This document shows positions 1-64,000 of a DNA stretch of 64,000 bases, piece by piece. Positions within the stretch are counted from its first letter, which is position 1, and every line of letters starts with the position of its first letter. Source of the stretch: Planctomycetota bacterium. GTDB taxonomy: Bacteria; Planctomycetota; UBA8108; UBA1146. The translations under genes and the position numbers were made by a program. The notes below the pieces were generated by a model. That model worked only from the letters and a program-made list of their open reading frames with translations. It did not search any database and was not told the DNA's origin. The DNA lies in contig JAAZXB010000014.1 of the NCBI GenBank assembly GCA_014240375.1, positions 23,922 through 87,921 on the forward strand. Reading direction: 5' to 3'.

Positions 1-1215
1 ACCCATGTTGGCACAGAGACCTCGCTCGGGAGCCGTGGCGACCTGGTAGTCTCCGCAAAGGCCGTTCATCTGGCGGTAGATCTCGAAGATCTGCTTCACT
101 CCGGTAGCACCGACTGGGTGGCCAAACGCCATCAGCCCTCCCCCGCAGTTGATGGGAAGGGATCCCTCGAGAGAGGTGACTCCGTCCGCGGCGATCTTCA
201 TCCCTTCTCCCTCCTGACAAAATCCCAGCGCTTCGCAGATCAACGCTTCGGTGATACTGAAGCAGTCGTGGACCTCGGCGATCTGGATGTCCGTGGCATC
301 CCAACCGGTTGCGGAATAACAGCGACTCGCAGCGGCTGCAGTCACATCCATCCGGGTATAGTCGGCGACGGCACCGAGTGGACCACAGGCGACCGAACAG
401 GCGGTCAACTGGACCGCACGGTCGGCTCCCTGCCCCAGTTTCTCGAGACCGTCATCGGAGCACAGGATCACTGCGCAAGCTCCGTCAGAGACTTGTGAGC
501 AGTCACTGAGCCGCAGCCACGGATTCAACTCCTCGTTGGCGAGGAAGCACGGATTGCTGTCGGAGGCGCAAGCGGCCTGGGATTCGGTCATGGTGACCGC
601 CCTCATGTGGGCATTGGGATTGCGGTTGGCATTGGCGTAGGCCTTGACGACGATCGGTGCCAGTTGGTCGGGTGTGACCCCATGGCGCTGGCAGTAGGCC
701 ATGGTTCTTCGGGCAAACATCGCCGGGAAAGTGAACTCGTCGATGCCTCGTTCCTTCTGATAGTGCGAGGCACGGGCGAGGAAATCGGCACCGACCTTGG
801 CATTGTGGGTGGTCTGTACCTCGGCTCCCACCACCAGCACCAGATCCGCTCCCGCCTGGATCGCGTCGACGCCGGCGGCGATGCCAAGACCTCCCGAAGC
901 ACACGCCCCTTCGACCCGGGTAAAGGGTGTGTGGAGAAAGCCGTCAGAAGCGGCGGCGGTCATCGCACCGAGATGGCCCTGATTCGAGAACAACTCACCG
1001 ACGAAGTTGCCGACGTATCCACGGTCGATGAGGGCCGGATCGATGGCGACATCGGCACACGCTCCAAGGGCAACGCGGTGGAGCAGTTGTTCCAGCGTGG
1101 GGTTTTCCTTGTGACCAAAATCGGCGTGCTTCTTCCAGATGAAATCCGGATGAAACTTGCCGATGAATGGAGTGATGGATCCACCAGCGATGGTGACCCT
1201 GCGTGCTGGTTTCAA
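1..1215 (-). CDS. SCP-x-type thiolase (acetyl-CoA acyltransferase family), 3' end cut off by the window
   Basis: The reading frame is open from a TTG at 1215 to the window edge, giving 405 residues with only the extreme C-terminus missing. The start is chosen because AGGAGG lies four bases upstream and an in-frame TGA lies just above it. The thiolase nucleophile is Cys105 in EGACASGG, the catalytic His is His366 in GHPVGATG, and the last Cys is near 401 in LCANMG. The EVHDCFS motif is typical of the sterol-carrier-protein-x subfamily. By family it should catalyse thiolytic cleavage or condensation of acyl-CoA; the substrate cannot be read from sequence. It follows the TraB-family gene by 11 bp on the same strand and is probably co-transcribed with it. 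Confidence 0.88.
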   Translation of the reverse strand, partial: MKPARRVTIAGGSITPFIGKFHPDFIWKKHADFGHKENPTLEQLLHRVALGACADVAIDPALIDRGYVGNFVGELFSNQGHLGAMTAAASDGFLHTPFTRVEGACASGGLGIAAGVDAIQAGADLVLVVGAEVQTTHNAKVGADFLARASHYQKERGIDEFTFPAMFARRTMAYCQRHGVTPDQLAPIVVKAYANANRNPNAHMRAVTMTESQAACASDSNPCFLANEELNPWLRLSDCSQVSDGACAVILCSDDGLEKLGQGADRAVQLTACSVACGPLGAVADYTRMDVTAAAASRCYSATGWDATDIQIAEVHDCFSITEALICEALGFCQEGEGMKIAADGVTSLEGSLPINCGGGLMAFGHPVGATGVKQIFEIYRQMNGLCGDYQVATAPERGLCANMG

Positions 1216-1226
1216 GTGGCCTCCTG

Positions 1227-2207
1227 TCAGAGACGGGCTCGTCGTTCGAGTTTGATGACGGGGTGTGGATCTGCGACTGGAATCTTCCAGGCGGGAATCC
1301 ACAGCGATTCTTCCGCGACCCAGCCTTTCTCCAGTAATCTCCTGCGAATGTCGGGCAGGTGTGCGGCTCCGTAGAAGATGGCGATTCTACGCCACCCCTC
1401 AGGAAGCGAATCCTGAAACACCTGCCACAGATGATCATTACGGATGCCGAGGATCAGGTCTTCTGGTTTTTCGATATCTTTGACCCCGAGGAGCGCCATC
1501 TGACCCACCGAATGGGCGAGCGTCTTGGCCATCACCCAGCGCACCCGATTGACCGTCTGATCATCCTGAGAAGAGAGGGCCGCCTGCAAGCCGATGCCAT
1601 CGAGCATCGCAGGAGCGAGTCCCGTAAACAGCGCATCGGGGTCGATGTTGAACAACCCATGGATCTTCAATGCGGTATCGAACGCACGTGAGGTCAGATC
1701 TGCATGGCGCAGATTGCCGCGGGTGTAGTCGATCTGGCTCATCTGGTGTTCGAGCTGGAGGAGGTCCTGCATCCCCTGTTGCAAGGAGGAGATGAAGTTG
1801 AGACTGGAATTTTTGCGAGAACTGGAAGGAGGAGACCCATCGTCATCTTCTGCAGAGATGGATTCTGGGGAGCCGGCTGCCGGACCGCCGACCATCTCGT
1901 AGAGCACCAGGTCGTGCTGGTCCAGTTCACGCTGAATCTGCTGGAAGTAGTTTGATTCCCCGATGTGAACCGCTCCGACCAGGCTCACCAGCTGCCCCGT
2001 CTGGGGGTTTCGATAACGGGTCACCGAGGTCTGCAGTTGGGCGCGAATCCCGCCAGGCCGATGGAACCGCAGAAAGTCCTCGATCGGATCCGCTGCGCAG
2101 AGCGGTGCAGGACTCAGAGAAGTGAATCCCAGCAATAGCAACAGCAACGGCAGCCAGTAATCCCGAACATTACCCGAACTTATTTTTAGGCAGGATCGAG
2201 ATTGCAA
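1227..2207 (-). CDS. TraB/GumN-family secreted protein
   Basis: This 326-residue protein has an N-terminal hydrophobic signal segment (about residues 19-37) ending near AAD. A TraB/PrgY/GumN-like core follows: LVGAVHIGE with His81, then LYEMVGG with Glu104, which match the conserved metal-binding-type motifs of this family. Members are thought to be metalloprotease-like, but their role in bacteria is poorly defined. The start is a TTG at 2207 with AAGGAG seven bases upstream. A Ser/Asp-rich stretch occurs around residues 112-135. It leads a two-gene unit with the thiolase downstream. A nested inverted repeat sits in the 5' region (2250-2317). Confidence 0.75.
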   Translation of the reverse strand: MQSRSCLKISSGNVRDYWLPLLLLLLGFTSLSPAPLCAADPIEDFLRFHRPGGIRAQLQTSVTRYRNPQTGQLVSLVGAVHIGESNYFQQIQRELDQHDLVLYEMVGGPAAGSPESISAEDDDGSPPSSSRKNSSLNFISSLQQGMQDLLQLEHQMSQIDYTRGNLRHADLTSRAFDTALKIHGLFNIDPDALFTGLAPAMLDGIGLQAALSSQDDQTVNRVRWVMAKTLAHSVGQMALLGVKDIEKPEDLILGIRNDHLWQVFQDSLPEGWRRIAIFYGAAHLPDIRRRLLEKGWVAEESLWIPAWKIPVADPHPVIKLERRARL

Positions 2208-2249
2208 GACTTAACTCCTTCATTCGCATGCATTTATGCTGATAACGGG

Positions 2250-2317
2250 GGCAACCCAAAATCCCTTGATGTTAGGTTTTTGTTCGGCGAAGATCTCCCT
2301 AACAATGCTGGGTTGCC
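2250..2317. repeat. Nested inverted repeat upstream of the TraB-family gene
   Basis: The outer arms are GGCAACCCA (2250-2258) and TGGGTTGCC (2309-2317). The inner arms are TGTTAGG (2270-2276) and CCTAACA (2298-2304). Both are perfect and concentric, so the segment can fold into one interrupted hairpin of about 68 nt. It lies about 40 bp upstream of the TraB-family start on the minus strand. It could be a structured leader, a terminator-like element or a small mobile remnant; nothing in the sequence decides between these. Confidence 0.5.
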
Positions 2318-2329
2318 GACCGCAGTGGA

Positions 2330-2371
2330 AGGACCAGAACTCCAGGACCAGAACCCCAGGACCAGAACGCC
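2330..2371. repeat. 14-bp tandem repeat, three copies
   Basis: Three consecutive copies of AGGACCAGAACNCC run from 2330 to 2371, differing only around position 12. The unit is not a multiple of three and lies outside any convincing gene. Confidence 0.7.
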
Positions 2372-2534
2372 AGCAGCAGAAACAGGCTTCCGTACGTGAG
2401 TCCGGAAGATCGGAACGACAACATGATACTTCGACAGTGTGAAACTGCCAGCAGGCAACTCGGGTAGATCCGCACGAGAAGTGGAGACCCCGACAAAGCT
2501 GGAGACTTGCGATCCTCGAAATTTGGAGCCCACA

Positions 2535-3218
2535 ATGCAGATGAACAAGACGCAGATGAACAAGACGCAGATGAACAAGACTCAGCCACGGTCGACACAG
2601 CAGCAGTTACAGCAGCAGCCGTCACAAGTGGCCAATTCGACCGCCACCGCAAGATCGAACACGATGCAGACCCTGATGTCCGGAACGCCGGGTGGGGCCC
2701 CTCGAATCGATTGCCAGCTGGAGATCTTCCCGCTCCAGACCGGATCCAATCCGGCGCAATCGGAGGGGGGCCCCCGGCGTCCGGGCTCTTCTGATCGGAA
2801 TCCAGGAGCGCGGTCAGTCTCACTGTCGTCTCGTGGAGACGGTTCATCGGTCGATGCACGGGTCGATGCACGGGTATCGAACACTCCGAAGCCTCCCACC
2901 TTTCCGTCTCTCTGGTCCGTCGCACACCAGGCCTGGGCCGCAGTCGACCGGAGGCGTGCTCGTGGCAGGGGGCTTGCCGCTACCGACAGTTCACAGCAGT
3001 GTGTCAGGCAACAGGGCAGTGCCACCGTGCTCCAGCCCGATGCCCTGAACCCCCGGGAAGAACGGCACATCTGGTCGCCGATCGTCTCTCTCATCGGGGA
3101 GCGTCAGGTCAAAGATGACGGGACCCAGATCGATGGCGATCGACTGACCCGATTCGAACTGGTTCTGGCGGCGATGGGCGTTCCGGCGGCAGCACTTCTG
3201 TTCTTCTGTGTGCTCTAG
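2535..3218 (+). CDS. Hypothetical low-complexity protein (doubtful)
   Basis: No family is recognised. The candidate starts at an ATG with GGAG six bases upstream and encodes 227 residues. It opens with three copies of the pentapeptide QMNKT (15-bp repeat), continues with a Gln-rich stretch and a VDAR duplication (12-bp repeat), and ends in a hydrophobic segment (about the last 18 residues) that could be a C-terminal membrane anchor. The internal repeats are multiples of three, unlike the neighbouring noncoding arrays, which mildly favours coding. Against it, several long open frames overlap on the minus strand (for example 2582-3094) and residue composition is odd. The whole of 2208-3432 may instead be noncoding or a decayed gene. 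Confidence 0.3.
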   Translation: MQMNKTQMNKTQMNKTQPRSTQQQLQQQPSQVANSTATARSNTMQTLMSGTPGGAPRIDCQLEIFPLQTGSNPAQSEGGPRRPGSSDRNPGARSVSLSSRGDGSSVDARVDARVSNTPKPPTFPSLWSVAHQAWAAVDRRRARGRGLAATDSSQQCVRQQGSATVLQPDALNPREERHIWSPIVSLIGERQVKDDGTQIDGDRLTRFELVLAAMGVPAAALLFFCVL

Positions 3219-3251
3219 TGGGCTGATCTGGTGCAGCAGCGGTCTTTGCAA

Positions 3252-3395
3252 GAGAAGTCATTGGCGCGAGGAGTCATTGGCGCGAGAAGTCATTGGCGCG
3301 AGAAGTCATTGGCGCGAGAAGTCATTGGCGCGAGAAGTCATTGGCGCGAGAAGTCAGAGGCAAGAGAAGTCATTGGCGCGAGGAGTCATTGGTGG
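3252..3395. repeat. 16-bp tandem array, nine units, directly upstream of lexA
   Basis: Nine contiguous 16-bp units of consensus GAGAAGTCATTGGCGC run from 3252 to 3395. Units 2 and 9 carry GAGG in place of GAGA, unit 7 is the most divergent, and unit 9 ends differently. Sixteen is not a multiple of three, so open frames through it only restate the repeat in three phases. The array ends 37 bp before the lexA start and so lies in its promoter or leader region. Confidence 0.92.
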
Positions 3396-3432
3396 AATCA
3401 GTCCGACGAAGATCGGAAGGGAAGCGTAAGCC

Positions 3433-4101
3433 GTGTACTACACCAACAAGCAGCTGGAAATCATGGAGTTCTTGCAACAGTTTCGGCGCCATCGGCAACT
3501 CTCTCCGACTCTGGAGGAGATGGCCGAGAACTTCCATGTTTCGCGGGTGACGATTCATGAACACATCAAGGAGTTGGCGCGTAAGGGCGCACTTCAAAGT
3601 GTTCCGTACAAGGCCCGATCGATCGAGGTTCTTGACCCTCAATTCGTCGATGAACCGGTTCGCAGCAAGGAGCAGGAAAGCGATCTGCAGCGAGTTCCAG
3701 TCGAGATTCTGGGACGGATTGCTGCCGGAGAACCGATCGAGGCGGTCGAAGCACCGGAGCGAGTCGACCTGGCCGATTTGTTACCGATGGGGCGCGACCA
3801 CTACGCCCTGCGGGTGCGCGGGACCTCGATGATCGATGAAGGAATTCACGACGGAGACATGGTGCTGGTCGAGCGTCGAGAGGTGGCCGACGATGGTGAA
3901 CTGGTGGTGGCGATCCTCGAGAAGGAGGGGATCGAGGGGGCAACCCTGAAGAAGTTCTTCCATCACTCAGGAGAGGGGGGGAAGAAGCAATTTCGCCTCC
4001 AGCCCGCCAATCAGGAGATGGAGCCGATCATCGTCGACCAACTGGAGATCCGCGGAATCGTGGTGGGGGTGGTGCGTCGCTACCCTCGCTGGGCTGAATA
4101 G
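3433..4101 (+). CDS. lexA: LexA repressor, SOS regulator
   Basis: This 222-residue protein has an N-terminal winged-helix DNA-binding domain (about residues 1-65, with recognition helix near SRVTIHEHIKEL) and a C-terminal S24 self-cleaving peptidase domain. The scissile Ala98-Gly99 is in RIAAGEP, the catalytic Ser132 in GTSMID, and the catalytic Lys is near 173 in ATLKKF. In the family, RecA-filament-stimulated cleavage at Ala-Gly derepresses DNA-repair genes. The start is a GTG with a weak purine-rich SD. The 9-unit 16-bp array lies immediately upstream, so any autoregulatory operator must overlap or flank it. No clear CTG-N10-CAG or GAAC-N4-GTTC box was found by eye. Confidence 0.95.
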   Translation: MYYTNKQLEIMEFLQQFRRHRQLSPTLEEMAENFHVSRVTIHEHIKELARKGALQSVPYKARSIEVLDPQFVDEPVRSKEQESDLQRVPVEILGRIAAGEPIEAVEAPERVDLADLLPMGRDHYALRVRGTSMIDEGIHDGDMVLVERREVADDGELVVAILEKEGIEGATLKKFFHHSGEGGKKQFRLQPANQEMEPIIVDQLEIRGIVVGVVRRYPRWAE

Positions 4102-4113
4102 CCTCATGCCTTT

Positions 4114-4204
4114 TGCGTCCCGCGTCCTGCCTTCTGCGTCCTGCGTCCTGCCTTCTGCGTCCTGCGTCCTGCGTCCTGCGTCCTGCGTCCTGCGTCCTGC
4201 GTCA
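4114..4204. repeat. Heptamer tandem repeat, 13 units
   Basis: Thirteen 7-bp units, mostly TGCGTCC with TGCCTTC and CGCGTCC variants, begin about a dozen bases after the lexA stop. This is the first of three unrelated arrays that fill most of the 335-bp gap between lexA and pcnB (4102-4436). I see no gene in that gap. Confidence 0.9.
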
Positions 4205-4213
4205 TCTGCCGGC

Positions 4214-4253
4214 ACACGATGGGACACGATGGGACACGATGGGACACGATGGA
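4214..4253. repeat. Decamer tandem repeat, four units
   Basis: Four copies of ACACGATGGG run from 4214 to 4253, the last ending in GGA. This is the second array in the lexA-pcnB gap, ten bases after the heptamer array. Confidence 0.9.
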
Positions 4254-4293
4254 TCCTTCGAAACTCATCTCCGGCCACTGCTGAATTCTTGCC

Positions 4294-4360
4294 ACCGCTG
4301 GATAGTGCCGACCGCTGGATAGTGCCACCGCTGGATAGTGCCGACCGCTGGATAGTGCCG
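4294..4360. repeat. 16/17-bp tandem repeat, four units
   Basis: Four units of ACCGCTGGATAGTGCC(G) occur here; three are 17 bp and one is 16 bp. This is the third array in the lexA-pcnB gap and has the same unit length as the other 16-17-bp arrays in the window, though its sequence is unrelated. Confidence 0.88.
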
Positions 4361-4436
4361 GCCGTTAGCTTCTGCCAATCACCCACCCATCAGAAACCGA
4401 GCCCGAGCCGAGCAGATGTGCCCGTCTCCAGGGAGT

Positions 4437-6221
4437 TCACCCTTCGGACGGGCCAGGGGATCTCCTTCGGGGGCGACGACGGCGCTTTTTGGGTCGGTCG
4501 GAAGAAGGACCATCGGTGGTGGACGGGGTCGATGACGCCCCTGAACCGTCCTGCCTTGGCCCCTGCGATCGACCCGGTCGGCGGCGCCGAACTCGCGGAG
4601 GAGGCAACTCCACTTCGGGAAAACTGCGGGCCTGCTCCAGCAATTTTGCTCGTCCATCCCCCGGTCCCAACAAGATGAAGAGTATTTCGATGGAATCTCG
4701 AGCCCAGGGGCTATTTTCGGCTTCTTTGGACCAGCGGCCCTCCTCGGTGCAGCGATGCGCCAATGCGAGGCTTCCGAGGCCTTTCCTGAGCCGATCCTCG
4801 TCGCGCCGATACACCTTCAACTGGCGCAGCACGCTGGAGATCCCCTCTCGCACCGACTTGGGGAGATGGGTGGACGAGGACTTCCGGTGGATCAAGGTAT
4901 CGAGGTGGGAAAGTAACTCCGGAGCGATCAGTGCGGTGATTCCCATCGCCTGGTGCACTCGTTGCCCCGCAGCCACCAGGCCATCGAGACGATCCAGCGC
5001 CGCGAGCCACGGGTCCAGGCCTTGCGAATCTTCCATCCAATCGGCGATGACCGGCATCAACAGATCGAGATAACCCAGTTGTTGCAGCGTCTGGAAGTAG
5101 TTACGAGCGTGGCCCGAACCCAGGTCCTTGTAGAACTCCTCCAGCAGTCGCGCTGGATTCGCCTTCAGGATCTGCCCCCGACAGCGCTCCATCGCCGCCA
5201 CCGTTTCTCCGGAGAGTTGGAACCCAGTCCTTCCAGAGTGGCGAATCGCCCTCAGCATCCGCACCGGATCCTCGTGAAAGGATCGGTCCGGATCTCCGAT
5301 CATCCGCACCACTCCATCGCGTAAATCCTTCACTCCGCCGACATAATCGATGACGGTGAAGTTCGAGACATCATAGAACAGGCCGTTGATGGTCAGATCC
5401 CGGCGATGTGCATCTTCACCGGGCGTTCCGAAGACATTATCCCGGTGAATCATCTCACCATCGCGAACCACCTCATCCGCTTCCCCGGAGGAACGGAATG
5501 TTGCGACCTCGAGAATCTTGCCTCCAGGGTAATGGAGATGAGCGAGGCGAAATCTGCGACCGATCAGTCGGCAATTACGGAAGATCCGTTTGACCTTGCG
5601 AGGAGTGGCATCGGTGGCAATGTCGAAATCCTTGGGGGTCTTGCCGATCATCAGATCTCTGACCGCTCCACCGACCAGATAGGCGACATGGCCCTCGTCG
5701 ATCAAGCGGTAAAGTGCACGAAGTGCATCGCGATCGATTTTTTTGCGAGAAACCCGATGATCTCCACGCTCGAGAATACGCGGCTGAGGAATCACCCCGG
5801 AGGTGTCCTCGGACTTCGATTTCGTGCGATTCTGCTCGATCGAAAGGGCCTCGAGAGCCGCTCGATCGAGGGTGGATTCAGAGGGGAGTTCCGCTGTTTC
5901 GTGGCGTCGGTTGTTCGGCGATTTGGGCGATTTCGGAGATTTTGCAGGTTTTGAAGATTTCGAAGATTTCGAAGATTTCGAAGATCCAGTTTTGGCGTCC
6001 GCTGCACCACTGGGTTGAGGAATCGGATCCAACCCGGCCAGAAAATCATTTTCGGGTTTCGCTGAGGGAGTTTGGTTTGAATCCTCGGGATGCGATGGCT
6101 GCAACTGGGATCCATTCCACTTCAGTAGGACGAGGACGCCGCTTCGAGTGGTCGATTCATCGATCACCGAATGGAGGTCTCTCGAGAACAGGTCTCCGAT
6201 GGCAGCTCTCAGACTTCCCAT
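4437..6221 (-). CDS. pcnB: Poly(A) polymerase / tRNA nucleotidyltransferase family protein, PcnB-like
   Basis: The catalytic core begins around residue 165 with the bacterial poly(A) polymerase signature: LVGGAVRDLMIGKTPKDFD, whose DFD carries the metal-binding aspartates, then RNCRLIGRRFRLAH, then EDAHRRDLTIN and HEDPVRMLRAIRHS. This order matches E. coli PcnB better than CCA-adding enzymes, though the subfamily cannot be proven by eye. It should add 3' adenosines to RNA. About 165 residues precede the core and include a low-complexity Lys/Ser/Pro run (KSSKSSKSSK) encoded by 9-bp repeats near 5945-5985. The C-terminus is Arg/Lys-rich, as expected for RNA binding. No clear SD supports the ATG at 6221, so the true start may lie further in. 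Confidence 0.85.
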   Translation of the reverse strand: MGSLRAAIGDLFSRDLHSVIDESTTRSGVLVLLKWNGSQLQPSHPEDSNQTPSAKPENDFLAGLDPIPQPSGAADAKTGSSKSSKSSKSSKPAKSPKSPKSPNNRRHETAELPSESTLDRAALEALSIEQNRTKSKSEDTSGVIPQPRILERGDHRVSRKKIDRDALRALYRLIDEGHVAYLVGGAVRDLMIGKTPKDFDIATDATPRKVKRIFRNCRLIGRRFRLAHLHYPGGKILEVATFRSSGEADEVVRDGEMIHRDNVFGTPGEDAHRRDLTINGLFYDVSNFTVIDYVGGVKDLRDGVVRMIGDPDRSFHEDPVRMLRAIRHSGRTGFQLSGETVAAMERCRGQILKANPARLLEEFYKDLGSGHARNYFQTLQQLGYLDLLMPVIADWMEDSQGLDPWLAALDRLDGLVAAGQRVHQAMGITALIAPELLSHLDTLIHRKSSSTHLPKSVREGISSVLRQLKVYRRDEDRLRKGLGSLALAHRCTEEGRWSKEAENSPWARDSIEILFILLGPGDGRAKLLEQARSFPEVELPPPRVRRRRPGRSQGPRQDGSGASSTPSTTDGPSSDRPKKRRRRPRRRSPGPSEG

Positions 6222-6682
6222 CGCGAAGCACTGGTCGCTGGCGATGGAGCACAGTCCGGGTCGCGTCTGCGATCCCTGGCTCTCCTTCGCCGGGCGTGAG
6301 CCTCGATTCAGGGTACATCAAGCAGCCCCAGGGGTCACCCAAACCCGCAGACTGAGGCCAGGAAACCGCAGCAAACCGTGACTGGCACGGAAGTGAGACT
6401 CTGGAGCGCCGTCGACTCCGGAGTTTCCCTTGGATGAAGCCGTACGGCACCCCTTGCATCGGTGAGGGAAGTGCGGGTACCTTTCCAACTTCCATGGTGT
6501 GATCTGACTGCGAGGTGGATCGGTAGCATCCGGTCACGGTCGGTAACACCCTCCACGTGAGCCCGTGGAGAAGAGTGGGGATTGTGGGGTTTTTCGGGCC
6601 CCCAGGAGCGTTGTGAAGGAATCAATCGATTTCCTTGACGATCGTCGCGGAACTGCCCGATGGTGAAAGAAGGAGATGAAGC
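6222..6682. other. 460-bp intergenic region between divergent genes
   Basis: I see no convincing gene here. The segment should hold the promoters of pcnB (leftward) and the lipoprotein gene (rightward). A perfect hairpin with arms CTCCACG and CGTGGAG lies near 6551-6570. I compared the segment by eye with RNase P RNA, SRP RNA, tmRNA and the cobalamin riboswitch and found no match. Confidence 0.5.
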
Positions 6683-7447
6683 ATGCAGAGACGGCGACGG
6701 ACTCACCCGGTCTACCTTGCGATGGCAGTCGTACTTTTGGTTCTAGTGGTCACCAGCGGCTGTGCTGTTCCAGGTTACAACGAACGCGATGCGATGCTGT
6801 TCGAGGACAAAATCCATACCGAATTCAAAACCGGTGGATTCACCCCGAATAGCGAGCACTTCAGCGGTGGTAGTGGCTTCGGTTTGAAAGTCAATTACGA
6901 GTACGAGTACGGAATGCACTTCGGTTTCGAATTCGACACCATCGATAATGTCGAAGGCCAACCCTTTGCAAGGACAGCCAGTGAGACTGGCGTCGATTAC
7001 TTCGCCAACCATGACAACATTCGTTCCGTGGGAGCGCGTGCGATCGAGAGCCAGAATCGCCGCGAGTTCCTGGTCGGCCTCGATTGGGATGTACCTCTTT
7101 CCAAGGAAGGGAATTTGCCGTTCCTTCGCTATGGAATCGGAATCGGTGGACTGATGGCACAGGCCCACACCAGCGATGCCTTCCTGGCAGAGGTGGCTCT
7201 CGATAATACGGGTACTACGAGTGGAGTTCCTACGGTCGCAGTCGCGGACCAGTTTATCATGTTGGTGAGGCCTTCCGCTTCGATGCGCTGGGAGATGTGG
7301 GACGGAGCGATCGCCTTACTGGCTGAAGCGCAGTACGACATTGCCAGTAGTGAGGTCAGGATCGATATCGACACCGATGGCGATTCTGCGGGAGATCTGG
7401 ATTACGGCGGACTCAATGCATTCGTCGGAATCGATTTCAGTTTCTAG
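6683..7447 (+). CDS. Outer-membrane beta-barrel-like lipoprotein, unknown function
   Basis: This 254-residue protein starts at an ATG preceded by GAAGGAG. A signal peptide with Arg-rich start and hydrophobic core leads to a lipobox-like VTSGC at about residue 27. The rest alternates polar and aromatic residues in strand-like segments (for example FGLKVNYEYEYGMHFGFEF) and ends in FVGIDFSF, a C-terminal aromatic as in outer-membrane barrel proteins. I infer a surface or outer-membrane barrel of the porin/OmpW-like type, with no assignable ligand. A large hairpin follows 25 bp after the stop. Confidence 0.6.
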   Translation: MQRRRRTHPVYLAMAVVLLVLVVTSGCAVPGYNERDAMLFEDKIHTEFKTGGFTPNSEHFSGGSGFGLKVNYEYEYGMHFGFEFDTIDNVEGQPFARTASETGVDYFANHDNIRSVGARAIESQNRREFLVGLDWDVPLSKEGNLPFLRYGIGIGGLMAQAHTSDAFLAEVALDNTGTTSGVPTVAVADQFIMLVRPSASMRWEMWDGAIALLAEAQYDIASSEVRIDIDTDGDSAGDLDYGGLNAFVGIDFSF

Positions 7448-7472
7448 CAGCGGTCTGACGACCGTGGAGTTC

Positions 7473-7519
7473 AAGACCCGGGTTATCTCTTCCGCTGTGG
7501 AAGAGGTAACCCGGGTCTT
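7473..7519. terminator. 21-bp hairpin after the barrel lipoprotein gene
   Basis: The arms 7473-7493 and 7499-7519 are complementary over 21 bp with a single G-T wobble and a 5-nt loop. There is no T-tract on the plus strand, so it may act as a mRNA 3'-end stabiliser or a factor-assisted terminator. It shows that the next gene starts after it and not at upstream in-frame ATGs. Confidence 0.7.
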
Positions 7520-7556
7520 CATCCATTCCAGCGGACTTCGATCCAGGATGGAATCC

Positions 7557-8609
7557 ATGAAGTATGCAACTCGCAGTGGCTGGTGGCCGATGATCTGCCG
7601 GCTGGGGATCTGTCTGGTGGCGATCAGCCTCTGGTCTCCTCGGTTGCTGATGGCGCAGCCTGAACTGGCGCCCGACTCACTCACCTCCACAGCCCGAGTC
7701 GGATCGGTCGAGGTGTCGGTTCAACTTCCCGATTGCCCCGAAGTGGTTCCTGCACTGCCCGATCTGACTCGACCCGGCATCTTGGAGATTCCTGGTGGCT
7801 GTCTACTCGATACGCCCCTGCCGATCCTCTGGTCCGGGGTTCTCCTGCCACCGGGAAAGCACCAGCTGTCGATCCAGGTCGGATCATCCTTACAGGTGCG
7901 ATTGCTGGCAAGATCCCTCGCCGGTGGACCCGAGATCGTGATTCCAGTGAAACGAAGTGTGCTCGATCGCCCTGCAAGCACGATCTTGGCGACGGTCGCC
8001 GTGATCACCCGGAAGAACGCGAAGGAACTGTTTTTACGACTGGAGTGGGGAGTACTGGCTCTGGTCAGTCACGGTGTTCCAGCGGCATCCACCACCCAGG
8101 AGGTCCACGGCTGGAAGTTACAGACTTTTGAGTTTCCGGAGATGTCGTCGATGCCGGCCCACTGTGTTCTCGGCACCATCGAGGATCCAGAGGGAGATCT
8201 ACCGCTGGTTCGAGCCGTGATGGTCTCGACTACCGGGGTTGGCCCACAACTACGACTCGAGGATCCTTCTCGTGCGCGGATTGCTGCGACCAGCGAAGAG
8301 ACTACTCGAGCGTTGGGTCGTGCCCGGAGAGAACTGCGTCGTCTCGAAGGAGAGGACCCGTCGAATCTGCAGGAGATCGCCCGCTGGCAAGGCCGGATCC
8401 GTAGGGCGCAGCAACAGCGGGAATCTCTCGAGAACAAGATCCAACAACTGGATGATGAAGGGGGAGTCAAGATTCTGACTCCGACAGGTGCTGCGGATCC
8501 GGGTCATCCGAGATTGCAGGTTTCTCTCAAGATGCAACAGGTGGGAGTGGTGCTGCAGGTCCGCTGCATTTCGGGGGAGTTTCACTTTCTCCTCCGGCCT
8601 ACTCGTTGA
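7557..8609 (+). CDS. Exported protein with C-terminal coiled coil, unknown function
   Basis: The frame is open from 7341, but the large hairpin at 7473-7519 makes starts before it unlikely. ATG 7557 is chosen because AGGA lies about eight bases upstream. The 350-residue product has a signal peptide (hydrophobic ICLVAISLWSPRLLMAQ). A beta-rich region with no recognised motif follows. About residues 240-300 form a charged, Arg/Glu/Gln-rich helix of coiled-coil character (RARRELRRLEG, QQQRESLENKIQQLDD). I do not recognise a family. It is probably periplasmic and stands alone between hairpin-flanked neighbours. Confidence 0.6.
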   Translation: MKYATRSGWWPMICRLGICLVAISLWSPRLLMAQPELAPDSLTSTARVGSVEVSVQLPDCPEVVPALPDLTRPGILEIPGGCLLDTPLPILWSGVLLPPGKHQLSIQVGSSLQVRLLARSLAGGPEIVIPVKRSVLDRPASTILATVAVITRKNAKELFLRLEWGVLALVSHGVPAASTTQEVHGWKLQTFEFPEMSSMPAHCVLGTIEDPEGDLPLVRAVMVSTTGVGPQLRLEDPSRARIAATSEETTRALGRARRELRRLEGEDPSNLQEIARWQGRIRRAQQQRESLENKIQQLDDEGGVKILTPTGAADPGHPRLQVSLKMQQVGVVLQVRCISGEFHFLLRPTR

Positions 8610-8645
8610 TCGTCTGCGGTCGCCTCTAGCAGTCCAGCAGACGGG

Positions 8646-10049
8646 TCAGTCGGCGATGCGCCTCTCGATCGGTTTCCAGTGCGGCGATGTGATCAGGAAA
8701 TAGCCCACCAGTAACAATGAAGCCGTCAGCAGCCCGAAGAAGAAGGCCCACCAGATCCCGGGTAGTCCCATCTCCCGGGTAAATGTCAGGTGGTAGCAGA
8801 GGGGGAGAGTGATACATGGAAATCCGATCACACCGATCGCCGCGGCTGGAATCGTCTGTCCTGCCCCGCGGAGGATTCCCGCAGCGACCGCTTGTACTCC
8901 ATCGAAGATCTGAAACCCTGCCGCGATGGGAAGCAGGGCTACCGCACTGGCGAGTACCCGTGGATCGGTCGAAAAGACTCCCAGCAATGAGGAGTCGAGC
9001 CACACGATCAACGATCCCAGGATGGCCATCACCAGGATCGCCAGCCCCAGTGCGGTGATCCCTGCGAGCCGTGCTTGGATCGGTTGGGCGGCACCCAGCA
9101 AGTTTCCGACTCGGGTGGTCGCTGCACCACTGATGCCCCAGGGGAACATGAAGGTGAAGGAGATGATTTTCAGTACCACGATGTGGGCGGCGATCTGGCT
9201 TTCACCGATCCAACCGGCCATCAAGGTGGCGGCCTGAAAGGTCCATACCTCGACGCCGAAGTGAATCGCCACCGGGATCCCCAGGGCCAGCAGTGCTCCC
9301 ATCGCCCGGAGAGAAAAGCTGCGGCGACTCCATGGGACCCAGCCCGCAGAGAAGTACTTCCCGCGGGCGGCGAGGACGATCAGCATCAGCAGCATCAGGC
9401 AGCGACTGGCGCCAGTGGCATATCCGGCACCTTCGATTCCCATCGCTGGGATGCCCCAACCACCGAAGATGAACAGTTCGTTGAATACAATATTGGCCAA
9501 GTTGGCGACGATCACCGTGATGACCATCGGAGCGAGGTGGCCTCGGCCCTGGAGGTATTGCTTCAGCACAAAGAATCCGAGAAATGCCGGGATACTGAAG
9601 ATCTGGGCGTGAGAATACTGGGCGGCCTTACGACTCAGTGATTCCGTCTGGCCGAGGATCAGCAGCACCTCCTCGGAGAAGTGCCAGCTCAGTACGAGCA
9701 GTGGTAGTAGCCCCAAGGCCAGTAAGAAACCACGCTGGAGGGTGCGGCCCAGAGCGACAGGATCCCTGGCGCCTTGTGCCTGAGTGACCAGTGGGTCGAT
9801 TCCCTGGATCAGCCCTTGAGCGATGACCAGAGTGCCGAAGACCCAGCTATCTCCCAGCGCCACAGAAGCCAGGGAGGTGGTCCCCAGCCTGCCGACCATC
9901 CACATGTCCACCAGTCCCATCACCATCATCCCGACCTGGGTGAAGACGATCGGCATCGCCAGTGATATCAGTGGGGAGATCTCTGATCGGGACAACGGTC
10001 GATTCCAATCGAGTTTCGGTGTCAGGAATTGTCTACCTAGCCTCAGCAA
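8646..10049 (-). CDS. MATE-family multidrug efflux transporter
   Basis: About 467 residues with twelve hydrophobic helices in two homologous halves are typical of the MATE/NorM family. The first half has PIVFTQVGMMVMGLVDMWMVG and ALGDSWVFG; a similar arrangement recurs in the second half (GIPVAIHFGVEVWTFQAATL and AAHIVV). Family members export cationic drugs or metabolites by Na+ or H+ antiport across the inner membrane. The start is uncertain: a TTG at 10049 keeps the full frame but has no SD. The gene is divergent from the M14 peptidase gene. Confidence 0.88.
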   Translation of the reverse strand: MLRLGRQFLTPKLDWNRPLSRSEISPLISLAMPIVFTQVGMMVMGLVDMWMVGRLGTTSLASVALGDSWVFGTLVIAQGLIQGIDPLVTQAQGARDPVALGRTLQRGFLLALGLLPLLVLSWHFSEEVLLILGQTESLSRKAAQYSHAQIFSIPAFLGFFVLKQYLQGRGHLAPMVITVIVANLANIVFNELFIFGGWGIPAMGIEGAGYATGASRCLMLLMLIVLAARGKYFSAGWVPWSRRSFSLRAMGALLALGIPVAIHFGVEVWTFQAATLMAGWIGESQIAAHIVVLKIISFTFMFPWGISGAATTRVGNLLGAAQPIQARLAGITALGLAILVMAILGSLIVWLDSSLLGVFSTDPRVLASAVALLPIAAGFQIFDGVQAVAAGILRGAGQTIPAAAIGVIGFPCITLPLCYHLTFTREMGLPGIWWAFFFGLLTASLLLVGYFLITSPHWKPIERRIAD

Positions 10050-10126
10050 CTGGAGGGGGGCAGAATGGCATCGCTACCGGGGAACACCTTGCTGCAAATA
10101 CACTCGAAGATCCAGGAGGATCGATG

Positions 10127-12757
10127 ATGAAACTGACCACTTCCATGCTCTTTTTGCTGGCGCTACTGGTTGCCGATGGTCGCCTGTTGGCGACGGATTT
10201 CGCCATCGAGGATGATTCCGCAAAGGCGCAGGAAACCACGAGATTCCCCTATACCGGGAGCGATACCTTTGAGGGCAAGATTCCCTCTCCCGATCAATTC
10301 TATGGCGTGAAGTTGGGAGATCGTTTCACCCCTCACCACGACGTGATGGCGTACTGCCGTGAAGTGGCGAGACTCTCTCCTCGAGTCTCCCTTGAACGGT
10401 ATGGGCACTCCGTGGAGGGGCGAGAACTGGTCCTCCTGATGATCTCCGACCAGAAAACGATTTCTCGACTCGATCAGATCGAGTCCGACCTCGGATTGCT
10501 GGCGGATCCACGAGAGTTGTCGGAGAGGGAGGACCTTTCGCTGGAGGAGTTGGTAGCCCATCTGCCCGCGGTGGTGTGGCTCTCCTACAACGTGCACGGA
10601 GATGAGTCCTCCGGTACCGAGGCCGCGCTCGCCACGATCCACCAGCTGGCGGATGGATCGGACCCGGCGATTCGCAGAATTCGGGAGAACTGCCTGGTGA
10701 TCGTCGATCCTCTGCTCAATCCCGATGGCCGAGAAAGATATCTGCACTGGTACCAGCAAAATGGCGCAGTTCCTCCCGATCCCGATCCCGCAGCCCGAGA
10801 GCACTCCCCATCTTCACCTTCGGGTCGAAGTAATCACTATCTGTTCGACCTCAATCGAGACTGGGCCTGGCAGAGTCAGCCGGAGACGAGGGCCAGAATC
10901 CCCCAGTACCTGCGGTGGCAGCCCCAAGTCCATGTCGATTTCCATGAGATGAGTCCGCAGTCGACGTACTTCTTTTTTCCTCCGGAGGAGCCGATCAACT
11001 CGAACATTCCGGAAGATCGAGTCGAGTGGAGTCGTACATTTGGACTCGCCAATGCCAAGGCTTTCGATCGATTCACCTGGAGATATTACACCGCTGAGCA
11101 ATTCGATCTGTTCTATCCCGCCTACGGTGATTCCTGGCCGACTCTCAATGGAGCGATCGGGATGACCTACGAGCAAGCGGGTGGGGGAAGTGCCGGCCTG
11201 GTGTATCGCCGTCGAAATGGCACCTTGTTGACACTCCAGGAACGGCTCCACCATCACCATGTTGCTGGCCTGGCGACGGCGGATTGTGCGGCACAAAATC
11301 GAGTCCAACTGCTGACTGATTTTCATCAATTCCGGCAGGACACCATCTATGCGGGACGAGATTCCGACATCTCACAGTTCATCATCCCGCCTGCATCCGG
11401 AGATCGACGACTGTCGTTACTGCGGTTGTTGAAGGCGCAGGGGATCGAGATGGTGCAAACCATCGATGAGGTGGTGGTGGAAGGTTTGGTCCATCACGAT
11501 GGGACCGCTCAGGAGATCCTCAAACTGGCTGCGGGTACGGTGGTGGTTCCGCTCGATCAACCGCAAGGGCGTCTCGCCAGGACGCTGCTGGAGCCACATG
11601 CCAGTGCCGGAGAAGCATACTTTTACGATGTCGCCGCCTGGTCACTACCGATGGCGTTTGGCGTCGAGACGCTGATCGCAAGCCAGCCCATCTCCGGCAT
11701 CCTGATTCCGCTGGGACCGATCGAGGACCCGGTCGGACGGGTCGAGCAGCAAGCCGGGGTCGCCTACCTCCATCGCTGGGAGGGGGTACCCTCTGCCCGG
11801 GCACTGCGAGCGATTCAGAAGGGAGGCGAGCGGGTCGACTTGATCACCGAGGCGATCCAGATCCAGGGTCAGAATTATCCGGCGGGAACCCTGGTCGTGA
11901 GAGTTTCCTCACCCGACACTCATGCTCTGGTCGAGCAAGTCGCGCGAGCCACGGGAACGGTGTTCCACGGCACCGCGAGCGGCTGGACCGACCTGGGTCC
12001 CGACCTCGGTTCCGGCACCTTCCCCGAACTGGCCCACGCTCGGATCGCGGTGCTGGGCCCCGATTCAGTCTCGAGTCTTTCCTACGGTGCGGTTTGGAGT
12101 TTTCTCGAACAGGAGATGGGCATCGAGTTCACGACCGTTTCCGCCGCTCGGCTCTCTCGAGCTCTCGATCTCATCGATGTGCTGGTGATTCCCTCGGGTA
12201 TGAGGGGGTCGTCACTGGGGGACCGCACAAAAAAGAAACTGGCGCAGTGGGTTGGAAGCGGAGGCGTCGTGCTGGCGCTGGGTAGTAGCGCGTTTCAGAT
12301 GGGTGAGTCCGGGATCGACCTGGTCTCGCAGAAGATTCGAAAAGTGGAGGAGCCGGAGGAGAAGCCGAAGAAACGGCGCACTCGAGCGGACCTTCGTGAA
12401 GAACGTCGACAGCAACAGGTGCCCGGCAACATCGTCTCGGTCGACCTGGATCCAGAGCATCCGCTCTCCTTTGGTCAGCCACCGAGGATCTTCGGATTCA
12501 TCGGTAGTGCGAAGATCTTTGAATTGTCGGGAGGGGTGAGTGATGTGGGGGTGCTGCAAGAAGAGGATCCTGTGGTGAGTGGCTTCATCTCCGATGAGAA
12601 CCAGCAAGCCCTCGCAGGAGGAGTGTGGCTGGTGGAGCAGGGAGTGGGGCGTGGCAGGGTGGTACTATTTGCCGGAGATCCACTGTTTCGATCGTTCTGG
12701 CGGGGAACCGCAGACCTGTTCCTGAATGGATTACTGCTGCTGGCAGAAGAATCCTGA
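10127..12757 (+). CDS. Secreted M14-family zinc carboxypeptidase-like protein
   Basis: This 876-residue protein starts at the second of two adjacent ATGs, seven bases after AGGAGG. It has a signal peptide (LFLLALLVADGRLLA). The peptidase domain carries the HxxE zinc motif in YNVHGDESSG, LNPDGRERY, FDLNRDWAW, and the third zinc ligand region VHVDFHEMSPQ. Long M14-like proteins of this type end in a glutamine-amidotransferase-like fold. Here the C-terminal third contains DVLVIPSG and GGVVLALGSSAF, consistent with that. A Lys/Arg/Glu-rich insertion (EEPEEKPKKRRT) lies near residue 750. It is likely periplasmic or secreted peptide turnover; substrate unknown. Confidence 0.85.
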   Translation: MKLTTSMLFLLALLVADGRLLATDFAIEDDSAKAQETTRFPYTGSDTFEGKIPSPDQFYGVKLGDRFTPHHDVMAYCREVARLSPRVSLERYGHSVEGRELVLLMISDQKTISRLDQIESDLGLLADPRELSEREDLSLEELVAHLPAVVWLSYNVHGDESSGTEAALATIHQLADGSDPAIRRIRENCLVIVDPLLNPDGRERYLHWYQQNGAVPPDPDPAAREHSPSSPSGRSNHYLFDLNRDWAWQSQPETRARIPQYLRWQPQVHVDFHEMSPQSTYFFFPPEEPINSNIPEDRVEWSRTFGLANAKAFDRFTWRYYTAEQFDLFYPAYGDSWPTLNGAIGMTYEQAGGGSAGLVYRRRNGTLLTLQERLHHHHVAGLATADCAAQNRVQLLTDFHQFRQDTIYAGRDSDISQFIIPPASGDRRLSLLRLLKAQGIEMVQTIDEVVVEGLVHHDGTAQEILKLAAGTVVVPLDQPQGRLARTLLEPHASAGEAYFYDVAAWSLPMAFGVETLIASQPISGILIPLGPIEDPVGRVEQQAGVAYLHRWEGVPSARALRAIQKGGERVDLITEAIQIQGQNYPAGTLVVRVSSPDTHALVEQVARATGTVFHGTASGWTDLGPDLGSGTFPELAHARIAVLGPDSVSSLSYGAVWSFLEQEMGIEFTTVSAARLSRALDLIDVLVIPSGMRGSSLGDRTKKKLAQWVGSGGVVLALGSSAFQMGESGIDLVSQKIRKVEEPEEKPKKRRTRADLREERRQQQVPGNIVSVDLDPEHPLSFGQPPRIFGFIGSAKIFELSGGVSDVGVLQEEDPVVSGFISDENQQALAGGVWLVEQGVGRGRVVLFAGDPLFRSFWRGTADLFLNGLLLLAEES

Positions 12758-12832
12758 AAATTCACTTCAGATCGAGGCTCCGAAGGTCGATAGGGCAGAT
12801 GAGAACTGAATTCCCTGACCTTCGGAGGATCG

Positions 12833-13372
12833 ATGACCCAACAAGAGCAGAATCGGCAGGCTTCTGGGGTGGATAACCCCCTCTCCCCGGAAGTGGTGAT
12901 CCGCAAGATACGCTTTTTGATCGACGCCCATCATGAAACGGTTCCCGGGCTGGCTCGAGGAATCGGCGTGCTCCCCAATACCATCCAGGATGTGCTCGAT
13001 GGGCAGGCCTTTCCCAGCCGTGCTCTGGTACGTCGCATCGCCGAGCGTTTCTCGCTGCCGGTAGAGTTTTTCAGCGCCGAGGTCGGCAGCAGCTCCGAGT
13101 CGAAAGGGACCGGTTCGGGCTCACGAGCCGCACGCAAATCGTCACAGAAATCCGCCAGTTCACGCAGTTCCAAGGGTGCCCCATCGACCCCGGCCAAAGG
13201 AAAAGTTTCAGCCACTGCCAAGCCGGTGGCACGAGCTCAGGACAAGGTGGCGGTTCCTGGTACGGCGATTCTGCAGCAGGCACTGATCGAACTGTTGATC
13301 CAGAAGGGTTTGATCAGCGCCGATGAGTGGAATGCCAGGGTGCGTCTGGTGTCGAAGCGAAACGCGACCTAG
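12833..13372 (+). CDS. XRE-type HTH DNA-binding protein with Ser/Lys-rich linker
   Basis: This 179-residue protein starts at an ATG with GGAGG upstream. Residues 20-75 resemble a Cro/C1-type helix-turn-helix (VPGLARGIGVLPNTIQDVLD followed by SRALVRRIAERFSLP). A long, low-complexity Ser/Lys/Ala linker (about 83-135) follows, then a short C-terminal helical domain (AILQQALIELLIQKGLIS). The layout suggests a regulator or nucleoid-associated protein with a flexible basic tail. It lies between the M14 gene and the convergent pgi gene, and no target site can be read from sequence. Confidence 0.65.
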   Translation: MTQQEQNRQASGVDNPLSPEVVIRKIRFLIDAHHETVPGLARGIGVLPNTIQDVLDGQAFPSRALVRRIAERFSLPVEFFSAEVGSSSESKGTGSGSRAARKSSQKSASSRSSKGAPSTPAKGKVSATAKPVARAQDKVAVPGTAILQQALIELLIQKGLISADEWNARVRLVSKRNAT

Positions 13373-13414
13373 TTACCCTGATCGATGCTAGCGCGGATCG
13401 ATGCCAGGCACTGC

Positions 13415-14716
13415 CTAGCGACAGGGGATCGGCGCGGCGGGTGTGATGCTCGGTGCCCCGGAGGTGATGGCCGCCGCCTGGTCCTCCCAACCACTTCTTC
13501 CCATCTTGAAGAAAGCGACCGCTTTCCCCCCCTCGACACCGGGCTGGTCAAAGGGATTGACCTGCAGGATGGCCGCCGCCATCAGCGTGGCCATCTCCCA
13601 GGTCAGCATCAGTGCGCCGAGGTGCTCGGCATCGAGAGCATCGAGGGTCATCGTCGAGACCGGTCGTCCGGCGGATCCGAGAGCGGCCACGGTCCCTTCG
13701 CGTTCGGCGCGATGTAATTGCCCGAGGCTTTTTCCCGCGAGGTACTGAAGATCCTGATGAAGCGCCGCAGTGGTCTGGTCGAGGATCGGATCCGCAGTGT
13801 CGAGGTCGCTATCGAGTACCAGATACTGCTTGTCGTCGGGGCCTTCGGCGAACAACTGCACCAGTGAATGCTGATCGGTGACTCCACGAGCGACCAGCGG
13901 CGTCGATCCGGTCCACACCTCTTTCCCCGACAGGTCGTGACGCTTGCCGAGACTCTCCGCCCACAGTTGTGCGAACCAGTCGCCAAAGGTACTGAGGCGA
14001 TCTCGATAGCTGAACATCACCACCGTCTGGCGTGATTCTTGATGAGCGGACCAGCCGCTGATCCAGCGCACCAATCCATGGTCCTCCTCGGCCAGTCGAA
14101 GATCGCCCAGCACCGCTTGAGCGCCGCGCCGTATCCCTTCGACATCGATGCCGCAACAGAGCGCAGGTAACCAACCGACCGCGGTCATGACCGAAAAACG
14201 ACCTCCCACATCGGAGGGGACCGGAAGTGATCGCCAACCACGAGCGGTGACGAGTTCTCGCAGAGCCCCGCGATCGGGATCAGTGATGGCGATGATCTTG
14301 TCATCCGCCGAGACCCCGGCATCTTCGAGGGCGCGATAGACCCGAAGAAGTTGCGCAGCGGTCTCTGCAGTGCCGCCCGATTTCGAGATGATCAGTACCG
14401 TGGTGTGAGCGAGGTTGAGCCGATCGAGAGTCCTATCGACACCTTCAGGATCGATGTTGTCGAGCACTGTCAAGCGGGTATCGCCTGGGACCAGAGCGTC
14501 CACCAGTGTTCTGGCACCGAGGGCAGACCCACCGATTCCCAGCAGTAAGATCGAGTCCTCCTGTGGGATCGACGCTGCGACCTGCTCGGCCAGAGGAATC
14601 GCCCCATCGTCCTCGATGGCTCCGATGAACCCCGGTGGATCGGCCAGGATCTGCTGCAAGATCTCGACAGCAGAGGAGCAGTCCGCTCCTGTCACCGGCG
14701 ACCAGGAGATGCTCAA
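13415..14716 (-). CDS. pgi: Glucose-6-phosphate isomerase
   Basis: This enzyme interconverts glucose 6-phosphate and fructose 6-phosphate. Family motifs seen are LLLGIGGSALGART, ISKSGGTAETAAQ for phosphate binding, and VPSDVGGRFSVMT. At 433 residues it is the short bacterial type. The start is taken as a TTG at 14716 because AGGAGAGG lies upstream and it overlaps the stop of the preceding aminotransferase gene (TTGA). An ATG at 14767 is also in frame but sits inside the aminotransferase gene. The C-terminus ends in an Ala/Pro-rich tail (SGAPSITPAAPIP). It is probably translationally coupled to the upstream gene. Confidence 0.93.
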   Translation of the reverse strand: MSISWSPVTGADCSSAVEILQQILADPPGFIGAIEDDGAIPLAEQVAASIPQEDSILLLGIGGSALGARTLVDALVPGDTRLTVLDNIDPEGVDRTLDRLNLAHTTVLIISKSGGTAETAAQLLRVYRALEDAGVSADDKIIAITDPDRGALRELVTARGWRSLPVPSDVGGRFSVMTAVGWLPALCCGIDVEGIRRGAQAVLGDLRLAEEDHGLVRWISGWSAHQESRQTVVMFSYRDRLSTFGDWFAQLWAESLGKRHDLSGKEVWTGSTPLVARGVTDQHSLVQLFAEGPDDKQYLVLDSDLDTADPILDQTTAALHQDLQYLAGKSLGQLHRAEREGTVAALGSAGRPVSTMTLDALDAEHLGALMLTWEMATLMAAAILQVNPFDQPGVEGGKAVAFFKMGRSGWEDQAAAITSGAPSITPAAPIPCR

Positions 14717-15918
14717 TCGCCGGTCCTCTCCTTTAGAGAAGGACACTTTTCCGCCAGCCGTTCCCACGCCGGGAGGGACTGCTGCACCACTGAATGGGGC
14801 ACCGCGAAGGAGAGGCGGAAGTGGCCGGAACGACCGAATCCTCTGCCGGGTACCACCAGAATCCGCTCTTCCATCGCTTGCTCGATGAACTGGACATCAT
14901 CCGGCTCTGGCGTGCGGGGAAAGAGGAAGAAAGCGCCCTGAGGATGGACGAATTGGAAGCCCAGTTGTCCCAGATGCTGGGTGAGGGTCTCTCGATTGAG
15001 CTGGTACTCGGTGAGATCGACCGTGGCTTCCTGACAATCGGCCACCGCCAGTTGCAGGAGGCTTGGTGCGTTGACGAAACCGAGGATTCGATTACAGAAG
15101 GTGCAACCTTCGACCAGTGCCTTCTGATCGGTGGCGGCTGGGTGCACCGCCAGGTAGCCGATCCGATCCCCGGCCAGGCCGAGATCTTTGGAATGCGAAG
15201 TGATGACGATGGTGTCCTGGTAGAGATTCGCGATCTCGGGGCACTGAACCTCATCATAGGTGACCTTGCGGTACGGCTCATCGGTGATCAGGTAGATCGG
15301 ATGATCAATCCGGCGAGAAGCGGTCTCCAGCGCTTCACAGAACGATTTCAGTTCCTGCTCGCTGTAAACCCTGCCGGTCGGATTGTTGGGACTGTTGATG
15401 ATGACCGCTCGCGTTCGCTCGGTCACCTTCGACAGCAGCATCTCCGGGTCGGGACAGAAGTCCTCAGTGGTGGGGCAGTCGACTGCAACACCACCGTGAT
15501 TCTCGATGTAGAACATGTACTCGACGAAGAATGGACTGAGGATGATGACTTCATCCCCGGGGTTGAGCAGCGTCTTGAGCGAGATGTTGAGAGCCCCCCC
15601 GGCACCCACCGTCATCACCACATGAGATCCTGTCCACGGCAGATCGGTACGCCGCGACAGATCTGCAGCGACCTTCTCCCGGACCTCGGGCCAGCCCGAA
15701 TTGGGCATGTAACGATGGATTCCTTCTTGCGACCCATTGACCAGCTCGCGCAGTCGATCGATCAGTATTGCCGGCGGCGGAAGGTGCGGATTGCCGAGGG
15801 TGAAATCGTAGATTTCGTCGGTTCCATGGATCTTCTTGAGGCGACTGCCTTCTTCGAACATTTTTCGGATCCAGGAGGATCGTGAGATCGATTTGCTCAC
15901 GGCTTGAGATATCGGCAA
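14713..15918 (-). CDS. PLP-dependent aminotransferase, class I/II
   Basis: This 401-residue fold-type I aminotransferase carries YMPNSGWPEVREKVA, the NSPNNPTGRVYS motif, LITDEPYRK for the PLP pyridine-binding region, and SHSKDLGLAGDRIGY, in which the Lys should form the internal aldimine. The Arg near the end (FRLSFAVP) should bind the substrate carboxylate. The family is aspartate-aminotransferase-like, but specificity cannot be fixed by eye. It precedes pgi with a TTGA overlap. The start is an ATG at 15918; a longer upstream frame is not supported. Confidence 0.88.
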   Translation of the reverse strand: MPISQAVSKSISRSSWIRKMFEEGSRLKKIHGTDEIYDFTLGNPHLPPPAILIDRLRELVNGSQEGIHRYMPNSGWPEVREKVAADLSRRTDLPWTGSHVVMTVGAGGALNISLKTLLNPGDEVIILSPFFVEYMFYIENHGGVAVDCPTTEDFCPDPEMLLSKVTERTRAVIINSPNNPTGRVYSEQELKSFCEALETASRRIDHPIYLITDEPYRKVTYDEVQCPEIANLYQDTIVITSHSKDLGLAGDRIGYLAVHPAATDQKALVEGCTFCNRILGFVNAPSLLQLAVADCQEATVDLTEYQLNRETLTQHLGQLGFQFVHPQGAFFLFPRTPEPDDVQFIEQAMEERILVVPGRGFGRSGHFRLSFAVPHSVVQQSLPAWERLAEKCPSLKERTGD

Positions 15919-16460
15919 GAAACGTTCCTCTCGGCGAATTCTAACGATGCGGGTGGAATCGCCGTATATGGGTGATTTGAGACAACTTGTGCAGGATAGG
16001 GTGGGGGCAGGGCGGCGGCAACAGGGGGTAAAAAACTCTTCCGGCGGCCGCTTTTTTCTGGACTAGCGTCCACAACTTGTCCACAATCCACTCTGCTCTC
16101 GTGACACGAGATCTGGGGAATTCCGATACTGGTTCAACACCGAACAGAGTCGATCCCCGATAGAGCATAGAGGTGATTCCGGATGCCATCGTGAAGGTGG
16201 CAGGAATCCACTGCCAGTGCTGCGCTGTTACGAGTTCTGATTCGTTCCTGAAGACCCGGCCCGGAACATTCCCCAATTTCCCCCTTCTGGGTTGGGTCTC
16301 TTTTTCTTCTTTCTGACCTGGTGCGACGAGTCAGAGTGGAGAAGAGTCCCTCCGGTCTTCAACTCCCCCCAGTATCGATGAGAAGCCAGTATCGATGAGA
16401 AGCCAGTATCGATGAGAAGCCAGTATCGATGAGAAGTTCGGCTGCCTGAGAAACTCGGCT
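15919..16460. other. 540-bp intergenic region with a DnaA-box-like site and a repeat array
   Basis: I see no convincing gene. The segment holds the aminotransferase 5' region. It contains TTGTCCACA (16077-16085), one mismatch from the DnaA box consensus TTATCCACA, next to a second TCCACAA at 16069-16075. Homopolymer-like tracts lie around 16030-16055. A four-unit 17-bp array lies near the right end. Confidence 0.5.
16369..16436. repeat. 17-bp tandem array, four perfect units
   Basis: Four identical copies of CCAGTATCGATGAGAAG run contiguously from 16369 to 16436, ending 24 bp from the stop of the minus-strand gene at 16461. Perfect identity suggests recent expansion. Confidence 0.93.
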
Positions 16461-17516
16461 TCATCCGCCGATGTTGGGGAAGGGATCGCCTGGCTGAGGG
16501 GGTGCGGCTCCGTCGATCCCGAGGGACCTGCAGAGGCTCGCCATCTCTCTCACCTGCTGAGAGGTGGTGCCCGACGACAACTCGACGATTCGCAGATCAT
16601 CGTCGGCGAAATCACTGAACTGTGACTGAAGGTCGAGTTTTCCGTCACCGAGGTTGACCAGTGAGTTGTCGAGCAGATCGCGAAGGTAACACCCTTCGAC
16701 CCTCGCTCGATCTTCGGGCAGTGGATCGACCGTTTCGAGGCCTTGCAAGATCGCCAGCGATTGCGCCGCAGCGGGATCGGCGATCCAGCGCAACGGAGCT
16801 CCTTGGAAGATCTGGTACAGTTCGAGGAATCCGCTGCGATCGGTCACTGTGCCGATGCGATCCGATTCACGCAGTGCGATGGAGATGCCCAGCTCGGAAG
16901 CACGCTCGAGCGCCGGGTCGAGACTCCTCAGCAGTGCATCTCGCGACTTCTGCTGGCGCTGCTGTGTGGCCATATCCGGCCGGGTCAGTGCCTTCAACTG
17001 CTGTCGCTGCTGCTCGATCCAACGCTCCACCTGTGCTGCGGTTTGCGGATCTTCGGGGGATCGGCTCCGGTCGATCTTTTGCTGCGTCTCGGCGATCAAC
17101 TGCAGGCATCCGGCGGTCGGGTCGTGCCCCGCTGGATTTGAGGGAGAGAGGAGTACCCGTTCCAATCGGTGACGATCGGCCAGTTCCAGAGCATCGAGCA
17201 GAGAAACTTGCGCCGCCAGCCGCTCCGATTCCTCGAGAGCCGCCAGCGACGGGCAACTGCGGCGGGGGTGTCTCGAAAACTGTGGCTGTCGCAGTTGGCC
17301 CCCGCTGATGGCAGCATTGGGGTGGGGCAGTGGTGCTTCCAGGGCGGTCACCTGGTGGCCCGCTCCCACGACCTCCTGCACCAGGGCGGCGATCTGATGG
17401 CGCTCGATCTCGGCTCCGATCACGATCCCGGGAATTTCACCATCGAGGAGCCAGCGGACCTGCTGGGCCTGAGAGAGGGGTGACGAGGGGAGCAGGGCGG
17501 TGGAGAGGCTGAGCAA
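16461..17516 (-). CDS. Sugar-phosphate isomerase/epimerase-like TIM-barrel protein, possibly degenerate
   Basis: This 351-residue protein starts at a TTG with AAGGA upstream. The fold is suggested by an early VTALEAPLPHPN strand-loop, LLDALELADRHRLERVLLSPSNP in the middle, and the C-terminal pattern LGDGKLDLQSQF and DDLRIVELSSG, which resembles the GxGxID and final-strand Glu of xylose-isomerase-like TIM barrels. Several expected metal ligands are not obvious, so it may have lost catalysis or changed substrate. The middle is Gln-rich (QQQRQQ, TQQRQQKSRD). It is divergent from gmhA. Confidence 0.5.
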   Translation of the reverse strand: MLSLSTALLPSSPLSQAQQVRWLLDGEIPGIVIGAEIERHQIAALVQEVVGAGHQVTALEAPLPHPNAAISGGQLRQPQFSRHPRRSCPSLAALEESERLAAQVSLLDALELADRHRLERVLLSPSNPAGHDPTAGCLQLIAETQQKIDRSRSPEDPQTAAQVERWIEQQRQQLKALTRPDMATQQRQQKSRDALLRSLDPALERASELGISIALRESDRIGTVTDRSGFLELYQIFQGAPLRWIADPAAAQSLAILQGLETVDPLPEDRARVEGCYLRDLLDNSLVNLGDGKLDLQSQFSDFADDDLRIVELSSGTTSQQVREMASLCRSLGIDGAAPPQPGDPFPNIGG

Positions 17517-17633
17517 GGAGTTCCTTTCTGACCGGTGGATCCTAGCCCCGGAGAGGGCTCAGGCGAAGGGTACTCCCGTTGGACTGGAGACCCGGCCGTG
17601 AAGATGTATCCTCAGGTCTCGGGAGGAGATCCA

Positions 17634-18281
17634 GTGGAACCCAACGAAATCTCGAAAATGGCGCCGGATCCCCGGTCGATCCACCAGGAACTGGTCCGTT
17701 ACCTCGGGGAAAGCCAGCAGGCGCTGCAAGAGATCGATGTCGAAGCCATCGGGCGCTTCACCGCCAGCGTGATTCGCTGCTGGCAGGAAGATCGACAACT
17801 TCTGCTCTTTGGAAATGGCGGGAGTGCAGCGACCGCAACCCACCTGGCGGAGGATCTGGCGACCTACGCGATCCCCTTCTCCGAGCCAAAGCGGCTGCGA
17901 GTTCTGTGTCTCAATGACAGTCCTTCCATCCTCACGGCGCTGGGAAATGACCTCGATTTCGATGCGATCTTCCTGGAACAGGTGCAGCAATGGGCCCGTC
18001 CTGGAGATCTGGTCCTGACGATGAGTGGATCGGGAAACTCCTCCAACTTGATCGCTGCGATACAAAGAGCCGAGCAACTGGGTTGTGAGACCGCAGCGAT
18101 GACCGGTTTTGATGGCGGAGAATTGAGAGGTCTGGTCGACCATCCACTACATGTCGAGGTGCACCAGATGCAGCCCGCCCAGGATGCTCACATGGTGATG
18201 GCTCACATGATCATCCACGCTTTCAGGGTCGCAGTACGAAATGTACTCGCCCAGCGCACGACGGGATCCTCCGGATCTTGA
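17634..18281 (+). CDS. gmhA: Phosphoheptose isomerase, GmhA-like SIS-domain protein
   Basis: This enzyme converts sedoheptulose 7-phosphate to heptose 7-phosphate, the first step to ADP-heptose for LPS core. The SIS domain shows LLLFGNGGSAATATHLAEDL and VLTMSGSGNSSNL for phosphate binding, and the C-terminal QDAHMVMAHMIIH helix. The start is a GTG at 17634 with GGGAGGAG upstream, giving 215 residues; earlier in-frame codons lack an SD. It overlaps the next gene (gmhB) by four bases, so the two are translationally coupled, and the pairing supports the heptose assignment over other SIS isomerases. Confidence 0.88.
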   Translation: MEPNEISKMAPDPRSIHQELVRYLGESQQALQEIDVEAIGRFTASVIRCWQEDRQLLLFGNGGSAATATHLAEDLATYAIPFSEPKRLRVLCLNDSPSILTALGNDLDFDAIFLEQVQQWARPGDLVLTMSGSGNSSNLIAAIQRAEQLGCETAAMTGFDGGELRGLVDHPLHVEVHQMQPAQDAHMVMAHMIIHAFRVAVRNVLAQRTTGSSGS

Positions 18282-18832
18282 GTGGCCAACCGGGACTATT
18301 TCTCGATCGAGACGGTGTCATCAACCAGTACCTCTTCGAGTCGGTGCGTTCAGCGGACCAGTTTCAATACTACGATGGCACACCGAATGCGATGCGGTTA
18401 CTCGGGCAACTGGATTGCCCGATCGTGGTGGTCACCAATCAGTCCGCCATCGGCAGGGGCTGGACCGAGGCCAGCCAGGTCGATGAAATTCATCATCGGC
18501 TGTGTCAGGATGCGCTCTCCTGGGGTGCGACCATCCGCTCGGTCGAGTATTGCCCCCATCTTCCCGATGCCGGGTGTGCTTGTCGGAAGCCGGGCACGCA
18601 GCTGTTTGAACGTGCAGCACGCGCTCATGAGATCGATCTCGCAAGATCGGTGATGGTGGGGGATTCCCCCTGCGATATGGAAGCGGCAGAGCGACTGGGG
18701 ATGACCCGGATCCTGGTCGAGACCGGTCGTGGAGAGACACCCCGGTCCGCCAGTCTCGAGGTCGATGCTCGTGTCGAGGATCTCGAGGCCGCTGCAAGGT
18801 GGATCGAGCAACATGGAAAGTTGAACAGATGA
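18278..18832 (+). CDS. gmhB: D-glycero-D-manno-heptose 1,7-bisphosphate 7-phosphatase, GmhB-like
   Basis: This 184-residue HAD-family phosphatase has motif I FLDRDGVIN (the first Asp being the nucleophile), motif II VVTNQSAIGRG, and MVGDSPCDMEAA as motif IV. Between them sits the GmhB zinc-binding signature CPHLPDAGCACRKPG. It removes the 7-phosphate of heptose 1,7-bisphosphate. Translation should start at a TTG (18278) overlapping the gmhA TGA. The kinase/nucleotidyltransferase (HldE) of the pathway is not in this window. Confidence 0.88.
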   Translation: MSGQPGLFLDRDGVINQYLFESVRSADQFQYYDGTPNAMRLLGQLDCPIVVVTNQSAIGRGWTEASQVDEIHHRLCQDALSWGATIRSVEYCPHLPDAGCACRKPGTQLFERAARAHEIDLARSVMVGDSPCDMEAAERLGMTRILVETGRGETPRSASLEVDARVEDLEAAARWIEQHGKLNR

Positions 18833-20415
18833 GTGAACAGATGAGTGAGAGATCCGGAGCCGGCCTCTGGATGCTGTTGTGGATGCTGACCTTCTTGGTC
18901 GGTTGTCAGGGAGGCCACAGCACTCTCCGATCTTCGGGCGAGCACCCACTCGATTCCAGGGTGCGGATTCATCGATCCTCCGATGGGAGTCTGCAGGATG
19001 TCGAGGCGATGATCGCGGACATTGCCGATCAGGATGTCGTGTTTCTGGGCGAGACTCATCTGGATGATGTCACTCATCGGATGGAACTTGCAGTGCTGGA
19101 AGGAATTCACGCCACCGGCCGTTCGGTGGTCGTTTCGCTCGAGATGTTCAGCCGGGATCGTCAGCAGTTGCTCGATGATTACCTGGCGGGCAAGGTCAGT
19201 GAGGATCAGTTTCTGGCCGATTCTGAGCCCTGGAACAATTATGAGACGGGCTACCGTCCTCTCATCGAGTTCGCTCGAAGGACAGGATCTCCGGTGGTGG
19301 CTGCCAATGTGCCCCGCTCCGTCTGGCGCAAGGCTGCTTTCGGCGGAGGACTTTCGGCTCTCGATGCTGATCAACGCGCCACCATCGCAGACACCCTGCT
19401 GCCCAATACCCGACGTTACTGGGATCGCTACGACCGAACGGTTCGGGGTCATGGACATGTCAACAGCGACCAGCAGCCACAGCAGCGCCTCGAGAAGGTG
19501 CAGAGCCTGTGGGATAACACGATGGGGGAATCGGTGGCGAGAGCCGTGAAGGCGCACCCCGGCTCGGTGGTGGTCCATGTCAACGGAGGATTCCACACCC
19601 TCGAGCGAGATGGGACCGCACGTCAGTTCCAACTTCGCAGCCGCGGAACATCGATGAAGACGGTTCACATCGTTCCATCCTTCGATCCGGATCGGGTTGA
19701 AGTGGCGGCTGGCGATGCTCGTGCAGACTGGATCGTCGCCACCGAACCGGTGGCTCGAGGACTCAGTGATGGGTCACTGGCAGTTTACATGACCAGACCA
19801 CTTCGCTACCTCATCGATGCTCCCGCGCGCAGTGCCGGTCCGGCACCGCTACTGATCTGGTTGTCGGAGCAGGGGGTCGACCCTGGAGAGCGGTTGAAGG
19901 AGTTGCGTACCCTGTTGGGCAAGGTGCCCTGCCTGGTTGTGGTGGAACCGATCTATTCGAACGGATCCGGAGGCCACTGGCTCGCCGAGGATCATCGCGA
20001 TGAAGACATCTCGACGATTGCCTTTGGCTTGCAGAGATTGCGTCAGAGTCTGCTGGCTCAGCGGCGACTCGACCCTGGTCGAGTGGTGCTGGCGGGGCAT
20101 GGCGAGGCCGCGGATGTGATCGCATCGGTGGCCATCGGGGATGCGGACTGGCCGACAGCCATCATCGAGACGATGGACTCTCCCGGTTGGTTTGCGATGG
20201 AAGGCTTGCCCGATCCCGCAGCAGCGGATGACGCGCATCCGGGAGCTGGGTTGCAAGTCTTGACCTCAAGTGAACATCAAGATGCGTGGCAGGTGGAAGC
20301 TGCAGCGCGGGCGTCAGTGGGATCTCCGATGGCCGTCGAGGAGGTGACCGGTGAAAATGCGCGAGATGAACTTCATCAGAGGATTTCGATCGCACTGGAG
20401 ATCTGGGGCCTCTGA
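18829..20415 (+). CDS. ChaN-family lipoprotein fused to a degenerate alpha/beta-hydrolase-like domain
   Basis: The start is an ATG in an ATGA overlap with gmhB. The 528-residue product has a signal segment with lipobox LVGC. Its first half is a ChaN/DUF399 haem-binding-type domain: VVFLGETHLDDVTHR, VVVSLEMFSRDRQ, LIEFARRTGSPVVAANVPR and VVVHVNGGFHTLERDG. The second half (about 345-528) reads like an alpha/beta hydrolase with VVLAGHGEA at the nucleophile-elbow position, where Gly replaces the catalytic Ser of GxSxG, so hydrolysis is unlikely. ChaN proteins are linked to haem and iron uptake at the envelope. A role for the extra domain is unknown. Confidence 0.75.
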   Translation: MSEQMSERSGAGLWMLLWMLTFLVGCQGGHSTLRSSGEHPLDSRVRIHRSSDGSLQDVEAMIADIADQDVVFLGETHLDDVTHRMELAVLEGIHATGRSVVVSLEMFSRDRQQLLDDYLAGKVSEDQFLADSEPWNNYETGYRPLIEFARRTGSPVVAANVPRSVWRKAAFGGGLSALDADQRATIADTLLPNTRRYWDRYDRTVRGHGHVNSDQQPQQRLEKVQSLWDNTMGESVARAVKAHPGSVVVHVNGGFHTLERDGTARQFQLRSRGTSMKTVHIVPSFDPDRVEVAAGDARADWIVATEPVARGLSDGSLAVYMTRPLRYLIDAPARSAGPAPLLIWLSEQGVDPGERLKELRTLLGKVPCLVVVEPIYSNGSGGHWLAEDHRDEDISTIAFGLQRLRQSLLAQRRLDPGRVVLAGHGEAADVIASVAIGDADWPTAIIETMDSPGWFAMEGLPDPAAADDAHPGAGLQVLTSSEHQDAWQVEAAARASVGSPMAVEEVTGENARDELHQRISIALEIWGL

Positions 20416-20432
20416 ATCGCAGGTCGGTGGCG

Positions 20433-21071
20433 CTAGACTTGAAGCAGAGTCACTCCGAGGACGCCGAGGATGACCGCGGCGATCGTCAGAGCAGCAAACC
20501 AGCGATCGATGAAGTCGCGGATCGGTTCCCCGTATCTCCAGACCAGTATTCCCTCGGCGATGAAGCGTGTGCCACGACCGATGATGCTGGCGGGTATGAA
20601 GATGGCCAGCGGCAATCCCGCAGCACCGGCAGCGATGGTGAAGACCTTGTAGGGGATCGGGGTCAACGCTGCGGTGACCACCGACAGGAAGCCGTACGTC
20701 AGGAATCTGCCCTTCACCTCCTCGAAGGTGGCTTGTGCACCAAAAAAAGCGATGATCGAATCGCCTACGGTGTCCATCATCCAGACTCCGATGGCGTATC
20801 CCAGCAGTCCGCCTAGCACCGACATCACGGTGGTCAGGATGGCCAGCGGAATCGCTCTTCTTGGAGCACCGATCCCCAGTGCGATCAGCAGTGGATCGGG
20901 TGGAATCGGAAAAAAACTCGATTCAGTGAAGGCGACCGCAGCAAGCACTGCGGGTCCCCTGGAAGTCTCCGCTTCGGCGAGCACTCGAAGATAGAGCCTT
21001 CTCAGCAGAGCGGGGGTTGGAGGGGCAGAGGTCTCCTTTTCGAGATCCTCGGGTTCATCGGAGGTGGCCAT
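20433..21071 (-). CDS. YqaA/DedA-type (VTT domain) membrane protein
   Basis: This 212-residue inner-membrane protein starts at an ATG (21071) with GGGAGG six bases upstream. The hydrophobic domain shows VAFTESSFFPIPPDPLLIAL, a re-entrant-loop motif with acidic and proline residues as in YqaA/SNARE-associated family proteins, and LTPIPYKVFTIAAGAAGL later. These proteins are linked to envelope maintenance and lipid flipping, but the exact substrate is uncertain. It overlaps the upstream thiE-fusion gene by 17 bp, so the two are probably co-translated. Confidence 0.8.
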   Translation of the reverse strand: MATSDEPEDLEKETSAPPTPALLRRLYLRVLAEAETSRGPAVLAAVAFTESSFFPIPPDPLLIALGIGAPRRAIPLAILTTVMSVLGGLLGYAIGVWMMDTVGDSIIAFFGAQATFEEVKGRFLTYGFLSVVTAALTPIPYKVFTIAAGAAGLPLAIFIPASIIGRGTRFIAEGILVWRYGEPIRDFIDRWFAALTIAAVILGVLGVTLLQV

Positions 21072-22206
21072 CGGAGACCTCCCGAGAAGCGCATTCGACC
21101 AGTTTCTGCTGCAAGAACTGCGCGGCACCCCGGGGGTCTGGTCTGGCGATGATGCCGCTACATACGGCAATCCGGGTCGCCCCTGCAGTGATCACCTCGT
21201 CGATGGTTTCCTCATCGACATGACCGATGGCATAGCCCGGGAGTTCACACTGCTGGTGAGCCTCTCCGATGTAACCGGTTCCGACTGCCAAACGATGTCT
21301 CTTGGTCTGGGTCTCGAAGATGGGGCCGACACCGATGTAATCCGCACCGGCGAGCGCTGCAGCACTCGCCTGCTGGGGATTGTGGGTCGAGAGTCCTATG
21401 ATGGCATCCGGGCCGAGGATTTCGCGGGCTTGATGAGGGGCGATGTCCTGCTGTCCGAGGTGCACCCCATCGGCTCGGCAGAGGCGTGCGATCTCGATGC
21501 GATCGTTGATGATCAGCAAGGCTCCACGCTCTGCAGTGATTTCTCTCAGTTGCTGTGCTCGCTGTAGAAACTGGGCACTTCCCAGTGACTTTTCTCGCAG
21601 TTGCACCATCGAAGCACCGCCTTCGATCGCGGCTGCGGTGGTCTCGAGGATGTCACCGAGGCAAAGTTCTTCGGTCATCAGAAGGTACAGGTGGCGACCA
21701 TCGAGCTTCGGTCCGCGGTGGAGTATTCCCTCGGTGAGAGACTCCAGTTGATAAATCTGGTATCGAATCGCCTCCGCCTCGCCACAGAGCGGCGGGCAGA
21801 AGTAACGAATCGCCTCCTCGACCGACCGAGCCGCTTCCCGTGCGCGGCAGATATTGGTGCGGATCAGTTGGTTCCGATCGCCATGTGGGCCGCTACCGGG
21901 AAGCCCCCTCAACAGGTCTCCCTCGACATTGCGGTGCAGAGAGAGCGGTCCGGAATCCACTTCCAGCTGCTGACGCAGCGCTCCGGCGACCCGCCGCAAC
22001 TGCTGCCAGCGTCGTGCCAGCGGAGGAGTGGCGATCTGCGAGAGATCGCCAAACCGAAGTTGATCCTCGGTCACCCGGAGCGCTTCCGTCAGTCGGTTGA
22101 ACGCCGCATCGAGGACCTGCTCGATCGATCGGTGGCCAGGGGGTTGAGAGGCTGATTCCATGGCCTCAGGATCCCCTGTTCCCACTTCCCAGACAAGGCA
22201 TCCCAT
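21055..22206 (-). CDS. thiE: ThiD2-ThiE fusion, thiamine-phosphate synthase
   Basis: The C-terminal half is thiamine-phosphate synthase: LYLLMTEELC, MVQLREKSL, LIINDRIEIARLCRADGVHLGQ, GLSTHN and YIGVGPIFETQTK, the last positions binding diphosphate. The N-terminal 175 residues match the ThiD2-type domain found fused to ThiE in cyanobacteria and others (QVLDAAFNRLTEALRVTEDQ and a second half-repeat with NICRAREAARSVEEAIRY). It should join the pyrimidine and thiazole halves of thiamine. The start ATG at 22206 has GGGGAG upstream. No TPP riboswitch is visible in the short 5' region. Confidence 0.88.
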   Translation of the reverse strand: MGCLVWEVGTGDPEAMESASQPPGHRSIEQVLDAAFNRLTEALRVTEDQLRFGDLSQIATPPLARRWQQLRRVAGALRQQLEVDSGPLSLHRNVEGDLLRGLPGSGPHGDRNQLIRTNICRAREAARSVEEAIRYFCPPLCGEAEAIRYQIYQLESLTEGILHRGPKLDGRHLYLLMTEELCLGDILETTAAAIEGGASMVQLREKSLGSAQFLQRAQQLREITAERGALLIINDRIEIARLCRADGVHLGQQDIAPHQAREILGPDAIIGLSTHNPQQASAAALAGADYIGVGPIFETQTKRHRLAVGTGYIGEAHQQCELPGYAIGHVDEETIDEVITAGATRIAVCSGIIARPDPRGAAQFLQQKLVECASREVSDGHLR

Positions 22207-22269
22207 CTGCTCCCCTCACCCCCTCGGGGGAGATACACTGGGGCCACTGCGAAAGGAGTACCGATTCCC

Positions 22270-22785
22270 ATGAGAGCGATTCTACTGATCTCATCCTTGA
22301 TCCCGGGGCTCGGACCGATCCTGCTCGGTCGGATCTATCGCGGCTTGTTACTGCTGGTCCTCGGTGGCGGGGGGTGGGCGTTGCTGGCGGCAGGATCGAC
22401 GGTATGGGCCGGTCCCGATCGATGGCAGGCACAATGGAGTGGTTTGGTGGTGGCACTGATCGCCACCCTGATCAGTGTTCGCTGGACTCTCCGGTTGACA
22501 TCCGATGAGCGACGCACCGCCATCCGCAAAAGGGTCGAGAGGGCTCTCGACGATGCCCAGCGCTGTTATCTCAGGGGAAGAATGGCAAGAGCTCGGGTGG
22601 CTCTCGATAGTGGATTGACCCAGGATGAGAGAGATATCGACCTGCTCTTCCTCGACTGGCAGGTGGCGAGAAAATTGGGAGACTCCTCACGAGCTCGTCG
22701 CAGTCGTCGCATGTTGAGGCGATATGATCTCGATGAAAAGTGGTTGTGGGAGTTACAACGTGAGGAGGCCACTCGTGGCGGATGA
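22270..22785 (+). CDS. Small membrane protein with cytoplasmic helical tail
   Basis: This 171-residue protein starts at an ATG preceded by AAAGGAG. Two hydrophobic segments (about residues 3-47, SLIPGLGPILLGRIYRGLL, then 57-75) are followed by a charged, helical tail (about 85-165) with a TPR-like look (RCYLRGRMARARVALDSGL and VARKLGDSSRARRSRRML). The glycine- and proline-containing first segment resembles TM2-type small proteins. No function can be assigned. The purM start lies inside its 3' end, so the two are co-transcribed. Confidence 0.6.
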   Translation: MRAILLISSLIPGLGPILLGRIYRGLLLLVLGGGGWALLAAGSTVWAGPDRWQAQWSGLVVALIATLISVRWTLRLTSDERRTAIRKRVERALDDAQRCYLRGRMARARVALDSGLTQDERDIDLLFLDWQVARKLGDSSRARRSRRMLRRYDLDEKWLWELQREEATRGG

Positions 22786-23866
22786 GACACCGGTAGAACC
22801 GATCGCCAAGGGACTCACTTATCGTGATGCGGGTGTCAATATCGATGCGGGCAACGAAGTGGTCGGGCGGATTCGCGATGCAGTGGTCTCGACCCAGGAC
22901 GATCGGGTGCTGAAGGGTTCACATGGAGCCTTCGGTGGGTACTTTCGTCTGCTCGATGAAGCCGGCTCCTTGTTTGGTCAGCCGCTGAAAGATCCGATCC
23001 TGGTCGGAGCCACCGATGGAGTCGGCACCAAATTGAAGGTGGCGTTCGAGTGCGGGGTGCTCGATACGGTGGGCATCGATCTGGTTGCGATGTGTGTCAA
23101 CGATCTGATCGTTGGCGGAGCACGACCGCTCTTTTTTCTCGACTATGTTGCTACCGGCAAGATCTCCCCCGAGTCGATCGCGGTGGTGGTGGAGGGGATT
23201 GCCCAGGGATGTCGGCTTTCCGGTTGCGCTCTGCTGGGCGGAGAAACCGCAGAGATGCCAGGATTCTATCAAGATGGAGAACTGGATCTGGCTGGCTTTG
23301 CCGTGGGTGTGGTGGAGCGAGAGTCGATCATCGATGGCCAGCAAGTGGTGTCAGGGGACGCAGTCATCGGGATCGCCTCGAGCGGGGTCCACTCGAACGG
23401 TTTCTCACTGGTGAGAAAGGCACTGCTCGACGAGGGCAGTGCTCTACCGCTGGGTCACGACCCAGGAGGGCTCGGCTGTACCCTCGCCGAAGCACTCCTC
23501 GAACCGACCCGTATCTATGTTCGACCGATTCTCGACCTGATCGAGCGAACGGGCCAGGATCTTCACGCCCTCGCACACATCACAGGGGGAGGATTGCTGG
23601 AGAACATTCCCAGAGTGCTGCCACAGGGACTGGGATGCCGTCTCGATCGTTCGTGCTGGCAGCGGCCACCGATCTTCTCGTTGATCGAACAACGAGGGGG
23701 AGTTGCCACTGCTGAGATGGATCGAGTGTTCAATCAGGGGATCGGCATGGTGATCGTTGCGGCTGCAGGGTCGGAGACTGCCATCATCGAGAGTCTGACT
23801 CGATCGGGGGAGCAGGCCACGGTGATCGGGGAGATTGTCGCGGAAGATGGTGTGAAGATCGAGTAG
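22775..23866 (+). CDS. purM: Phosphoribosylformylglycinamidine cyclo-ligase (AIR synthetase)
   Basis: This enzyme closes the imidazole ring in purine synthesis using ATP. Motifs match PurM: YRDAGVNIDAGNEVV, GATDGVGTKLKVA, LVAMCVNDLIVGGARPLFFLDY, LLGGETAEMPGFY, GIASSGVHSNGFSLVRK and HITGGGLLENIPRVLP. The 363-residue frame begins at a GTG (22775) with GAGGAGG six bases upstream; the longer frame from 22724 has no SD. It overlaps the upstream membrane-protein gene by 11 bp and converges on dapF, with only 3 bp between the stops. Confidence 0.95.
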   Translation: MADETPVEPIAKGLTYRDAGVNIDAGNEVVGRIRDAVVSTQDDRVLKGSHGAFGGYFRLLDEAGSLFGQPLKDPILVGATDGVGTKLKVAFECGVLDTVGIDLVAMCVNDLIVGGARPLFFLDYVATGKISPESIAVVVEGIAQGCRLSGCALLGGETAEMPGFYQDGELDLAGFAVGVVERESIIDGQQVVSGDAVIGIASSGVHSNGFSLVRKALLDEGSALPLGHDPGGLGCTLAEALLEPTRIYVRPILDLIERTGQDLHALAHITGGGLLENIPRVLPQGLGCRLDRSCWQRPPIFSLIEQRGGVATAEMDRVFNQGIGMVIVAAAGSETAIIESLTRSGEQATVIGEIVAEDGVKIE

Positions 23867-23869
23867 CGA

Positions 23870-24730
23870 TCAGCCCTCGCCCCGCAGCGGCTGTGCTTCC
23901 TGGTCGTTGTCCAGTTCCAACTCATCGAGGTTCCACTGTTCTGGCGATAGAACCCCCCGATAACTGATCTTTGCTGGGCCGCGAACGCAGATTCCAGTCT
24001 TGTCATCAATGCGAACCCCCAGCACTCCCCCAGGCATCTGTACCTCGACCTGGTCTGCGATGATTCCGGCCTGGAGCAGCGCGGCAAAGGCCGCAGCGGC
24101 GCCGGTTCCGCAGGCGGGGGTTTCACCGCACCCTCGTTCCCAGACGCGCAAGGTGAGGTGGTGGGGTGAATCGATCCTGACGAAGCCGACATTGGTCCGA
24201 CCCGCGACCGAGTTCTCCAGTTCCGGGCCAAAGCGAGGGAGTGGATTCGGCATCGATTCCGGATCGACGACCACCACCAGGTGCGGATTCCCGATTTGGA
24301 CCGGTGTCAGCATCAGAACTGCGCCATCGACCATCTTCGAGGTGGGGATGTCGACGGTGGCCTGACCGAGTGCCGCTTCGGCACTGAACTCTCCGTGCTC
24401 ATCGTGCAACAGCTGAACCTCGACGATTCCGGAGTCGGTTCCGATACGGATCGAATCTTGCTGACGGTCCTGCAGTGACAGCGCCGCGATCCGGAGACCG
24501 TTGCCGCACGCCTCGGCCCGGGAGCCGTCGGCATTCCAGCACTCCATGAAGGGGATCTGTTGCTGCCGGAGCACCAGGATTCCATCGGCTCCGACCCCGG
24601 TCCTGCGACAGCAGAGGGACGGAGCGAGCCGCGAGAAATCACTCGGGACCGGACCCTGCGCCTCATCGAGGAGCAAGAAGTCGTTTCCTGCACCATGTGC
24701 CTTGAGGAAGCTGAGGGTTCCGTGAGTCAT
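23870..24730 (-). CDS. dapF: Diaminopimelate epimerase
   Basis: This enzyme converts LL- to meso-diaminopimelate for lysine and peptidoglycan. The two catalytic cysteines are Cys75 in EACGNGLR and Cys207 in PACGTGAAA. KAHGAGNDF at the start and GNPHLVV in the middle are also typical. The 286-residue frame begins at an ATG (24730) with CAGGAG seven to eight bases upstream; the open frame extends to 25003 but the extra part is not conserved-looking. Presence of dapF implies diaminopimelate-based metabolism and probably a peptidoglycan wall. Confidence 0.94.
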   Translation of the reverse strand: MTHGTLSFLKAHGAGNDFLLLDEAQGPVPSDFSRLAPSLCCRRTGVGADGILVLRQQQIPFMECWNADGSRAEACGNGLRIAALSLQDRQQDSIRIGTDSGIVEVQLLHDEHGEFSAEAALGQATVDIPTSKMVDGAVLMLTPVQIGNPHLVVVVDPESMPNPLPRFGPELENSVAGRTNVGFVRIDSPHHLTLRVWERGCGETPACGTGAAAAFAALLQAGIIADQVEVQMPGGVLGVRIDDKTGICVRGPAKISYRGVLSPEQWNLDELELDNDQEAQPLRGEG

Positions 24731-24867
24731 CGGGCTCCTGTCCGGGTATCCTGTGGCGGCAGGTTGTCGCGAGGGAAAGCGGCCCTGCTCGGCGTCATCC
24801 TGATGAGGTCGAGTGGATAGTTTGTCGCCAATTGACCGTAGATACCAGTGGAGAGGGAAGATCATCG

Positions 24868-25818
24868 ATGAACAGGCTACAACCCCGAACCGAGATGAAG
24901 GGGGATGCGCCGGATCCTCCATTACAGCCTGCGATTCGCCATCGATGGTCGATTCGTGGAACGATTCTGCTGCTGGTGATCGGACTCTCCTCCTGTGACG
25001 CACCCGATCCGGGTGTCAAGTCAACGCCCCTGAGCCTGAGCAGAGGCACCGCCCACGTCGATGTCTCGGAGACCCTCGATGGGGATCCCACCGAGATCAA
25101 TATCACGCGTTTGATCATCGAACGGGGCTTCAGTCTGCATGGCTTTCAGCTGGTTCCTCGCGCGGAGGCGCAATTTCTGGTGGATGGGACCCTGACCTGT
25201 GATTACTTCCAGGACCTCTCCTTCGAGTTCAAGGACGCGAAACAACACCTCGAACACCAGTACCACGGAAAGTTTGAGGGGAAGTTGACATCGGTCATGG
25301 ATGGCCGGGTTCAGGAACTGTCCTTTCCTCAGCCTCTGATGAATGGCCGTACCGACCTCGCCATGGCCCGCCGTGACATCCGTCGCAGGTCCGCGACCAT
25401 CATCTCGGAGACGATGTTGAGGGGGCCCATCCTCGGCGATCCTGAAATTCGAGGACTGCTGGATGCTCTCACTGACCCGCTCGATGGGCGCTTCTATAAC
25501 CAGGTGATGGAGGAGATCGCTGAGCATCGCGCGCGTGCCGTCCCGTACCTGCTCGAGGCACTTCGAGATGATCGTGCGGTGCGTCTGGATGGCGCTTACC
25601 CCGGCTTCCCGGAGCTGGAAGAGGGCGAGTTAAAGGTCTATCACATCGTCGACAAGACACTGGCAATGATCCTCGATCGAGCTAGCGGTCTCGATCCGAT
25701 TTCCAGCGACGATTACATCCAGCGGGTCAGGACTGGCTGGCAATGGCTGTGGGAAGATCTGCAGAATATTCCCGATGAACTGCGAATCCTCAAGAGCGCC
25801 AGAGAAGAAGAGGGCTAG
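24868..25818 (+). CDS. Lipoprotein of unknown function
   Basis: This 316-residue protein has a hydrophobic segment (GTILLLVIGLSSC) with the Cys as a plausible lipobox position, after about 30 N-terminal residues. The start is taken at ATG 24868, where a GAGAGGG stretch lies upstream; ATG 24895 is an alternative. The body is mixed alpha/beta, with PRAEAQFLVDGTLTCDYFQ resembling a strand-turn-strand lipoprotein fold and a charged C-terminal helix. I do not recognise a family. It is divergent from dapF and followed by a 150-bp gap before lpxA. Confidence 0.55.
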   Translation: MNRLQPRTEMKGDAPDPPLQPAIRHRWSIRGTILLLVIGLSSCDAPDPGVKSTPLSLSRGTAHVDVSETLDGDPTEINITRLIIERGFSLHGFQLVPRAEAQFLVDGTLTCDYFQDLSFEFKDAKQHLEHQYHGKFEGKLTSVMDGRVQELSFPQPLMNGRTDLAMARRDIRRRSATIISETMLRGPILGDPEIRGLLDALTDPLDGRFYNQVMEEIAEHRARAVPYLLEALRDDRAVRLDGAYPGFPELEEGELKVYHIVDKTLAMILDRASGLDPISSDDYIQRVRTGWQWLWEDLQNIPDELRILKSAREEEG

Positions 25819-25970
25819 TCCCCGGCGTCTCGCTGGTCTTCACTATCACGGGGCTCCTATCGATGTCATGGTAGGCGGTGGAACATCCGTGGTGTCTTGG
25901 GTCGTCCTGGGCTGTGAGCCTGACCACTGAAACCACCTCAAGCCAGGCGGATGATATTTGAGGAGGTACG

Positions 25971-26774
25971 GTGCCGATTCACAAGACTGCAGTCATCCAT
26001 TCCGCTGCTCAACTGGCCACCGATGTGACGGTCGGCCCCTTCGCTATCATCGAAGCGGGAGCGATTCTGGCAGCCGGTTGCAAGGTCCTGGGGCACGCCT
26101 ACATCGGGCCAGGAACCGAGATCGGTGAAAAATCAGAGGTGCACATGCACGCTGTGATCGGCCATGACCCCCAGGATCTGGCATGGGCGGGAGAGCCGAG
26201 TCAGGTCATCATCGGGGACCGAACCGTGTTGCGTGAATATGTTTCGGTGCACCGTGCTTCTCGTCCCGGGAGTAGCACTCGCATCGGAGACGACTGCCTG
26301 TTGATGGTCGGCGCCCATGTGGCGCACGATTGTTTCGTCGAGGATGGGGTGATCATGGCCAATCACTGCTCGCTGGCGGGCCATGCTCGGGTTGGATCGG
26401 GCGCATTTCTTTCCGCCAACGCCCTGGTCCATCAATTTTGCAGGGTCGGTCGGTTGGCAATGTTGGGGGGAGCGGCAGTTGCGGTTCAGGATATTCCCTC
26501 CTTCATGCTGTCTACCGGAGATCGGGCGACGATTCGTGGAGTCAACGTGGTCGGCTTACGCCGAGCAGGGATCGAGGCGGATCTCCGCCGTGCGATCCAG
26601 GATGCTCACAGGATCCTCTATCGAAGTGGGCGTACCATTCCCGAGGCGGCGATGATTCTCAAGGAGAGCGAGTGGGCCGAGGTGCGTGAGATCGCAGAGT
26701 TCATCCAGGAGAGTGCACGAGGCATTGCTTCCGGATCCCGCTCCGCAGTCGAGGCTCCTCCGGCCAGTATCTAG
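25971..26774 (+). CDS. lpxA: UDP-N-acetylglucosamine acyltransferase
   Basis: This enzyme adds a 3-hydroxyacyl chain to UDP-GlcNAc, the first step of lipid A synthesis. The N-terminal left-handed beta-helix hexapeptide repeats span about residues 5-190, and the catalytic base is His119 in GAHVAHDC, equivalent to E. coli His125. GHDPQDL and VSVHRAS match the substrate-binding region. The C-terminal helical domain begins near GLRRAGI. The start is a GTG with GAGGAGG upstream. A short inverted repeat (CCTCAA and TTGAGG) partly overlaps the SD. The 267-residue length is typical. It abuts the SenB-like gene. Confidence 0.94.
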   Translation: MPIHKTAVIHSAAQLATDVTVGPFAIIEAGAILAAGCKVLGHAYIGPGTEIGEKSEVHMHAVIGHDPQDLAWAGEPSQVIIGDRTVLREYVSVHRASRPGSSTRIGDDCLLMVGAHVAHDCFVEDGVIMANHCSLAGHARVGSGAFLSANALVHQFCRVGRLAMLGGAAVAVQDIPSFMLSTGDRATIRGVNVVGLRRAGIEADLRRAIQDAHRILYRSGRTIPEAAMILKESEWAEVREIAEFIQESARGIASGSRSAVEAPPASI

Positions 26775-27776
26775 GTGAACATCGTCGTGACCGACCCGAG
26801 CCGGCCGGGACTTCGCGCCGGCAATCACTGCACCGTACGGCGCTGGAGTGTGCTGCTTCGGCAACTCGGTTGTCGGGTCCTGGTCCATCAGGTTCGTGAT
26901 CATCAGCGGACTCCGCTGCCAGCAGGTGATGTTCTTCTGGCACTTCATGCCGGTCATTCTCATCGAGCCATCTGTGAATGGAAGAAGCGCGATCGGTCCT
27001 TGCCGGTGGTGGTCGCCTTGAGTGGAACCGATCTCCATCTGCAACTTCCTTCCGGCGGAGCGCCGGCACGGCGAGTGCTCGAGAGTCTGGAGCAGGCCGA
27101 CCATCTGGTGTCACTGTCCCGGGGGGCGGTCGATTCGTTGCCCGCGAAGATCCGATCGAGATGGGCAGGGCGAGTCCACTTCATCCCCCAGTCTGCAAGA
27201 CCACTCCCCAGCGGCAGGAAACCGCTGAAGACCAGGTTTCGTCTGCTGGTGGTGGGGTTTCTGCGGAGCGTCAAGGATCCGCTGCTGCCCCTGGAAGCGC
27301 TACGCTGGCTACCCGATCGGATCGCCGATGGGCGTCGACTGGAGGTGGTGCACCTGGGGGGGATCGAGGAGCCGAAGTATCGCAGGTTGGCGACCCAGGC
27401 GATGCGAAGAGAACCGAGATGGCGCTGGCTTGGAGCGGTGTCTGCTGCGCGGGTCCGAAGCGAACTGGCCCGTTCTGATCTGCTGATACACCCATCCCTC
27501 GACGAGGGTGGAGCCAACATCATCAGCGAGGCGCTGGTCGCAGAGATTCCGATTCTGGCCAGCGATGCACCTGGCAACCTGGGCCTCCTCGGAGAGAGTC
27601 ATCCGGGAATCTTCAGCCGTCAGGATGCACGGCAGCTGGCTCAACTGGTGCTGAGGTTCAGTGAAGACGCTCGATTTCGCAGACAGCTGTTACAGCACTC
27701 AAAGAAGCTGCGGAAGAGCCACCTGCAGCAGGTGGAAATCGAGGCGTGGCGGCGATTGTTGGGGGAAATAAAATAA
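26775..27776 (+). CDS. SenB-like glycosyltransferase (selenosugar synthase family)
   Basis: This 333-residue GT-B glycosyltransferase begins at a GTG directly after the lpxA stop. It matches the SenB/TIGR04348 pattern as I remember it: GNHCTVRRWSVLLRQLG near the start, DVLLALHAGHSHRAI, VVVALSGTDLHL, FIPQSARPLP, VVGFLRSVKDPLLPLEALR, RWRWLGAV, and LDEGGANIISEALVAEIPIL then GNLGLLGESHPGIFS. SenB forms a carbon-selenium bond between a nucleotide sugar and selenophosphate in selenoneine synthesis. The partner genes senA and senC are not adjacent, so the substrate remains an inference; an LPS-sugar role is the alternative given lpxA upstream. Confidence 0.62.
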   Translation: MNIVVTDPSRPGLRAGNHCTVRRWSVLLRQLGCRVLVHQVRDHQRTPLPAGDVLLALHAGHSHRAICEWKKRDRSLPVVVALSGTDLHLQLPSGGAPARRVLESLEQADHLVSLSRGAVDSLPAKIRSRWAGRVHFIPQSARPLPSGRKPLKTRFRLLVVGFLRSVKDPLLPLEALRWLPDRIADGRRLEVVHLGGIEEPKYRRLATQAMRREPRWRWLGAVSAARVRSELARSDLLIHPSLDEGGANIISEALVAEIPILASDAPGNLGLLGESHPGIFSRQDARQLAQLVLRFSEDARFRRQLLQHSKKLRKSHLQQVEIEAWRRLLGEIK

Positions 27777-27807
27777 GTTGCCCACCACCTCAGAGGCAGT
27801 GGGCAAC
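27777..27807 (+). terminator. Hairpin after the SenB-like gene
   Basis: Perfect 9-bp arms GTTGCCCAC (27777-27785) and GTGGGCAAC (27799-27807) flank a 13-nt loop immediately after the stop codon. No T-tract follows. Confidence 0.6.
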
Positions 27808-27876
27808 TCAATAGAGATGAAGAGCAAGATGAATAGGATTGCGATTCCTCAGTGTTCAGGTGTCGACTAGCCCAGA

Positions 27877-27905
27877 TTGTAAACATTAACAAACAGGCAT
27901 ACAAT
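27877..27905 (+). promoter_or_regulatory. Sigma70-type promoter for the MFS gene
   Basis: TTGTAA at 27877-27882 and TACAAT at 27900-27905 are separated by exactly 17 bp, in an unusually AT-rich stretch. The predicted leader to the MFS start is about 125 nt. Confidence 0.55.
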
Positions 27906-28036
27906 AGGAAATGTTAATAGGAGGCGCCACTCCTTCTGAATTCGTGGATTGACATGTTGGCGAACCTTTGTCCCACTATGGGCATGGCAGGACAGGCTCC
28001 CTGCAAACCACAGCATTTGGAAAAGGGGTGACATAC

Positions 28037-29491
28037 ATGTCTCAAGTACTCGATGACGCGGGCAAAGCACGGCTCTTCTGGGCCAGTTGTATCTCGCTGA
28101 TCGCGACCTCCATCGCATTTGGCGTCATCACCTCATCGATGGGTGATTTCAGTTCGATGTATGGACTCACCAACACACAAGCCGGCTGGGTCGGCGGTGC
28201 AGCCCTCGGTGGCTTCGCAATCGCCATCATCATGTTGGGACCGGTGATCGAGAAGATCGGCATCGCGGTCTCGCTCAAGATGGCTTTCGTCTGCCACATC
28301 CTCGGCGTGATCCTGATGATGTTCGCGGATGGTTTTGGTCAGTTGATGCTGGGAGCTTCCGTCATTGCCATCGGCAACGGCTGCGTCGAGGCGGGCTGCA
28401 ACCCGCTGGTCGCCACCCTCTACTCCGACAACAAGACGACACGGTTGAATCAGTTCCATGTCTTCTGGCCGGTGGGAATCATCGTCGGGGCGCTGTTTGG
28501 CTTCTGGGTCAGCAATGCAGCGGCCGATGCTGCAATAGCGGCGGGAGTACTGGCAGATTCTGCCTCTGTTGTTGCGGATCCGGCGACCTGGAGCGTGGCG
28601 TTCCAGCAGGCCTACGATGCCGCTCTGACAGGCTGGACCCTGTTGGGACTCAGCGCTCTGCAGGCCAAGATGGCACTGGTGCTGGTTCCGACACTCATCT
28701 ACGGATACATGTTCCTGGGCCAGGAGATTCCCCAGACGGAACGGGTTCAATCGAACGTCTCCGATGACGAGGTCAAGGCCTCGATCGCTTCACCGCTCTT
28801 CTTGCTGATGCTGTGCTGCATGGGACTGACCGCCACGCTCGAACTGGGACCGGGACGCTGGATGGGTGAGATCATGACACCCGCTATGCAAAGTTCTCTC
28901 GGAACCGGCTCGACGACGGCGGGTGCCGGGATCCTCGTGCTGGTCTACGGCAGTGGTCTGATGGCAGTGCTTCGTTACTTCGCCGGAGGATTTGTCCACA
29001 AGTTCTCGCCGACCGGACTGTTGATGGGATCGGCAGTGCTCGGAGGGGTCGGTCTTTTTGCCATGACCTACGCCGAGACTTTCCCATCCATCTTCCTCAC
29101 CGCCACCGTCTTTTATGGCGGCATCTGCTTCTTCTGGCCGACGATGCTCGGTTTCGTCTCCGAGCGGATCCCCAACAGTGGAGCGATGGGACTGTGCCTG
29201 ATGGGCGGAGCGGGAATGTTGATCGTCGGCTACGTTGCGGCTCCTGCGATCGGAGCGATCCAGGACTCCTACATTGCGGCTTACATGGTGGACAACGTAG
29301 AAGCCACCGCTGAAGCGGCCGCTGCCTATGCCGGCAAGATGGCCTTTCGCTGGATCGCCGCTCTGGCGATACCGCTGGCGCTGGTCTTCTTCAAGCTCAA
29401 CAAGAAGTACGGCCATGTGGCTGCCGCTTCGGTCGGCAGCAACAAGGAATCGACTGACAGCGAGTCGAACCAGATGCAAAACAGCTACTAA
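28037..29491 (+). CDS. Major facilitator superfamily transporter
   Basis: This protein of about 484 residues has twelve hydrophobic helices in two halves. It begins SCISLIATSIAFGVITSSMG and contains AGWVGGAALGGFAIAIIMLGPVIEKIG, the usual MFS A-motif region. The second half carries YGSGLMAVLRYFAGGFVHKF and a helix rich in Gly and Met (GAMGLCLMGGAGMLIVG). An Ala-rich periplasmic insertion lies near residue 155-185. It resembles sugar-type MFS carriers, but the substrate is not deducible. The start is the ATG at 28037, with an AAGGGGT stretch upstream. A strong terminator follows. Confidence 0.85.
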   Translation: MSQVLDDAGKARLFWASCISLIATSIAFGVITSSMGDFSSMYGLTNTQAGWVGGAALGGFAIAIIMLGPVIEKIGIAVSLKMAFVCHILGVILMMFADGFGQLMLGASVIAIGNGCVEAGCNPLVATLYSDNKTTRLNQFHVFWPVGIIVGALFGFWVSNAAADAAIAAGVLADSASVVADPATWSVAFQQAYDAALTGWTLLGLSALQAKMALVLVPTLIYGYMFLGQEIPQTERVQSNVSDDEVKASIASPLFLLMLCCMGLTATLELGPGRWMGEIMTPAMQSSLGTGSTTAGAGILVLVYGSGLMAVLRYFAGGFVHKFSPTGLLMGSAVLGGVGLFAMTYAETFPSIFLTATVFYGGICFFWPTMLGFVSERIPNSGAMGLCLMGGAGMLIVGYVAAPAIGAIQDSYIAAYMVDNVEATAEAAAAYAGKMAFRWIAALAIPLALVFFKLNKKYGHVAAASVGSNKESTDSESNQMQNSY

Positions 29492-29518
29492 TCTGGATCC
29501 GAGAACGAGTGAGAGTGA

Positions 29519-29550
29519 CGGCCCCGGGGTTTCCTCGGGGCCGTTTTTTT
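29519..29550 (+). terminator. Rho-independent terminator of the MFS gene
   Basis: Arms CGGCCCCG (29519-29526) and CGGGGCCG (29536-29543) are followed by seven T (29544-29550), separating the MFS gene from the selenoprotein candidate. Confidence 0.9.
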
Positions 29551-29617
29551 CGGGATCTGTGGCATTGATGGGAACGGCACGTGCCCGGACAGCGTCCGCT
29601 GGGGGAGGAGACCTCGG

Positions 29618-30529
29618 ATGAACCTATGCAGGATGTTGCTGATCGCCCTGTCCCTCTCCTCGAGCTTTCTGGTGGCCCAGGAGGCCGCTCCGGAGCAGTT
29701 CAAGTTCTCACTGCTGGGAAAGCCACTGCCGGAGTTGAAACTCGAGGAGGGCGATCGCTGGTTCCACGCCACCAAGGATCTATCTCTCGCTGCAACGCCT
29801 CTCACTGTATTGCGGCACGGCAAGCCGCTGCTGGTCGCCTATACGATCCCTGGCTGAGAGAGTTGTGCTCCGGCATTGCCCAGCCTGGTCAGGTGGCAAC
29901 AAGAAGTGGGACCCGAGTTCTTATCGTTGATGACCGTCTTCAGTTACTCGTCCAAGCAACCAGAACTGGTCCAGAAATACATCGACAGGAACCAGGTGAC
30001 CTTCCCCATCCTGTCGGAGCAGGCCATCAACCTCGAGCGTCACGGAGTGAAGGGGTTCCCGGCGGCCTTCTTTCTCGATGCCGCAGGCAAGGTGATCTGG
30101 CAGGGGATCCTGCCCCGTGCCTCCGAGTCGAATGACTATCAGCGCCCCTGGCTCGACGGGCTGTTGCGTCAGGCAGGAGTCGAACCGCCGCCGATCCCCA
30201 TCCGCTGGCTCGATTTTGACGATGGAGTCGAGGAAGCGCAGTGGACCTCGGAGACTCGACTGATCTTCGTCGAGGCGAACCGATGCGATCAGTCGGTACG
30301 AATCGAACGCTTGCTGACACAAGATGAAGAGATCGCAGGCCTGCTCGACGATTACATCCGGGTCAAGATCGATGGTCGAACTCAACTGGAGATCGTCAAG
30401 AAGTACCGCGCCCGCTGGCCCGGAGATCTGCTCATCATCGATGCCAAGGACCAGGTGCTCTATCGATTCTGGGATCACTACAAGGACATCCCTGCACTCA
30501 AGAAGGCGCTCTACGACCATGCCAACTGA
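29618..30529 (+). CDS. Probable selenocysteine-containing TlpA/thioredoxin-fold protein (in-frame TGA at 29855)
   Basis: Read straight through TGA 29855-29857, one frame runs from an ATG with GGAGGAG upstream to a TAA-type end at 30529, giving 303 residues. It has a signal peptide (MLLIALSLSSSFLVAQ) and a redoxin domain that reads LLVAYTIPG-U-ESCAPALPSL: the TGA falls on the first Cys of the CxxC motif, so UxxC with U80 and Cys83. KGFPAAFFLDAAGKVIW is the cis-Pro region. A second thioredoxin-like domain (about 200-303) keeps only one Cys. A SECIS-like hairpin follows the TGA. The alternative is two broken pieces or a nonsense mutation. It is probably a periplasmic disulfide or peroxide reductase. 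Confidence 0.82.
29876..29899 (+). promoter_or_regulatory. SECIS-like hairpin after TGA 29855
   Basis: Outer arms TTGCC (29876-29880) and GGCAA (29895-29899) enclose inner arms CCT (29884-29886) and AGG (29891-29893) with apical loop GGTC (29887-29890). The loop starts 30 nt after the TGA, within the spacing usual for bacterial SECIS elements, and a G lies in its first two positions as they require. The inner and outer stems are separated by an asymmetric internal bulge. Confidence 0.6.
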
Positions 30530-30544
30530 TACCGATGGTGCCCG

Positions 30545-32131
30545 CTAGGGGCAGGCAGCGCTGGTGGTCGGGCAGTCGAGAGTGTTGTCGAGCGGGTCGG
30601 CTCCGCAGGTCGGGTAGGGAGCATCCGGTGGGGTAGAACCGGGTACAAACAGTGCATTCAATCCATAGACCATGTCCGCGATGTTGAAACCACCATCGTC
30701 GTTGATATCGCAACTCTCGATGCAATTCGGAGTCACGCCTCCCGGCACGAACAGCGCATTGAGACCGAACACGATGTCCGCGACATTGAAACTGCCGTCC
30801 TCGTTGCCATCCCCACGGACGAATCGAATCACCGATCCGGCGGAAGCGTCGTGATAGATCAGGGAATAGGGGGGAACTCCAGGGATTTCGCGATGCTGGT
30901 AGGTGAGATCGAGGCCGAAGGATGTGTTGTTGAAGGCGGGATACAGAGTGCCCCGGATGGTCGGATAGATGTAGGCGTGTTGGCCGAGTGTGGTCGGTTG
31001 CAACTGCTCGACGAACTCGAACTCGGGAGATGTGTCGAGTTTTTGTGCCAGCACCAGTGCTCCTTCGTTGGCGAGGTCCCGGTACACGGCATGGACCGTG
31101 CCTGAGGTCTCGTCACAGCCGATGTTGAAGATCCTGTAACTGGCGATGCCGGTGAACTGGTCGCTGGTGGCGTCGAACAGAGATGTCTCGTCACTCCAGC
31201 CGTTGATCTCGTCCCACCTGCGGTAGCGGAAACTCCACAGCGGCGAGGCGGTGGCGGCGTCGACGACATAGGCGCAGTGAACCGATCCGAGCGCATCGCT
31301 GGAGACCCAGCCGAAGTAGTCGTTGCTACCGTCGGTATTCCCCAGCACGAACGAGTCCAGTTGCCAGGCACCGACCGGATCGTAGATCCGGTGCTCGTAC
31401 TGCCCCTCGCCGATATTGCGGTAGAAGGTGCAGTGAATGCGGCCACCCGCATCGACCGCCAGCCTCGTATTCTGGGCGCTGGCCGAGGGACTGATCGCCC
31501 CCAGGTCGGTGAAGGAGTCATCGGCCGCGTAGGGTTGATCACTGCGTAGCAGGTGCTCGACCCAGCTGGAGGGGTGGTGCCCCGAGATCCACACCGTGTT
31601 GTTGCCATCGATGACGATGTCCATCGCCGAGGTGCGGGCATTGAGTGGGGCACCGGTGATGGTGCTGATCTCGATGATGTCGGATCGTTCTCCGGTGGCG
31701 GGATCGAAGCGGCGGTAAAACTGGCGGAAGTAGGAAGGGTAAGTGTATCGACCCCACAGTACGTGGAGGATCCCCTGGTCGTCGATGGCCACCGAGCACT
31801 GGCTGGCGGGATCGGGATCGAACAGGCCACTGTCATCGTCGTTGAGATTGGGCGGCTGGGTCGACCAGGTGGCGCCTCCATCCGAGGAACTCTGGACAAT
31901 CAGGGTCATCTCGTCGGCGGCATTTCGTTCGAGCGAGACGCAGTGAAGCACGCCATCGCCATCACGGACGATGTTGTGTGAGGTATTCGATCCCGACGAT
32001 GCCATCTCATCGCTGTGCAGGAGTACCTGAGCCGAGGACGTCACGCTGCAGCAGAGCAGCACAAGCGATGCGAGGATGCCGACGATGGAGATCCTCGGGT
32101 GCCGGTAGTGGTCCATCATCCCGTTCTTCAT
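30545..32131 (-). CDS. Secreted BNR/sialidase-like repeat protein with C-terminal Cys-Pro module
   Basis: This 528-residue protein has a signal peptide (ILASLVLLCCSVTSSAQ). The body contains repeated blocks resembling BNR/Asp-box beta-propeller repeats, for example SSSDGGATWS, VAIDDQGILHVLWG and LAVDAGGRIHC. From about residue 440 comes a two-loop dockerin-like module: FVRGDGNEDGSFNVADIVFG and CDINDDGGFNIADMVYG, each with a calcium-loop DxNxDGxxxxxD pattern, ending in the Cys-Pro tail. The ATG at 32131 overlaps the preceding stop, so it is co-transcribed with the gene at 32131-34524. It is probably surface-anchored; ligand unknown. Confidence 0.75.
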   Translation of the reverse strand: MKNGMMDHYRHPRISIVGILASLVLLCCSVTSSAQVLLHSDEMASSGSNTSHNIVRDGDGVLHCVSLERNAADEMTLIVQSSSDGGATWSTQPPNLNDDDSGLFDPDPASQCSVAIDDQGILHVLWGRYTYPSYFRQFYRRFDPATGERSDIIEISTITGAPLNARTSAMDIVIDGNNTVWISGHHPSSWVEHLLRSDQPYAADDSFTDLGAISPSASAQNTRLAVDAGGRIHCTFYRNIGEGQYEHRIYDPVGAWQLDSFVLGNTDGSNDYFGWVSSDALGSVHCAYVVDAATASPLWSFRYRRWDEINGWSDETSLFDATSDQFTGIASYRIFNIGCDETSGTVHAVYRDLANEGALVLAQKLDTSPEFEFVEQLQPTTLGQHAYIYPTIRGTLYPAFNNTSFGLDLTYQHREIPGVPPYSLIYHDASAGSVIRFVRGDGNEDGSFNVADIVFGLNALFVPGGVTPNCIESCDINDDGGFNIADMVYGLNALFVPGSTPPDAPYPTCGADPLDNTLDCPTTSAACP

Positions 32132-34524
32132 CAGGGACAGGCCAGATACAGGGCGCAGTCAATACCATCATCGGTCGGATCGACGCCGCAATCGAGAGCG
32201 CCCGGCGCCGGTGGATTGTCCGATCCCGGCACGAACAGTGCGTTGAGCAGGTAAACCGCATCGGCGACGTTGTTTCCGCCGTCGTCATTGACATCGGCAC
32301 TGTCGATACAATCGGGCTGGGGCGATCCAGGAACGAACAGGGCGTTGAGCAGGCGGATGGCATCGGCGATGTTGACACCGCCATCGACGTTGACATCCCC
32401 ACGGCGGAACAGTTCCGGTGGTGGACCGCTACTGGCTCCGAGAGCATCGAGGTAGAGGCCCATCAGGAGACCCTGCTCACCGCTGTAGCCACCGAACTCC
32501 CACGACTGCGCGATCACCTCGCCAAACGGATCATCGGTCTCGTAAAAGTTACCGACGCTGTAGCCGATGCCCGATTGGACCCAGATGGAGCCGCTCGAGG
32601 CTCCCGCCAGGTCCGGCGTGAGGGGATCTGCGGTGACCAGCCGATCGGTCCAGTCGCTGGCACCCTGGTCCTGGTTGTATGCGGCATCCATTCCGGTCAT
32701 ATCAAGCGTGGCATAGGAACCACCGATCAAGTCCAGTAACGAGTCGTCGCCATCGACCACTCCCAGTCCGATGCCGTCATAGTCGGCGAAGGGAGTCTGA
32801 GCACAGAATCCCCACACATCGCCACCCTCGATGTAGACATCGATGCCGTTGGCGATCAGGTCCGCCAGCAGTTGACCTTCTGCAGTGTTCAAGCAATGGT
32901 GATCTGGATAGGTGCCAGTGGCCACCCAGACCCGCTCGAGGGTTGGCGTATCGAGTAGACAATCACAACCGAGGATGTCCGTCATCATTGCCGGGGCGAG
33001 CCCGTTGAGCACCAGCGCATCGGCGATCGCCAGTGCCGAATCGATCTGACCTCCGCTTCCCTCTGCGGCCCACACCAGATCGACCGCATTGACCAGTGCC
33101 CATATCGAATTTCCATCGATGACACAGCAGGGCGTGATGGAGTTGTCCCAGCAGCGAAGCTGGTACTGGTAAGCCGCGGGTCCGCCGGGAAGGACATCGG
33201 TCCACTGCTGATCACTTCCAGGCAAGGTCTCAGCGAGTTGTCCATCGCGATACACATCGATGCTGGTGAAGTTGTTGCCGTTGAGGTCCCAACTGAGAGT
33301 CACTTCGTTGCCACTGGTGGCAGCCGCGAAGCCGATCGGAGCGGTGAGCTGACAGGGAGGGCCACTTCGATGGTGGATCGCCCAGCTCTCGAGATCTCCA
33401 AATTCGCCCCCGGTGTAGTCGGCAGCGATCAGGCGCCAGTTTCCATCGATGGGGAAGCCGGCAAAATCGGCGAGGGTGCCGGGCCCCTGAGGTTGCATGC
33501 GGATGTTGAGTGGAATCTGGTCCTCATCGAAGGGGATTCCCTGGTCATCAAAGATGGTGTGAATGTGATTCACATCGCTAGGAGACCCGGGGATGTACTG
33601 TTTCAAGGTCACCATCGTGGCCGATGGATGCGTCAGGTCGATCCCCACTTCTCGAGTCCAGGTGTGAGTGATATGGACCTCGATATCGATGTCCTGAATC
33701 GTGTAATTGTCGGTGATATTGATCACCGAGGTGACTCCCGTCGGGGTGCTGTTGGGAATCGGCAGTGGCGTGTCGAGACTGCCGTAGATCTCGAATCCAT
33801 GGGGGACCTCAACGCGGTCGGTGAAATCGAAGCAGGCGCCATCCGAGACCACGATCAGGTAGTTGTAGAGTCCCTGGCAAAGATCGTTGTCGGTCCAGCT
33901 GGTCGCAGCGGGGTCGGCGATGTCCTGGTAGAAGACACCGTCACGCCAGACCTGAAAGGTGTCGGTGTAGGGACCATTGTTGGTGAACTCGAGGGTGATG
34001 TCGGGACCCACCGAGGACGCCACCAGCGCATCGGGTGCACTGAGACCGCAAGGCTCCAGTTCGAGCAGACCATAGGTACTGACATTGTTGGTACTCTCGT
34101 TGATGTCATTCCACAGGTAGGGGGACGCCTCCAGGGTGTGTCCCATATCCTCGTTGTTGGAGTTGTTGGGCTCCCCGGCATTCCAGTTGGTATAGACCAG
34201 CGGCTCGCCGTTGCTCCACTCGAAGACACCCTCGACTGCGATGTCATTGAGACCGAGCCACAAGCGTCGTGCGGAACCACCATAGTTGCTGAAGTTGTCG
34301 CCGATGAAATCCATCTCCGCCTGGTCTGCGACGGCCACGAGGTTGCCACCCCAGCTGTTGGCGAGAGTTTCTGCGGTGGTCCAGTCGCTGGCATCCAGCA
34401 ACAGGTAGTGATGGTCATCCAGCGGACTGGAGATGCTGGTCAGGATGGCCGGATCCTGCGCCTGCAACGGAGTGACCCAGATGGTGATGACCAGCAAAGA
34501 GACCACGGGATTGAGAAACTTCAT
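32131..34524 (-). CDS. Large secreted protein: C-type lectin, P-domain, FnIII, Cys-Pro module
   Basis: The 797-residue protein has a signal peptide (SLLVITIWVTPLQAQ). A C-type-lectin-like domain (about 35-160) contains WLGLNDIAVEGVFEWSNGEP and NWNAGEPNN. A proprotein-convertase P-type domain (about 240-395) contains ITHTWTREVGIDLTHPS and GNWRLIAADYTGGEFGDLES. A fibronectin-like segment and a glutamine-amidotransferase-like region (VYIEGGDVWGFC) follow. The C-terminus (about 715-797) is the dockerin-like module with RGDVNVDGGVNIADA and ADVNDDGGNNVADA, ending in Cys-Pro. It is a likely carbohydrate-binding or adhesive surface protein. It starts at an ATG with GGAGGAGTT nearby. Confidence 0.85.
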   Translation of the reverse strand: MKFLNPVVSLLVITIWVTPLQAQDPAILTSISSPLDDHHYLLLDASDWTTAETLANSWGGNLVAVADQAEMDFIGDNFSNYGGSARRLWLGLNDIAVEGVFEWSNGEPLVYTNWNAGEPNNSNNEDMGHTLEASPYLWNDINESTNNVSTYGLLELEPCGLSAPDALVASSVGPDITLEFTNNGPYTDTFQVWRDGVFYQDIADPAATSWTDNDLCQGLYNYLIVVSDGACFDFTDRVEVPHGFEIYGSLDTPLPIPNSTPTGVTSVINITDNYTIQDIDIEVHITHTWTREVGIDLTHPSATMVTLKQYIPGSPSDVNHIHTIFDDQGIPFDEDQIPLNIRMQPQGPGTLADFAGFPIDGNWRLIAADYTGGEFGDLESWAIHHRSGPPCQLTAPIGFAAATSGNEVTLSWDLNGNNFTSIDVYRDGQLAETLPGSDQQWTDVLPGGPAAYQYQLRCWDNSITPCCVIDGNSIWALVNAVDLVWAAEGSGGQIDSALAIADALVLNGLAPAMMTDILGCDCLLDTPTLERVWVATGTYPDHHCLNTAEGQLLADLIANGIDVYIEGGDVWGFCAQTPFADYDGIGLGVVDGDDSLLDLIGGSYATLDMTGMDAAYNQDQGASDWTDRLVTADPLTPDLAGASSGSIWVQSGIGYSVGNFYETDDPFGEVIAQSWEFGGYSGEQGLLMGLYLDALGASSGPPPELFRRGDVNVDGGVNIADAIRLLNALFVPGSPQPDCIDSADVNDDGGNNVADAVYLLNALFVPGSDNPPAPGALDCGVDPTDDGIDCALYLACP

Positions 34525-34857
34525 AACTCCTCCGGAAGGCTGGAGAGATCGAAAATTGTCGGTTCAGAGCCAACTACTATTTTCCCCTTCATCGAGCTGG
34601 ATACAAGGATGGGAAATAAGGGCCGCAGGGAGCCGGATAACCGGTTCAGGAGGCGGTTGAGAGGGTATTGGCCGGTGATCTCGCAGGCCATCCGTGGCTG
34701 CGGAAGTGCTTTTTTGGCGGCGGCTGGGACGAGGAAGTGGATCGGATCCGAGTGGGCTCAGATCGAGTCGGGCCTGCTCGAACGGATCCACCTCGAGCAG
34801 GCCGTGGACCCCTTCCGATCGATTGGAAGGGGTCCACGGCGTCTCCTGACCCGAGAA
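34525..34857. other. 333-bp gap between two secreted-protein genes
   Basis: There is no convincing gene. The left part is the 5' region of the lectin-domain gene; the right part holds the two overlapping hairpins that follow the next gene upstream. Confidence 0.5.
34771..34840 (-). terminator. Two overlapping strong hairpins after the P-domain protein gene
   Basis: One perfect 16-bp hairpin has arms 34801-34816 and 34825-34840 with an 8-nt loop. A second perfect 11-bp hairpin has arms 34771-34781 and 34793-34803. They share GCC (34801-34803), so both cannot be fully formed at once. Neither has a T-tract on the minus strand. Confidence 0.65.
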
Positions 34858-37278
34858 TCAGGGGCACAGGTTGAAGGAAGTACAACCGAGCCCGCTGGGC
34901 CCATCGGGGCCACAACCGGGGAACGGTGCCGCTGGCTCGGGTCCACCTGCGAACATGTAGCCGATCAGATGCACCACATCGGAAACGTCGACCTGGTTAT
35001 CCCCGTTATCATCGAGGGCTGCCAGGCAACTCACCGATGATCCATTGAAGAGGAAGCCAAGGGTGTTGACCGCATCGCTGACATCGTGGCTACCATCGAT
35101 ATTGGTGTCGCCACGGATGAAGGTGACGGCTCCGCCTCCTCCACATTCGTCGGGAATACCATCGCCATCATTGTCGGCGCTGGTCCCGCTGGCGATATCG
35201 CACTGATCGAGCACACCATTGAGATTGCAGTCGTTTGCGGCAGTGATCTCGCAGCCGTCGTGAATACCATTGCCATTGCAGTCTGGAATCCCCGCTCCGG
35301 CGATGGAGATGTCGAGTCCCCAGGTCAGAAGAGAACCTGAATCTCCTCCGGCAAGATCCGCGATGGTCAGGGTCCAACTGCCCAGACCGCTGGCTCCATC
35401 GAAAGCGGACAGTGGTGAGGACGGAGCAGTGGTTCCGGGATTGCCATCGTCGTCGTAGATCGCATTGATGTCATCGGAAGAACCACCCGTCTGGCTGTGC
35501 AAGTTGACGACGGTACCGGATGGATTGGTCATCGAGATGGCGAGATCGCCGATCCAGGTGTGAGTCAGTTCCAGCGCCACATCTACATCGTCGACCAGTC
35601 CCGCCTGGGTGACCTCGATGATGCGGATCACCGAGGGCAAGTTGTCGGCGATCGGCGCCGGAGGTGAGACATTGTCGACATAGGAGAAGATTCCTGCAGC
35701 CTCACAGATATCGAGAACTCCGTTGGCGTCGCAATCTGTCGCGGGATTCGCTGCGATCTGGCAACTATCGATGGTGCCGTCGAGATCGCAGTCCGTTTCG
35801 CTTCCCAGGTCAATTTCACAACTGTCGAGTACTCCATCGAAGTCGCAATCCGCTGCACCTGAAGAGATCTCGCAGGTGTCAGGGAGGAAGTTCTCATTGC
35901 AATCGAGCGCGCCATTGATCAGTTCACAGGCATCGGCGATTCCATCGAGGTCACAGTCTTCCTGGCATTCATCGAGCAACCCATTTCCATCACAATCAGA
36001 TGCGCCGCTGGCGATTTCATCCGCATCCGGAATGCCGTTGTTGTTGCAATCGAGGTTGCCGACCATCGGAGCGAGGGTGGGCACCAGTAGCGTGTCCACG
36101 GCGCCGGGTTGGAACAGCCCGAGAGTCGCATTGGCAGCCGTCGGGGGAGAGGTGGTAACGAAGCGGAAGTTGTACATCGTTCCCCACCGAAGTGCGTTGG
36201 CGTTGGGGTTTTGTGCAAAGGTCTGAGTCGACCAGTTGATTTCGCCGTTACTGGTAGACAGTGCCCAGTCGGTTCCGTCATAGACCTCGGTACTGTGGTA
36301 CTCGACATCGCGGAAACCGACATCGCTGGCGATCACACCCAGAAGCGGCACGGAGAAACTGCGTACCGAGCGAGTCGAGTCCATGTTGTAGAGGGCGTAC
36401 TCGTAGCGCCACAGGTTGGCATTGACCTGGATGACCTTGTATCCAAGGATCAAGAGTCCGTCTCCGGCGTCCGAGATGTCGACCAGGGTCACACTCGGAT
36501 CGTTGTCTTGCCACGCCTGGATGCCCGGCTGTTGCCGCTGGGTCGATCCGACAAAGGCGATGGCGTGATTGGAAGAGGAGGGGGAGACGGAGACCTGTCG
36601 GTAACTGGTGTTATTGTGATGATTGCCTGCGGCAGCATCGTCGGGGGTGACATAATGTCCCTCGACGAAGTACTGCGCTCCAGCATTGGTCGCCGCGTCC
36701 AGGTCACTACCGTGAACGCGCAAGCGACGCCAGGTCAGATCACTGTTGCCAGGGTCGAGGATCTGCGGATAGATGAATCCACCGTGAGCCGGATCGGTCA
36801 CCTCCGAGCGAGCGCCGAGGCTCCCCTGGCTGCCATTCAAACTGGCTCCGTAAGGATCGGAGCAACCGACTCCGAGCCGGCTGCCGGTTCCCGATGATGC
36901 GCAGCCGCAACCACAGGTGTTTCCCTGCAAGGCGGTGAATCCGTGCTTGAGCCAGCTCATGCCGATCTGTTCGAGCACTCCATCCTTGAGGCGAAACATG
37001 TTCTGTCCGATTACCGGGTGCTGGTTGGTATTTGCGATCCAGAGCAGTTCCTCGGTGCCGATGTTGCAGGAAGTGGTTCCCACCGAAAAAGCGTAATATC
37101 CGCCCGCTGAACCGTAGCTCTGGGTACCGGTCAACTCACCTACAATCACGTCCGCTCCGGTGCCACCGAGGCCTCCGCCCGGATCACACTGGGCGTCGAG
37201 CGAGGTGGTGAAGAGCATCATCCAGGATGCAGCAAGAAGAGAGAGGATCCCGGGGATCCGCTGCTTGATTGGTTTCAT
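34858..37278 (-). CDS. Large secreted protein with Cys/Asp repeat stalk, P-domain and Cys-Pro module
   Basis: This 806-residue protein starts at ATG 37278 with AAAGGG upstream. A signal peptide ends near SLDAQC. The N-terminal half has no recognised domain. From about residue 425 to 550 come seven or more short Cys/Asp repeats of thrombospondin-type-3/EF-hand-like type (CNNNGIPDADEI, CDGNGLLDEC, CDFDGVLDSCEI). A P-type domain follows (LTHTWIGDLAISMTNPSGT and GSWTLTIADLAGGDSGSLL), then more repeats and the dockerin-like module (FIRGDTNIDGSHDVSDAVN, ALDDNGDNQVDVSD) ending in Cys-Pro. A calcium-stiffened surface stalk is likely. Confidence 0.82.
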   Translation of the reverse strand: MKPIKQRIPGILSLLAASWMMLFTTSLDAQCDPGGGLGGTGADVIVGELTGTQSYGSAGGYYAFSVGTTSCNIGTEELLWIANTNQHPVIGQNMFRLKDGVLEQIGMSWLKHGFTALQGNTCGCGCASSGTGSRLGVGCSDPYGASLNGSQGSLGARSEVTDPAHGGFIYPQILDPGNSDLTWRRLRVHGSDLDAATNAGAQYFVEGHYVTPDDAAAGNHHNNTSYRQVSVSPSSSNHAIAFVGSTQRQQPGIQAWQDNDPSVTLVDISDAGDGLLILGYKVIQVNANLWRYEYALYNMDSTRSVRSFSVPLLGVIASDVGFRDVEYHSTEVYDGTDWALSTSNGEINWSTQTFAQNPNANALRWGTMYNFRFVTTSPPTAANATLGLFQPGAVDTLLVPTLAPMVGNLDCNNNGIPDADEIASGASDCDGNGLLDECQEDCDLDGIADACELINGALDCNENFLPDTCEISSGAADCDFDGVLDSCEIDLGSETDCDLDGTIDSCQIAANPATDCDANGVLDICEAAGIFSYVDNVSPPAPIADNLPSVIRIIEVTQAGLVDDVDVALELTHTWIGDLAISMTNPSGTVVNLHSQTGGSSDDINAIYDDDGNPGTTAPSSPLSAFDGASGLGSWTLTIADLAGGDSGSLLTWGLDISIAGAGIPDCNGNGIHDGCEITAANDCNLNGVLDQCDIASGTSADNDGDGIPDECGGGGAVTFIRGDTNIDGSHDVSDAVNTLGFLFNGSSVSCLAALDDNGDNQVDVSDVVHLIGYMFAGGPEPAAPFPGCGPDGPSGLGCTSFNLCP

Positions 37279-37425
37279 GGGTTCCCTTTCGGGGTCGTCA
37301 TCGACCACGATAGTTCAATGGGGGGCTTCGCTATTCTAATGCCAGGAGCGGGTCCTATCGAGGGGTGATTTCCAATCGTAGGGAACAGAATTTCAGGGAA
37401 GTCAGGAGACTGACGAGCCGAGGAG

Positions 37426-37463
37426 TAAAAAAGGACCTCGTGGACTCGCGGGTCCACGAGGTC
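37426..37463 (-). terminator. Rho-independent terminator of tRNA-Thr
   Basis: Arms GACCTCGTGGAC (37452-37463 read on the minus strand) and GTCCACGAGGTC (37434-37445) flank a 6-nt loop. On the minus strand they are followed by six T (37427-37432), 15 bp after the tRNA. Confidence 0.9.
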
Positions 37464-37477
37464 TTGCGTTTCATTGG

Positions 37478-37550
37478 AGCTGGCGACGGGAGTCGAACCC
37501 GTGACCTCAGCTTTACGAAAGCTGTGCTCTACCAACTGAGCTACGCCAGC
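37478..37550 (-). tRNA. tRNA-Thr(CGT)
   Basis: The minus strand folds as a full cloverleaf: acceptor arms GCTGGCG and CGCCAGC, D-arm GCTC...GAGC, anticodon arm CAGCT-TTCGTAA-AGCTG with anticodon CGT, and T-arm ACGGG-TTCGACT-CCCGT. The 3' CCA is not encoded. The discriminator base reads T. Confidence 0.95.
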
Positions 37551-37676
37551 CCGGTGTTCGCTGAATATGAACATGGGCCTGAAGAAGGGAGGATAGCGAC
37601 ATCACAGCGAGGCGGCAATCGTCCCTCGGAACAAGTCCGCGACCGCCAGATCTACCCGCTGTTTTGCGGCCTCGGT

Positions 37677-38591
37677 TCAGCGGGAGGATTCGATCTCGGG
37701 CATCTCGCTATGAGGGTGATCGGAACGGTGTCGCTCGGAGATCTTCTCGCTGCTGAGGTGGTTGTAGACCTGGGTGGTGGCGAGATGTTTGTGGCCGAGC
37801 AATTCCTGCACCTGCCGCAGATTGGCACCACGGTCGAGCAGGTGCGTCGCATACGAGTGGCGCAGGGTATGGGGACTGGTTCGACTGTCGAGGCCCGCCT
37901 TGCCGATGTATCGGTCGAGGATCTTGCGGATCGATCGATCGGAAATGCGATCACCGAAGCGATTCAACAGAACCGGGTGCGGGCTCCAGTTTCCATCCTC
38001 GGGTTGCCAGCGTGCAGGGATGGCTTCCTGGTAACTGAAGAGAGCGGTCAGCGCATGCTCGCCGATGGGAACGATGCGCTCCTTGCGTCCCTTTCCAAAG
38101 GCGCGAACCAGTCGCGCAGGACCGTCGATGTGGAGCCAGTCGAGCGCGACCAGTTCACTGACCCTGAGACCGGTGCTGTAGAGGATTTCGAGGATGGCTC
38201 GATCTCTCAGCCCGCGGTACGTGTTGGTCTCTGGTTGATCGAGTAGACGCAAGACTTCTTGAACGGAGAGGAAGTGGGGCAGGGCACGGGGCACCCGCGG
38301 CGTACTCAATTCGAGAAACGCGCAGCGCCCATCGATACGCCCTTGACCGGTGAGGAAGCGGAAGTACCCACGTATCGATGCCAGTTTTCTGGCTACAGTG
38401 CTACGCGAGTATCCGACCTCTGCGAAGTGAGCCAACCAGCGGCGGACTTCGGTACTCTCCTTGGTGGCAATCTGTGAGAGATCCTTGACCTCGAAGAAGT
38501 CACGGAGCTGTTCGAGGTCCTTGCGGTAAGCCCGGAGAGTTTCCGGGCTCAGGTTCCGCTCTGTTTCGAGGTGCTTGAGGAACGAGTCCAT
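37677..38591 (-). CDS. xerC: Tyrosine recombinase, XerC/XerD type
   Basis: This 304-residue recombinase starts at ATG 38591. It has an N-terminal core-binding domain (RNLSPETLRAYRKDLEQL) and a catalytic domain with Arg143 in STGLRVSEL, Lys167 in GKGRKER, His241 and Arg244 in SPHTLRHSYATHLL, His267 in LLGHKHLATTQVY, and Tyr276 as nucleophile. Xer enzymes resolve chromosome dimers at dif; XerC versus XerD cannot be fixed from this alone. An upstream frame to 38690 adds a hydrophobic stretch without an SD. No dif-like site was recognised nearby. It is not part of an evident mobile element. Confidence 0.88.
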   Translation of the reverse strand: MDSFLKHLETERNLSPETLRAYRKDLEQLRDFFEVKDLSQIATKESTEVRRWLAHFAEVGYSRSTVARKLASIRGYFRFLTGQGRIDGRCAFLELSTPRVPRALPHFLSVQEVLRLLDQPETNTYRGLRDRAILEILYSTGLRVSELVALDWLHIDGPARLVRAFGKGRKERIVPIGEHALTALFSYQEAIPARWQPEDGNWSPHPVLLNRFGDRISDRSIRKILDRYIGKAGLDSRTSPHTLRHSYATHLLDRGANLRQVQELLGHKHLATTQVYNHLSSEKISERHRSDHPHSEMPEIESSR

Positions 38592-38707
38592 CGAATTCGT
38601 ACCCACTTCCATCCCAAGGGGCGGCGATTCCCCTGCTGAGATCCTACGAAGGCCGAAAAAAATGGGAAGAAGAACTACCAACTGATTCAAAATGGGCCGG
38701 TCACCGT

Positions 38708-38747
38708 AGGTGGATAAGTCGAAATATAGCGACCAACATGTGGATAA
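38708..38747. promoter_or_regulatory. Pair of DnaA-box-like sites upstream of xerC
   Basis: TGTGGATAA (38739-38747) is a perfect reverse complement of TTATCCACA, and GGTGGATAA is at about 38709-38717, one base off. They lie 120-150 bp upstream of the xerC start. Two sites without an AT-rich unwinding region fall short of an origin. Confidence 0.4.
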
Positions 38748-38794
38748 CCATGGGAGAAGTAGTGCTGGATCGTCCGGAATGAGCGGGGTCCTGC

Positions 38795-39049
38795 TTATCT
38801 GAGAATCCCGTGGCGACGACTGAGCAGTTCCCTCACGATGGCGCGGAAGTGATCCTGGGTCAGCTCTTCCTCATCGATATGAGCGGCGGCGTCGAGGGTC
38901 GAGGGGGAATCGCTTCCCATCGTCATCAACTGCTCCAGCAGCGACGGCAAGTCGGTACCATCGTAGAGGATGCAATGTTCTTCATCGTTGCTGACTACCA
39001 TCAAGGATCGCTCGTCGGGGTGAGTGAGAGGAGAGTTCGGAATCATCAT
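38795..39049 (-). CDS. Small acidic hypothetical protein
   Basis: This 84-residue protein starts at an ATG with a weak AGAAAGAGA upstream. It is acidic, with Asp/Glu-rich stretches (DGTDLPSLLEQLM, DAAAHIDEEELTQDHF), and ends in a short basic helix (IVRELLSRRHGILR). No domain is recognised. It stands alone between xerC and pabB. Codon composition is like its neighbours, which favours a real gene. Confidence 0.5.
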   Translation of the reverse strand: MMIPNSPLTHPDERSLMVVSNDEEHCILYDGTDLPSLLEQLMTMGSDSPSTLDAAAHIDEEELTQDHFRAIVRELLSRRHGILR

Positions 39050-39184
39050 GGTCTCTTTCTTCTGTACAGATCTTGGTCAGGTCTAACTTTCTCTTCCCAC
39101 AGGGAAGCGCGGGAAGCGCGGGAAGCGAAGCCGCAAGGCGGCTCCCTCGGGTCGTCGGTCATGACTCATCTTTCGGCAGATGGA

Positions 39185-39209
39185 GCGAAATTCTGCAGCA
39201 CAATTTCGC
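39185..39209. repeat. 8-bp palindrome in the pabB 5' region
   Basis: GCGAAATT (39185-39192) and AATTTCGC (39202-39209) form a perfect inverted repeat with a 9-nt spacer, ending 15 bp before the proposed pabB ATG. This suggests an operator or leader hairpin and argues against the upstream ATG at 39180. Confidence 0.5.
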
Positions 39210-39224
39210 GATGAATCGAGTCCG

Positions 39225-40661
39225 ATGAGCCCAAACGTAGCTTCTCACCCCTTCCACGCAGCACCTCGAATCGAGGCTTTGGGCCCTGTCGAGGTCGAGA
39301 GCCTGCTCGCTGCGATCGGTCCGGGGCAGCCCGGCTTTTTGCTGGAGAGCGGTCTCGACGTGGCGGGAACGGGCCGCTGGCACATCGCCGGGGTCGATCC
39401 CATCGGCTCCTTCGAGGCGAGTCGAGATCGGTGGCAGGTCCGCACTGCCGACGGGGTGATCGATTGCGGCCGTGGAGATCCACTCGAGCAGCTGGATCGG
39501 TGGTGGAAACAGTGGGCCACGAAGGATCCTGCAGGGGTCGAGTCGCTCCCCTTCGTCGGCGGTGCGGTCGGCTGGATCGGTTATGAGGCGGCCGATCCTT
39601 TTCTGGGATTGCCCCCACGGCAGACTCCCACGGGAGCCATCGGCTCCTTGCTCGATGGGGTCCCCGACCTCTGCTGGCAGCTGTACGACGAGGTGGTGCT
39701 GATCGATGCCATCGAGCAGCAAGGCTGGTCGGTTCATCGAGGTCGAGCGGGGTGGCAGGATCGACAGTGGTGGCGCCGCTCCGGGAGCACCTCCAGCGAT
39801 GCCAGCGACTCGATCTCGTCGTCACCGGTGAGAATCGTCGAATCCTCTCTCACCGACGCTCAATACCTCGAGGCTGTGACGGAGATTCGTCATGGAATCG
39901 GCCTTGGAGAAGTCTACGAGGTCAATCTGGCTCGTGGCTGGATCGTCGATCCGGTCCCCTCGCCGGTCGCCCTCCACCGGCTCTGGCGTGAGGCGCAACC
40001 GGTGCCCTACGGAGCGATGATCCAGGGTGATCCCTTCTCGGTGGTGTCCGCTTCACCGGAACAATTTCTCTCGAGAAGGGGCGGACGCATCGGCACCCGT
40101 CCCATCAAGGGGACCATCGCCAGAGGCCGAGATCGAGCGGAAGATCGACGAGCGGCAACAGCGTTGCTGGCGGATCCGAAGGAACGAGCGGAACTGGCGA
40201 TGATCGTCGACCTGGAGAGAAACGATCTGGGACGCATCTGCCAGCCGGGCACAGTCGAGGTGGTGCATCCTGCGCAGGTCGAACGGTATGCCTCGGTGTT
40301 GCATACGGTGGCGACGGTGACCGGTGAACTGAGAGGGGATCCGAGTCCCGGCGAGATCCTACGCGCGACTTTTCCCGGAGGATCCATCACCGGGGCTCCG
40401 AAACTGGCCGCGATGGAACGGATCCGCCAGTTGGAGCCGTGGCCTCGCTCCATCTACACCGGTTCCATCGGTTGGCTGGCCCCGACCGGAGATCTTGAAC
40501 TGAGCATCGCGATTCGCTCCGCTCTGATCCGAGGGAAGCGTGCACTGGTTCCCTTCGGTGGTGCGGTGACATGGGACTCGAAGCCGCAGGCGGAGCGTGT
40601 CGAGTTGCTCGACAAGGCTCGAGCGATGTTCGAGGCGTTAGGGATAACCGTCGACCACTAA
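39225..40661 (+). CDS. pabB: Aminodeoxychorismate synthase component I
   Basis: This chorismate-utilising enzyme (about 478 residues) has an N-terminal region (GGAVGWIGYEAADPFLGL) and the catalytic core EVYEVNLARGW, VSASPEQFLSR, TRPIKGTIARG, ERAELAMIVDLERNDLGRI, EILRATFPGGSITGAPK and GSIGWLAP. The PIKGT motif carries the Lys typical of PabB; anthranilate synthase (TrpE) has PIAGT there, so folate-precursor synthesis is favoured. It makes aminodeoxychorismate with a glutaminase partner, which is not in this window. ATG 39225 is chosen over 39180 because a palindrome spans the interval. It converges on the NicO gene. Confidence 0.87.
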   Translation: MSPNVASHPFHAAPRIEALGPVEVESLLAAIGPGQPGFLLESGLDVAGTGRWHIAGVDPIGSFEASRDRWQVRTADGVIDCGRGDPLEQLDRWWKQWATKDPAGVESLPFVGGAVGWIGYEAADPFLGLPPRQTPTGAIGSLLDGVPDLCWQLYDEVVLIDAIEQQGWSVHRGRAGWQDRQWWRRSGSTSSDASDSISSSPVRIVESSLTDAQYLEAVTEIRHGIGLGEVYEVNLARGWIVDPVPSPVALHRLWREAQPVPYGAMIQGDPFSVVSASPEQFLSRRGGRIGTRPIKGTIARGRDRAEDRRAATALLADPKERAELAMIVDLERNDLGRICQPGTVEVVHPAQVERYASVLHTVATVTGELRGDPSPGEILRATFPGGSITGAPKLAAMERIRQLEPWPRSIYTGSIGWLAPTGDLELSIAIRSALIRGKRALVPFGGAVTWDSKPQAERVELLDKARAMFEALGITVDH

Positions 40662-42376
40662 CCGTCGAGGTAACCCGCCAGAGCCCGTAGCATCTGGGCG
40701 ATCGGTTCTCGTCCTTGGGCCAAACTGTCGATGCAAAACCAGACTCCGATCAGACTCACCAGCAGTGCCGAGAAGATCGGCGCCAGTTGCAAGAAACGCG
40801 ACTTCAACGGGGCACTCACTCGATGGAGGATTCGCTCCTTGCCAAGCACCAGTACGCAGCCGATTCCGATCAGCATCAATCCCAGTCCGAGACTGAAGAA
40901 ACTGAGCACGATCAGTCCCAGCCACAACGCCTGGAAGTGAGCGGCGACCAGCATGATGGTGAATCCCGCCGGGCACGGCACGATTCCGCCGCTGAATCCG
41001 AGTGTCACCAGATCACGGAATCGAACCTCGCCATTTTGGGCCCAGTCCGCGGGCAGATGAGAATGCCCACTCTCGTGTCCATGGGAGTGATCATGGGAGT
41101 GATCATGGGAGTGATCATGGGAGTGATCATGGGAGTGATCATCTTTGCGGCTCGTTCGCCAGCGTCGTCGGGCCAGAATCAGTCCGAAGGTCGCCAGCAG
41201 CGCGCCCGATCCGAAACTGAAGATGGTGGTGATCCAGTTCTGAAAGGTCGCTGAAGTGGCCTTGTCGGCACTGGCTTCGATCAGCCCCAGTAACAGCAGC
41301 CCCAGCAGGAAAATGCTGATGGTGTGGGCAAAGGTGACCACCAGACCGAGCACCACTGCATCGCGAATTCGACCGCGGGTGCCGACCAGGTAGGCCGCCA
41401 CCATCGTCTTGCCATGGCCGGGTCCGATGGCATGACCGGCGCCGTAGAGGATCGCCAGTAGCAGAGCCAGCGCGACCTCCCAGAGCGGTGCTTTTCCCAG
41501 CACGATGGTCTCCACCATCCCGCCGATCTGCTCCTCTTCACTTACCTCGTCAGGGGAGGGGTCGGTCTGCGAGGGAAATCTTCGCGGCGACTGGGCCGCC
41601 TCTCCAGTCGGGCGAGGAGGTCGATTCGATGGCGCTTCTTCAGTCGACTGTGGCGCTCGAGTGGTCGGCAGCAGGCTGACCAGTTGTTCGGCGGATGGAG
41701 CGGTATCGGTGAAGGGGTCAAAGGTGGTCGCCTCGGAATAGAAGTAGAGGATCGTCTCGCGGCCGGGAGTGCGGATGAAGGCGCCCTGGTCCTCGAAGAG
41801 GGATGGATCCGGTTGCAGGATGAGGAAGGACAGATCGGGATCATGATCCTCGATGGGAATCCACGAGTACTGACTCGAAGTTTGCTCACGATAACTGTTG
41901 TCTTGCCAGTGCAGCCAGTAACCGCCGCCCCAGGGACTATTCGGTGGCAGCGATGGCGGCAGTGGACCATGGAGGGTGAAGTAGGCGTCGAAGGGGCGAG
42001 CTCGCACCGAGCCCTCGAGTCCCGCGTGTTCGATCAGATCCAGCTCGAGTTGAATTTGCTGGCCATTGATGCGGAGATCCAATTGCGGCAGGAGAGATTC
42101 GATTCGAGTCTTCAGGTAGGGGCGCCACTCCTCCTCCTCGACACGATCATCGCCATCGGCGTCGAGGTCGGCGAGTAATGGAAATCCAGCAGGAACGCTC
42201 CACCCCAGGTTGAACAGGATGATCACCTGCCCATCGCGAATGGTGAAGGTGGTCTGGGTTCCGACCCCCTCCGCCAGTTCATGGGCATCGCCGCGCTGAT
42301 CCCCCGTCATCGACAGGATCAGTAAGATGATGAGGCTTTGCTTCAGCCACTTTCGTGTGCTCATGCGAGAGATCAA
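40658..42376 (-). CDS. NicO/RcnA-type nickel-cobalt exporter with large N-terminal exported domain
   Basis: About 572 residues. The C-terminal half is a NicO-family metal exporter: LLLAILYGAGHAIGPGHGKTM, VAAYLVG, VVTFAHTISIFLL and GFSGGIVPCPAGFTIML. Between membrane segments is a His-rich loop with HDHS tetrapeptides and HGHESGHSH, encoded by a 12-bp repeat (41081-41140) and likely to bind metal. The first half has a signal/anchor, an EF-hand-like DLDADGDDRVEEEEW, and a beta-rich region. A TTG at 42376 overlapping the helicase stop (TTGA) with GGGAG upstream is preferred; ATG 42364 and 42388 are alternatives. It is co-transcribed with the helicase gene. Confidence 0.82.
   Translation of the reverse strand: MISRMSTRKWLKQSLIILLILSMTGDQRGDAHELAEGVGTQTTFTIRDGQVIILFNLGWSVPAGFPLLADLDADGDDRVEEEEWRPYLKTRIESLLPQLDLRINGQQIQLELDLIEHAGLEGSVRARPFDAYFTLHGPLPPSLPPNSPWGGGYWLHWQDNSYREQTSSQYSWIPIEDHDPDLSFLILQPDPSLFEDQGAFIRTPGRETILYFYSEATTFDPFTDTAPSAEQLVSLLPTTRAPQSTEEAPSNRPPRPTGEAAQSPRRFPSQTDPSPDEVSEEEQIGGMVETIVLGKAPLWEVALALLLAILYGAGHAIGPGHGKTMVAAYLVGTRGRIRDAVVLGLVVTFAHTISIFLLGLLLLGLIEASADKATSATFQNWITTIFSFGSGALLATFGLILARRRWRTSRKDDHSHDHSHDHSHDHSHDHSHGHESGHSHLPADWAQNGEVRFRDLVTLGFSGGIVPCPAGFTIMLVAAHFQALWLGLIVLSFFSLGLGLMLIGIGCVLVLGKERILHRVSAPLKSRFLQLAPIFSALLVSLIGVWFCIDSLAQGREPIAQMLRALAGYLDG
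41081..41140. repeat. 12-bp coding repeat, five units (HDHS loop)
   Basis: Five perfect copies of ATGGGAGTGATC on the plus strand encode the His-Asp-His-Ser repeats of the exporter loop on the minus strand. Unlike the intergenic arrays, this unit is a multiple of three, so copy number can change without breaking the frame. Confidence 0.9.
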
Positions 42377-44649
42377 CACGGCTCCCATTCTTCATCGGGT
42401 GGGGCGATCGGTGTCACCGGAGCATAGGCGACCACCAGCTGCTTCTCTCCTCCTTGTTCGAAACGGACCGAGATTCGCTTGGATGCACCGTGTCCCTGGG
42501 ATTTGACGATGACCCCTCGCCCGAGGATCTCATGACGGATCCAGGCCCCCGGATGCAGGCCATCATCCTCATCCTCGACCGCCTCCGAGGGATCCATTCC
42601 ACTGCTGCTTTGACCCCAGCCACCACTGGAAAAGGCCGGGACTGCAGTGCGTTCGAAGACGATCGAGGTCCCTTCCAGTTCGCTGAAGAAGGAGGATGGC
42701 ATTCTCGGCTCCCGCTCTTGAAAGCGCCTTCGCCAGCTGGTGTGGGTCATGCACAGTTCCTTGCGAGCACGGGTGACGCCGACATAGAGGAGTCTTCGCT
42801 CTTCCTCTACATGCACCACTTCTCCCTGTCGAGCGTGAGGAATCAGAGTCTCTTCCGCTCCGGCGATGATGACCCGATCAAATTCGAGTCCCTTGGCCCC
42901 ATGTAATGTCATCAGCGAAACCTGGCCCTCTTCTTCCTCTCGCATCTCTGCGTCGGTGACCAGCGCAATCCGCTCGAGAAATAGCGAGAGGGGGTCGATC
43001 TCTTGAAACTCCGGATCATCGGCCGCACTGGCAGCGACGCTGGCGAGAATCTCTTCCGTCTCTGCAGCTGCGGCGACCAGCTCCTCGAGGTTTCGTTCCC
43101 TTTCTGGCCACGATTCAGGTTCTGCCTTCTTGAGGAAGGAGATGTATCCGCTCGTCTCGATGGCGAGTTTCACCTGATCGGGAAGGGGAGCTTCCAGGTT
43201 TTTAGAAAGTTGCTGGATGACATCCTTGAACTGTTCGAGGCCCTTGCGAGCCTTGCCACGGATGGAGGCGAAGTCGCTCTCCTCTCGCAGGTGTTCACCG
43301 AGGTTTCTATTCGCATCCCTGGCGGCATCTTGAAAGCGCTCGATGCTGATCTTGCCGATGCCGCGTGCCGGGGTATTGATGACCCTGAGCAGTGCAACAT
43401 CGTCTCTTGAAGATCGAGCCGCCCGTAGATAGGCGAGGATGTCTTTGACCTCCTTGCGCTCGTAGAAGGACATCCCACCGATCACGGCGTAGAGGATCCG
43501 GCGACGAACGAACTCCTCTTCGAGGGTTCGCGAGAGTGAGTTGACCCGGTACAGCACGGCGATCTCGGATGCCGAGCAGCCCTCTTCCATCCAGGTCTCG
43601 ACGTGATCTGCGATTCTTGCGGCCTCACTTCGCTCGTCTCGTAACTGCTGAACCCTGACCTCGGCTCCATCTGCGTTCTTGGTGAATAGTTTTCGCTCGC
43701 CAAATTCAGTTCCAGCGAGACGGCCAGCGACCTCCAGGATCTGTGGAGTGGAGCGATAGTTCTGATCGAGAGTGATGAAGGAGTGTTCCGGGAAATCCTC
43801 CTTGAAGCGGCGGAAGTTGTCGGGACTGGCACCCCTCCACGAGTAGATCGATTGATCGGGGTCCCCGGTGACGCACAGATTTCTGTGCTGCTCCGAAAGT
43901 AGTTTGGCGATCATGTACTGCGGGAGATTTGTGTCCTGGAACTCATCGATCATCACAAACTGGAAACGATTCCTGAGATGATCGAGAACATCTGGATGCT
44001 CTTGCAGTAATCGAACCACCAGCAGCAGCAAATCGTCGAAATCAACCGCGTCTCGCTCTTCCAGAAGCTCCTGATAGCGATGGAAGATGCGTACCAATTG
44101 TTGTTCATGAAAGGTCGAGGAATCTTCCCTCGCCTGTTCTGGCGATGTCATGTGACTCTTCCAGTGACTGATACGGGAGAGAGAGTTGCGGGGGGGGAAA
44201 GAAGTCTTGTCGAGTTGTAACTCCTTGAGGATCACGCTGACCAGTTGTACCTGATCGGAACTGTCGTAGATGGAGTATCGGCCAGAGTAGGGTTCGATTC
44301 GGTGCAGGTGGCGTCTCAGCAAACGAGCACAGAAGGAGTGAAATGTGCGGAGCACCGGGGTGCCATCGTTGAGATCGAGAGAGGAAGGGCCGAGGAACCC
44401 CGATGTCGGAAGCTGGGAAGGACGCTGTGGATCGAGCAACTTCTGTGTGCGGCGCAGCATCTCATCGGCGGCCTTGTTGGTGAAGGTGATCGCCAGGATG
44501 GATCCTGGGGTCACCCCCGAGTGGACCAGTTCTGCGACGCGGTGAGTCATCACCCGGGTCTTCCCGCTACCGGGGCCGGCGATGATGGCCAAGGGGCCGA
44601 GGTGGGCCGTGACGGCGCGCTGCTGGGCTGGATTGAGTCCCTGGCTCAT
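42373..44649 (-). CDS. pcrA: UvrD/PcrA-family DNA helicase
   Basis: This 758-residue superfamily 1A helicase has LNPAQQRAV at the start, Walker A AGPGSGKT, motif Ia ITFTNKAADEM, motif II MIDEFQDTNLPQYM, motif III GDPDQSIYSWRGA, motif IV LDQNYRS, VSLMTLHGAKGLEFDRVII as motif V, and LLYVGVTRARKEL as motif VI. These place it with UvrD/PcrA, which unwind DNA in repair and replication restart. The C-terminal part has a WEPC end and a SH3-like segment (GVIVKSQGHGASKRISVRFE). It starts at ATG 44649. The NicO gene follows with an overlap. Confidence 0.93.
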   Translation of the reverse strand: MSQGLNPAQQRAVTAHLGPLAIIAGPGSGKTRVMTHRVAELVHSGVTPGSILAITFTNKAADEMLRRTQKLLDPQRPSQLPTSGFLGPSSLDLNDGTPVLRTFHSFCARLLRRHLHRIEPYSGRYSIYDSSDQVQLVSVILKELQLDKTSFPPRNSLSRISHWKSHMTSPEQAREDSSTFHEQQLVRIFHRYQELLEERDAVDFDDLLLLVVRLLQEHPDVLDHLRNRFQFVMIDEFQDTNLPQYMIAKLLSEQHRNLCVTGDPDQSIYSWRGASPDNFRRFKEDFPEHSFITLDQNYRSTPQILEVAGRLAGTEFGERKLFTKNADGAEVRVQQLRDERSEAARIADHVETWMEEGCSASEIAVLYRVNSLSRTLEEEFVRRRILYAVIGGMSFYERKEVKDILAYLRAARSSRDDVALLRVINTPARGIGKISIERFQDAARDANRNLGEHLREESDFASIRGKARKGLEQFKDVIQQLSKNLEAPLPDQVKLAIETSGYISFLKKAEPESWPERERNLEELVAAAAETEEILASVAASAADDPEFQEIDPLSLFLERIALVTDAEMREEEEGQVSLMTLHGAKGLEFDRVIIAGAEETLIPHARQGEVVHVEEERRLLYVGVTRARKELCMTHTSWRRRFQEREPRMPSSFFSELEGTSIVFERTAVPAFSSGGWGQSSSGMDPSEAVEDEDDGLHPGAWIRHEILGRGVIVKSQGHGASKRISVRFEQGGEKQLVVAYAPVTPIAPPDEEWEPC

Positions 44650-44971
44650 CTCGTTTCTCGTCCTTTTCCTGACCGCCGTGAATCCCCCGAGGTAATGCTG
44701 TGGTTACGGAATAGGACCGTCACGGCGGCCATAATCCGGATTCTCCCGCTCCTGTGGGGGGCGAGAGGTCTCTGGTGCCATGGTCTCCTCGATCTGGCAG
44801 CGCTGCAAGGAGAGCCAGATCGAGATCCCCAACCTGTTCGTGTTGACTGGCTCCTGTACCTTTCTTATGATCCTGGACTCACTTCCGTAGATCCAGGGGA
44901 TCTGTTTAGGATCCACTCCGAAGCCCCGGGAACACGGAATTTAACGCCCGAAATCCATCGAGGAGGCATTC
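44650..44971. other. 322-bp divergent intergenic region with a hairpin
   Basis: Between the helicase (leftward) and TPR/alpha-CTD (rightward) genes. A 9-bp hairpin CGATCTGGC and GCCAGATCG lies around 44791-44823, and a near-consensus promoter reads rightward. No gene is seen. Confidence 0.6.
44843..44871 (+). promoter_or_regulatory. Near-consensus sigma70 promoter of the TPR/alpha-CTD gene
   Basis: TTGACT (44843-44848) and TATGAT (44866-44871) are spaced by exactly 17 bp. The predicted leader is about 95 nt. This is the best promoter match seen in the window. Confidence 0.72.
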
Positions 44972-46252
44972 TTGGATGCGATGAGCGAAATTTCCTTGCG
45001 AGATCTGGTCATGACGAGGGAGACCTCGGTCGATTTTTACCATGAGACACGACAAGGAGTGACCTCCCGAAGGGAGGCGATCGATGAACTCGAGGTGATC
45101 CTCGATGATGTCACAGACCCTTTCCGCCGAGGTGTGGTGCTGGATCTTCTCGGTCGGCGTGAGGAAGCTCGTGAAGCCCTGTTCGGGTGCAAGGATAATA
45201 TTCTCTGCATGCACTTGCTCGGCAAACTGTTGCTCGAGGAAGGCTCGTCCAAGAAGGCGCTGAAGATTCTCGAGACAGGCTGGAAGAGCTGCGGAGCAGG
45301 AGAGCCGCGAGTCGGGATGCTGCTCTGCGAGGCGTTGATCCTCGAGGACAAGATCGACGAGGCGAGAGCTCTTCTCGGGAGTTTGCAGGTTCAGGATGAT
45401 CAGCCGAGAATTTGCTACCTCAACGGTTTACTCCACCAGCATGAAGGTGACTACCAGGATGCACTGGAATCCTACAGCACTGCAGTTGAAGGAAATCCAG
45501 ATGAGACCAGATTCCTGTTCCGGCTCGGATACATGCACTCCCTCTACGGAGATGAAGAGAAGGCGATCGAGGCCTATCGCATGTGCCAGAGGAGCACTCC
45601 TCTTTACGCCCATGCGATGATCAACCTGGGCGTGCTGTATGAGGATTCCGAACGATTCGAAGAAGCGATTACCTGTTACAGGATGGTCCTTCTCTCCAAC
45701 CCGGATCATGCACGGGCTCGTCTTTACCTGCGGGATGCCAGTGCTTCGCAATCGATGTACTACGACCGCGACAAGGATAAGGACAACGTCCGCAAGCAGC
45801 AGGTCTTGCAGATTCCTGTCACCGAGTTCGAACTTTCGGTGAGAAGTCGCAACTGCCTGCAGAAGATGGGGATTCACACTCTTGGAGACCTGGTCAGCAA
45901 GAGTGAGCCAGAATTGCTCTCCTACAAGAACTTCGGAGAGACCAGCCTGCAAGAGATCCGGAAGATCTTGAACCAGAAGAAGTTGCGCCTTGGCGAAGGG
46001 GTTCGCAGTGACGAGACCTTCATGCTCTCGATCGATGGTGAAGCTGCTTCTCTCCTGGGAGAACCGGTCAGCCTGCTCGAACTCTCCAGTCGAAGTCAGC
46101 GTTGCATGGACCGTCTCGGAATCGAGACGATCGCAGATCTGATGCAACGAAATGAACTCGAACTGGTCAGCCAGAAGAACTTCGGCGTGACCTCGCTCAA
46201 TGAGGTGAAGCGGAAACTATCCGATCGCGGGTTGAACCTGACAAACGGCTAG
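44972..46252 (+). CDS. TPR protein with two RNA polymerase alpha-C-terminal-like domains
   Basis: This 426-residue protein starts at a TTG with AGGAGG five bases upstream. Residues about 60-270 are TPR-type helical repeats ([59 protein letters not shown]). Two copies of an alpha-CTD-like fold follow: [20 protein letters not shown] with [20 protein letters not shown], and [19 protein letters not shown] with [20 protein letters not shown]. In RNA polymerase alpha this helix-hairpin-helix domain binds UP elements and activators. The protein could dock factors near promoters or bind DNA, but this is inferred. It appears to be co-directional with ruvA, 9 bp downstream. Confidence 0.85.
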
Positions 46253-46261
46253 AGGGGGCGA

Positions 46262-46858
46262 GTGTACGAGTACCTCACTGGCGAAGTGGTTCAGATCTCT
46301 GATGGTCACACCGTTCTCGAGGTAGGGGGGGTTGGCCATCGACTTCGTGCACCCTCGGGTACCCTGAGGAAGTTGAAGGATGGAGCCACTGCACGCCTCT
46401 TCATCTCTCATCGAATCCGCGACGAACAACTGGTGATGTTTGGCTTTTCTCATCCGGAAGAGCGTGATTTCTTCGACCGAATCTGCCAGGTGTCGGGGGT
46501 CGGACCCGCCAGTGCTCTGGCACTTCTTTCCAATGTCGAGCAGGACCAACTTCGTACCTCGGTGCTGGAGGGGGATACGGTTCCTCTGGAGAGAGTGAAG
46601 GGGATCGGCAAGAAGACCGCCCAACGAATCGTCCTCGATCTTCGAGGTGCTCTGGAGAAGGAGGACCTGCTGGCGGGTGCTGGATCCCCTGCAACGGTCG
46701 GGGTCCCCGAGGGCGCAGCGGCGGATGCCGTTCGAGCACTGCAAGTACTGGGTTTTCATATCACCGATGCTCAGGACCGGGTGCGCAAGGTGGTCGCAGA
46801 CCATCCGAAGGAAAAGAGTGCCGAGCAACTGGTCCGTCTGGCCAGTCGAGGTCGCTAG
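46262..46858 (+). CDS. ruvA: Holliday junction DNA helicase subunit RuvA
   Basis: This 198-residue protein starts at a GTG with AGGGGGC upstream. The N-terminal OB-fold (EYLTGEVVQISDGHTVLEVGG) leads to two helix-hairpin-helix motifs (ISGVGPASALALL-type as QVSGVGPASALALL, and VKGIGKKTAQRIVLDLRG), and a C-terminal RuvB-binding domain (AADAVRALQVLGF). RuvA tetramers hold four-way junctions while RuvB drives branch migration. ruvB and ruvC are not in this window. It lies directly after the TPR/alpha-CTD gene. Confidence 0.95.
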   Translation: MYEYLTGEVVQISDGHTVLEVGGVGHRLRAPSGTLRKLKDGATARLFISHRIRDEQLVMFGFSHPEERDFFDRICQVSGVGPASALALLSNVEQDQLRTSVLEGDTVPLERVKGIGKKTAQRIVLDLRGALEKEDLLAGAGSPATVGVPEGAAADAVRALQVLGFHITDAQDRVRKVVADHPKEKSAEQLVRLASRGR

Positions 46859-47135
46859 CAGGCTTCCCCTTTTCGCGACTCGCGATACCATCGAAATAGG
46901 GCCACCCCACCGTCGTCTTCTCGGCGAGAAACCGTCAGGCATCGGTCAGGATGACGCCCTTTCACCTCGCGGGGAATTCGTGAGTCGATCGTTGGGAATT
47001 ACACCCGGCATCGATTTCCGGAATTCTCTTCAGAAATAATCCGATCGTGCCGATCCAGACTCTCAGGGGGGAGTCAGGTCTAGAGCGCGCGCGCTGACCC
47101 AGGGACTCCACGAGAATCCCCGAGTAAGGTCGTCG

Positions 47136-47882
47136 ATGAACCCAGCCACTGCCCTCCTGCTGCTACTGGCCACCGCTCTCCACCCTTCCGAGAGTGTCTT
47201 CGTGGCCTCCCCTCTGTCGCTACTGGAGATCCAGGAAGATGGGGAATGGGCGAGGTCACTGGTCCCAGGCAGAGAGTGGTCGATCGGTCAGGGGGATCGT
47301 CATCCGTCCCTCTTCGGCTCCATCGCCATCGACTCCAACATTCAATGGCAGTCTCACATCAGCTCAGAGGTGCTCGCAGATACGGTCCGTGGGGTCCTGC
47401 GAGAACATCTGCTCAACGACCCGGAGTACGGTGTCGGAGGGTACGGCACCGACCTTGCCCAGATCAGTGGCAGCCACTATCGCACCGGTCAGTTGCGCCA
47501 CAGTGAATCTCTCAGTTCCTTCGGAGGATTCGACCTGGGGCTCGACGATCCTCTTCTCGACAGCTCCTTGATCGGGGCGTCCATCGACCTGCAGTCGACC
47601 GATTTGAGGGATCCTGATCGATATGGTCAGGTCATGCCGACTCCAGACGAGGCCTACCGCCCCTACCTTGAAGTACTGCCCTGGACCCGTTTCGATTGGG
47701 CAAGAGAAGACACCTCACGAAACTCGAATCTGGGAGGAATCCGTGCCACGGTCGGTCTCGACACCCTTTCACCCTTCCGCTGCCACTGTCTGCGCTTCTT
47801 GCTGACGGCAAACCTCGAAATCGGTGGAGAATCGGGAGTCCTGTTTCAGATCTGTTGGCAGGGGAATACCCGGTCTCCTTGA
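47136..47882 (+). CDS. Exported protein of unknown function, possibly frameshifted at its 3' end
   Basis: The 248-residue frame begins MNPATALLLLLATALHP with a signal peptide. The mature part is rich in Gly/Asp/Ser with TonB-like or barrel-like alternation, but matches no family. At about 47845 the frame continues better in the -1 frame: NLEIGGESGVL could join SDLLAGEYPVSLTPTHNF and run to 47956, just before tRNA-His. Either a one-base change broke the gene or the sequence has an error. The annotated stop at 47882 gives a tail (CWQGNTRSP) that looks unnatural. Confidence 0.45.
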   Translation: MNPATALLLLLATALHPSESVFVASPLSLLEIQEDGEWARSLVPGREWSIGQGDRHPSLFGSIAIDSNIQWQSHISSEVLADTVRGVLREHLLNDPEYGVGGYGTDLAQISGSHYRTGQLRHSESLSSFGGFDLGLDDPLLDSSLIGASIDLQSTDLRDPDRYGQVMPTPDEAYRPYLEVLPWTRFDWAREDTSRNSNLGGIRATVGLDTLSPFRCHCLRFLLTANLEIGGESGVLFQICWQGNTRSP

Positions 47883-47963
47883 CACCCACCCACAACTTCG
47901 CCAACATTCGATACTACGGAGTCGATTCCGGCCGCCGGATCGATTCGAGAATGTGAAATCAGT

Positions 47964-48041
47964 GGTGGGTGTAGCTCAGTTGGTTAGAGCGCCGGCTTGT
48001 GGTGCCGGAGGTCGAGGGTTCGAGCCCCTCCTCTCACCCCA
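47964..48041 (+). tRNA. tRNA-His(GTG)
   Basis: The cloverleaf has the His-specific extra G at -1 (47964), acceptor GTGGGTG pairing with CTCTCAC (one mismatch, one wobble), D-arm GCTC...GAGC, anticodon arm CCGGC-TTGTGGT-GCCGG with anticodon GTG, T-arm GAGGG-TTCGAGC-CCCTC, discriminator C, and an encoded CCA. Confidence 0.95.
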
Positions 48042-48051
48042 TAGATCATGA

Positions 48052-48082
48052 GGGGCGTCGGGGAAACCCGGGGCCCCTTTTT
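48052..48082 (+). terminator. Rho-independent terminator after tRNA-His
   Basis: A GC-rich hairpin (GGGG...CGGG, GAAA-type loop, CCCG...CCCC) is followed by five T at 48078-48082, ten bases after the tRNA. Confidence 0.85.
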
Positions 48083-48135
48083 CGATGGCCGCGGCTCGTT
48101 TCGATGGCCGCGGCTCGGGGGCACCGACAAAAAAC

Positions 48136-48585
48136 TCAGACTTCATCGGTGAAGTCGCGACTTCGTTCCTGCTTCCGCCGTGAGCGGTTCTTCTTGTTGA
48201 CCAGCCGTTTTTCCTGACTGTTACGAGTCGGTTGGGTCGCCCTCCTCGAGCGTCTCGGCTTGAGCGCCTCACGGATCAGTTCGGCGAGTCGTTGCAGAGC
48301 GATATCTCGGTTCCTCGCGGCGGAGCGCTCCTCGCTGGCCAGGATACGAATCTTGCCGTGGCCGTCGATACGAGGGGCGATTCTCGCGGCCAGTTGCTCC
48401 TGCTCATCGGGGGAAAATGCGTGAGATGCGGAGGGTGTCCAGCGCAGGTCGATCGCAGTGGCGGATCGATTGGCATGCTGGCCTCCCGGGCCACCGCGAG
48501 TTTGCTGTGAGATTTCGATTTCGGTCCACGGAATCCAGCGTCCGACACGCCAGTTCAGTCCTCTGGTTTGATCCGGAGCTTCCAT
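48136..48585 (-). CDS. arfB: ArfB/YaeJ-type ribosome-rescue peptidyl-tRNA hydrolase
   Basis: This 149-residue class-I release-factor-like protein has the GGQ motif in QTRGGPGGQHANRS, preceded by a short domain, and a long basic C-terminal tail (LKPRRSRRATQPTRNS, RLVNKKNRSRRKQERS). It lacks a stop-codon recognition domain. ArfB enters stalled ribosomes with its basic tail in the empty mRNA channel and releases the peptide. The start is an ATG with AAGGAGG upstream. It is convergent with the tRNA-His terminator. Confidence 0.9.
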   Translation of the reverse strand: MEAPDQTRGLNWRVGRWIPWTEIEISQQTRGGPGGQHANRSATAIDLRWTPSASHAFSPDEQEQLAARIAPRIDGHGKIRILASEERSAARNRDIALQRLAELIREALKPRRSRRATQPTRNSQEKRLVNKKNRSRRKQERSRDFTDEV

Positions 48586-48691
48586 CGGTCCTCCTTATCC
48601 GACCCTCAGGATAATCGCAGCGACCGAGAAGATCGAGTGGACGCTTGCCGCTGGAGCCGAAGATAGCGATGCTATCTGCAGAAGGAGAGCG

Positions 48692-50620
48692 ATGAATTTG
48701 TTATGGATCCTGTTTCTGTGGCCGGGGCTGAACGCCAACCCACCCGCCCCAGCCCCCGTCGCACCCACCAATGACCTCGTCAGCGACCTCGAAACCCACC
48801 TCACCGTCGGCTTACCACTGCTGTCCCGTTCTCTGGCGCCGGCACTACCGGCGGCGATCTGTGCACTGGAGTCGGGGGGCTTCGCACTACTGACTCAACG
48901 CCCGGCACGCTTGCGCTTCCTCTCCTCGGCTGGAATGCTCGAAGATGACTCGTGGCCCTTGCCGGATTTGTTTCCCAGTCCGAGAGGGATACAACCACTG
49001 CGCAGAGGACACTTCATCATCATCGATCGTGCCGGTCAGGTGGGGGAGATCGACCGCCAAGGAAAACTGGTGCGGATGTTGCCGGGCCCCGAGGGCCGGT
49101 GGCAAGCGGGAGCACTGTCGAGGGCTCCTCGAGGAGTGGGCTGGTTGGTCACGGACTTGCTTCACGGACAGTTGCACCACCTCGACCTCGATGGAATTGT
49201 GCAACAGAGTTGGAGCGGGTTCATCGAACCGACCGGGGTTTGCTCGGTCGGAGACCACATCTGGGTCAGTGATCGTGGCTGGCACCGGCTGATCCGATTC
49301 GATCCTCGTTCGCAACAACCGGATCCGCAGCAAGGGATCGGCGACCATGGAGCGGCTCCCGGATTACTCGCATCGCCGATGGGGTTGTGCGCGGTCGAGG
49401 ATCAGTTCCTCTGGGTCAGTGATCGTGACAATCACCGGGTACAGTTCTTCAACGGCCGTGGCTTCTCGATGCACCAGTTCGGGATTCATTCGATGCTCCC
49501 TCGAGAAGCGATGGGACGATTGCACTATCCGACCGCAGTGGCCTATGACGAGCAGGCGGCGGTCGCTGCAGTCATCGAACCGAGTGAGCGCAGGGTGCAA
49601 CTTTTTGGGGTGAGGGATCCTGAGGTGCCGGTGGCTGCCGCAGAACTGTGGCAGCGCGTCGACCTGGTCTCTCACTATGGACATTACTGGGCGATCGAGC
49701 CTGGCGGGCGGTTGCTGGTCGTCTCGGAACCGGATTCGGAGCGGGTCTCGCTGCTGGTGAGGGATCTGGAGATCCCCTTCGAACTGGATGATGTCGGTGG
49801 CCCGGGAGCGGCTCCAACTCGTTTTCGGACACCGATGGGGATCGATTTCTTGCCGGGAAAGGATCCTTTGCGCTGGGTGGTGGCGGATCGCGGAAATCGC
49901 CGACTGCAGATGTTTCAGGTCGCCTGGAAGCAACAACCGCCGTTGCGTCGAGAGCCCGCTCTGGTGCAACTGGTGCGTAGCGTCGACATGGCCCGGTTGG
50001 TTCAACAGCATCCTCCCTGGCAATCTTCTGTGCCGCCTCGACTGGCGGCGTTGGCCTGTGGCGAGGATGGCATCATTGCAGTCGCCGATGATGCCAACGA
50101 GAGGATCCTGCTTCTCGACCGGAGATTTCGTCCGGTCGGTCAATTCGAGGCTGCCGGACTTTTGAAGGAAGCGACCGCCATCTCGGCGGATGGAAGTGGC
50201 TTCTTGGTGGCGGATGCCATCGGTGGATCATTGCTGAGATTTGAACAGGGACAGCCACAACCGGAGGTGATCGATGGCGACTGTCGGATGCCGGTCGGAG
50301 TCGATCGTCACCCCGATGGCTCCATCTGGTATACCAATGGAGCCAATCATTCGTTGCTGAGAATCCCACCCGAAGGAGGGGAAGCGCAGACGATTCTCGG
50401 TGGCGCTGGAACCGGCGAGCGCCAGTTGTTTCGGCCGCGTGCGGTCCGTATCGATGCGGATGGATCGGTCTGGGTGCTCGATCATGGTAATCACCGTGGA
50501 GTGGTGATCGACCCGAACGGCGCACTGCGCCACTTCGGAAGTGAACCGTACCTCCCGGATGGCGGGGTCCGGATGCGCAAGTTAAAATTGCAGCAGAAGA
50601 AACTACAGGAGCAGAGATGA
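48692..50620 (+). CDS. NHL-repeat beta-propeller protein
   Basis: This 642-residue protein starts at an ATG with AAGGAGAG upstream. A signal peptide precedes NHL-type propeller blades: WVSDRGWHRLIRFD, WVSDRDNHRVQFFNG, WVVADRGNRRLQMFQV, VADDANERILLLD, WVLDHGNHRGVVIDPNG. The blades flank a GIxxxPxG-type loop and should form one or two propellers. Its stop overlaps the next gene's ATG (ATGA). It is the first of a three-gene operon with a YtkA-like protein and a di-heme peroxidase, so a periplasmic redox or metal role is plausible. Confidence 0.82.
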   Translation: MNLLWILFLWPGLNANPPAPAPVAPTNDLVSDLETHLTVGLPLLSRSLAPALPAAICALESGGFALLTQRPARLRFLSSAGMLEDDSWPLPDLFPSPRGIQPLRRGHFIIIDRAGQVGEIDRQGKLVRMLPGPEGRWQAGALSRAPRGVGWLVTDLLHGQLHHLDLDGIVQQSWSGFIEPTGVCSVGDHIWVSDRGWHRLIRFDPRSQQPDPQQGIGDHGAAPGLLASPMGLCAVEDQFLWVSDRDNHRVQFFNGRGFSMHQFGIHSMLPREAMGRLHYPTAVAYDEQAAVAAVIEPSERRVQLFGVRDPEVPVAAAELWQRVDLVSHYGHYWAIEPGGRLLVVSEPDSERVSLLVRDLEIPFELDDVGGPGAAPTRFRTPMGIDFLPGKDPLRWVVADRGNRRLQMFQVAWKQQPPLRREPALVQLVRSVDMARLVQQHPPWQSSVPPRLAALACGEDGIIAVADDANERILLLDRRFRPVGQFEAAGLLKEATAISADGSGFLVADAIGGSLLRFEQGQPQPEVIDGDCRMPVGVDRHPDGSIWYTNGANHSLLRIPPEGGEAQTILGGAGTGERQLFRPRAVRIDADGSVWVLDHGNHRGVVIDPNGALRHFGSEPYLPDGGVRMRKLKLQQKKLQEQR

Positions 50621-51102
50621 CCGAATTCGACAGTGACAATTCGGAATCATCGGAGAGACCCGGCTGCATCATCCTGGGCCTGGTGATCTTCTCCTTGCTG
50701 ACCGGCCTGGTGATGCTGCTCTTGTTCGTCGGATGCCAGGCTCCACCCGCTGCAGTGGTACCTCAGGGGCCCGGGTGGAAATCGTGGATCAGCGCCGATG
50801 GGTCGTACGAGGTGATGCTCTACATCCCCGATCCCGCGCCGCTCAATCAGGAGTTCACCGCTCACGGTACCGTGTTCAAGGATGGGGAACCGATCTCTGA
50901 AACTGTCGAGGTGGTGTTCGATGGCGGCATGCCACAGCACGCCCACGGATTGGCGGTGCCGGTCGAGACGATCCGTCGTTCGGCGGGAGGATTCGCTGCT
51001 GCAGGGGTTCGATTCCACATGGGAGGGCGCTGGTTGCTGACGGTCGATATCATCGACGGGCCCCATCTGGAACGTGCCAGAGGCTGGGTGGAGATTCGAT
51101 GA
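50617..51102 (+). CDS. YtkA/FixH-like membrane-anchored protein
   Basis: This 161-residue protein has one N-terminal membrane anchor (IILGLVIFSLLTGLVMLLLF) followed by VGC. The C-terminal domain is Ig-like (YEVMLYIPDPAPLNQEFTAH) with DGGMPQHAHGLAVP and FHMGGRWLLTVDIID. Histidine and methionine residues there resemble YtkA-like copper-associated domains. The ATG overlaps the previous stop and its own stop overlaps the next ATG, so it is tightly coupled to the peroxidase. Confidence 0.72.
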   Translation: MTEFDSDNSESSERPGCIILGLVIFSLLTGLVMLLLFVGCQAPPAAVVPQGPGWKSWISADGSYEVMLYIPDPAPLNQEFTAHGTVFKDGEPISETVEVVFDGGMPQHAHGLAVPVETIRRSAGGFAAAGVRFHMGGRWLLTVDIIDGPHLERARGWVEIR

Positions 51103-52385
51103 TGATCTTGCTGTTGCTGTCACTGCTGGGGTTGACCATCGTCCAGGATCCTCCACAGCCGGAGCCCACTCCCGCTCCTGCGGTTACCGACGAGAAGGAG
51201 CAGGGTCCGCTACTGGAGGAGCCGATGCGCAGTCTGGCTCTTTCTCTCCGCAGAGCAGAGACTGCCCCCGAGGATCGGACCAATCGTTTTGCTGACGATC
51301 CCGCTGCGGCACAACTGGGTCAGTTGCTCTTCTTTGATGTGGGGTTATCGGGAGATGGAAAGAGCTCCTGTGCCACCTGTCATCGTCCCGATCAGCAGCT
51401 GGTCGATGGCAAGACTCATCCGCGAGGGTTCAACCAGATCGCTCGCGACACTCCGACCCTCCATGATGTGGCGGGTCATCGTTGGTGGGGATGGGATGGA
51501 CGCTGGGATTCGCTCTGGATGCAGGCTCTCGGCCCGATCGAGGAGGTCGATGAGATGGCTGGCGATCGCCTGAAGGTGCTGCGTCATCTGGCGGCGACGA
51601 AGGAGTTGTTGCAGCGATATCAGGCGATCTTTGGAGCTCTTCCCGACCTGAACTCTCTCCCCGAGAGAGCGATCGAGGCGGGAGAACCGACTGTCGGATG
51701 GAAGGCGTTGTCGGGGGCGCGTCGCCGACAGTTGAATCGAGCGTTCACCAACATCGGCAAGGCGATCGCCGCCTACGAGCGAACCCTGCGCGGTCCCACG
51801 ACTCCCTTTGATCATTATCTGAAAGCACTGGCAGCCAGCGACACGCGGGGGGCCGCTGATTATCCCATCTCTGCACGGAGGGGATTGCTACTGTTCCTCG
51901 GCAAGGCGCAGTGCATCCGCTGTCATGGGGGTCCGATGTTGTCGGACGGAGAATTCCATGACACGGGGATTCTCACCAGTGGACGCTCCGCTCGAGATGC
52001 GGGTCGATACGGCGGGATCCAGGAATTACGGGCTCATCCGTTTCGAAGTGGCGGCGAATACTCGGACGATCCACACGGTGATCGTGCTTCGAGAACCGAG
52101 CGGCTCCAGCGAGATGCAGCATTGTGGGGGGCATTCCGCACCTCTTCCCTCAGAAATCTGGTCGGGACCGCACCCTATTTTCACGACGGGGGGATGGCGG
52201 ACCTACGCTCGGTGATCCGTTTCTACACCTGGCGGCAAGGAGCACGGCCGACCGGAGCGGGTCATTCTCACCAGGGAGAGACGATGTTGGCCCGAATCCG
52301 CATGACCCGGCAAGAAGAGGACGATTTGATCCACTTCCTCGAAAGTCTGTCCGCCGTGGATTCCTCCCTGACTCCCGATGACTAG
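51099..52385 (+). CDS. Di-heme cytochrome c peroxidase, CcpA/MauG family
   Basis: This 428-residue periplasmic protein has a signal peptide and two haem-binding sites: CATCH at 91-95 and CIRCH at 272-276. Typical motifs include LGQLLFFDVGLSGDG before the first haem and PYFHDGGMADL near the end. Family members reduce peroxide or oxidise protein cofactors using a high- and a low-potential haem. In context (NHL protein and YtkA-like protein upstream, all ATGA-coupled), it may use the propeller protein as partner. The haem maturation genes are not nearby. Confidence 0.9.
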   Translation: MMILLLLSLLGLTIVQDPPQPEPTPAPAVTDEKEQGPLLEEPMRSLALSLRRAETAPEDRTNRFADDPAAAQLGQLLFFDVGLSGDGKSSCATCHRPDQQLVDGKTHPRGFNQIARDTPTLHDVAGHRWWGWDGRWDSLWMQALGPIEEVDEMAGDRLKVLRHLAATKELLQRYQAIFGALPDLNSLPERAIEAGEPTVGWKALSGARRRQLNRAFTNIGKAIAAYERTLRGPTTPFDHYLKALAASDTRGAADYPISARRGLLLFLGKAQCIRCHGGPMLSDGEFHDTGILTSGRSARDAGRYGGIQELRAHPFRSGGEYSDDPHGDRASRTERLQRDAALWGAFRTSSLRNLVGTAPYFHDGGMADLRSVIRFYTWRQGARPTGAGHSHQGETMLARIRMTRQEEDDLIHFLESLSAVDSSLTPDD

Positions 52386-52493
52386 GGTGTGAGAGGTGGT
52401 TCTCAGGGCATATAATGGCTGGATACCGTCAAGGTCCCACTAGTTACTCATCTCGAGTGCCCTTCCGGGGGCGACTTATTCTCGGAGGTTTCG

Positions 52494-54935
52494 ATGTCCA
52501 CCTCATTCAGAACTCACTGGCTGTTGATCGTTTGTGTCACCTGCACCGTCTTTGGTGGATTGATCGCAATCGGTCACGATAACGACCCCAAGGCGAGGGA
52601 TCGCCAGCCTCCCTACACCGGACCTGGATATCGCAGCGCACTGCCAGGGCCACAGCCGTTCGGTCCGGTCGGAGGGTTCCCATCGGATGGAATCAACCTG
52701 GAGGCGTGGATCCCCCTGCCCGAGATGCAATCGGGCATCGCTAACGGCAATGATTGTTGGGGCTACACTTCTCCCAGCGGGCGTGAATATGCACTGATGG
52801 CGCATTCCAGTGGAACTACCGTGGTCGAGGTCACCAATCCAGGAAACCCCACCATTCTCGGAACCATCGCCGGTCCCAACAGCCTCTGGCGCGATGTGAA
52901 GACCTATCAGAACTTTGCCTATGCGGTTTCAGAAGGGGGTGGTGGGATTCAGGTCATCGACCTTTCCGATGTCGATAACGGCAATATTCCCCTCACCAAC
53001 ACCATCACCACCGGCGGTGGACTCTCCTCGCACAATGTCGCCATCGACACCGATTCAGGCTACCTGTATCGCTGTGGTGGGGGCGGCAACGGACTGCGCT
53101 TTTACAACCTCAACAATCCAGGCACTCCGGTGTTCGAGGGCAGTTGGACCGATCGATATGTGCATGATGCTCAGATCGTCGAGATGCAGGCGGGTCCCTT
53201 CGCCGGCAGCCAGGTGGCGTTCCTCTGTACCGGCAATGGTCCGGTGAGTTTCGATATCCTCGATATCACCAACAAGGCCAACGTCATACTGCTGGGACAG
53301 TTGATCTATCCGGGTGGGGCCTACAGCCACCAGGGCTGGTTGTCCCCCGATCAGCAGCACTTCTACCTCGGAGATGAACTGGACGAGGGGCCAGGGGTTC
53401 CGACCAAGACCTTCGTGATCGATGTTTCCGATCTGACCAATCCGATCCTGATGGATGAATACACCAACGGTAACAGTGCCATCGGCCACAACATCTACAC
53501 CGTTGATAATCTGGTCTACGAGGCGAATTATCGCAGTGGACTTCGTATCCTCGACGGATCGAACCCTCTCAACATGACCGAGGTGGCCTACTTCGACACC
53601 TACCCCGCCGATGACAACAGTAACTTCAACGGTCTGTGGAGCGTTTATCCCTACTTCCCCAGCGGCACCATCATCGGCAGTGACCTCGAGCGAGGTCTGT
53701 TCGTCTGGTCGGTGGGGGCGACTCCATTGACCTTCTCCTACCCCGCAGGGTTACCGGATCAGCTCAACCCCTTCGGAGACTCGCTGACGGTTCAGATCGT
53801 CCCGGGATCGGGCTTCGTGATCGACTCCCAGAGCCCGACTCTGTGGTTTAACAGCGGCAGCGGCTGGATGTCGAGCCTGATGAATCAGGTCGCCCCCGGC
53901 AGTGTCGAATACCTCGCACTCTTCCCCGCCTTTGATTGTGGTAGCGATGTGCAATGGTATGTCGAAGCCAGCGTGATCGGTGGTGGAGCCACCACCGATC
54001 CTCCCGCGGCACCGGTTTCCTATTACAGTGCACCCGCGATGCTGGGGGTCGACACGCTGCTGTCCGACGACATGGAACAGGATCCAGGCTGGACCGTCGG
54101 GGCGGCTGGCGATAATGCCACCACCGGGGTCTGGACGCGGGTGGCGCCGATCGGCACCGATGCGCAGCCTGCCGCAGATCATTCGGTGGTCGGCACCAAC
54201 TGCTGGGTCACAGGCCAGGGCAGTGTCGGTGGCTCTCTCGGAGAGAATGATGTCGACGGTGGGGTGACCACGCTGATCTCACCCAATTACGATCTTTCGG
54301 CAGCCAACAGTCCGATCATCAGTTACTGGCGCTGGTTCTCCAACAACAGTGGCGCCGGCCCCGGAACCGATACTTTCCGCGTCGATATCAGCGCCAACGG
54401 AGGCGCTACATGGACCTCGGTGGAGGTGATCGGCCCGACCGGCAACTTCACTTCTGGCGGTTGGTTTCAACATCAGTTCCGGGTGGAGGATTTTGTGGCG
54501 TTGTCCGCCACGGTGCGCCTGCGCTTTCGGGCCGAGGATGTAGCCGCAGCTTCGATCGTCGAGGCTGCCATCGATGATCTGGTGGTGGGAGAACTGTTCT
54601 GCAACGACTGCAACGGTAATGGCGTGGCAGACGATCAGGATATCGCCAGCGGCACCAGTCAGGACGCCGATAACGATGGAACCCCCGACGAATGTCAGTG
54701 TACCCCCTGGGTCCGAGGTGAGCTCAACGACGACGGCACCATCGATCTCTCCGATGCGGTGACCCTGTTGATCTACCTCTTCAGTGGCGGCCCGACCCCC
54801 GATCCGCAAGGTCGCGGAGACGTCAACGATTCAGGCCAGATCGATGTGGCCGATGTGATCTACCTGGTCGAGTACCTGTTTGCCGCTGGATCTCCGCCAC
54901 CGGCGCCATTCCCCAATCCGGGAGGCTGCCCCTAA
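52494..54935 (+). CDS. Choice-of-anchor-B-type LVIVD-repeat secreted protein with Cys-Pro module
   Basis: This 813-residue secreted protein has an N-terminal hydrophobic signal and then LVIVD-type propeller repeats (about 80-400): TVVEVTNPGNPTILGTIAG, IQVIDLSDVDNG, FDILDITNKANVILLGQL, FVIDVSDLTNPILMDEYT. These match the choice-of-anchor-B family. A MAM/jelly-roll-like segment follows (DDMEQDPGWTVGAAGDNATT), then a short Cys/Asp calcium repeat (CNDCNGNGVADDQDI) and the dockerin-like module (RGELNDDGTIDLSDAVT, RGDVNDSGQIDVADV) ending Cys-Pro. Likely surface-attached. Confidence 0.85.
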   Translation: MSTSFRTHWLLIVCVTCTVFGGLIAIGHDNDPKARDRQPPYTGPGYRSALPGPQPFGPVGGFPSDGINLEAWIPLPEMQSGIANGNDCWGYTSPSGREYALMAHSSGTTVVEVTNPGNPTILGTIAGPNSLWRDVKTYQNFAYAVSEGGGGIQVIDLSDVDNGNIPLTNTITTGGGLSSHNVAIDTDSGYLYRCGGGGNGLRFYNLNNPGTPVFEGSWTDRYVHDAQIVEMQAGPFAGSQVAFLCTGNGPVSFDILDITNKANVILLGQLIYPGGAYSHQGWLSPDQQHFYLGDELDEGPGVPTKTFVIDVSDLTNPILMDEYTNGNSAIGHNIYTVDNLVYEANYRSGLRILDGSNPLNMTEVAYFDTYPADDNSNFNGLWSVYPYFPSGTIIGSDLERGLFVWSVGATPLTFSYPAGLPDQLNPFGDSLTVQIVPGSGFVIDSQSPTLWFNSGSGWMSSLMNQVAPGSVEYLALFPAFDCGSDVQWYVEASVIGGGATTDPPAAPVSYYSAPAMLGVDTLLSDDMEQDPGWTVGAAGDNATTGVWTRVAPIGTDAQPAADHSVVGTNCWVTGQGSVGGSLGENDVDGGVTTLISPNYDLSAANSPIISYWRWFSNNSGAGPGTDTFRVDISANGGATWTSVEVIGPTGNFTSGGWFQHQFRVEDFVALSATVRLRFRAEDVAAASIVEAAIDDLVVGELFCNDCNGNGVADDQDIASGTSQDADNDGTPDECQCTPWVRGELNDDGTIDLSDAVTLLIYLFSGGPTPDPQGRGDVNDSGQIDVADVIYLVEYLFAAGSPPPAPFPNPGGCP

Positions 54936-54937
54936 TT

Positions 54938-55031
54938 TAGATCGAGTCGGGTGTTAGATCGAGTCGGGTGTTAGATCGAGTCGGGTGGTAGATCGAGTCG
55001 GGTGGTAGATCGAGTCGGGTGGTAGATCGAG
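54938..55031. repeat. 17-bp tandem array, five units plus a partial
   Basis: Five units of TAGATCGAGTCGGGTGG (the first two ending GTGT) and a 9-bp remnant lie immediately after the stop of the gene at 52494-54935. About 55 bp on, CACGGTATCGGT recurs twice. Confidence 0.92.
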
Positions 55032-55173
55032 CGCAGGATCGCCCCTTTGGGCATGGTGCGATCGGGGCCCTTCTTCTGTGTTCTCACACGGTATCGGTCA
55101 CGGTATCGGTCACGGGATATCTGCAGTGGTATCGGTGATTATTGCGTGAGCCACCGCTGCTTCCATCACGCTT

Positions 55174-57423
55174 CTATCGAAACAGGATGTCGTCGAGTCC
55201 CAGGCGGATATCGACATTGGTGGATCCCACCGTTTCCAGTTGCCACATCAACTGCATCAACTGACTGGTATCGAGCAGCGGCTGATCCTCCAGGAACTTT
55301 TCCAGCGGGATCGCCACCTGGAGGAACCTCTGGTACTTGAGGGGCACCTGTAATCCCACCGGGGAAGGCTCAGGATGGAGCGTCGTCTGCGGCAGGAACG
55401 GTCCCAGGTCGACGCTGGCAGTGGTTCCGGATCCATCGGAGAGGGACAGGGTGCCGTTGAATTGCCAGCCAGAGTTATCGAGTGCTCCGTGGACGTCATG
55501 GTTCTTGATCCTGAACTGGAGTTCCTTGCGAGGGCCCACATCGAGTAGAGATCCAGTCGAACCCAAGGGCATCGACAAGATGGAAGTGCTCGCGAGCGGC
55601 AGGATGATCACCAGATTGGTGATCTGGGGCAGTGGTTGGGGGAGCGGAAATGGCCAGTCATAGCAGGCCCCCTGGATGAAGAGGTCGGTATTGCTCGACG
55701 AGATCAGGTATCCCAGGTTGTTGCGAGGAAACTGATCGAAGTCATCGATGATCAGGGTTCCCGACAGGTCACGACGATGGGCGACACAGAAGTAGGGCGA
55801 AGTCTGGGACTCACTACCGTAGAGCAAGCCCTCTACCGAGAGATCATCGAACGCGTGTCGTTTGAGAAAGGTCCACATCCACTGTTGTGTCAGTTGGTGC
55901 TGCAGCGATCGGTCGATGTAGGAGCAGGCATCGATCAGCGGTGCGACCGGCTGCCACAGGCAATTGTTGCAGCCGATACTCTGCGCATCACTGGAGAAGC
56001 CGTGGCATCCACCATAGATACAGACCGAGGTGGAGGGCCCGGTCATTCGCTCCAGCAGTCGTTCGGCATAGGGGTAGATCACATCGGTATCCTGCTCCGC
56101 AGTGATCGAGAGTAACGGAATATCCGGCAGGGTTTGCCAGCGATCGGTGTTTCCAATCCAGGAATCCTGCTTGGCATCGGTCGGCTGGAGCAGGATCAGT
56201 CCCCTCACATCGGGGTCGATCTCGGCCGCTGCAACCGCCGCACCGCCACCGCGAGAGTGTCCCGAGTAGAACACTCGGTTCGAATCGACCAACCCCTCGA
56301 GGGTACTTCCGGCGACCTGAGAGAGTTCCTCCATCACTCCCCGCGTGTGAACCATCACCTGAGCGGCCTCGTCATGCCCTCCCCAGCAATACCAATTGGT
56401 GTAGACATCGAAGGAGAACGAATCATTGACCGAGACGCAGATGACTCCCTGGGAACTGATGAACTGGAGCAGGTTGGTGTATCCGTCCCAGTTGAAGCCG
56501 GTGCCGTGATGAAAGATCAGCAACGGAGCCGGCTCGGTCAGTCCCTCGGGCACGAAGATCTGCAGCGCCTTGAAGTCCAGTTGGGAAGAGAGGGGCGGAA
56601 CAGTGGCCGCACAGCCCCACAGTGGGTAAGGGGTGGGCCAGACCAATTGATGGGTGAAGTTGGTCAGTCCATCGATGACCTGCACCGGATACGGGCCGGC
56701 AGTGCTCAACGTTTGACCGGGGATCACCGCAGTTTCGAGGGCATCGAAAGCGGCCCAGCGACAATTGAGCAAGGTCACGCCTCCCTCGGAGTCGAGACCC
56801 CAAAATTGCAACTGGTGCATTCCGGGTGTGAACTCGGCAGCGGAGAGTCGCCCATTCTGGGAATTCAAGGTCATCCCCACGGGGAGTTGTTGCCCCGGCA
56901 TCAGGCCATAAGAGATGAAGGGAATTTCGGGTCGATGGACGCCAGTGAGATTGCCGGTTTGCCAGGTAATGCCGGGCTCAAAAATTCTGGGTAACTGATC
57001 TTGATAGGGGAGAGGCTGGCGTGCCGTGGCCAGGGTCACCTGACGCTGGGCGACGATCGGACCGATCACGCAGGGAGGGTTGTCACAGGGAAGTGTGTTG
57101 GCCCGCGGGTCAGTCCCGCAATCGGGAAAGGGAGCGGCCAATTGGGCCGGATCTGCCAGAAAGATGAGCCCCAGTGAAACGATGACATCATCGAGTTGCA
57201 GAGCTGCGTCATCGTTGAGATCGGCCGCTTCTGCACAGGCGAGTCCCTGCGATGGACCGAACAGGACCTCCAGCAACAGCACTGGATCGCTCAGATCGAT
57301 GGAAAGGTCTCCATTGACATCGCCACGGATGAATCCACTCAGTTCTTGCGCCTGGCACGGATTCCATCGCCCGCCGGCGAACCCGAGCAGCAGGATTAAA
57401 ATGGTGTGGACGAGATTCCTCAT
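55174..57423 (-). CDS. Secreted alpha/beta hydrolase with the dockerin-like module at its N-terminus
   Basis: This protein of about 749 residues has a signal peptide, then the dockerin-like module at about residues 30-118 (FIRGDVNGDLSIDLSDPV, ADLNDDAALQLDDVIV). An Ig-like region precedes an alpha/beta hydrolase (about 250-560) with LLIFHHGTGFNWDGYTNL, the nucleophile elbow YSGHSRGGG (Ser about 390), ITAEQDTDVIYP as the Asp region, and CIYGGCHGF as the His region. The fold resembles cutinase/PETase-type or feruloyl-esterase-like lipases; substrate unknown. Placing the module at the N-terminus is unlike the other five proteins. The start is ATG 57423. Confidence 0.8.
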   Translation of the reverse strand: MRNLVHTILILLLGFAGGRWNPCQAQELSGFIRGDVNGDLSIDLSDPVLLLEVLFGPSQGLACAEAADLNDDAALQLDDVIVSLGLIFLADPAQLAAPFPDCGTDPRANTLPCDNPPCVIGPIVAQRQVTLATARQPLPYQDQLPRIFEPGITWQTGNLTGVHRPEIPFISYGLMPGQQLPVGMTLNSQNGRLSAAEFTPGMHQLQFWGLDSEGGVTLLNCRWAAFDALETAVIPGQTLSTAGPYPVQVIDGLTNFTHQLVWPTPYPLWGCAATVPPLSSQLDFKALQIFVPEGLTEPAPLLIFHHGTGFNWDGYTNLLQFISSQGVICVSVNDSFSFDVYTNWYCWGGHDEAAQVMVHTRGVMEELSQVAGSTLEGLVDSNRVFYSGHSRGGGAAVAAAEIDPDVRGLILLQPTDAKQDSWIGNTDRWQTLPDIPLLSITAEQDTDVIYPYAERLLERMTGPSTSVCIYGGCHGFSSDAQSIGCNNCLWQPVAPLIDACSYIDRSLQHQLTQQWMWTFLKRHAFDDLSVEGLLYGSESQTSPYFCVAHRRDLSGTLIIDDFDQFPRNNLGYLISSSNTDLFIQGACYDWPFPLPQPLPQITNLVIILPLASTSILSMPLGSTGSLLDVGPRKELQFRIKNHDVHGALDNSGWQFNGTLSLSDGSGTTASVDLGPFLPQTTLHPEPSPVGLQVPLKYQRFLQVAIPLEKFLEDQPLLDTSQLMQLMWQLETVGSTNVDIRLGLDDILFR

Positions 57424-57426
57424 CAA

Positions 57427-57891
57427 TACCCATCGCCTTTCTGGGGAGAGCTCGGGGAGAACTAACTCAGATCCACAAGTATACAGGTTCGTAATGGCAT
57501 TTCAGTCCCTCAGTTCCTCCTGAATCGGGCATAAATTCCGACCTGTCTTTCTTCTGGCGTGACCAGGAGTTTTGTCATAAATCCTTGTAAAGGAAAAGTT
57601 TACAAGTAAATCCTGAATTCGGTGCTGGATGAAAGACAGTTTGTGTCTTGGGCATTACCTTGTAGGATCGAGGTCTAGTTCGTAAGTCCGGAAGTAGACA
57701 GCACAAACGACTTTGTCATTCCTTGTTTGTATGTCCAATCGGACTTTTGTGTCAATCGAATTAACAGGAAGAGTATTGCTCGTCAGAGAGGGGCCATCTC
57801 GGCAACTGATGAGTCAAATCGCATGAAGGCGAGCAGAAATCTCGCCTTCCTGATTGCCCGATCCGCGAGGACGGGTGGGAGGAGGTGTCCC
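57427..57891. other. 465-bp divergent regulatory region
   Basis: This lies between the hydrolase (leftward) and the large peroxidase (rightward). It contains a perfect palindrome (57584-57606) in an AT-richer stretch. In-frame codons upstream of 57892 on the plus strand lack SD support. No other gene is seen. Confidence 0.5.
57584..57606. promoter_or_regulatory. Palindrome in the hydrolase/peroxidase divergent region
   Basis: CTTGTAAA (57584-57591) and TTTACAAG (57599-57606) form a perfect 8-bp inverted repeat with a 7-nt spacer, as for a dimeric regulator. It could serve both divergent genes. Confidence 0.45.
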
Positions 57892-60800
57892 GTGTTATCA
57901 CGTCAACCCCAGATAAAACCGGGTCACGATTCAGGTGTTGTTAGGCTGTCCGCTACGGCTGTACAGTTCATCTTGACCTCGATGGTCATTTTCTTGCTTC
58001 TTGCCGTACCTTCGGTACTGACAGCCCAGGGACCGCCAGCGCCGCCCCCGGCAGCTCCGGTCGGTCTGACCTGTGAAGGCTCGGGTCCGCTGGTGGCGGA
58101 TGTGGCGATGAATTGGACCAATACCGAGGTCTACGATCAGATTGCGGTCCGTCGAGACGCCATCCTCTTGACCATCATCTCCGGAACAGCGACCTCCTAT
58201 CTGGATGTCGACTCTCCTGCTTCATTCCATGTCTACTCGGTGCATGGAATGCGAGTCGGCGCCGGTGGATCGGTCGAAGGTGGTGGATCCAGCTGTACCA
58301 TCCAGCTGTTCCCACCGCCCCTCGAGCCGGACCTGCTACCGCCGGGCCCGCTGCACCAGATGCCGGTGATCCTACCCGGTAACCTGTTCGATTTCGTGGC
58401 GGATCTCGATGCAGCAATCCTCCTGGGAAAGGCACTCTTCTGGGACATGCAGGCGGGAACGGATGGAGTTCAATCTTGCGCCACCTGTCACTACCATGCT
58501 GGTGCAGACCATCGCAAAACCCAACAGCTCAATGGTGGTCCCGATGGGATTTTCGACATCGCTCCCCTCAACTCGATGGTCAGCGCTCAGGACTTCCCAT
58601 TCCACAAACTGTCCAATCCAGAAAATGCCAACTCGGGGGTGATCAGCACTTCCAATGATGTGTTCGGATCGGAAGGTATTCTAGCCACCGATTTCGTCTC
58701 GATCATCGAGGGCAGTGATCAGGAGAGTACCACTCCCCATGCGCTCCCCGGTTTCACGGTGACCAACTCCGATGGGAGTTCTGCGCAAATTCGATCCACC
58801 ACCGGACGCAACGCACCTTCCGTGATCAATGCGATTCACTATGTCGAGGCGTTCTGGGATGGAAGAGCATCCTTCTGGTTCAACGGGAGAGACAATTGGG
58901 GAGCCCGAAACCCGGATGCCACGGTGCTGAAGGTGCAACCCGATGGATCTGTCGCCGAGACTTCGGTCCTCATCGATTACGCAGCACTCGCCTCACAGGC
59001 GGTCGGACCGATCGTGAGTACTGGCGAGATGAGTGCTCATGGCCGTGACCTGTTCCAGGTCGGCAAGAAGTTACTCGCGCTCGAGCCTCTCGCAAAACAG
59101 CAGGTTCACGCCAATGACAGCGTGCTCGGCCCTTACCGTGACAATGTCGATGGGCGAGGACTGACCACGACCTATTCGGACATGATCTCGGCGGCTTTTG
59201 TCGATGCCTGGCATATCAGTGACCAGTTGTTCGACAGCACCGGTGCCCCGCTGCTCGATGCGGGTGGACTTCCCCGTACCGGGATTCCGGCAAACATCGA
59301 CGAATACACGATGAAGGAAGCCAACTTCTCCCTCTTCTGGGGACTGGCGATCATGTTGTACGAGTCGACTCTCCGATCGGATGACTCGCCCTTCGATCGG
59401 TTCAGAAGGGCACAACTGGATGCCACCGATCCGCTCGGCGACATCGACGCCATGACTCCAGAGCAGATGCAAGGAATGGCGGTCATGACCCAGGCCAACT
59501 GCATGTTCTGCCACACCACATCGCTCTTTTCCAGTGCCACCAGTTCGAAGATCTCCACCGTTCTGGAGCAGGAGTTCTCCGCCGTCGAGGGTCTGCTCGA
59601 AAGAATGCCGATGGCGGACTTCCAGCTCTCCATTTACGATGGAGGATTCTACAACCTGGGCGTAACCTTGACCGCTGAAGACATCGGTCGAGGGGGAACA
59701 GATCCCTTCGGGCACGGACTGTCGATGGCTGCTGGATTCCAGGAGATCAATGCGACCAGTCCCATCGATCCGAACTACAACAACTTCCTGCCCTTCCAGG
59801 CCGGGACGATCGTCTTGGAACCGGCTCCACAGCCTTGGGAAGACATCGCAGCCGCAGGTACCTTCAAGACTCCTACACTCAGGAACACCGAGTTGACGGG
59901 GCCATATTTCCATAACGGAAGTTACTCGACTCTGGATCAAGTCATCGACTTCTACGCCAGAGGAGGAAACTTCTCCGAGGAGAATCTCACGACGGTCGCT
60001 CCGGAGCTGTTCCCGATGCCGCTCTTCATCGGACAGCTCGACCGCAAGAACCAGATGGTGGCGTTCCTCGAATCGCTCACCGATGAGAGAGTTCGTTGGG
60101 AGAGAGCTCCCTTCGATCATCCAGAACTGATGATTCCCATCGGAGCCGAGGCCGAAGCCAATGGTGATCTGATCCTCGATGCCAGTGGCAATGCGATCGA
60201 TAAATTCAAGGTGATTCCTGCCGTGGGTGCTGAAGGACGCATGGTCGAGACGGATGCTGCGGGTCGTCCACTGGAAGCGTTGACGGCATTCCTGATGCCG
60301 ACCGCGGTCAACGATTTGCAATGCATTTCGGTGGCCACTACTGCGGATCTGACCTGGTCCACTCCCGATTCCATCACCGCACTCTCTTCCATCCGGATCT
60401 TCAAGGATGGTGTGGAGATCGCGACCACTTCCGGGCTGCAGACTGCATACACCGATGTGGGAGTGATTCCTGGTGAACGTCTCTATCAGGTGTTCGGACA
60501 GGATGCGCACCTCGGACTGGGAGCCGACTGTACCGTATACATCGCTCCGCCTGCTCCGACCAGCATGGAGTTCATTGCTAGCGGTCCGATGCTGACCCTC
60601 TCCTGGGCCAATGGCTGGGTCTACGATGCCTTGGATCTGTACCGTGACGGAATGCTGCTGGCAGAGAATCTTGCCGGTCCTTCCACCCTGTACCTGGACA
60701 GCGATGTCAGTGCCGGGACTCACACCTACCAGCTGGTGGGAAAACTCATCACCAGTACACCGGGAATCTACATCGAGAGTGATCCTGGAACTCTGGTGGC

Positions 60801-62583
60801 AGACCGCTCACCACTGGCGCCTGAACTGCTTGGTTGCAGTACTCCAGGTGGAACAGAGGTGCAAATCGACTGGACCAATACTGAACTCTACTCCGATGTC
60901 GTGATCGCCAGGGATGGTGTGGACATCGCAACGGTGGCAGGGGATAGCATCTCCTTCAGTGACCTGACCTCGCCCGCGGGGATTACCACCTACTCGGTTC
61001 GTGCCGTGGCGGGTGGATTGCCATCGAGTGGTGTCGATTGCTCCGTGCAAAGGGCTCCGCTGGCCGTCACAAACTTGCTGTGTGACAACTCCGGTGGCAA
61101 TGGCGTGCTCAGTTGGACCAACCCTGAGCCCTGGGATGAAGCCCACCTGCTGCTGGATGGTTCCATCATTGCGGTATTGAGTGCCAACGAGACCGAATAC
61201 ACCGATTTCTTGTTGCCCAGTGCCGGTGCCGGAATCCACAGTTATTCGATCCGGACCTTTGTCGAGGGGCTCAATGGAGAACTCACATCCTGTAGCCTCA
61301 TCGTCGCGCCCAGTCAGGTGGTGCTGTTCAATTGCAGCGACACCGGTCAGGGTGTGCTGTTGACCTGGACCAACATGAGCAGCTACGACACTCTCGCGAT
61401 CACGCGTGAAGGTGCGCCGCTGGTCACCCTGCCGGGACAGACCTCCTCTTACATGGATCTCACGACCCCCAGTGGCCAGGTGGCCTACACCATCGTCGCG
61501 ACAGTCGCTGGCAGTGAATCTGGCCCCGACACCTGTTCTCTCGAGATGGCTCCCGCTGGCGTGATCGGTCTGACCTGCAGCACCATAGCTTCTGGCGTCA
61601 GCCTCGACTGGACCAATGCAGAGTTCTACGACGAGCTCGATATTCGTCGTGGCGGAGTGCTGATGTCGACGGTGCCAGGAACCTTGACCAGTTTCACCGA
61701 CGACGCCGCCCTGGGTGGGGCTTCTCAGTACACGGTCACACCTCGTTTTGAAGCGGTCGACGGGCCTGCGTCTGAGATCTGTCTCGGCTACTACCAGCCC
61801 AACCCGGTGATCGGTCTTCAGGTACAGGTCAATGACCCCTGTACCGGTGCGTCCACCATCTCGTGGTTGAACACCAGTCTCTACGATTGGATTCGCGTTG
61901 ATCTCAATGGTGTACCCGCGATGACCTTGCCTGGAATCATGAGCAGTCTCAATCTGACTCTCGCGGTAGGCACCGTCCATTCCATCGCAGTGATTTCCAT
62001 CTCCGATGACATGGAAAGTACTCCGGTTCTGGTGACCGTAGAGATTCCAGCCGACGATGCGTTGGCCCCGTCGGACGTGACCGCTTCGGTCGAGCCGGAT
62101 AACTGCGAGGCGAGTGTTTCCTGGGTCAGCAATGGTAGCTACTCCGAGGTACAGATCCTCGTCGACGGAGTTCAGATGGCCACCGCCACTCCTCAGGACT
62201 CGACCGTCGTGGTGCCGCTGCCTGGTTCGGGTAGTTTCACGATTCAGGTCGATGCCACCAGTGCCTGTGGCTTGTCCCTCAGTGGATCTCAGGCGACAGC
62301 CACCTGTGCTCCTCGATTCATGAGAGGCGATCACACCGGCGATGGAGCCCTCGATATCTCCGATCCAATCGAAGTTCTGGGGTACATCTTCAGCAATGCA
62401 CCGGTGAACTGCCTGGATGCTTCCGATGCCAACGATGATGGCGGCGTCGACGTGTCCGATGCAGTGAGATTGTTGCTTCACCTGTTTGGCGGTAGCGGAC
62501 CACTTCCTGCACCTCATGGATTCTGTGCCAGTGATCCGACCGCCGATGCCCTCGATTGTTCTCTTGAGCAGGGCTGCCCCTAG
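57892..62583 (+). CDS. Giant secreted di-heme peroxidase with eight FnIII-like repeats and Cys-Pro module
   Basis: The 1,563-residue frame is best started at GTG 57892, with GGGAGGAGG six bases upstream. A hydrophobic signal segment (SMVIFLLLAVPSVLTAQG) lies near residue 30. One FnIII-like domain precedes a CcpA/MauG-type di-heme domain with CATCH (196-200) and CMFCH (537-541), and PYFHNGSYSTLDQVIDFY. After it come eight FnIII-like repeats of about 83 residues, each with a WxN..YD..xIxRDG pattern, for example LSWANGWVYDALDLYRDG and IDWTNTELYSDVVIARDG. The dockerin-like module (FMRGDHTGDGALDISDPIE, ASDANDDGGVDVSDAV) ends in Cys-Pro. The cell-surface location is inferred. Confidence 0.88.
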   Translation: MLSRQPQIKPGHDSGVVRLSATAVQFILTSMVIFLLLAVPSVLTAQGPPAPPPAAPVGLTCEGSGPLVADVAMNWTNTEVYDQIAVRRDAILLTIISGTATSYLDVDSPASFHVYSVHGMRVGAGGSVEGGGSSCTIQLFPPPLEPDLLPPGPLHQMPVILPGNLFDFVADLDAAILLGKALFWDMQAGTDGVQSCATCHYHAGADHRKTQQLNGGPDGIFDIAPLNSMVSAQDFPFHKLSNPENANSGVISTSNDVFGSEGILATDFVSIIEGSDQESTTPHALPGFTVTNSDGSSAQIRSTTGRNAPSVINAIHYVEAFWDGRASFWFNGRDNWGARNPDATVLKVQPDGSVAETSVLIDYAALASQAVGPIVSTGEMSAHGRDLFQVGKKLLALEPLAKQQVHANDSVLGPYRDNVDGRGLTTTYSDMISAAFVDAWHISDQLFDSTGAPLLDAGGLPRTGIPANIDEYTMKEANFSLFWGLAIMLYESTLRSDDSPFDRFRRAQLDATDPLGDIDAMTPEQMQGMAVMTQANCMFCHTTSLFSSATSSKISTVLEQEFSAVEGLLERMPMADFQLSIYDGGFYNLGVTLTAEDIGRGGTDPFGHGLSMAAGFQEINATSPIDPNYNNFLPFQAGTIVLEPAPQPWEDIAAAGTFKTPTLRNTELTGPYFHNGSYSTLDQVIDFYARGGNFSEENLTTVAPELFPMPLFIGQLDRKNQMVAFLESLTDERVRWERAPFDHPELMIPIGAEAEANGDLILDASGNAIDKFKVIPAVGAEGRMVETDAAGRPLEALTAFLMPTAVNDLQCISVATTADLTWSTPDSITALSSIRIFKDGVEIATTSGLQTAYTDVGVIPGERLYQVFGQDAHLGLGADCTVYIAPPAPTSMEFIASGPMLTLSWANGWVYDALDLYRDGMLLAENLAGPSTLYLDSDVSAGTHTYQLVGKLITSTPGIYIESDPGTLVADRSPLAPELLGCSTPGGTEVQIDWTNTELYSDVVIARDGVDIATVAGDSISFSDLTSPAGITTYSVRAVAGGLPSSGVDCSVQRAPLAVTNLLCDNSGGNGVLSWTNPEPWDEAHLLLDGSIIAVLSANETEYTDFLLPSAGAGIHSYSIRTFVEGLNGELTSCSLIVAPSQVVLFNCSDTGQGVLLTWTNMSSYDTLAITREGAPLVTLPGQTSSYMDLTTPSGQVAYTIVATVAGSESGPDTCSLEMAPAGVIGLTCSTIASGVSLDWTNAEFYDELDIRRGGVLMSTVPGTLTSFTDDAALGGASQYTVTPRFEAVDGPASEICLGYYQPNPVIGLQVQVNDPCTGASTISWLNTSLYDWIRVDLNGVPAMTLPGIMSSLNLTLAVGTVHSIAVISISDDMESTPVLVTVEIPADDALAPSDVTASVEPDNCEASVSWVSNGSYSEVQILVDGVQMATATPQDSTVVVPLPGSGSFTIQVDATSACGLSLSGSQATATCAPRFMRGDHTGDGALDISDPIEVLGYIFSNAPVNCLDASDANDDGGVDVSDAVRLLLHLFGGSGPLPAPHGFCASDPTADALDCSLEQGCP

Positions 62584-62617
62584 GGTCGAGATCCCGCGGT
62601 AGACCGTTTGATCAGCA

Positions 62618-62658
62618 GGGGTAGCCGTCCCAAGGATGAGATCCTGGGGCGGCTACCC
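62618..62658 (+). terminator. Long hairpin after the giant peroxidase gene
   Basis: Arms from 62618 (GGGTAGCCG...) to 62636 and from 62641 to 62658 pair over about 18 bp with one mismatch. It lies 35 bp after the stop and has only a short T pair after it. Confidence 0.65.
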
Positions 62659-62717
62659 TTGTCCGTAGGAGGAGAGTCGCAGATCGGCCCCAGGCACCAG
62701 CGCTGCCAGCCACCAGC

Positions 62718-62815
62718 CTTGCGAGGCACCCAGTCTTGCGAGGCACCCAGTCTTGCGAGGCACCCAGTCTTGCGAGGCACCCAGTCTTGCGAGGCACCCA
62801 GTCTTGCGAGGCACC
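62718..62815. repeat. 17-bp tandem array, five units plus a partial
   Basis: Five units of CTTGCGAGGCACCCAGT and a 13-bp partial lie between the peroxidase hairpin and the second selenoprotein candidate. The 371-bp gap (62584-62954) otherwise holds the hairpin and a leader, with no gene seen. Confidence 0.93.
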
Positions 62816-62954
62816 AGGGCCGAAATTGTGGATAAACCAGGTCAGTGGAGGGACCGAGAGGAACAGTATCGGTCCGGTCCTCCCAGTTCAAGGGTTGGAA
62901 TCGTGGCCAGGATCAGAGTATCATGGACCGGGCACAGGGGAGGATAGTGGAAAT

Positions 62955-63926
62955 ATGAGGTTTTGCCGGATGCTTTCAGCCAAATCGAATCGACTGCGAA
63001 GACTCGGCCTGCTGGCCCTGCTCGTGGTGATGTTCCAGTTCTCCAGTTCGTCTCTTTACGCCCAGTGCTGAGGTGTTGGCCCATCGATTCCCGGGGTTCC
63101 CGGGAGTGGTAGTGGTTCGACCAGCGGTGGTGGCGGCAGCGGACACGCGGGAGCGGCTCCCTATGCCCCCGGCGAGAGTTCTGCTCTCAAGTGGATGAAC
63201 TGGCGCAAGGACCAGGGCCTCTACGATGCGCTGCATCGCGAGCGCGGTTCGATGCAACCGATCGTGGTGTTCCTCTACTCCTCCAAGATGGCCAAGGATT
63301 GCTGCTGTGCCAACTTCGAGCGTGCCTTGTTTCGTGACAAGTACGCCTCCGAGCAGTTCAAGCTGTGGTCCTGTTATCGCCAACTGGTCGAAACCCTCAA
63401 CGAGGACGAGAAGGCGCTGGTCAACGGCTATGACCTACGCGACGACAAGCCGGCGCTGCTCTTCTTCGATAGCGAGGGAGGCCTGCTGCACAAGCAGCAG
63501 TTGTGCGTGGATCCGCCCAAGTTTGTCAAGGTGCTCAAGAGCAGCAAGAAGTTGAGCGACCTGCGTCTGCGATTGCGCGATTCGCACCTGGCGCAGCGCA
63601 AGAGCGCACGCGGACACATCGAAGCGGGCCGCTATGGCCGTGCCATCCGGGTGCTCGATTCGATGGTCAAGAACAAGAAGGTGATGAGCGGCTACATCGT
63701 GGAACTGGTCACCCAGGATATGAGGGAGATCGAACAGAAAGCCTCCACCCTGCTGGTCGAGGCCGCCGCCCTCCATCAGGATCGCCGCTTGCTCGATTCC
63801 TATCGCCTCTACCAGGAGATCGAGAAGGAGTTTGCGAAGCTGGAAGACCTCAGCAAGCAGGCGAGCAAGCACCGCAAGGAACTGCTGACCAAACTGCGTG
63901 GACTGGGAATCCAGCCGCGCCGCTGA
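62955..63926 (+). CDS. Probable selenoprotein with Cys-Sec at its mature N-terminus (in-frame TGA at 63069)
   Basis: Reading through TGA 63069-63071 gives a 323-residue protein from ATG 62955. A signal peptide (LGLLALLVVMFQFSSSSLYA) leads to Q-C-U-GVGPSIPGVPG, so Cys38-Sec39 would sit at the mature N-terminus. A Gly/Ser linker follows, then a thioredoxin-like domain (QPIVVFLYSSKMAKDCCCANFE, ALLFFDSEGGLLHKQ), and a helical C-terminal region (about 220-323) with coiled-coil character. The downstream piece has no start codon with an SD before 63195, so readthrough is the better model. A strong SECIS-like hairpin lies 17 nt after the TGA, and a strong terminator ends the gene. Confidence 0.75.
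63089..63105 (+). promoter_or_regulatory. SECIS-like hairpin after TGA 63069
   Basis: Perfect arms TCCCGG (63089-63094) and CCGGGA (63100-63105) close a loop GGTTC (63095-63099). The loop starts 24 nt after the TGA and has G in its first two positions. The GGU start matches that of the other candidate in the window. Confidence 0.6.
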
Positions 63927-63949
63927 GTTTCGAAACCGACCCGTTTGCA

Positions 63950-63994
63950 GGCCGTGCCACTGCCCTCGATGAGGGGTGTTGCACGGCCTTTTTT
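63950..63994 (+). terminator. Rho-independent terminator after the second selenoprotein candidate
   Basis: Arms GGCCGTGC (63950-63957) and GCACGGCC (63981-63988), with an inner CCCTC/GAGGG pair, are followed by six T (63989-63994). Confidence 0.92.
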
Positions 63995-64000
63995 CATCGT

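Follow-up and report, generated by a model that had tools for sequence, protein, structure and literature searches.

A TGA codon at the catalytic-cysteine position of a two-domain ResA/TlpA-like protein in a planctomycete is very likely read as selenocysteine

At a UxxC site, attack by the selenolate is followed by resolution by the Cys. UxxC selenoproteins of the redoxin, thiol:disulfide interchange and TlpA-like types are already known, and the table passages of PMC13188914 carry rows for them under PF08534, PF13098 and cd02966. The same passages list a Trx7/PDZ selenoprotein (NF041199) with a CxxU motif (PMC13188914), and passages of PMC4807772 report selenoproteins in other Planctomycetes. 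The locus described here lies in the window, by which is meant the whole 64,000-nt stretch of planctomycete DNA that was analysed. A TGA at the catalytic-Cys position of its ResA/TlpA-like domain is very likely read as Sec by the tRNA-Sec and SelB of the genome, giving one predicted exported protein with the active site U80-E-S-C83.

This protein resembles the UxxC redoxin and TlpA-like selenoproteins of the listed rows in its thioredoxin fold, in a Sec at the first position of UxxC and in its likely thiol:disulfide chemistry. Unlike them, it has a second thioredoxin-like domain with a Cys in a CxQ[ST] motif, and the two-domain form is absent from the table passages of PMC13188914. With ResA, StoA and CcmG (PDB 1st9, 3erw and 2b1k) it shares the fold and active-site alignment of domain 1, and the CEPC of the ResA chain resembles UESC; it differs in the predicted Sec that replaces the first Cys and in the extra C-terminal domain. 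By name, the Trx7/PDZ selenoprotein likewise combines a Thioredoxin_7-type domain with Sec, but there the Sec sits in CxxU and the companion is a PDZ domain, whereas the protein described here has its Sec in domain 1 and a Cys in the Trx_7 domain. P0001, the sequence to which homologues are aligned below, gave no match to NF041199 at E up to 1. The protein is very likely a genuine selenoprotein, and it would add a two-domain member to the UxxC TlpA/redoxin selenoproteins already known; among the papers listed by searches of the openly licensed PMC literature, none dealt with the two-domain form.

The gene and its boundaries are made up as follows.

29517..29545, + strand: terminator-like hairpin from a consensus scan, downstream of an MFS-like gene and upstream of the selenoprotein gene
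29601..29608, + strand: likely ribosome-binding site GGGGGAGG, purine-rich, ending 9 nt 5' of the ATG (by eye)
29618..30529, + strand: frame encoding the predicted 303-aa selenoprotein, running from the ATG to the closing TGA, with one internal TGA
29618..29680, + strand: likely signal peptide, residues 1-21 (by eye)
29855..29857, + strand: in-frame TGA, codon 80, predicted Sec, aligned to the first Cys of CxxC
29864..29866, + strand: Cys83, the C of UxxC, predicted to be the resolving residue

The predicted active site, U80-E-S-C83, follows from translation of 29618-30529. A preliminary description of this DNA had proposed a single frame broken solely by a TGA at the site of the nucleophilic Cys, which annotation would split; the break is codon 80 (29855-29857), and mechanical ORF calling does divide the gene, into 79 aa (29618-29857) and 217 aa with a TTG start at 29876. 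Its further point, that the stretch after the TGA has no SD-supported start, agrees with inspection by eye, which found no SD-like run upstream of that TTG. Given the base composition of the window, the 223 consecutive sense codons 3' of the TGA would arise by chance with a probability of about 5e-4. The GGGAGG run at the likely ribosome-binding site is retained in the relative L020 (by eye). The hairpin at 29517..29545 is consistent with separate transcription of the gene; a promoter scan gave no match. The upstream MFS-like gene scores 31.6 against MFS_1, slightly under the Pfam cut-off of 33.4. Between 30545 and 37308 of the window, three long ORFs on the - strand each contain a D/N-rich repeat close to the C terminus; it begins with RGDxNxDG, and we take it to be dockerin-like; the first of the three had no Pfam match.

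Two thioredoxin-like domains are recognized in the product.

29705..30184, + strand: domain 1, residues 30-189, ResA/StoA/TlpA-like thioredoxin fold (Pfam PF13098 over its cut-off, PDB profile matches, AF2 model and fold search)
30059..30061, + strand: Pro148 (in GFP), the residue expected to be the cis-Pro of domain 1 and the same in every row of alignments A1, A2 and A3
30206..30523, + strand: domain 2, residues 197-302, Thioredoxin_7-like fold (Pfam PF13899 over its cut-off, AF2, PDB 2kuc profile match)
30284..30286, + strand: Cys223 of the CxQ[ST] motif, where a thioredoxin has its active site, after strand 214-219 and before helix 224-235 (secondary structure)

Profile alignments with StoA and ResA match U80 to their first Cys, and the cis-Pro region that had been placed in the same frame corresponds to GVKGFP148, judged from its sequence to hold the expected cis-Pro. 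Domain 1 unites [CU]xxC, the expected cis-Pro and a thioredoxin fold, the features of a TlpA/ResA-like oxidoreductase. No NCBIfam model reached its cut-off for the protein in a profile search, StoA (NF041202) scoring 25.6 bits vs a cut-off of 210 and ResA (NF002854) 20.7 vs 170. A first AF2 model was poor (mean pLDDT 49.2); a second, built with 12 sequences, was good (mean pLDDT 81.5). The second thioredoxin-like domain goes beyond the preliminary account, and its Cys223 is invariant in all 10 rows of alignment A2. The rows of the fold-search alignment cover mostly residues 25-189, so that domain 2 is barely tested there.

The genome of the window (3.39 Mb, 120 contigs, 94.8% complete) encodes the Sec machinery that the preliminary description had proposed to search for, selA, selB, selC and selD all being found. 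On contig C32, selA (220922; 424.8 bits vs a cut-off of 22.8), selD (222151; 344 bits vs 125) and selC (223252-223345; 67.5 bits vs a gathering score of 47) cluster within 220922-223345, with selD between the other two; the tRNA-Sec has a UCA anticodon. SelB lies at C32:385289 (390.9 bits vs a cut-off of 242.25). selD carries an in-frame TGA of its own, in SCAGU-AAK (L017 at 1531), making SelD itself a predicted selenoprotein. Its sequence fits the UxxK motif that passages of PMC13188914 list for selenophosphate synthetase and acts as an internal positive control. With Sec machinery in the genome and a TGA at the catalytic-Cys position, that TGA is very likely read as Sec.

Relatives of the gene were sought in 198 genomes, its own included, and 84 gave matches. 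A hand count of the 122 match rows found 46 with in-frame TGA (one with two), 2 with TAG, none with TAA and 74 free of stops. The 70 loci examined comprise every row with TGA (46), the 2 with TAG and 22 of the 74 stop-free rows, the window's own gene being one of them; L022-L024 were treated as the same genomes as L018-L020, and only L021-L024 enter the 70. In the U80 column of the alignment to P0001, 45 loci have TGA, 20 Cys and 1 Ser, and 4 are gaps. Two of the gap loci (L033 and L094) have a TGA directly upstream of the match and the other two (L046 and L089) are unaligned there. Cys at the TGA position, which the preliminary description had named as a thing to look for in homologues, does occur: the final tally is 47 TGA, 20 Cys, 1 Ser and 2 unaligned (n=70), so that 67 of the 70 loci have one or other of TGA and Cys. 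Neither of the two findings that the preliminary description had said would speak against Sec, a genome lacking tRNA-Sec or SelB and relatives all with a stop or a non-Cys residue here, was obtained. The C83 column holds Cys in 68 loci, TGA in one and a gap in one. In-frame TGAs within matches number 47, of which 45 fall at U80; the two exceptions are at C83 in L048 and at another site in L047. The homologue L048 (genome G195) has two TGAs, in UDTU, one at each active-site position.

These counts bear on the most durable of the alternatives, in which the TGA is an ordinary stop and translation yields two separate products, an exported peptide of 79 aa and a protein of 217 aa (TTG 29876). Annotation pipelines do read the gene this way. 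In three protein searches the database relatives of the two-domain protein were C-terminal pieces, with two exceptions: P0010 is an N-terminal piece running out of frame, and P0013 is a single-domain TlpA protein of 165 aa with Cys. The pieces P0003-P0006, P0011 and P0012 (217-223 aa) begin at a start codon six codons beyond the TGA position. An ordinary stop would, however, cut the thioredoxin fold at its active site; the Cys column has TGA in 47 of the 70 examined loci and TAA or TAG in none, and the TTG is the one noted above as having no SD-like run upstream. Separate translation of two pieces is accordingly very improbable.

Sec decoding of codon 80 also fits the distribution of tRNA-Sec in part. 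TGA occupies the U80 position in 36 of the 198 genomes (own included), and in two more if the codon just before the match is counted. The tRNA-Sec tool's cut-off is passed by 153 of the 198 genomes, and tRNA-Ser passes it too; a strong tRNA-Sec was defined as a best E-value of at most 1e-10, a line of our own lying in the gap from about 58 to 54 bits among the listed rows, which 135 genomes satisfy and 63 do not. Among matching genomes, TGA stands at the column in 33 of 66 with a strong tRNA-Sec vs 3 of 18 without (one-sided p=0.0099, with unfetched rows and the two before-match TGAs scored as no TGA), a p-value that, like the others given here, overstates independence because the counted sequences are related. 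Restricted to the 53 genomes that hold the examined loci, the association is not significant (p=0.19). Among the three genomes with TGA but no strong tRNA-Sec, G057 and G089 have SelA; the third, G005 (L026, a 41% TGA homologue), has neither a strong tRNA-Sec nor a SelA match, in an assembly 82% complete.

Pseudogene decay or assembly error as the source of the stop is less probable still. The six genus and family genomes with the two-domain gene are all drafts of 50-290 contigs, but the same TGA recurs in four same-genus assemblies, the three relatives being 83-91% identical, and in two members of the same family, G006 (60%) and G005 (41%), matched across both domains. Within the genus, dN/dS 3' of the TGA is 0.16-0.31 (6 pairwise comparisons among 4 sequences): purifying selection acts downstream of the TGA. 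The TGA-bearing two-domain form was found in the genus, G006 and G005; G002, of the same genus, had no match to the gene. Three named records encoding the protein are from Planctomycetota assemblies, and the three protein database searches yielded no full-length member of the two-domain family with Cys. Reassignment of UGA, or its readthrough as another amino acid such as Trp, would account for a TGA in frame but is hardly credible, given terminal TGAs in 2 of 6 neighbouring ORFs and in the selenoprotein gene itself, 21 aligned TGA-free loci with 20 Cys and 1 Ser and never Trp, and Sec machinery encoded in the genome.

One candidate SECIS element was located 3' of codon 80.

29876..29899, + strand: candidate SECIS hairpin UUGCCCAGCCUGGUCAGGUGGCAA, with a GGUC apical loop at 29887-29890, 29 nt 3' of the TGA

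Passages of PMC13188914 give the bSECIS constraints as a loop of 3-9 nt, a G in the first two positions, a distance of 16-37 nt after the UGA and an MFE <= -7.5. The SECIS prediction suggested by the preliminary description succeeds in that the candidate fits them (GGUC loop at +29, -8.5 kcal/mol), but the test does not discriminate, as 210 of 300 random in-frame control positions pass as well. Compared with shuffled sequences, the 75-nt stretch that spans the TGA and continues beyond it shows no gain in folding stability (z +1.09). Because generic folding was uninformative, TGA loci were compared with Cys homologues. SECIS-like stems are longer after TGA than after Cys codons (47 vs 20 loci; one-sided Mann-Whitney p ~1e-6), and at least 5 of 6 pairs form in 11 of 47 TGA loci vs 0 of 20 Cys loci, counted per sequence. 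A fixed-register pair test was discarded: cells were paired at 0.50 in TGA vs 0.40 in Cys loci, sliding by +1 raised both (0.535 and 0.575), and sliding by -2 also raised the Cys value (0.425). Since the slid control beat the fixed register, only per-sequence counts and stem lengths were used. In the register of this comparison the stem of the window gene is broken by a mismatch after only 4 consecutive pairs, and in L018-L020 the hairpins of lowest energy in the scan differ from the candidate.

A CCUGGUC-AGG core is common to the window gene, distant TGA homologues and selD. CTGGTC stands at exactly +27 in 10 of 45 TGA loci, down to 26% identity, although the window gene and its genus account for 4 of these loci; most TGA homologues outside this group have other hairpins, or none found by the scan. 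Just 3' of the TGA, 0 of 15 amino-acid-conserved codons vary synonymously vs 53 of 223 elsewhere (p=0.02; for a 14-codon stretch, 0 of 13 vs 53 of 225, p=0.034), and a 16-codon invariant run like that around the TGA arises in 713 of 20000 shuffles. The Arg codon of the LVRW motif is AGG here, a codon used for 12 of 129 Arg in six neighbouring ORFs. Two SECIS-core patterns gave 9 and 2 matches in the window's genome vs 3 and 3 in a reversed control, selD being one of the first set and the window gene one of the second. By eye, the other eight matches of the first set (two overlapping) showed no convincing selenoprotein frame; L111, of the second set, was viewed as DNA only.

In the proposed mechanism, the predicted SECIS-like hairpin (GGUC loop, +29) would recruit SelB with Sec-tRNA-Sec, and the gene would encode a thiol:disulfide oxidoreductase that is secreted or resides in the envelope. 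The U80 selenolate would attack disulfides of the substrate (alternatively, peroxides or sulfenic acids), leaving a selenenylsulfide for C83 to resolve. Domain 2, with its single invariant Cys223 in CxQ[ST], would serve either as a monothiol partner or for substrate binding; a relay between the domains, a substrate and an electron donor are presumed. A broader reading, held tentatively and somewhat on the doubtful side, is that of a planctomycete Sec-only two-domain selenoenzyme with Cys223 as an internal relay, part of a phylum-wide, largely mis-annotated UxxC expansion that partly uses the shared CCUGGUC-AGG core.

Elsewhere in the same genome, 6 of 14 AhpC/TSA-family matches have one in-frame TGA (L113, L114, L116, L117, L118 and L120), five of them in UxxC (UGAC, UGPC) and the sixth in TPGUTAQC. 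Downstream of every one of these TGAs, a permissive stem scan found a hairpin with 5-8 pairs.

The gene adds a well-supported selenoprotein whose database relatives have been reduced to pieces. Taken with the TGA at the same position in 36 of 198 genomes, the 6 of 14 AhpC/TSA matches suggest that the phylum's use of selenium in redox proteins probably exceeds what annotations record. The pairs of TGA and Cys homologues permit direct tests of why Sec is retained.
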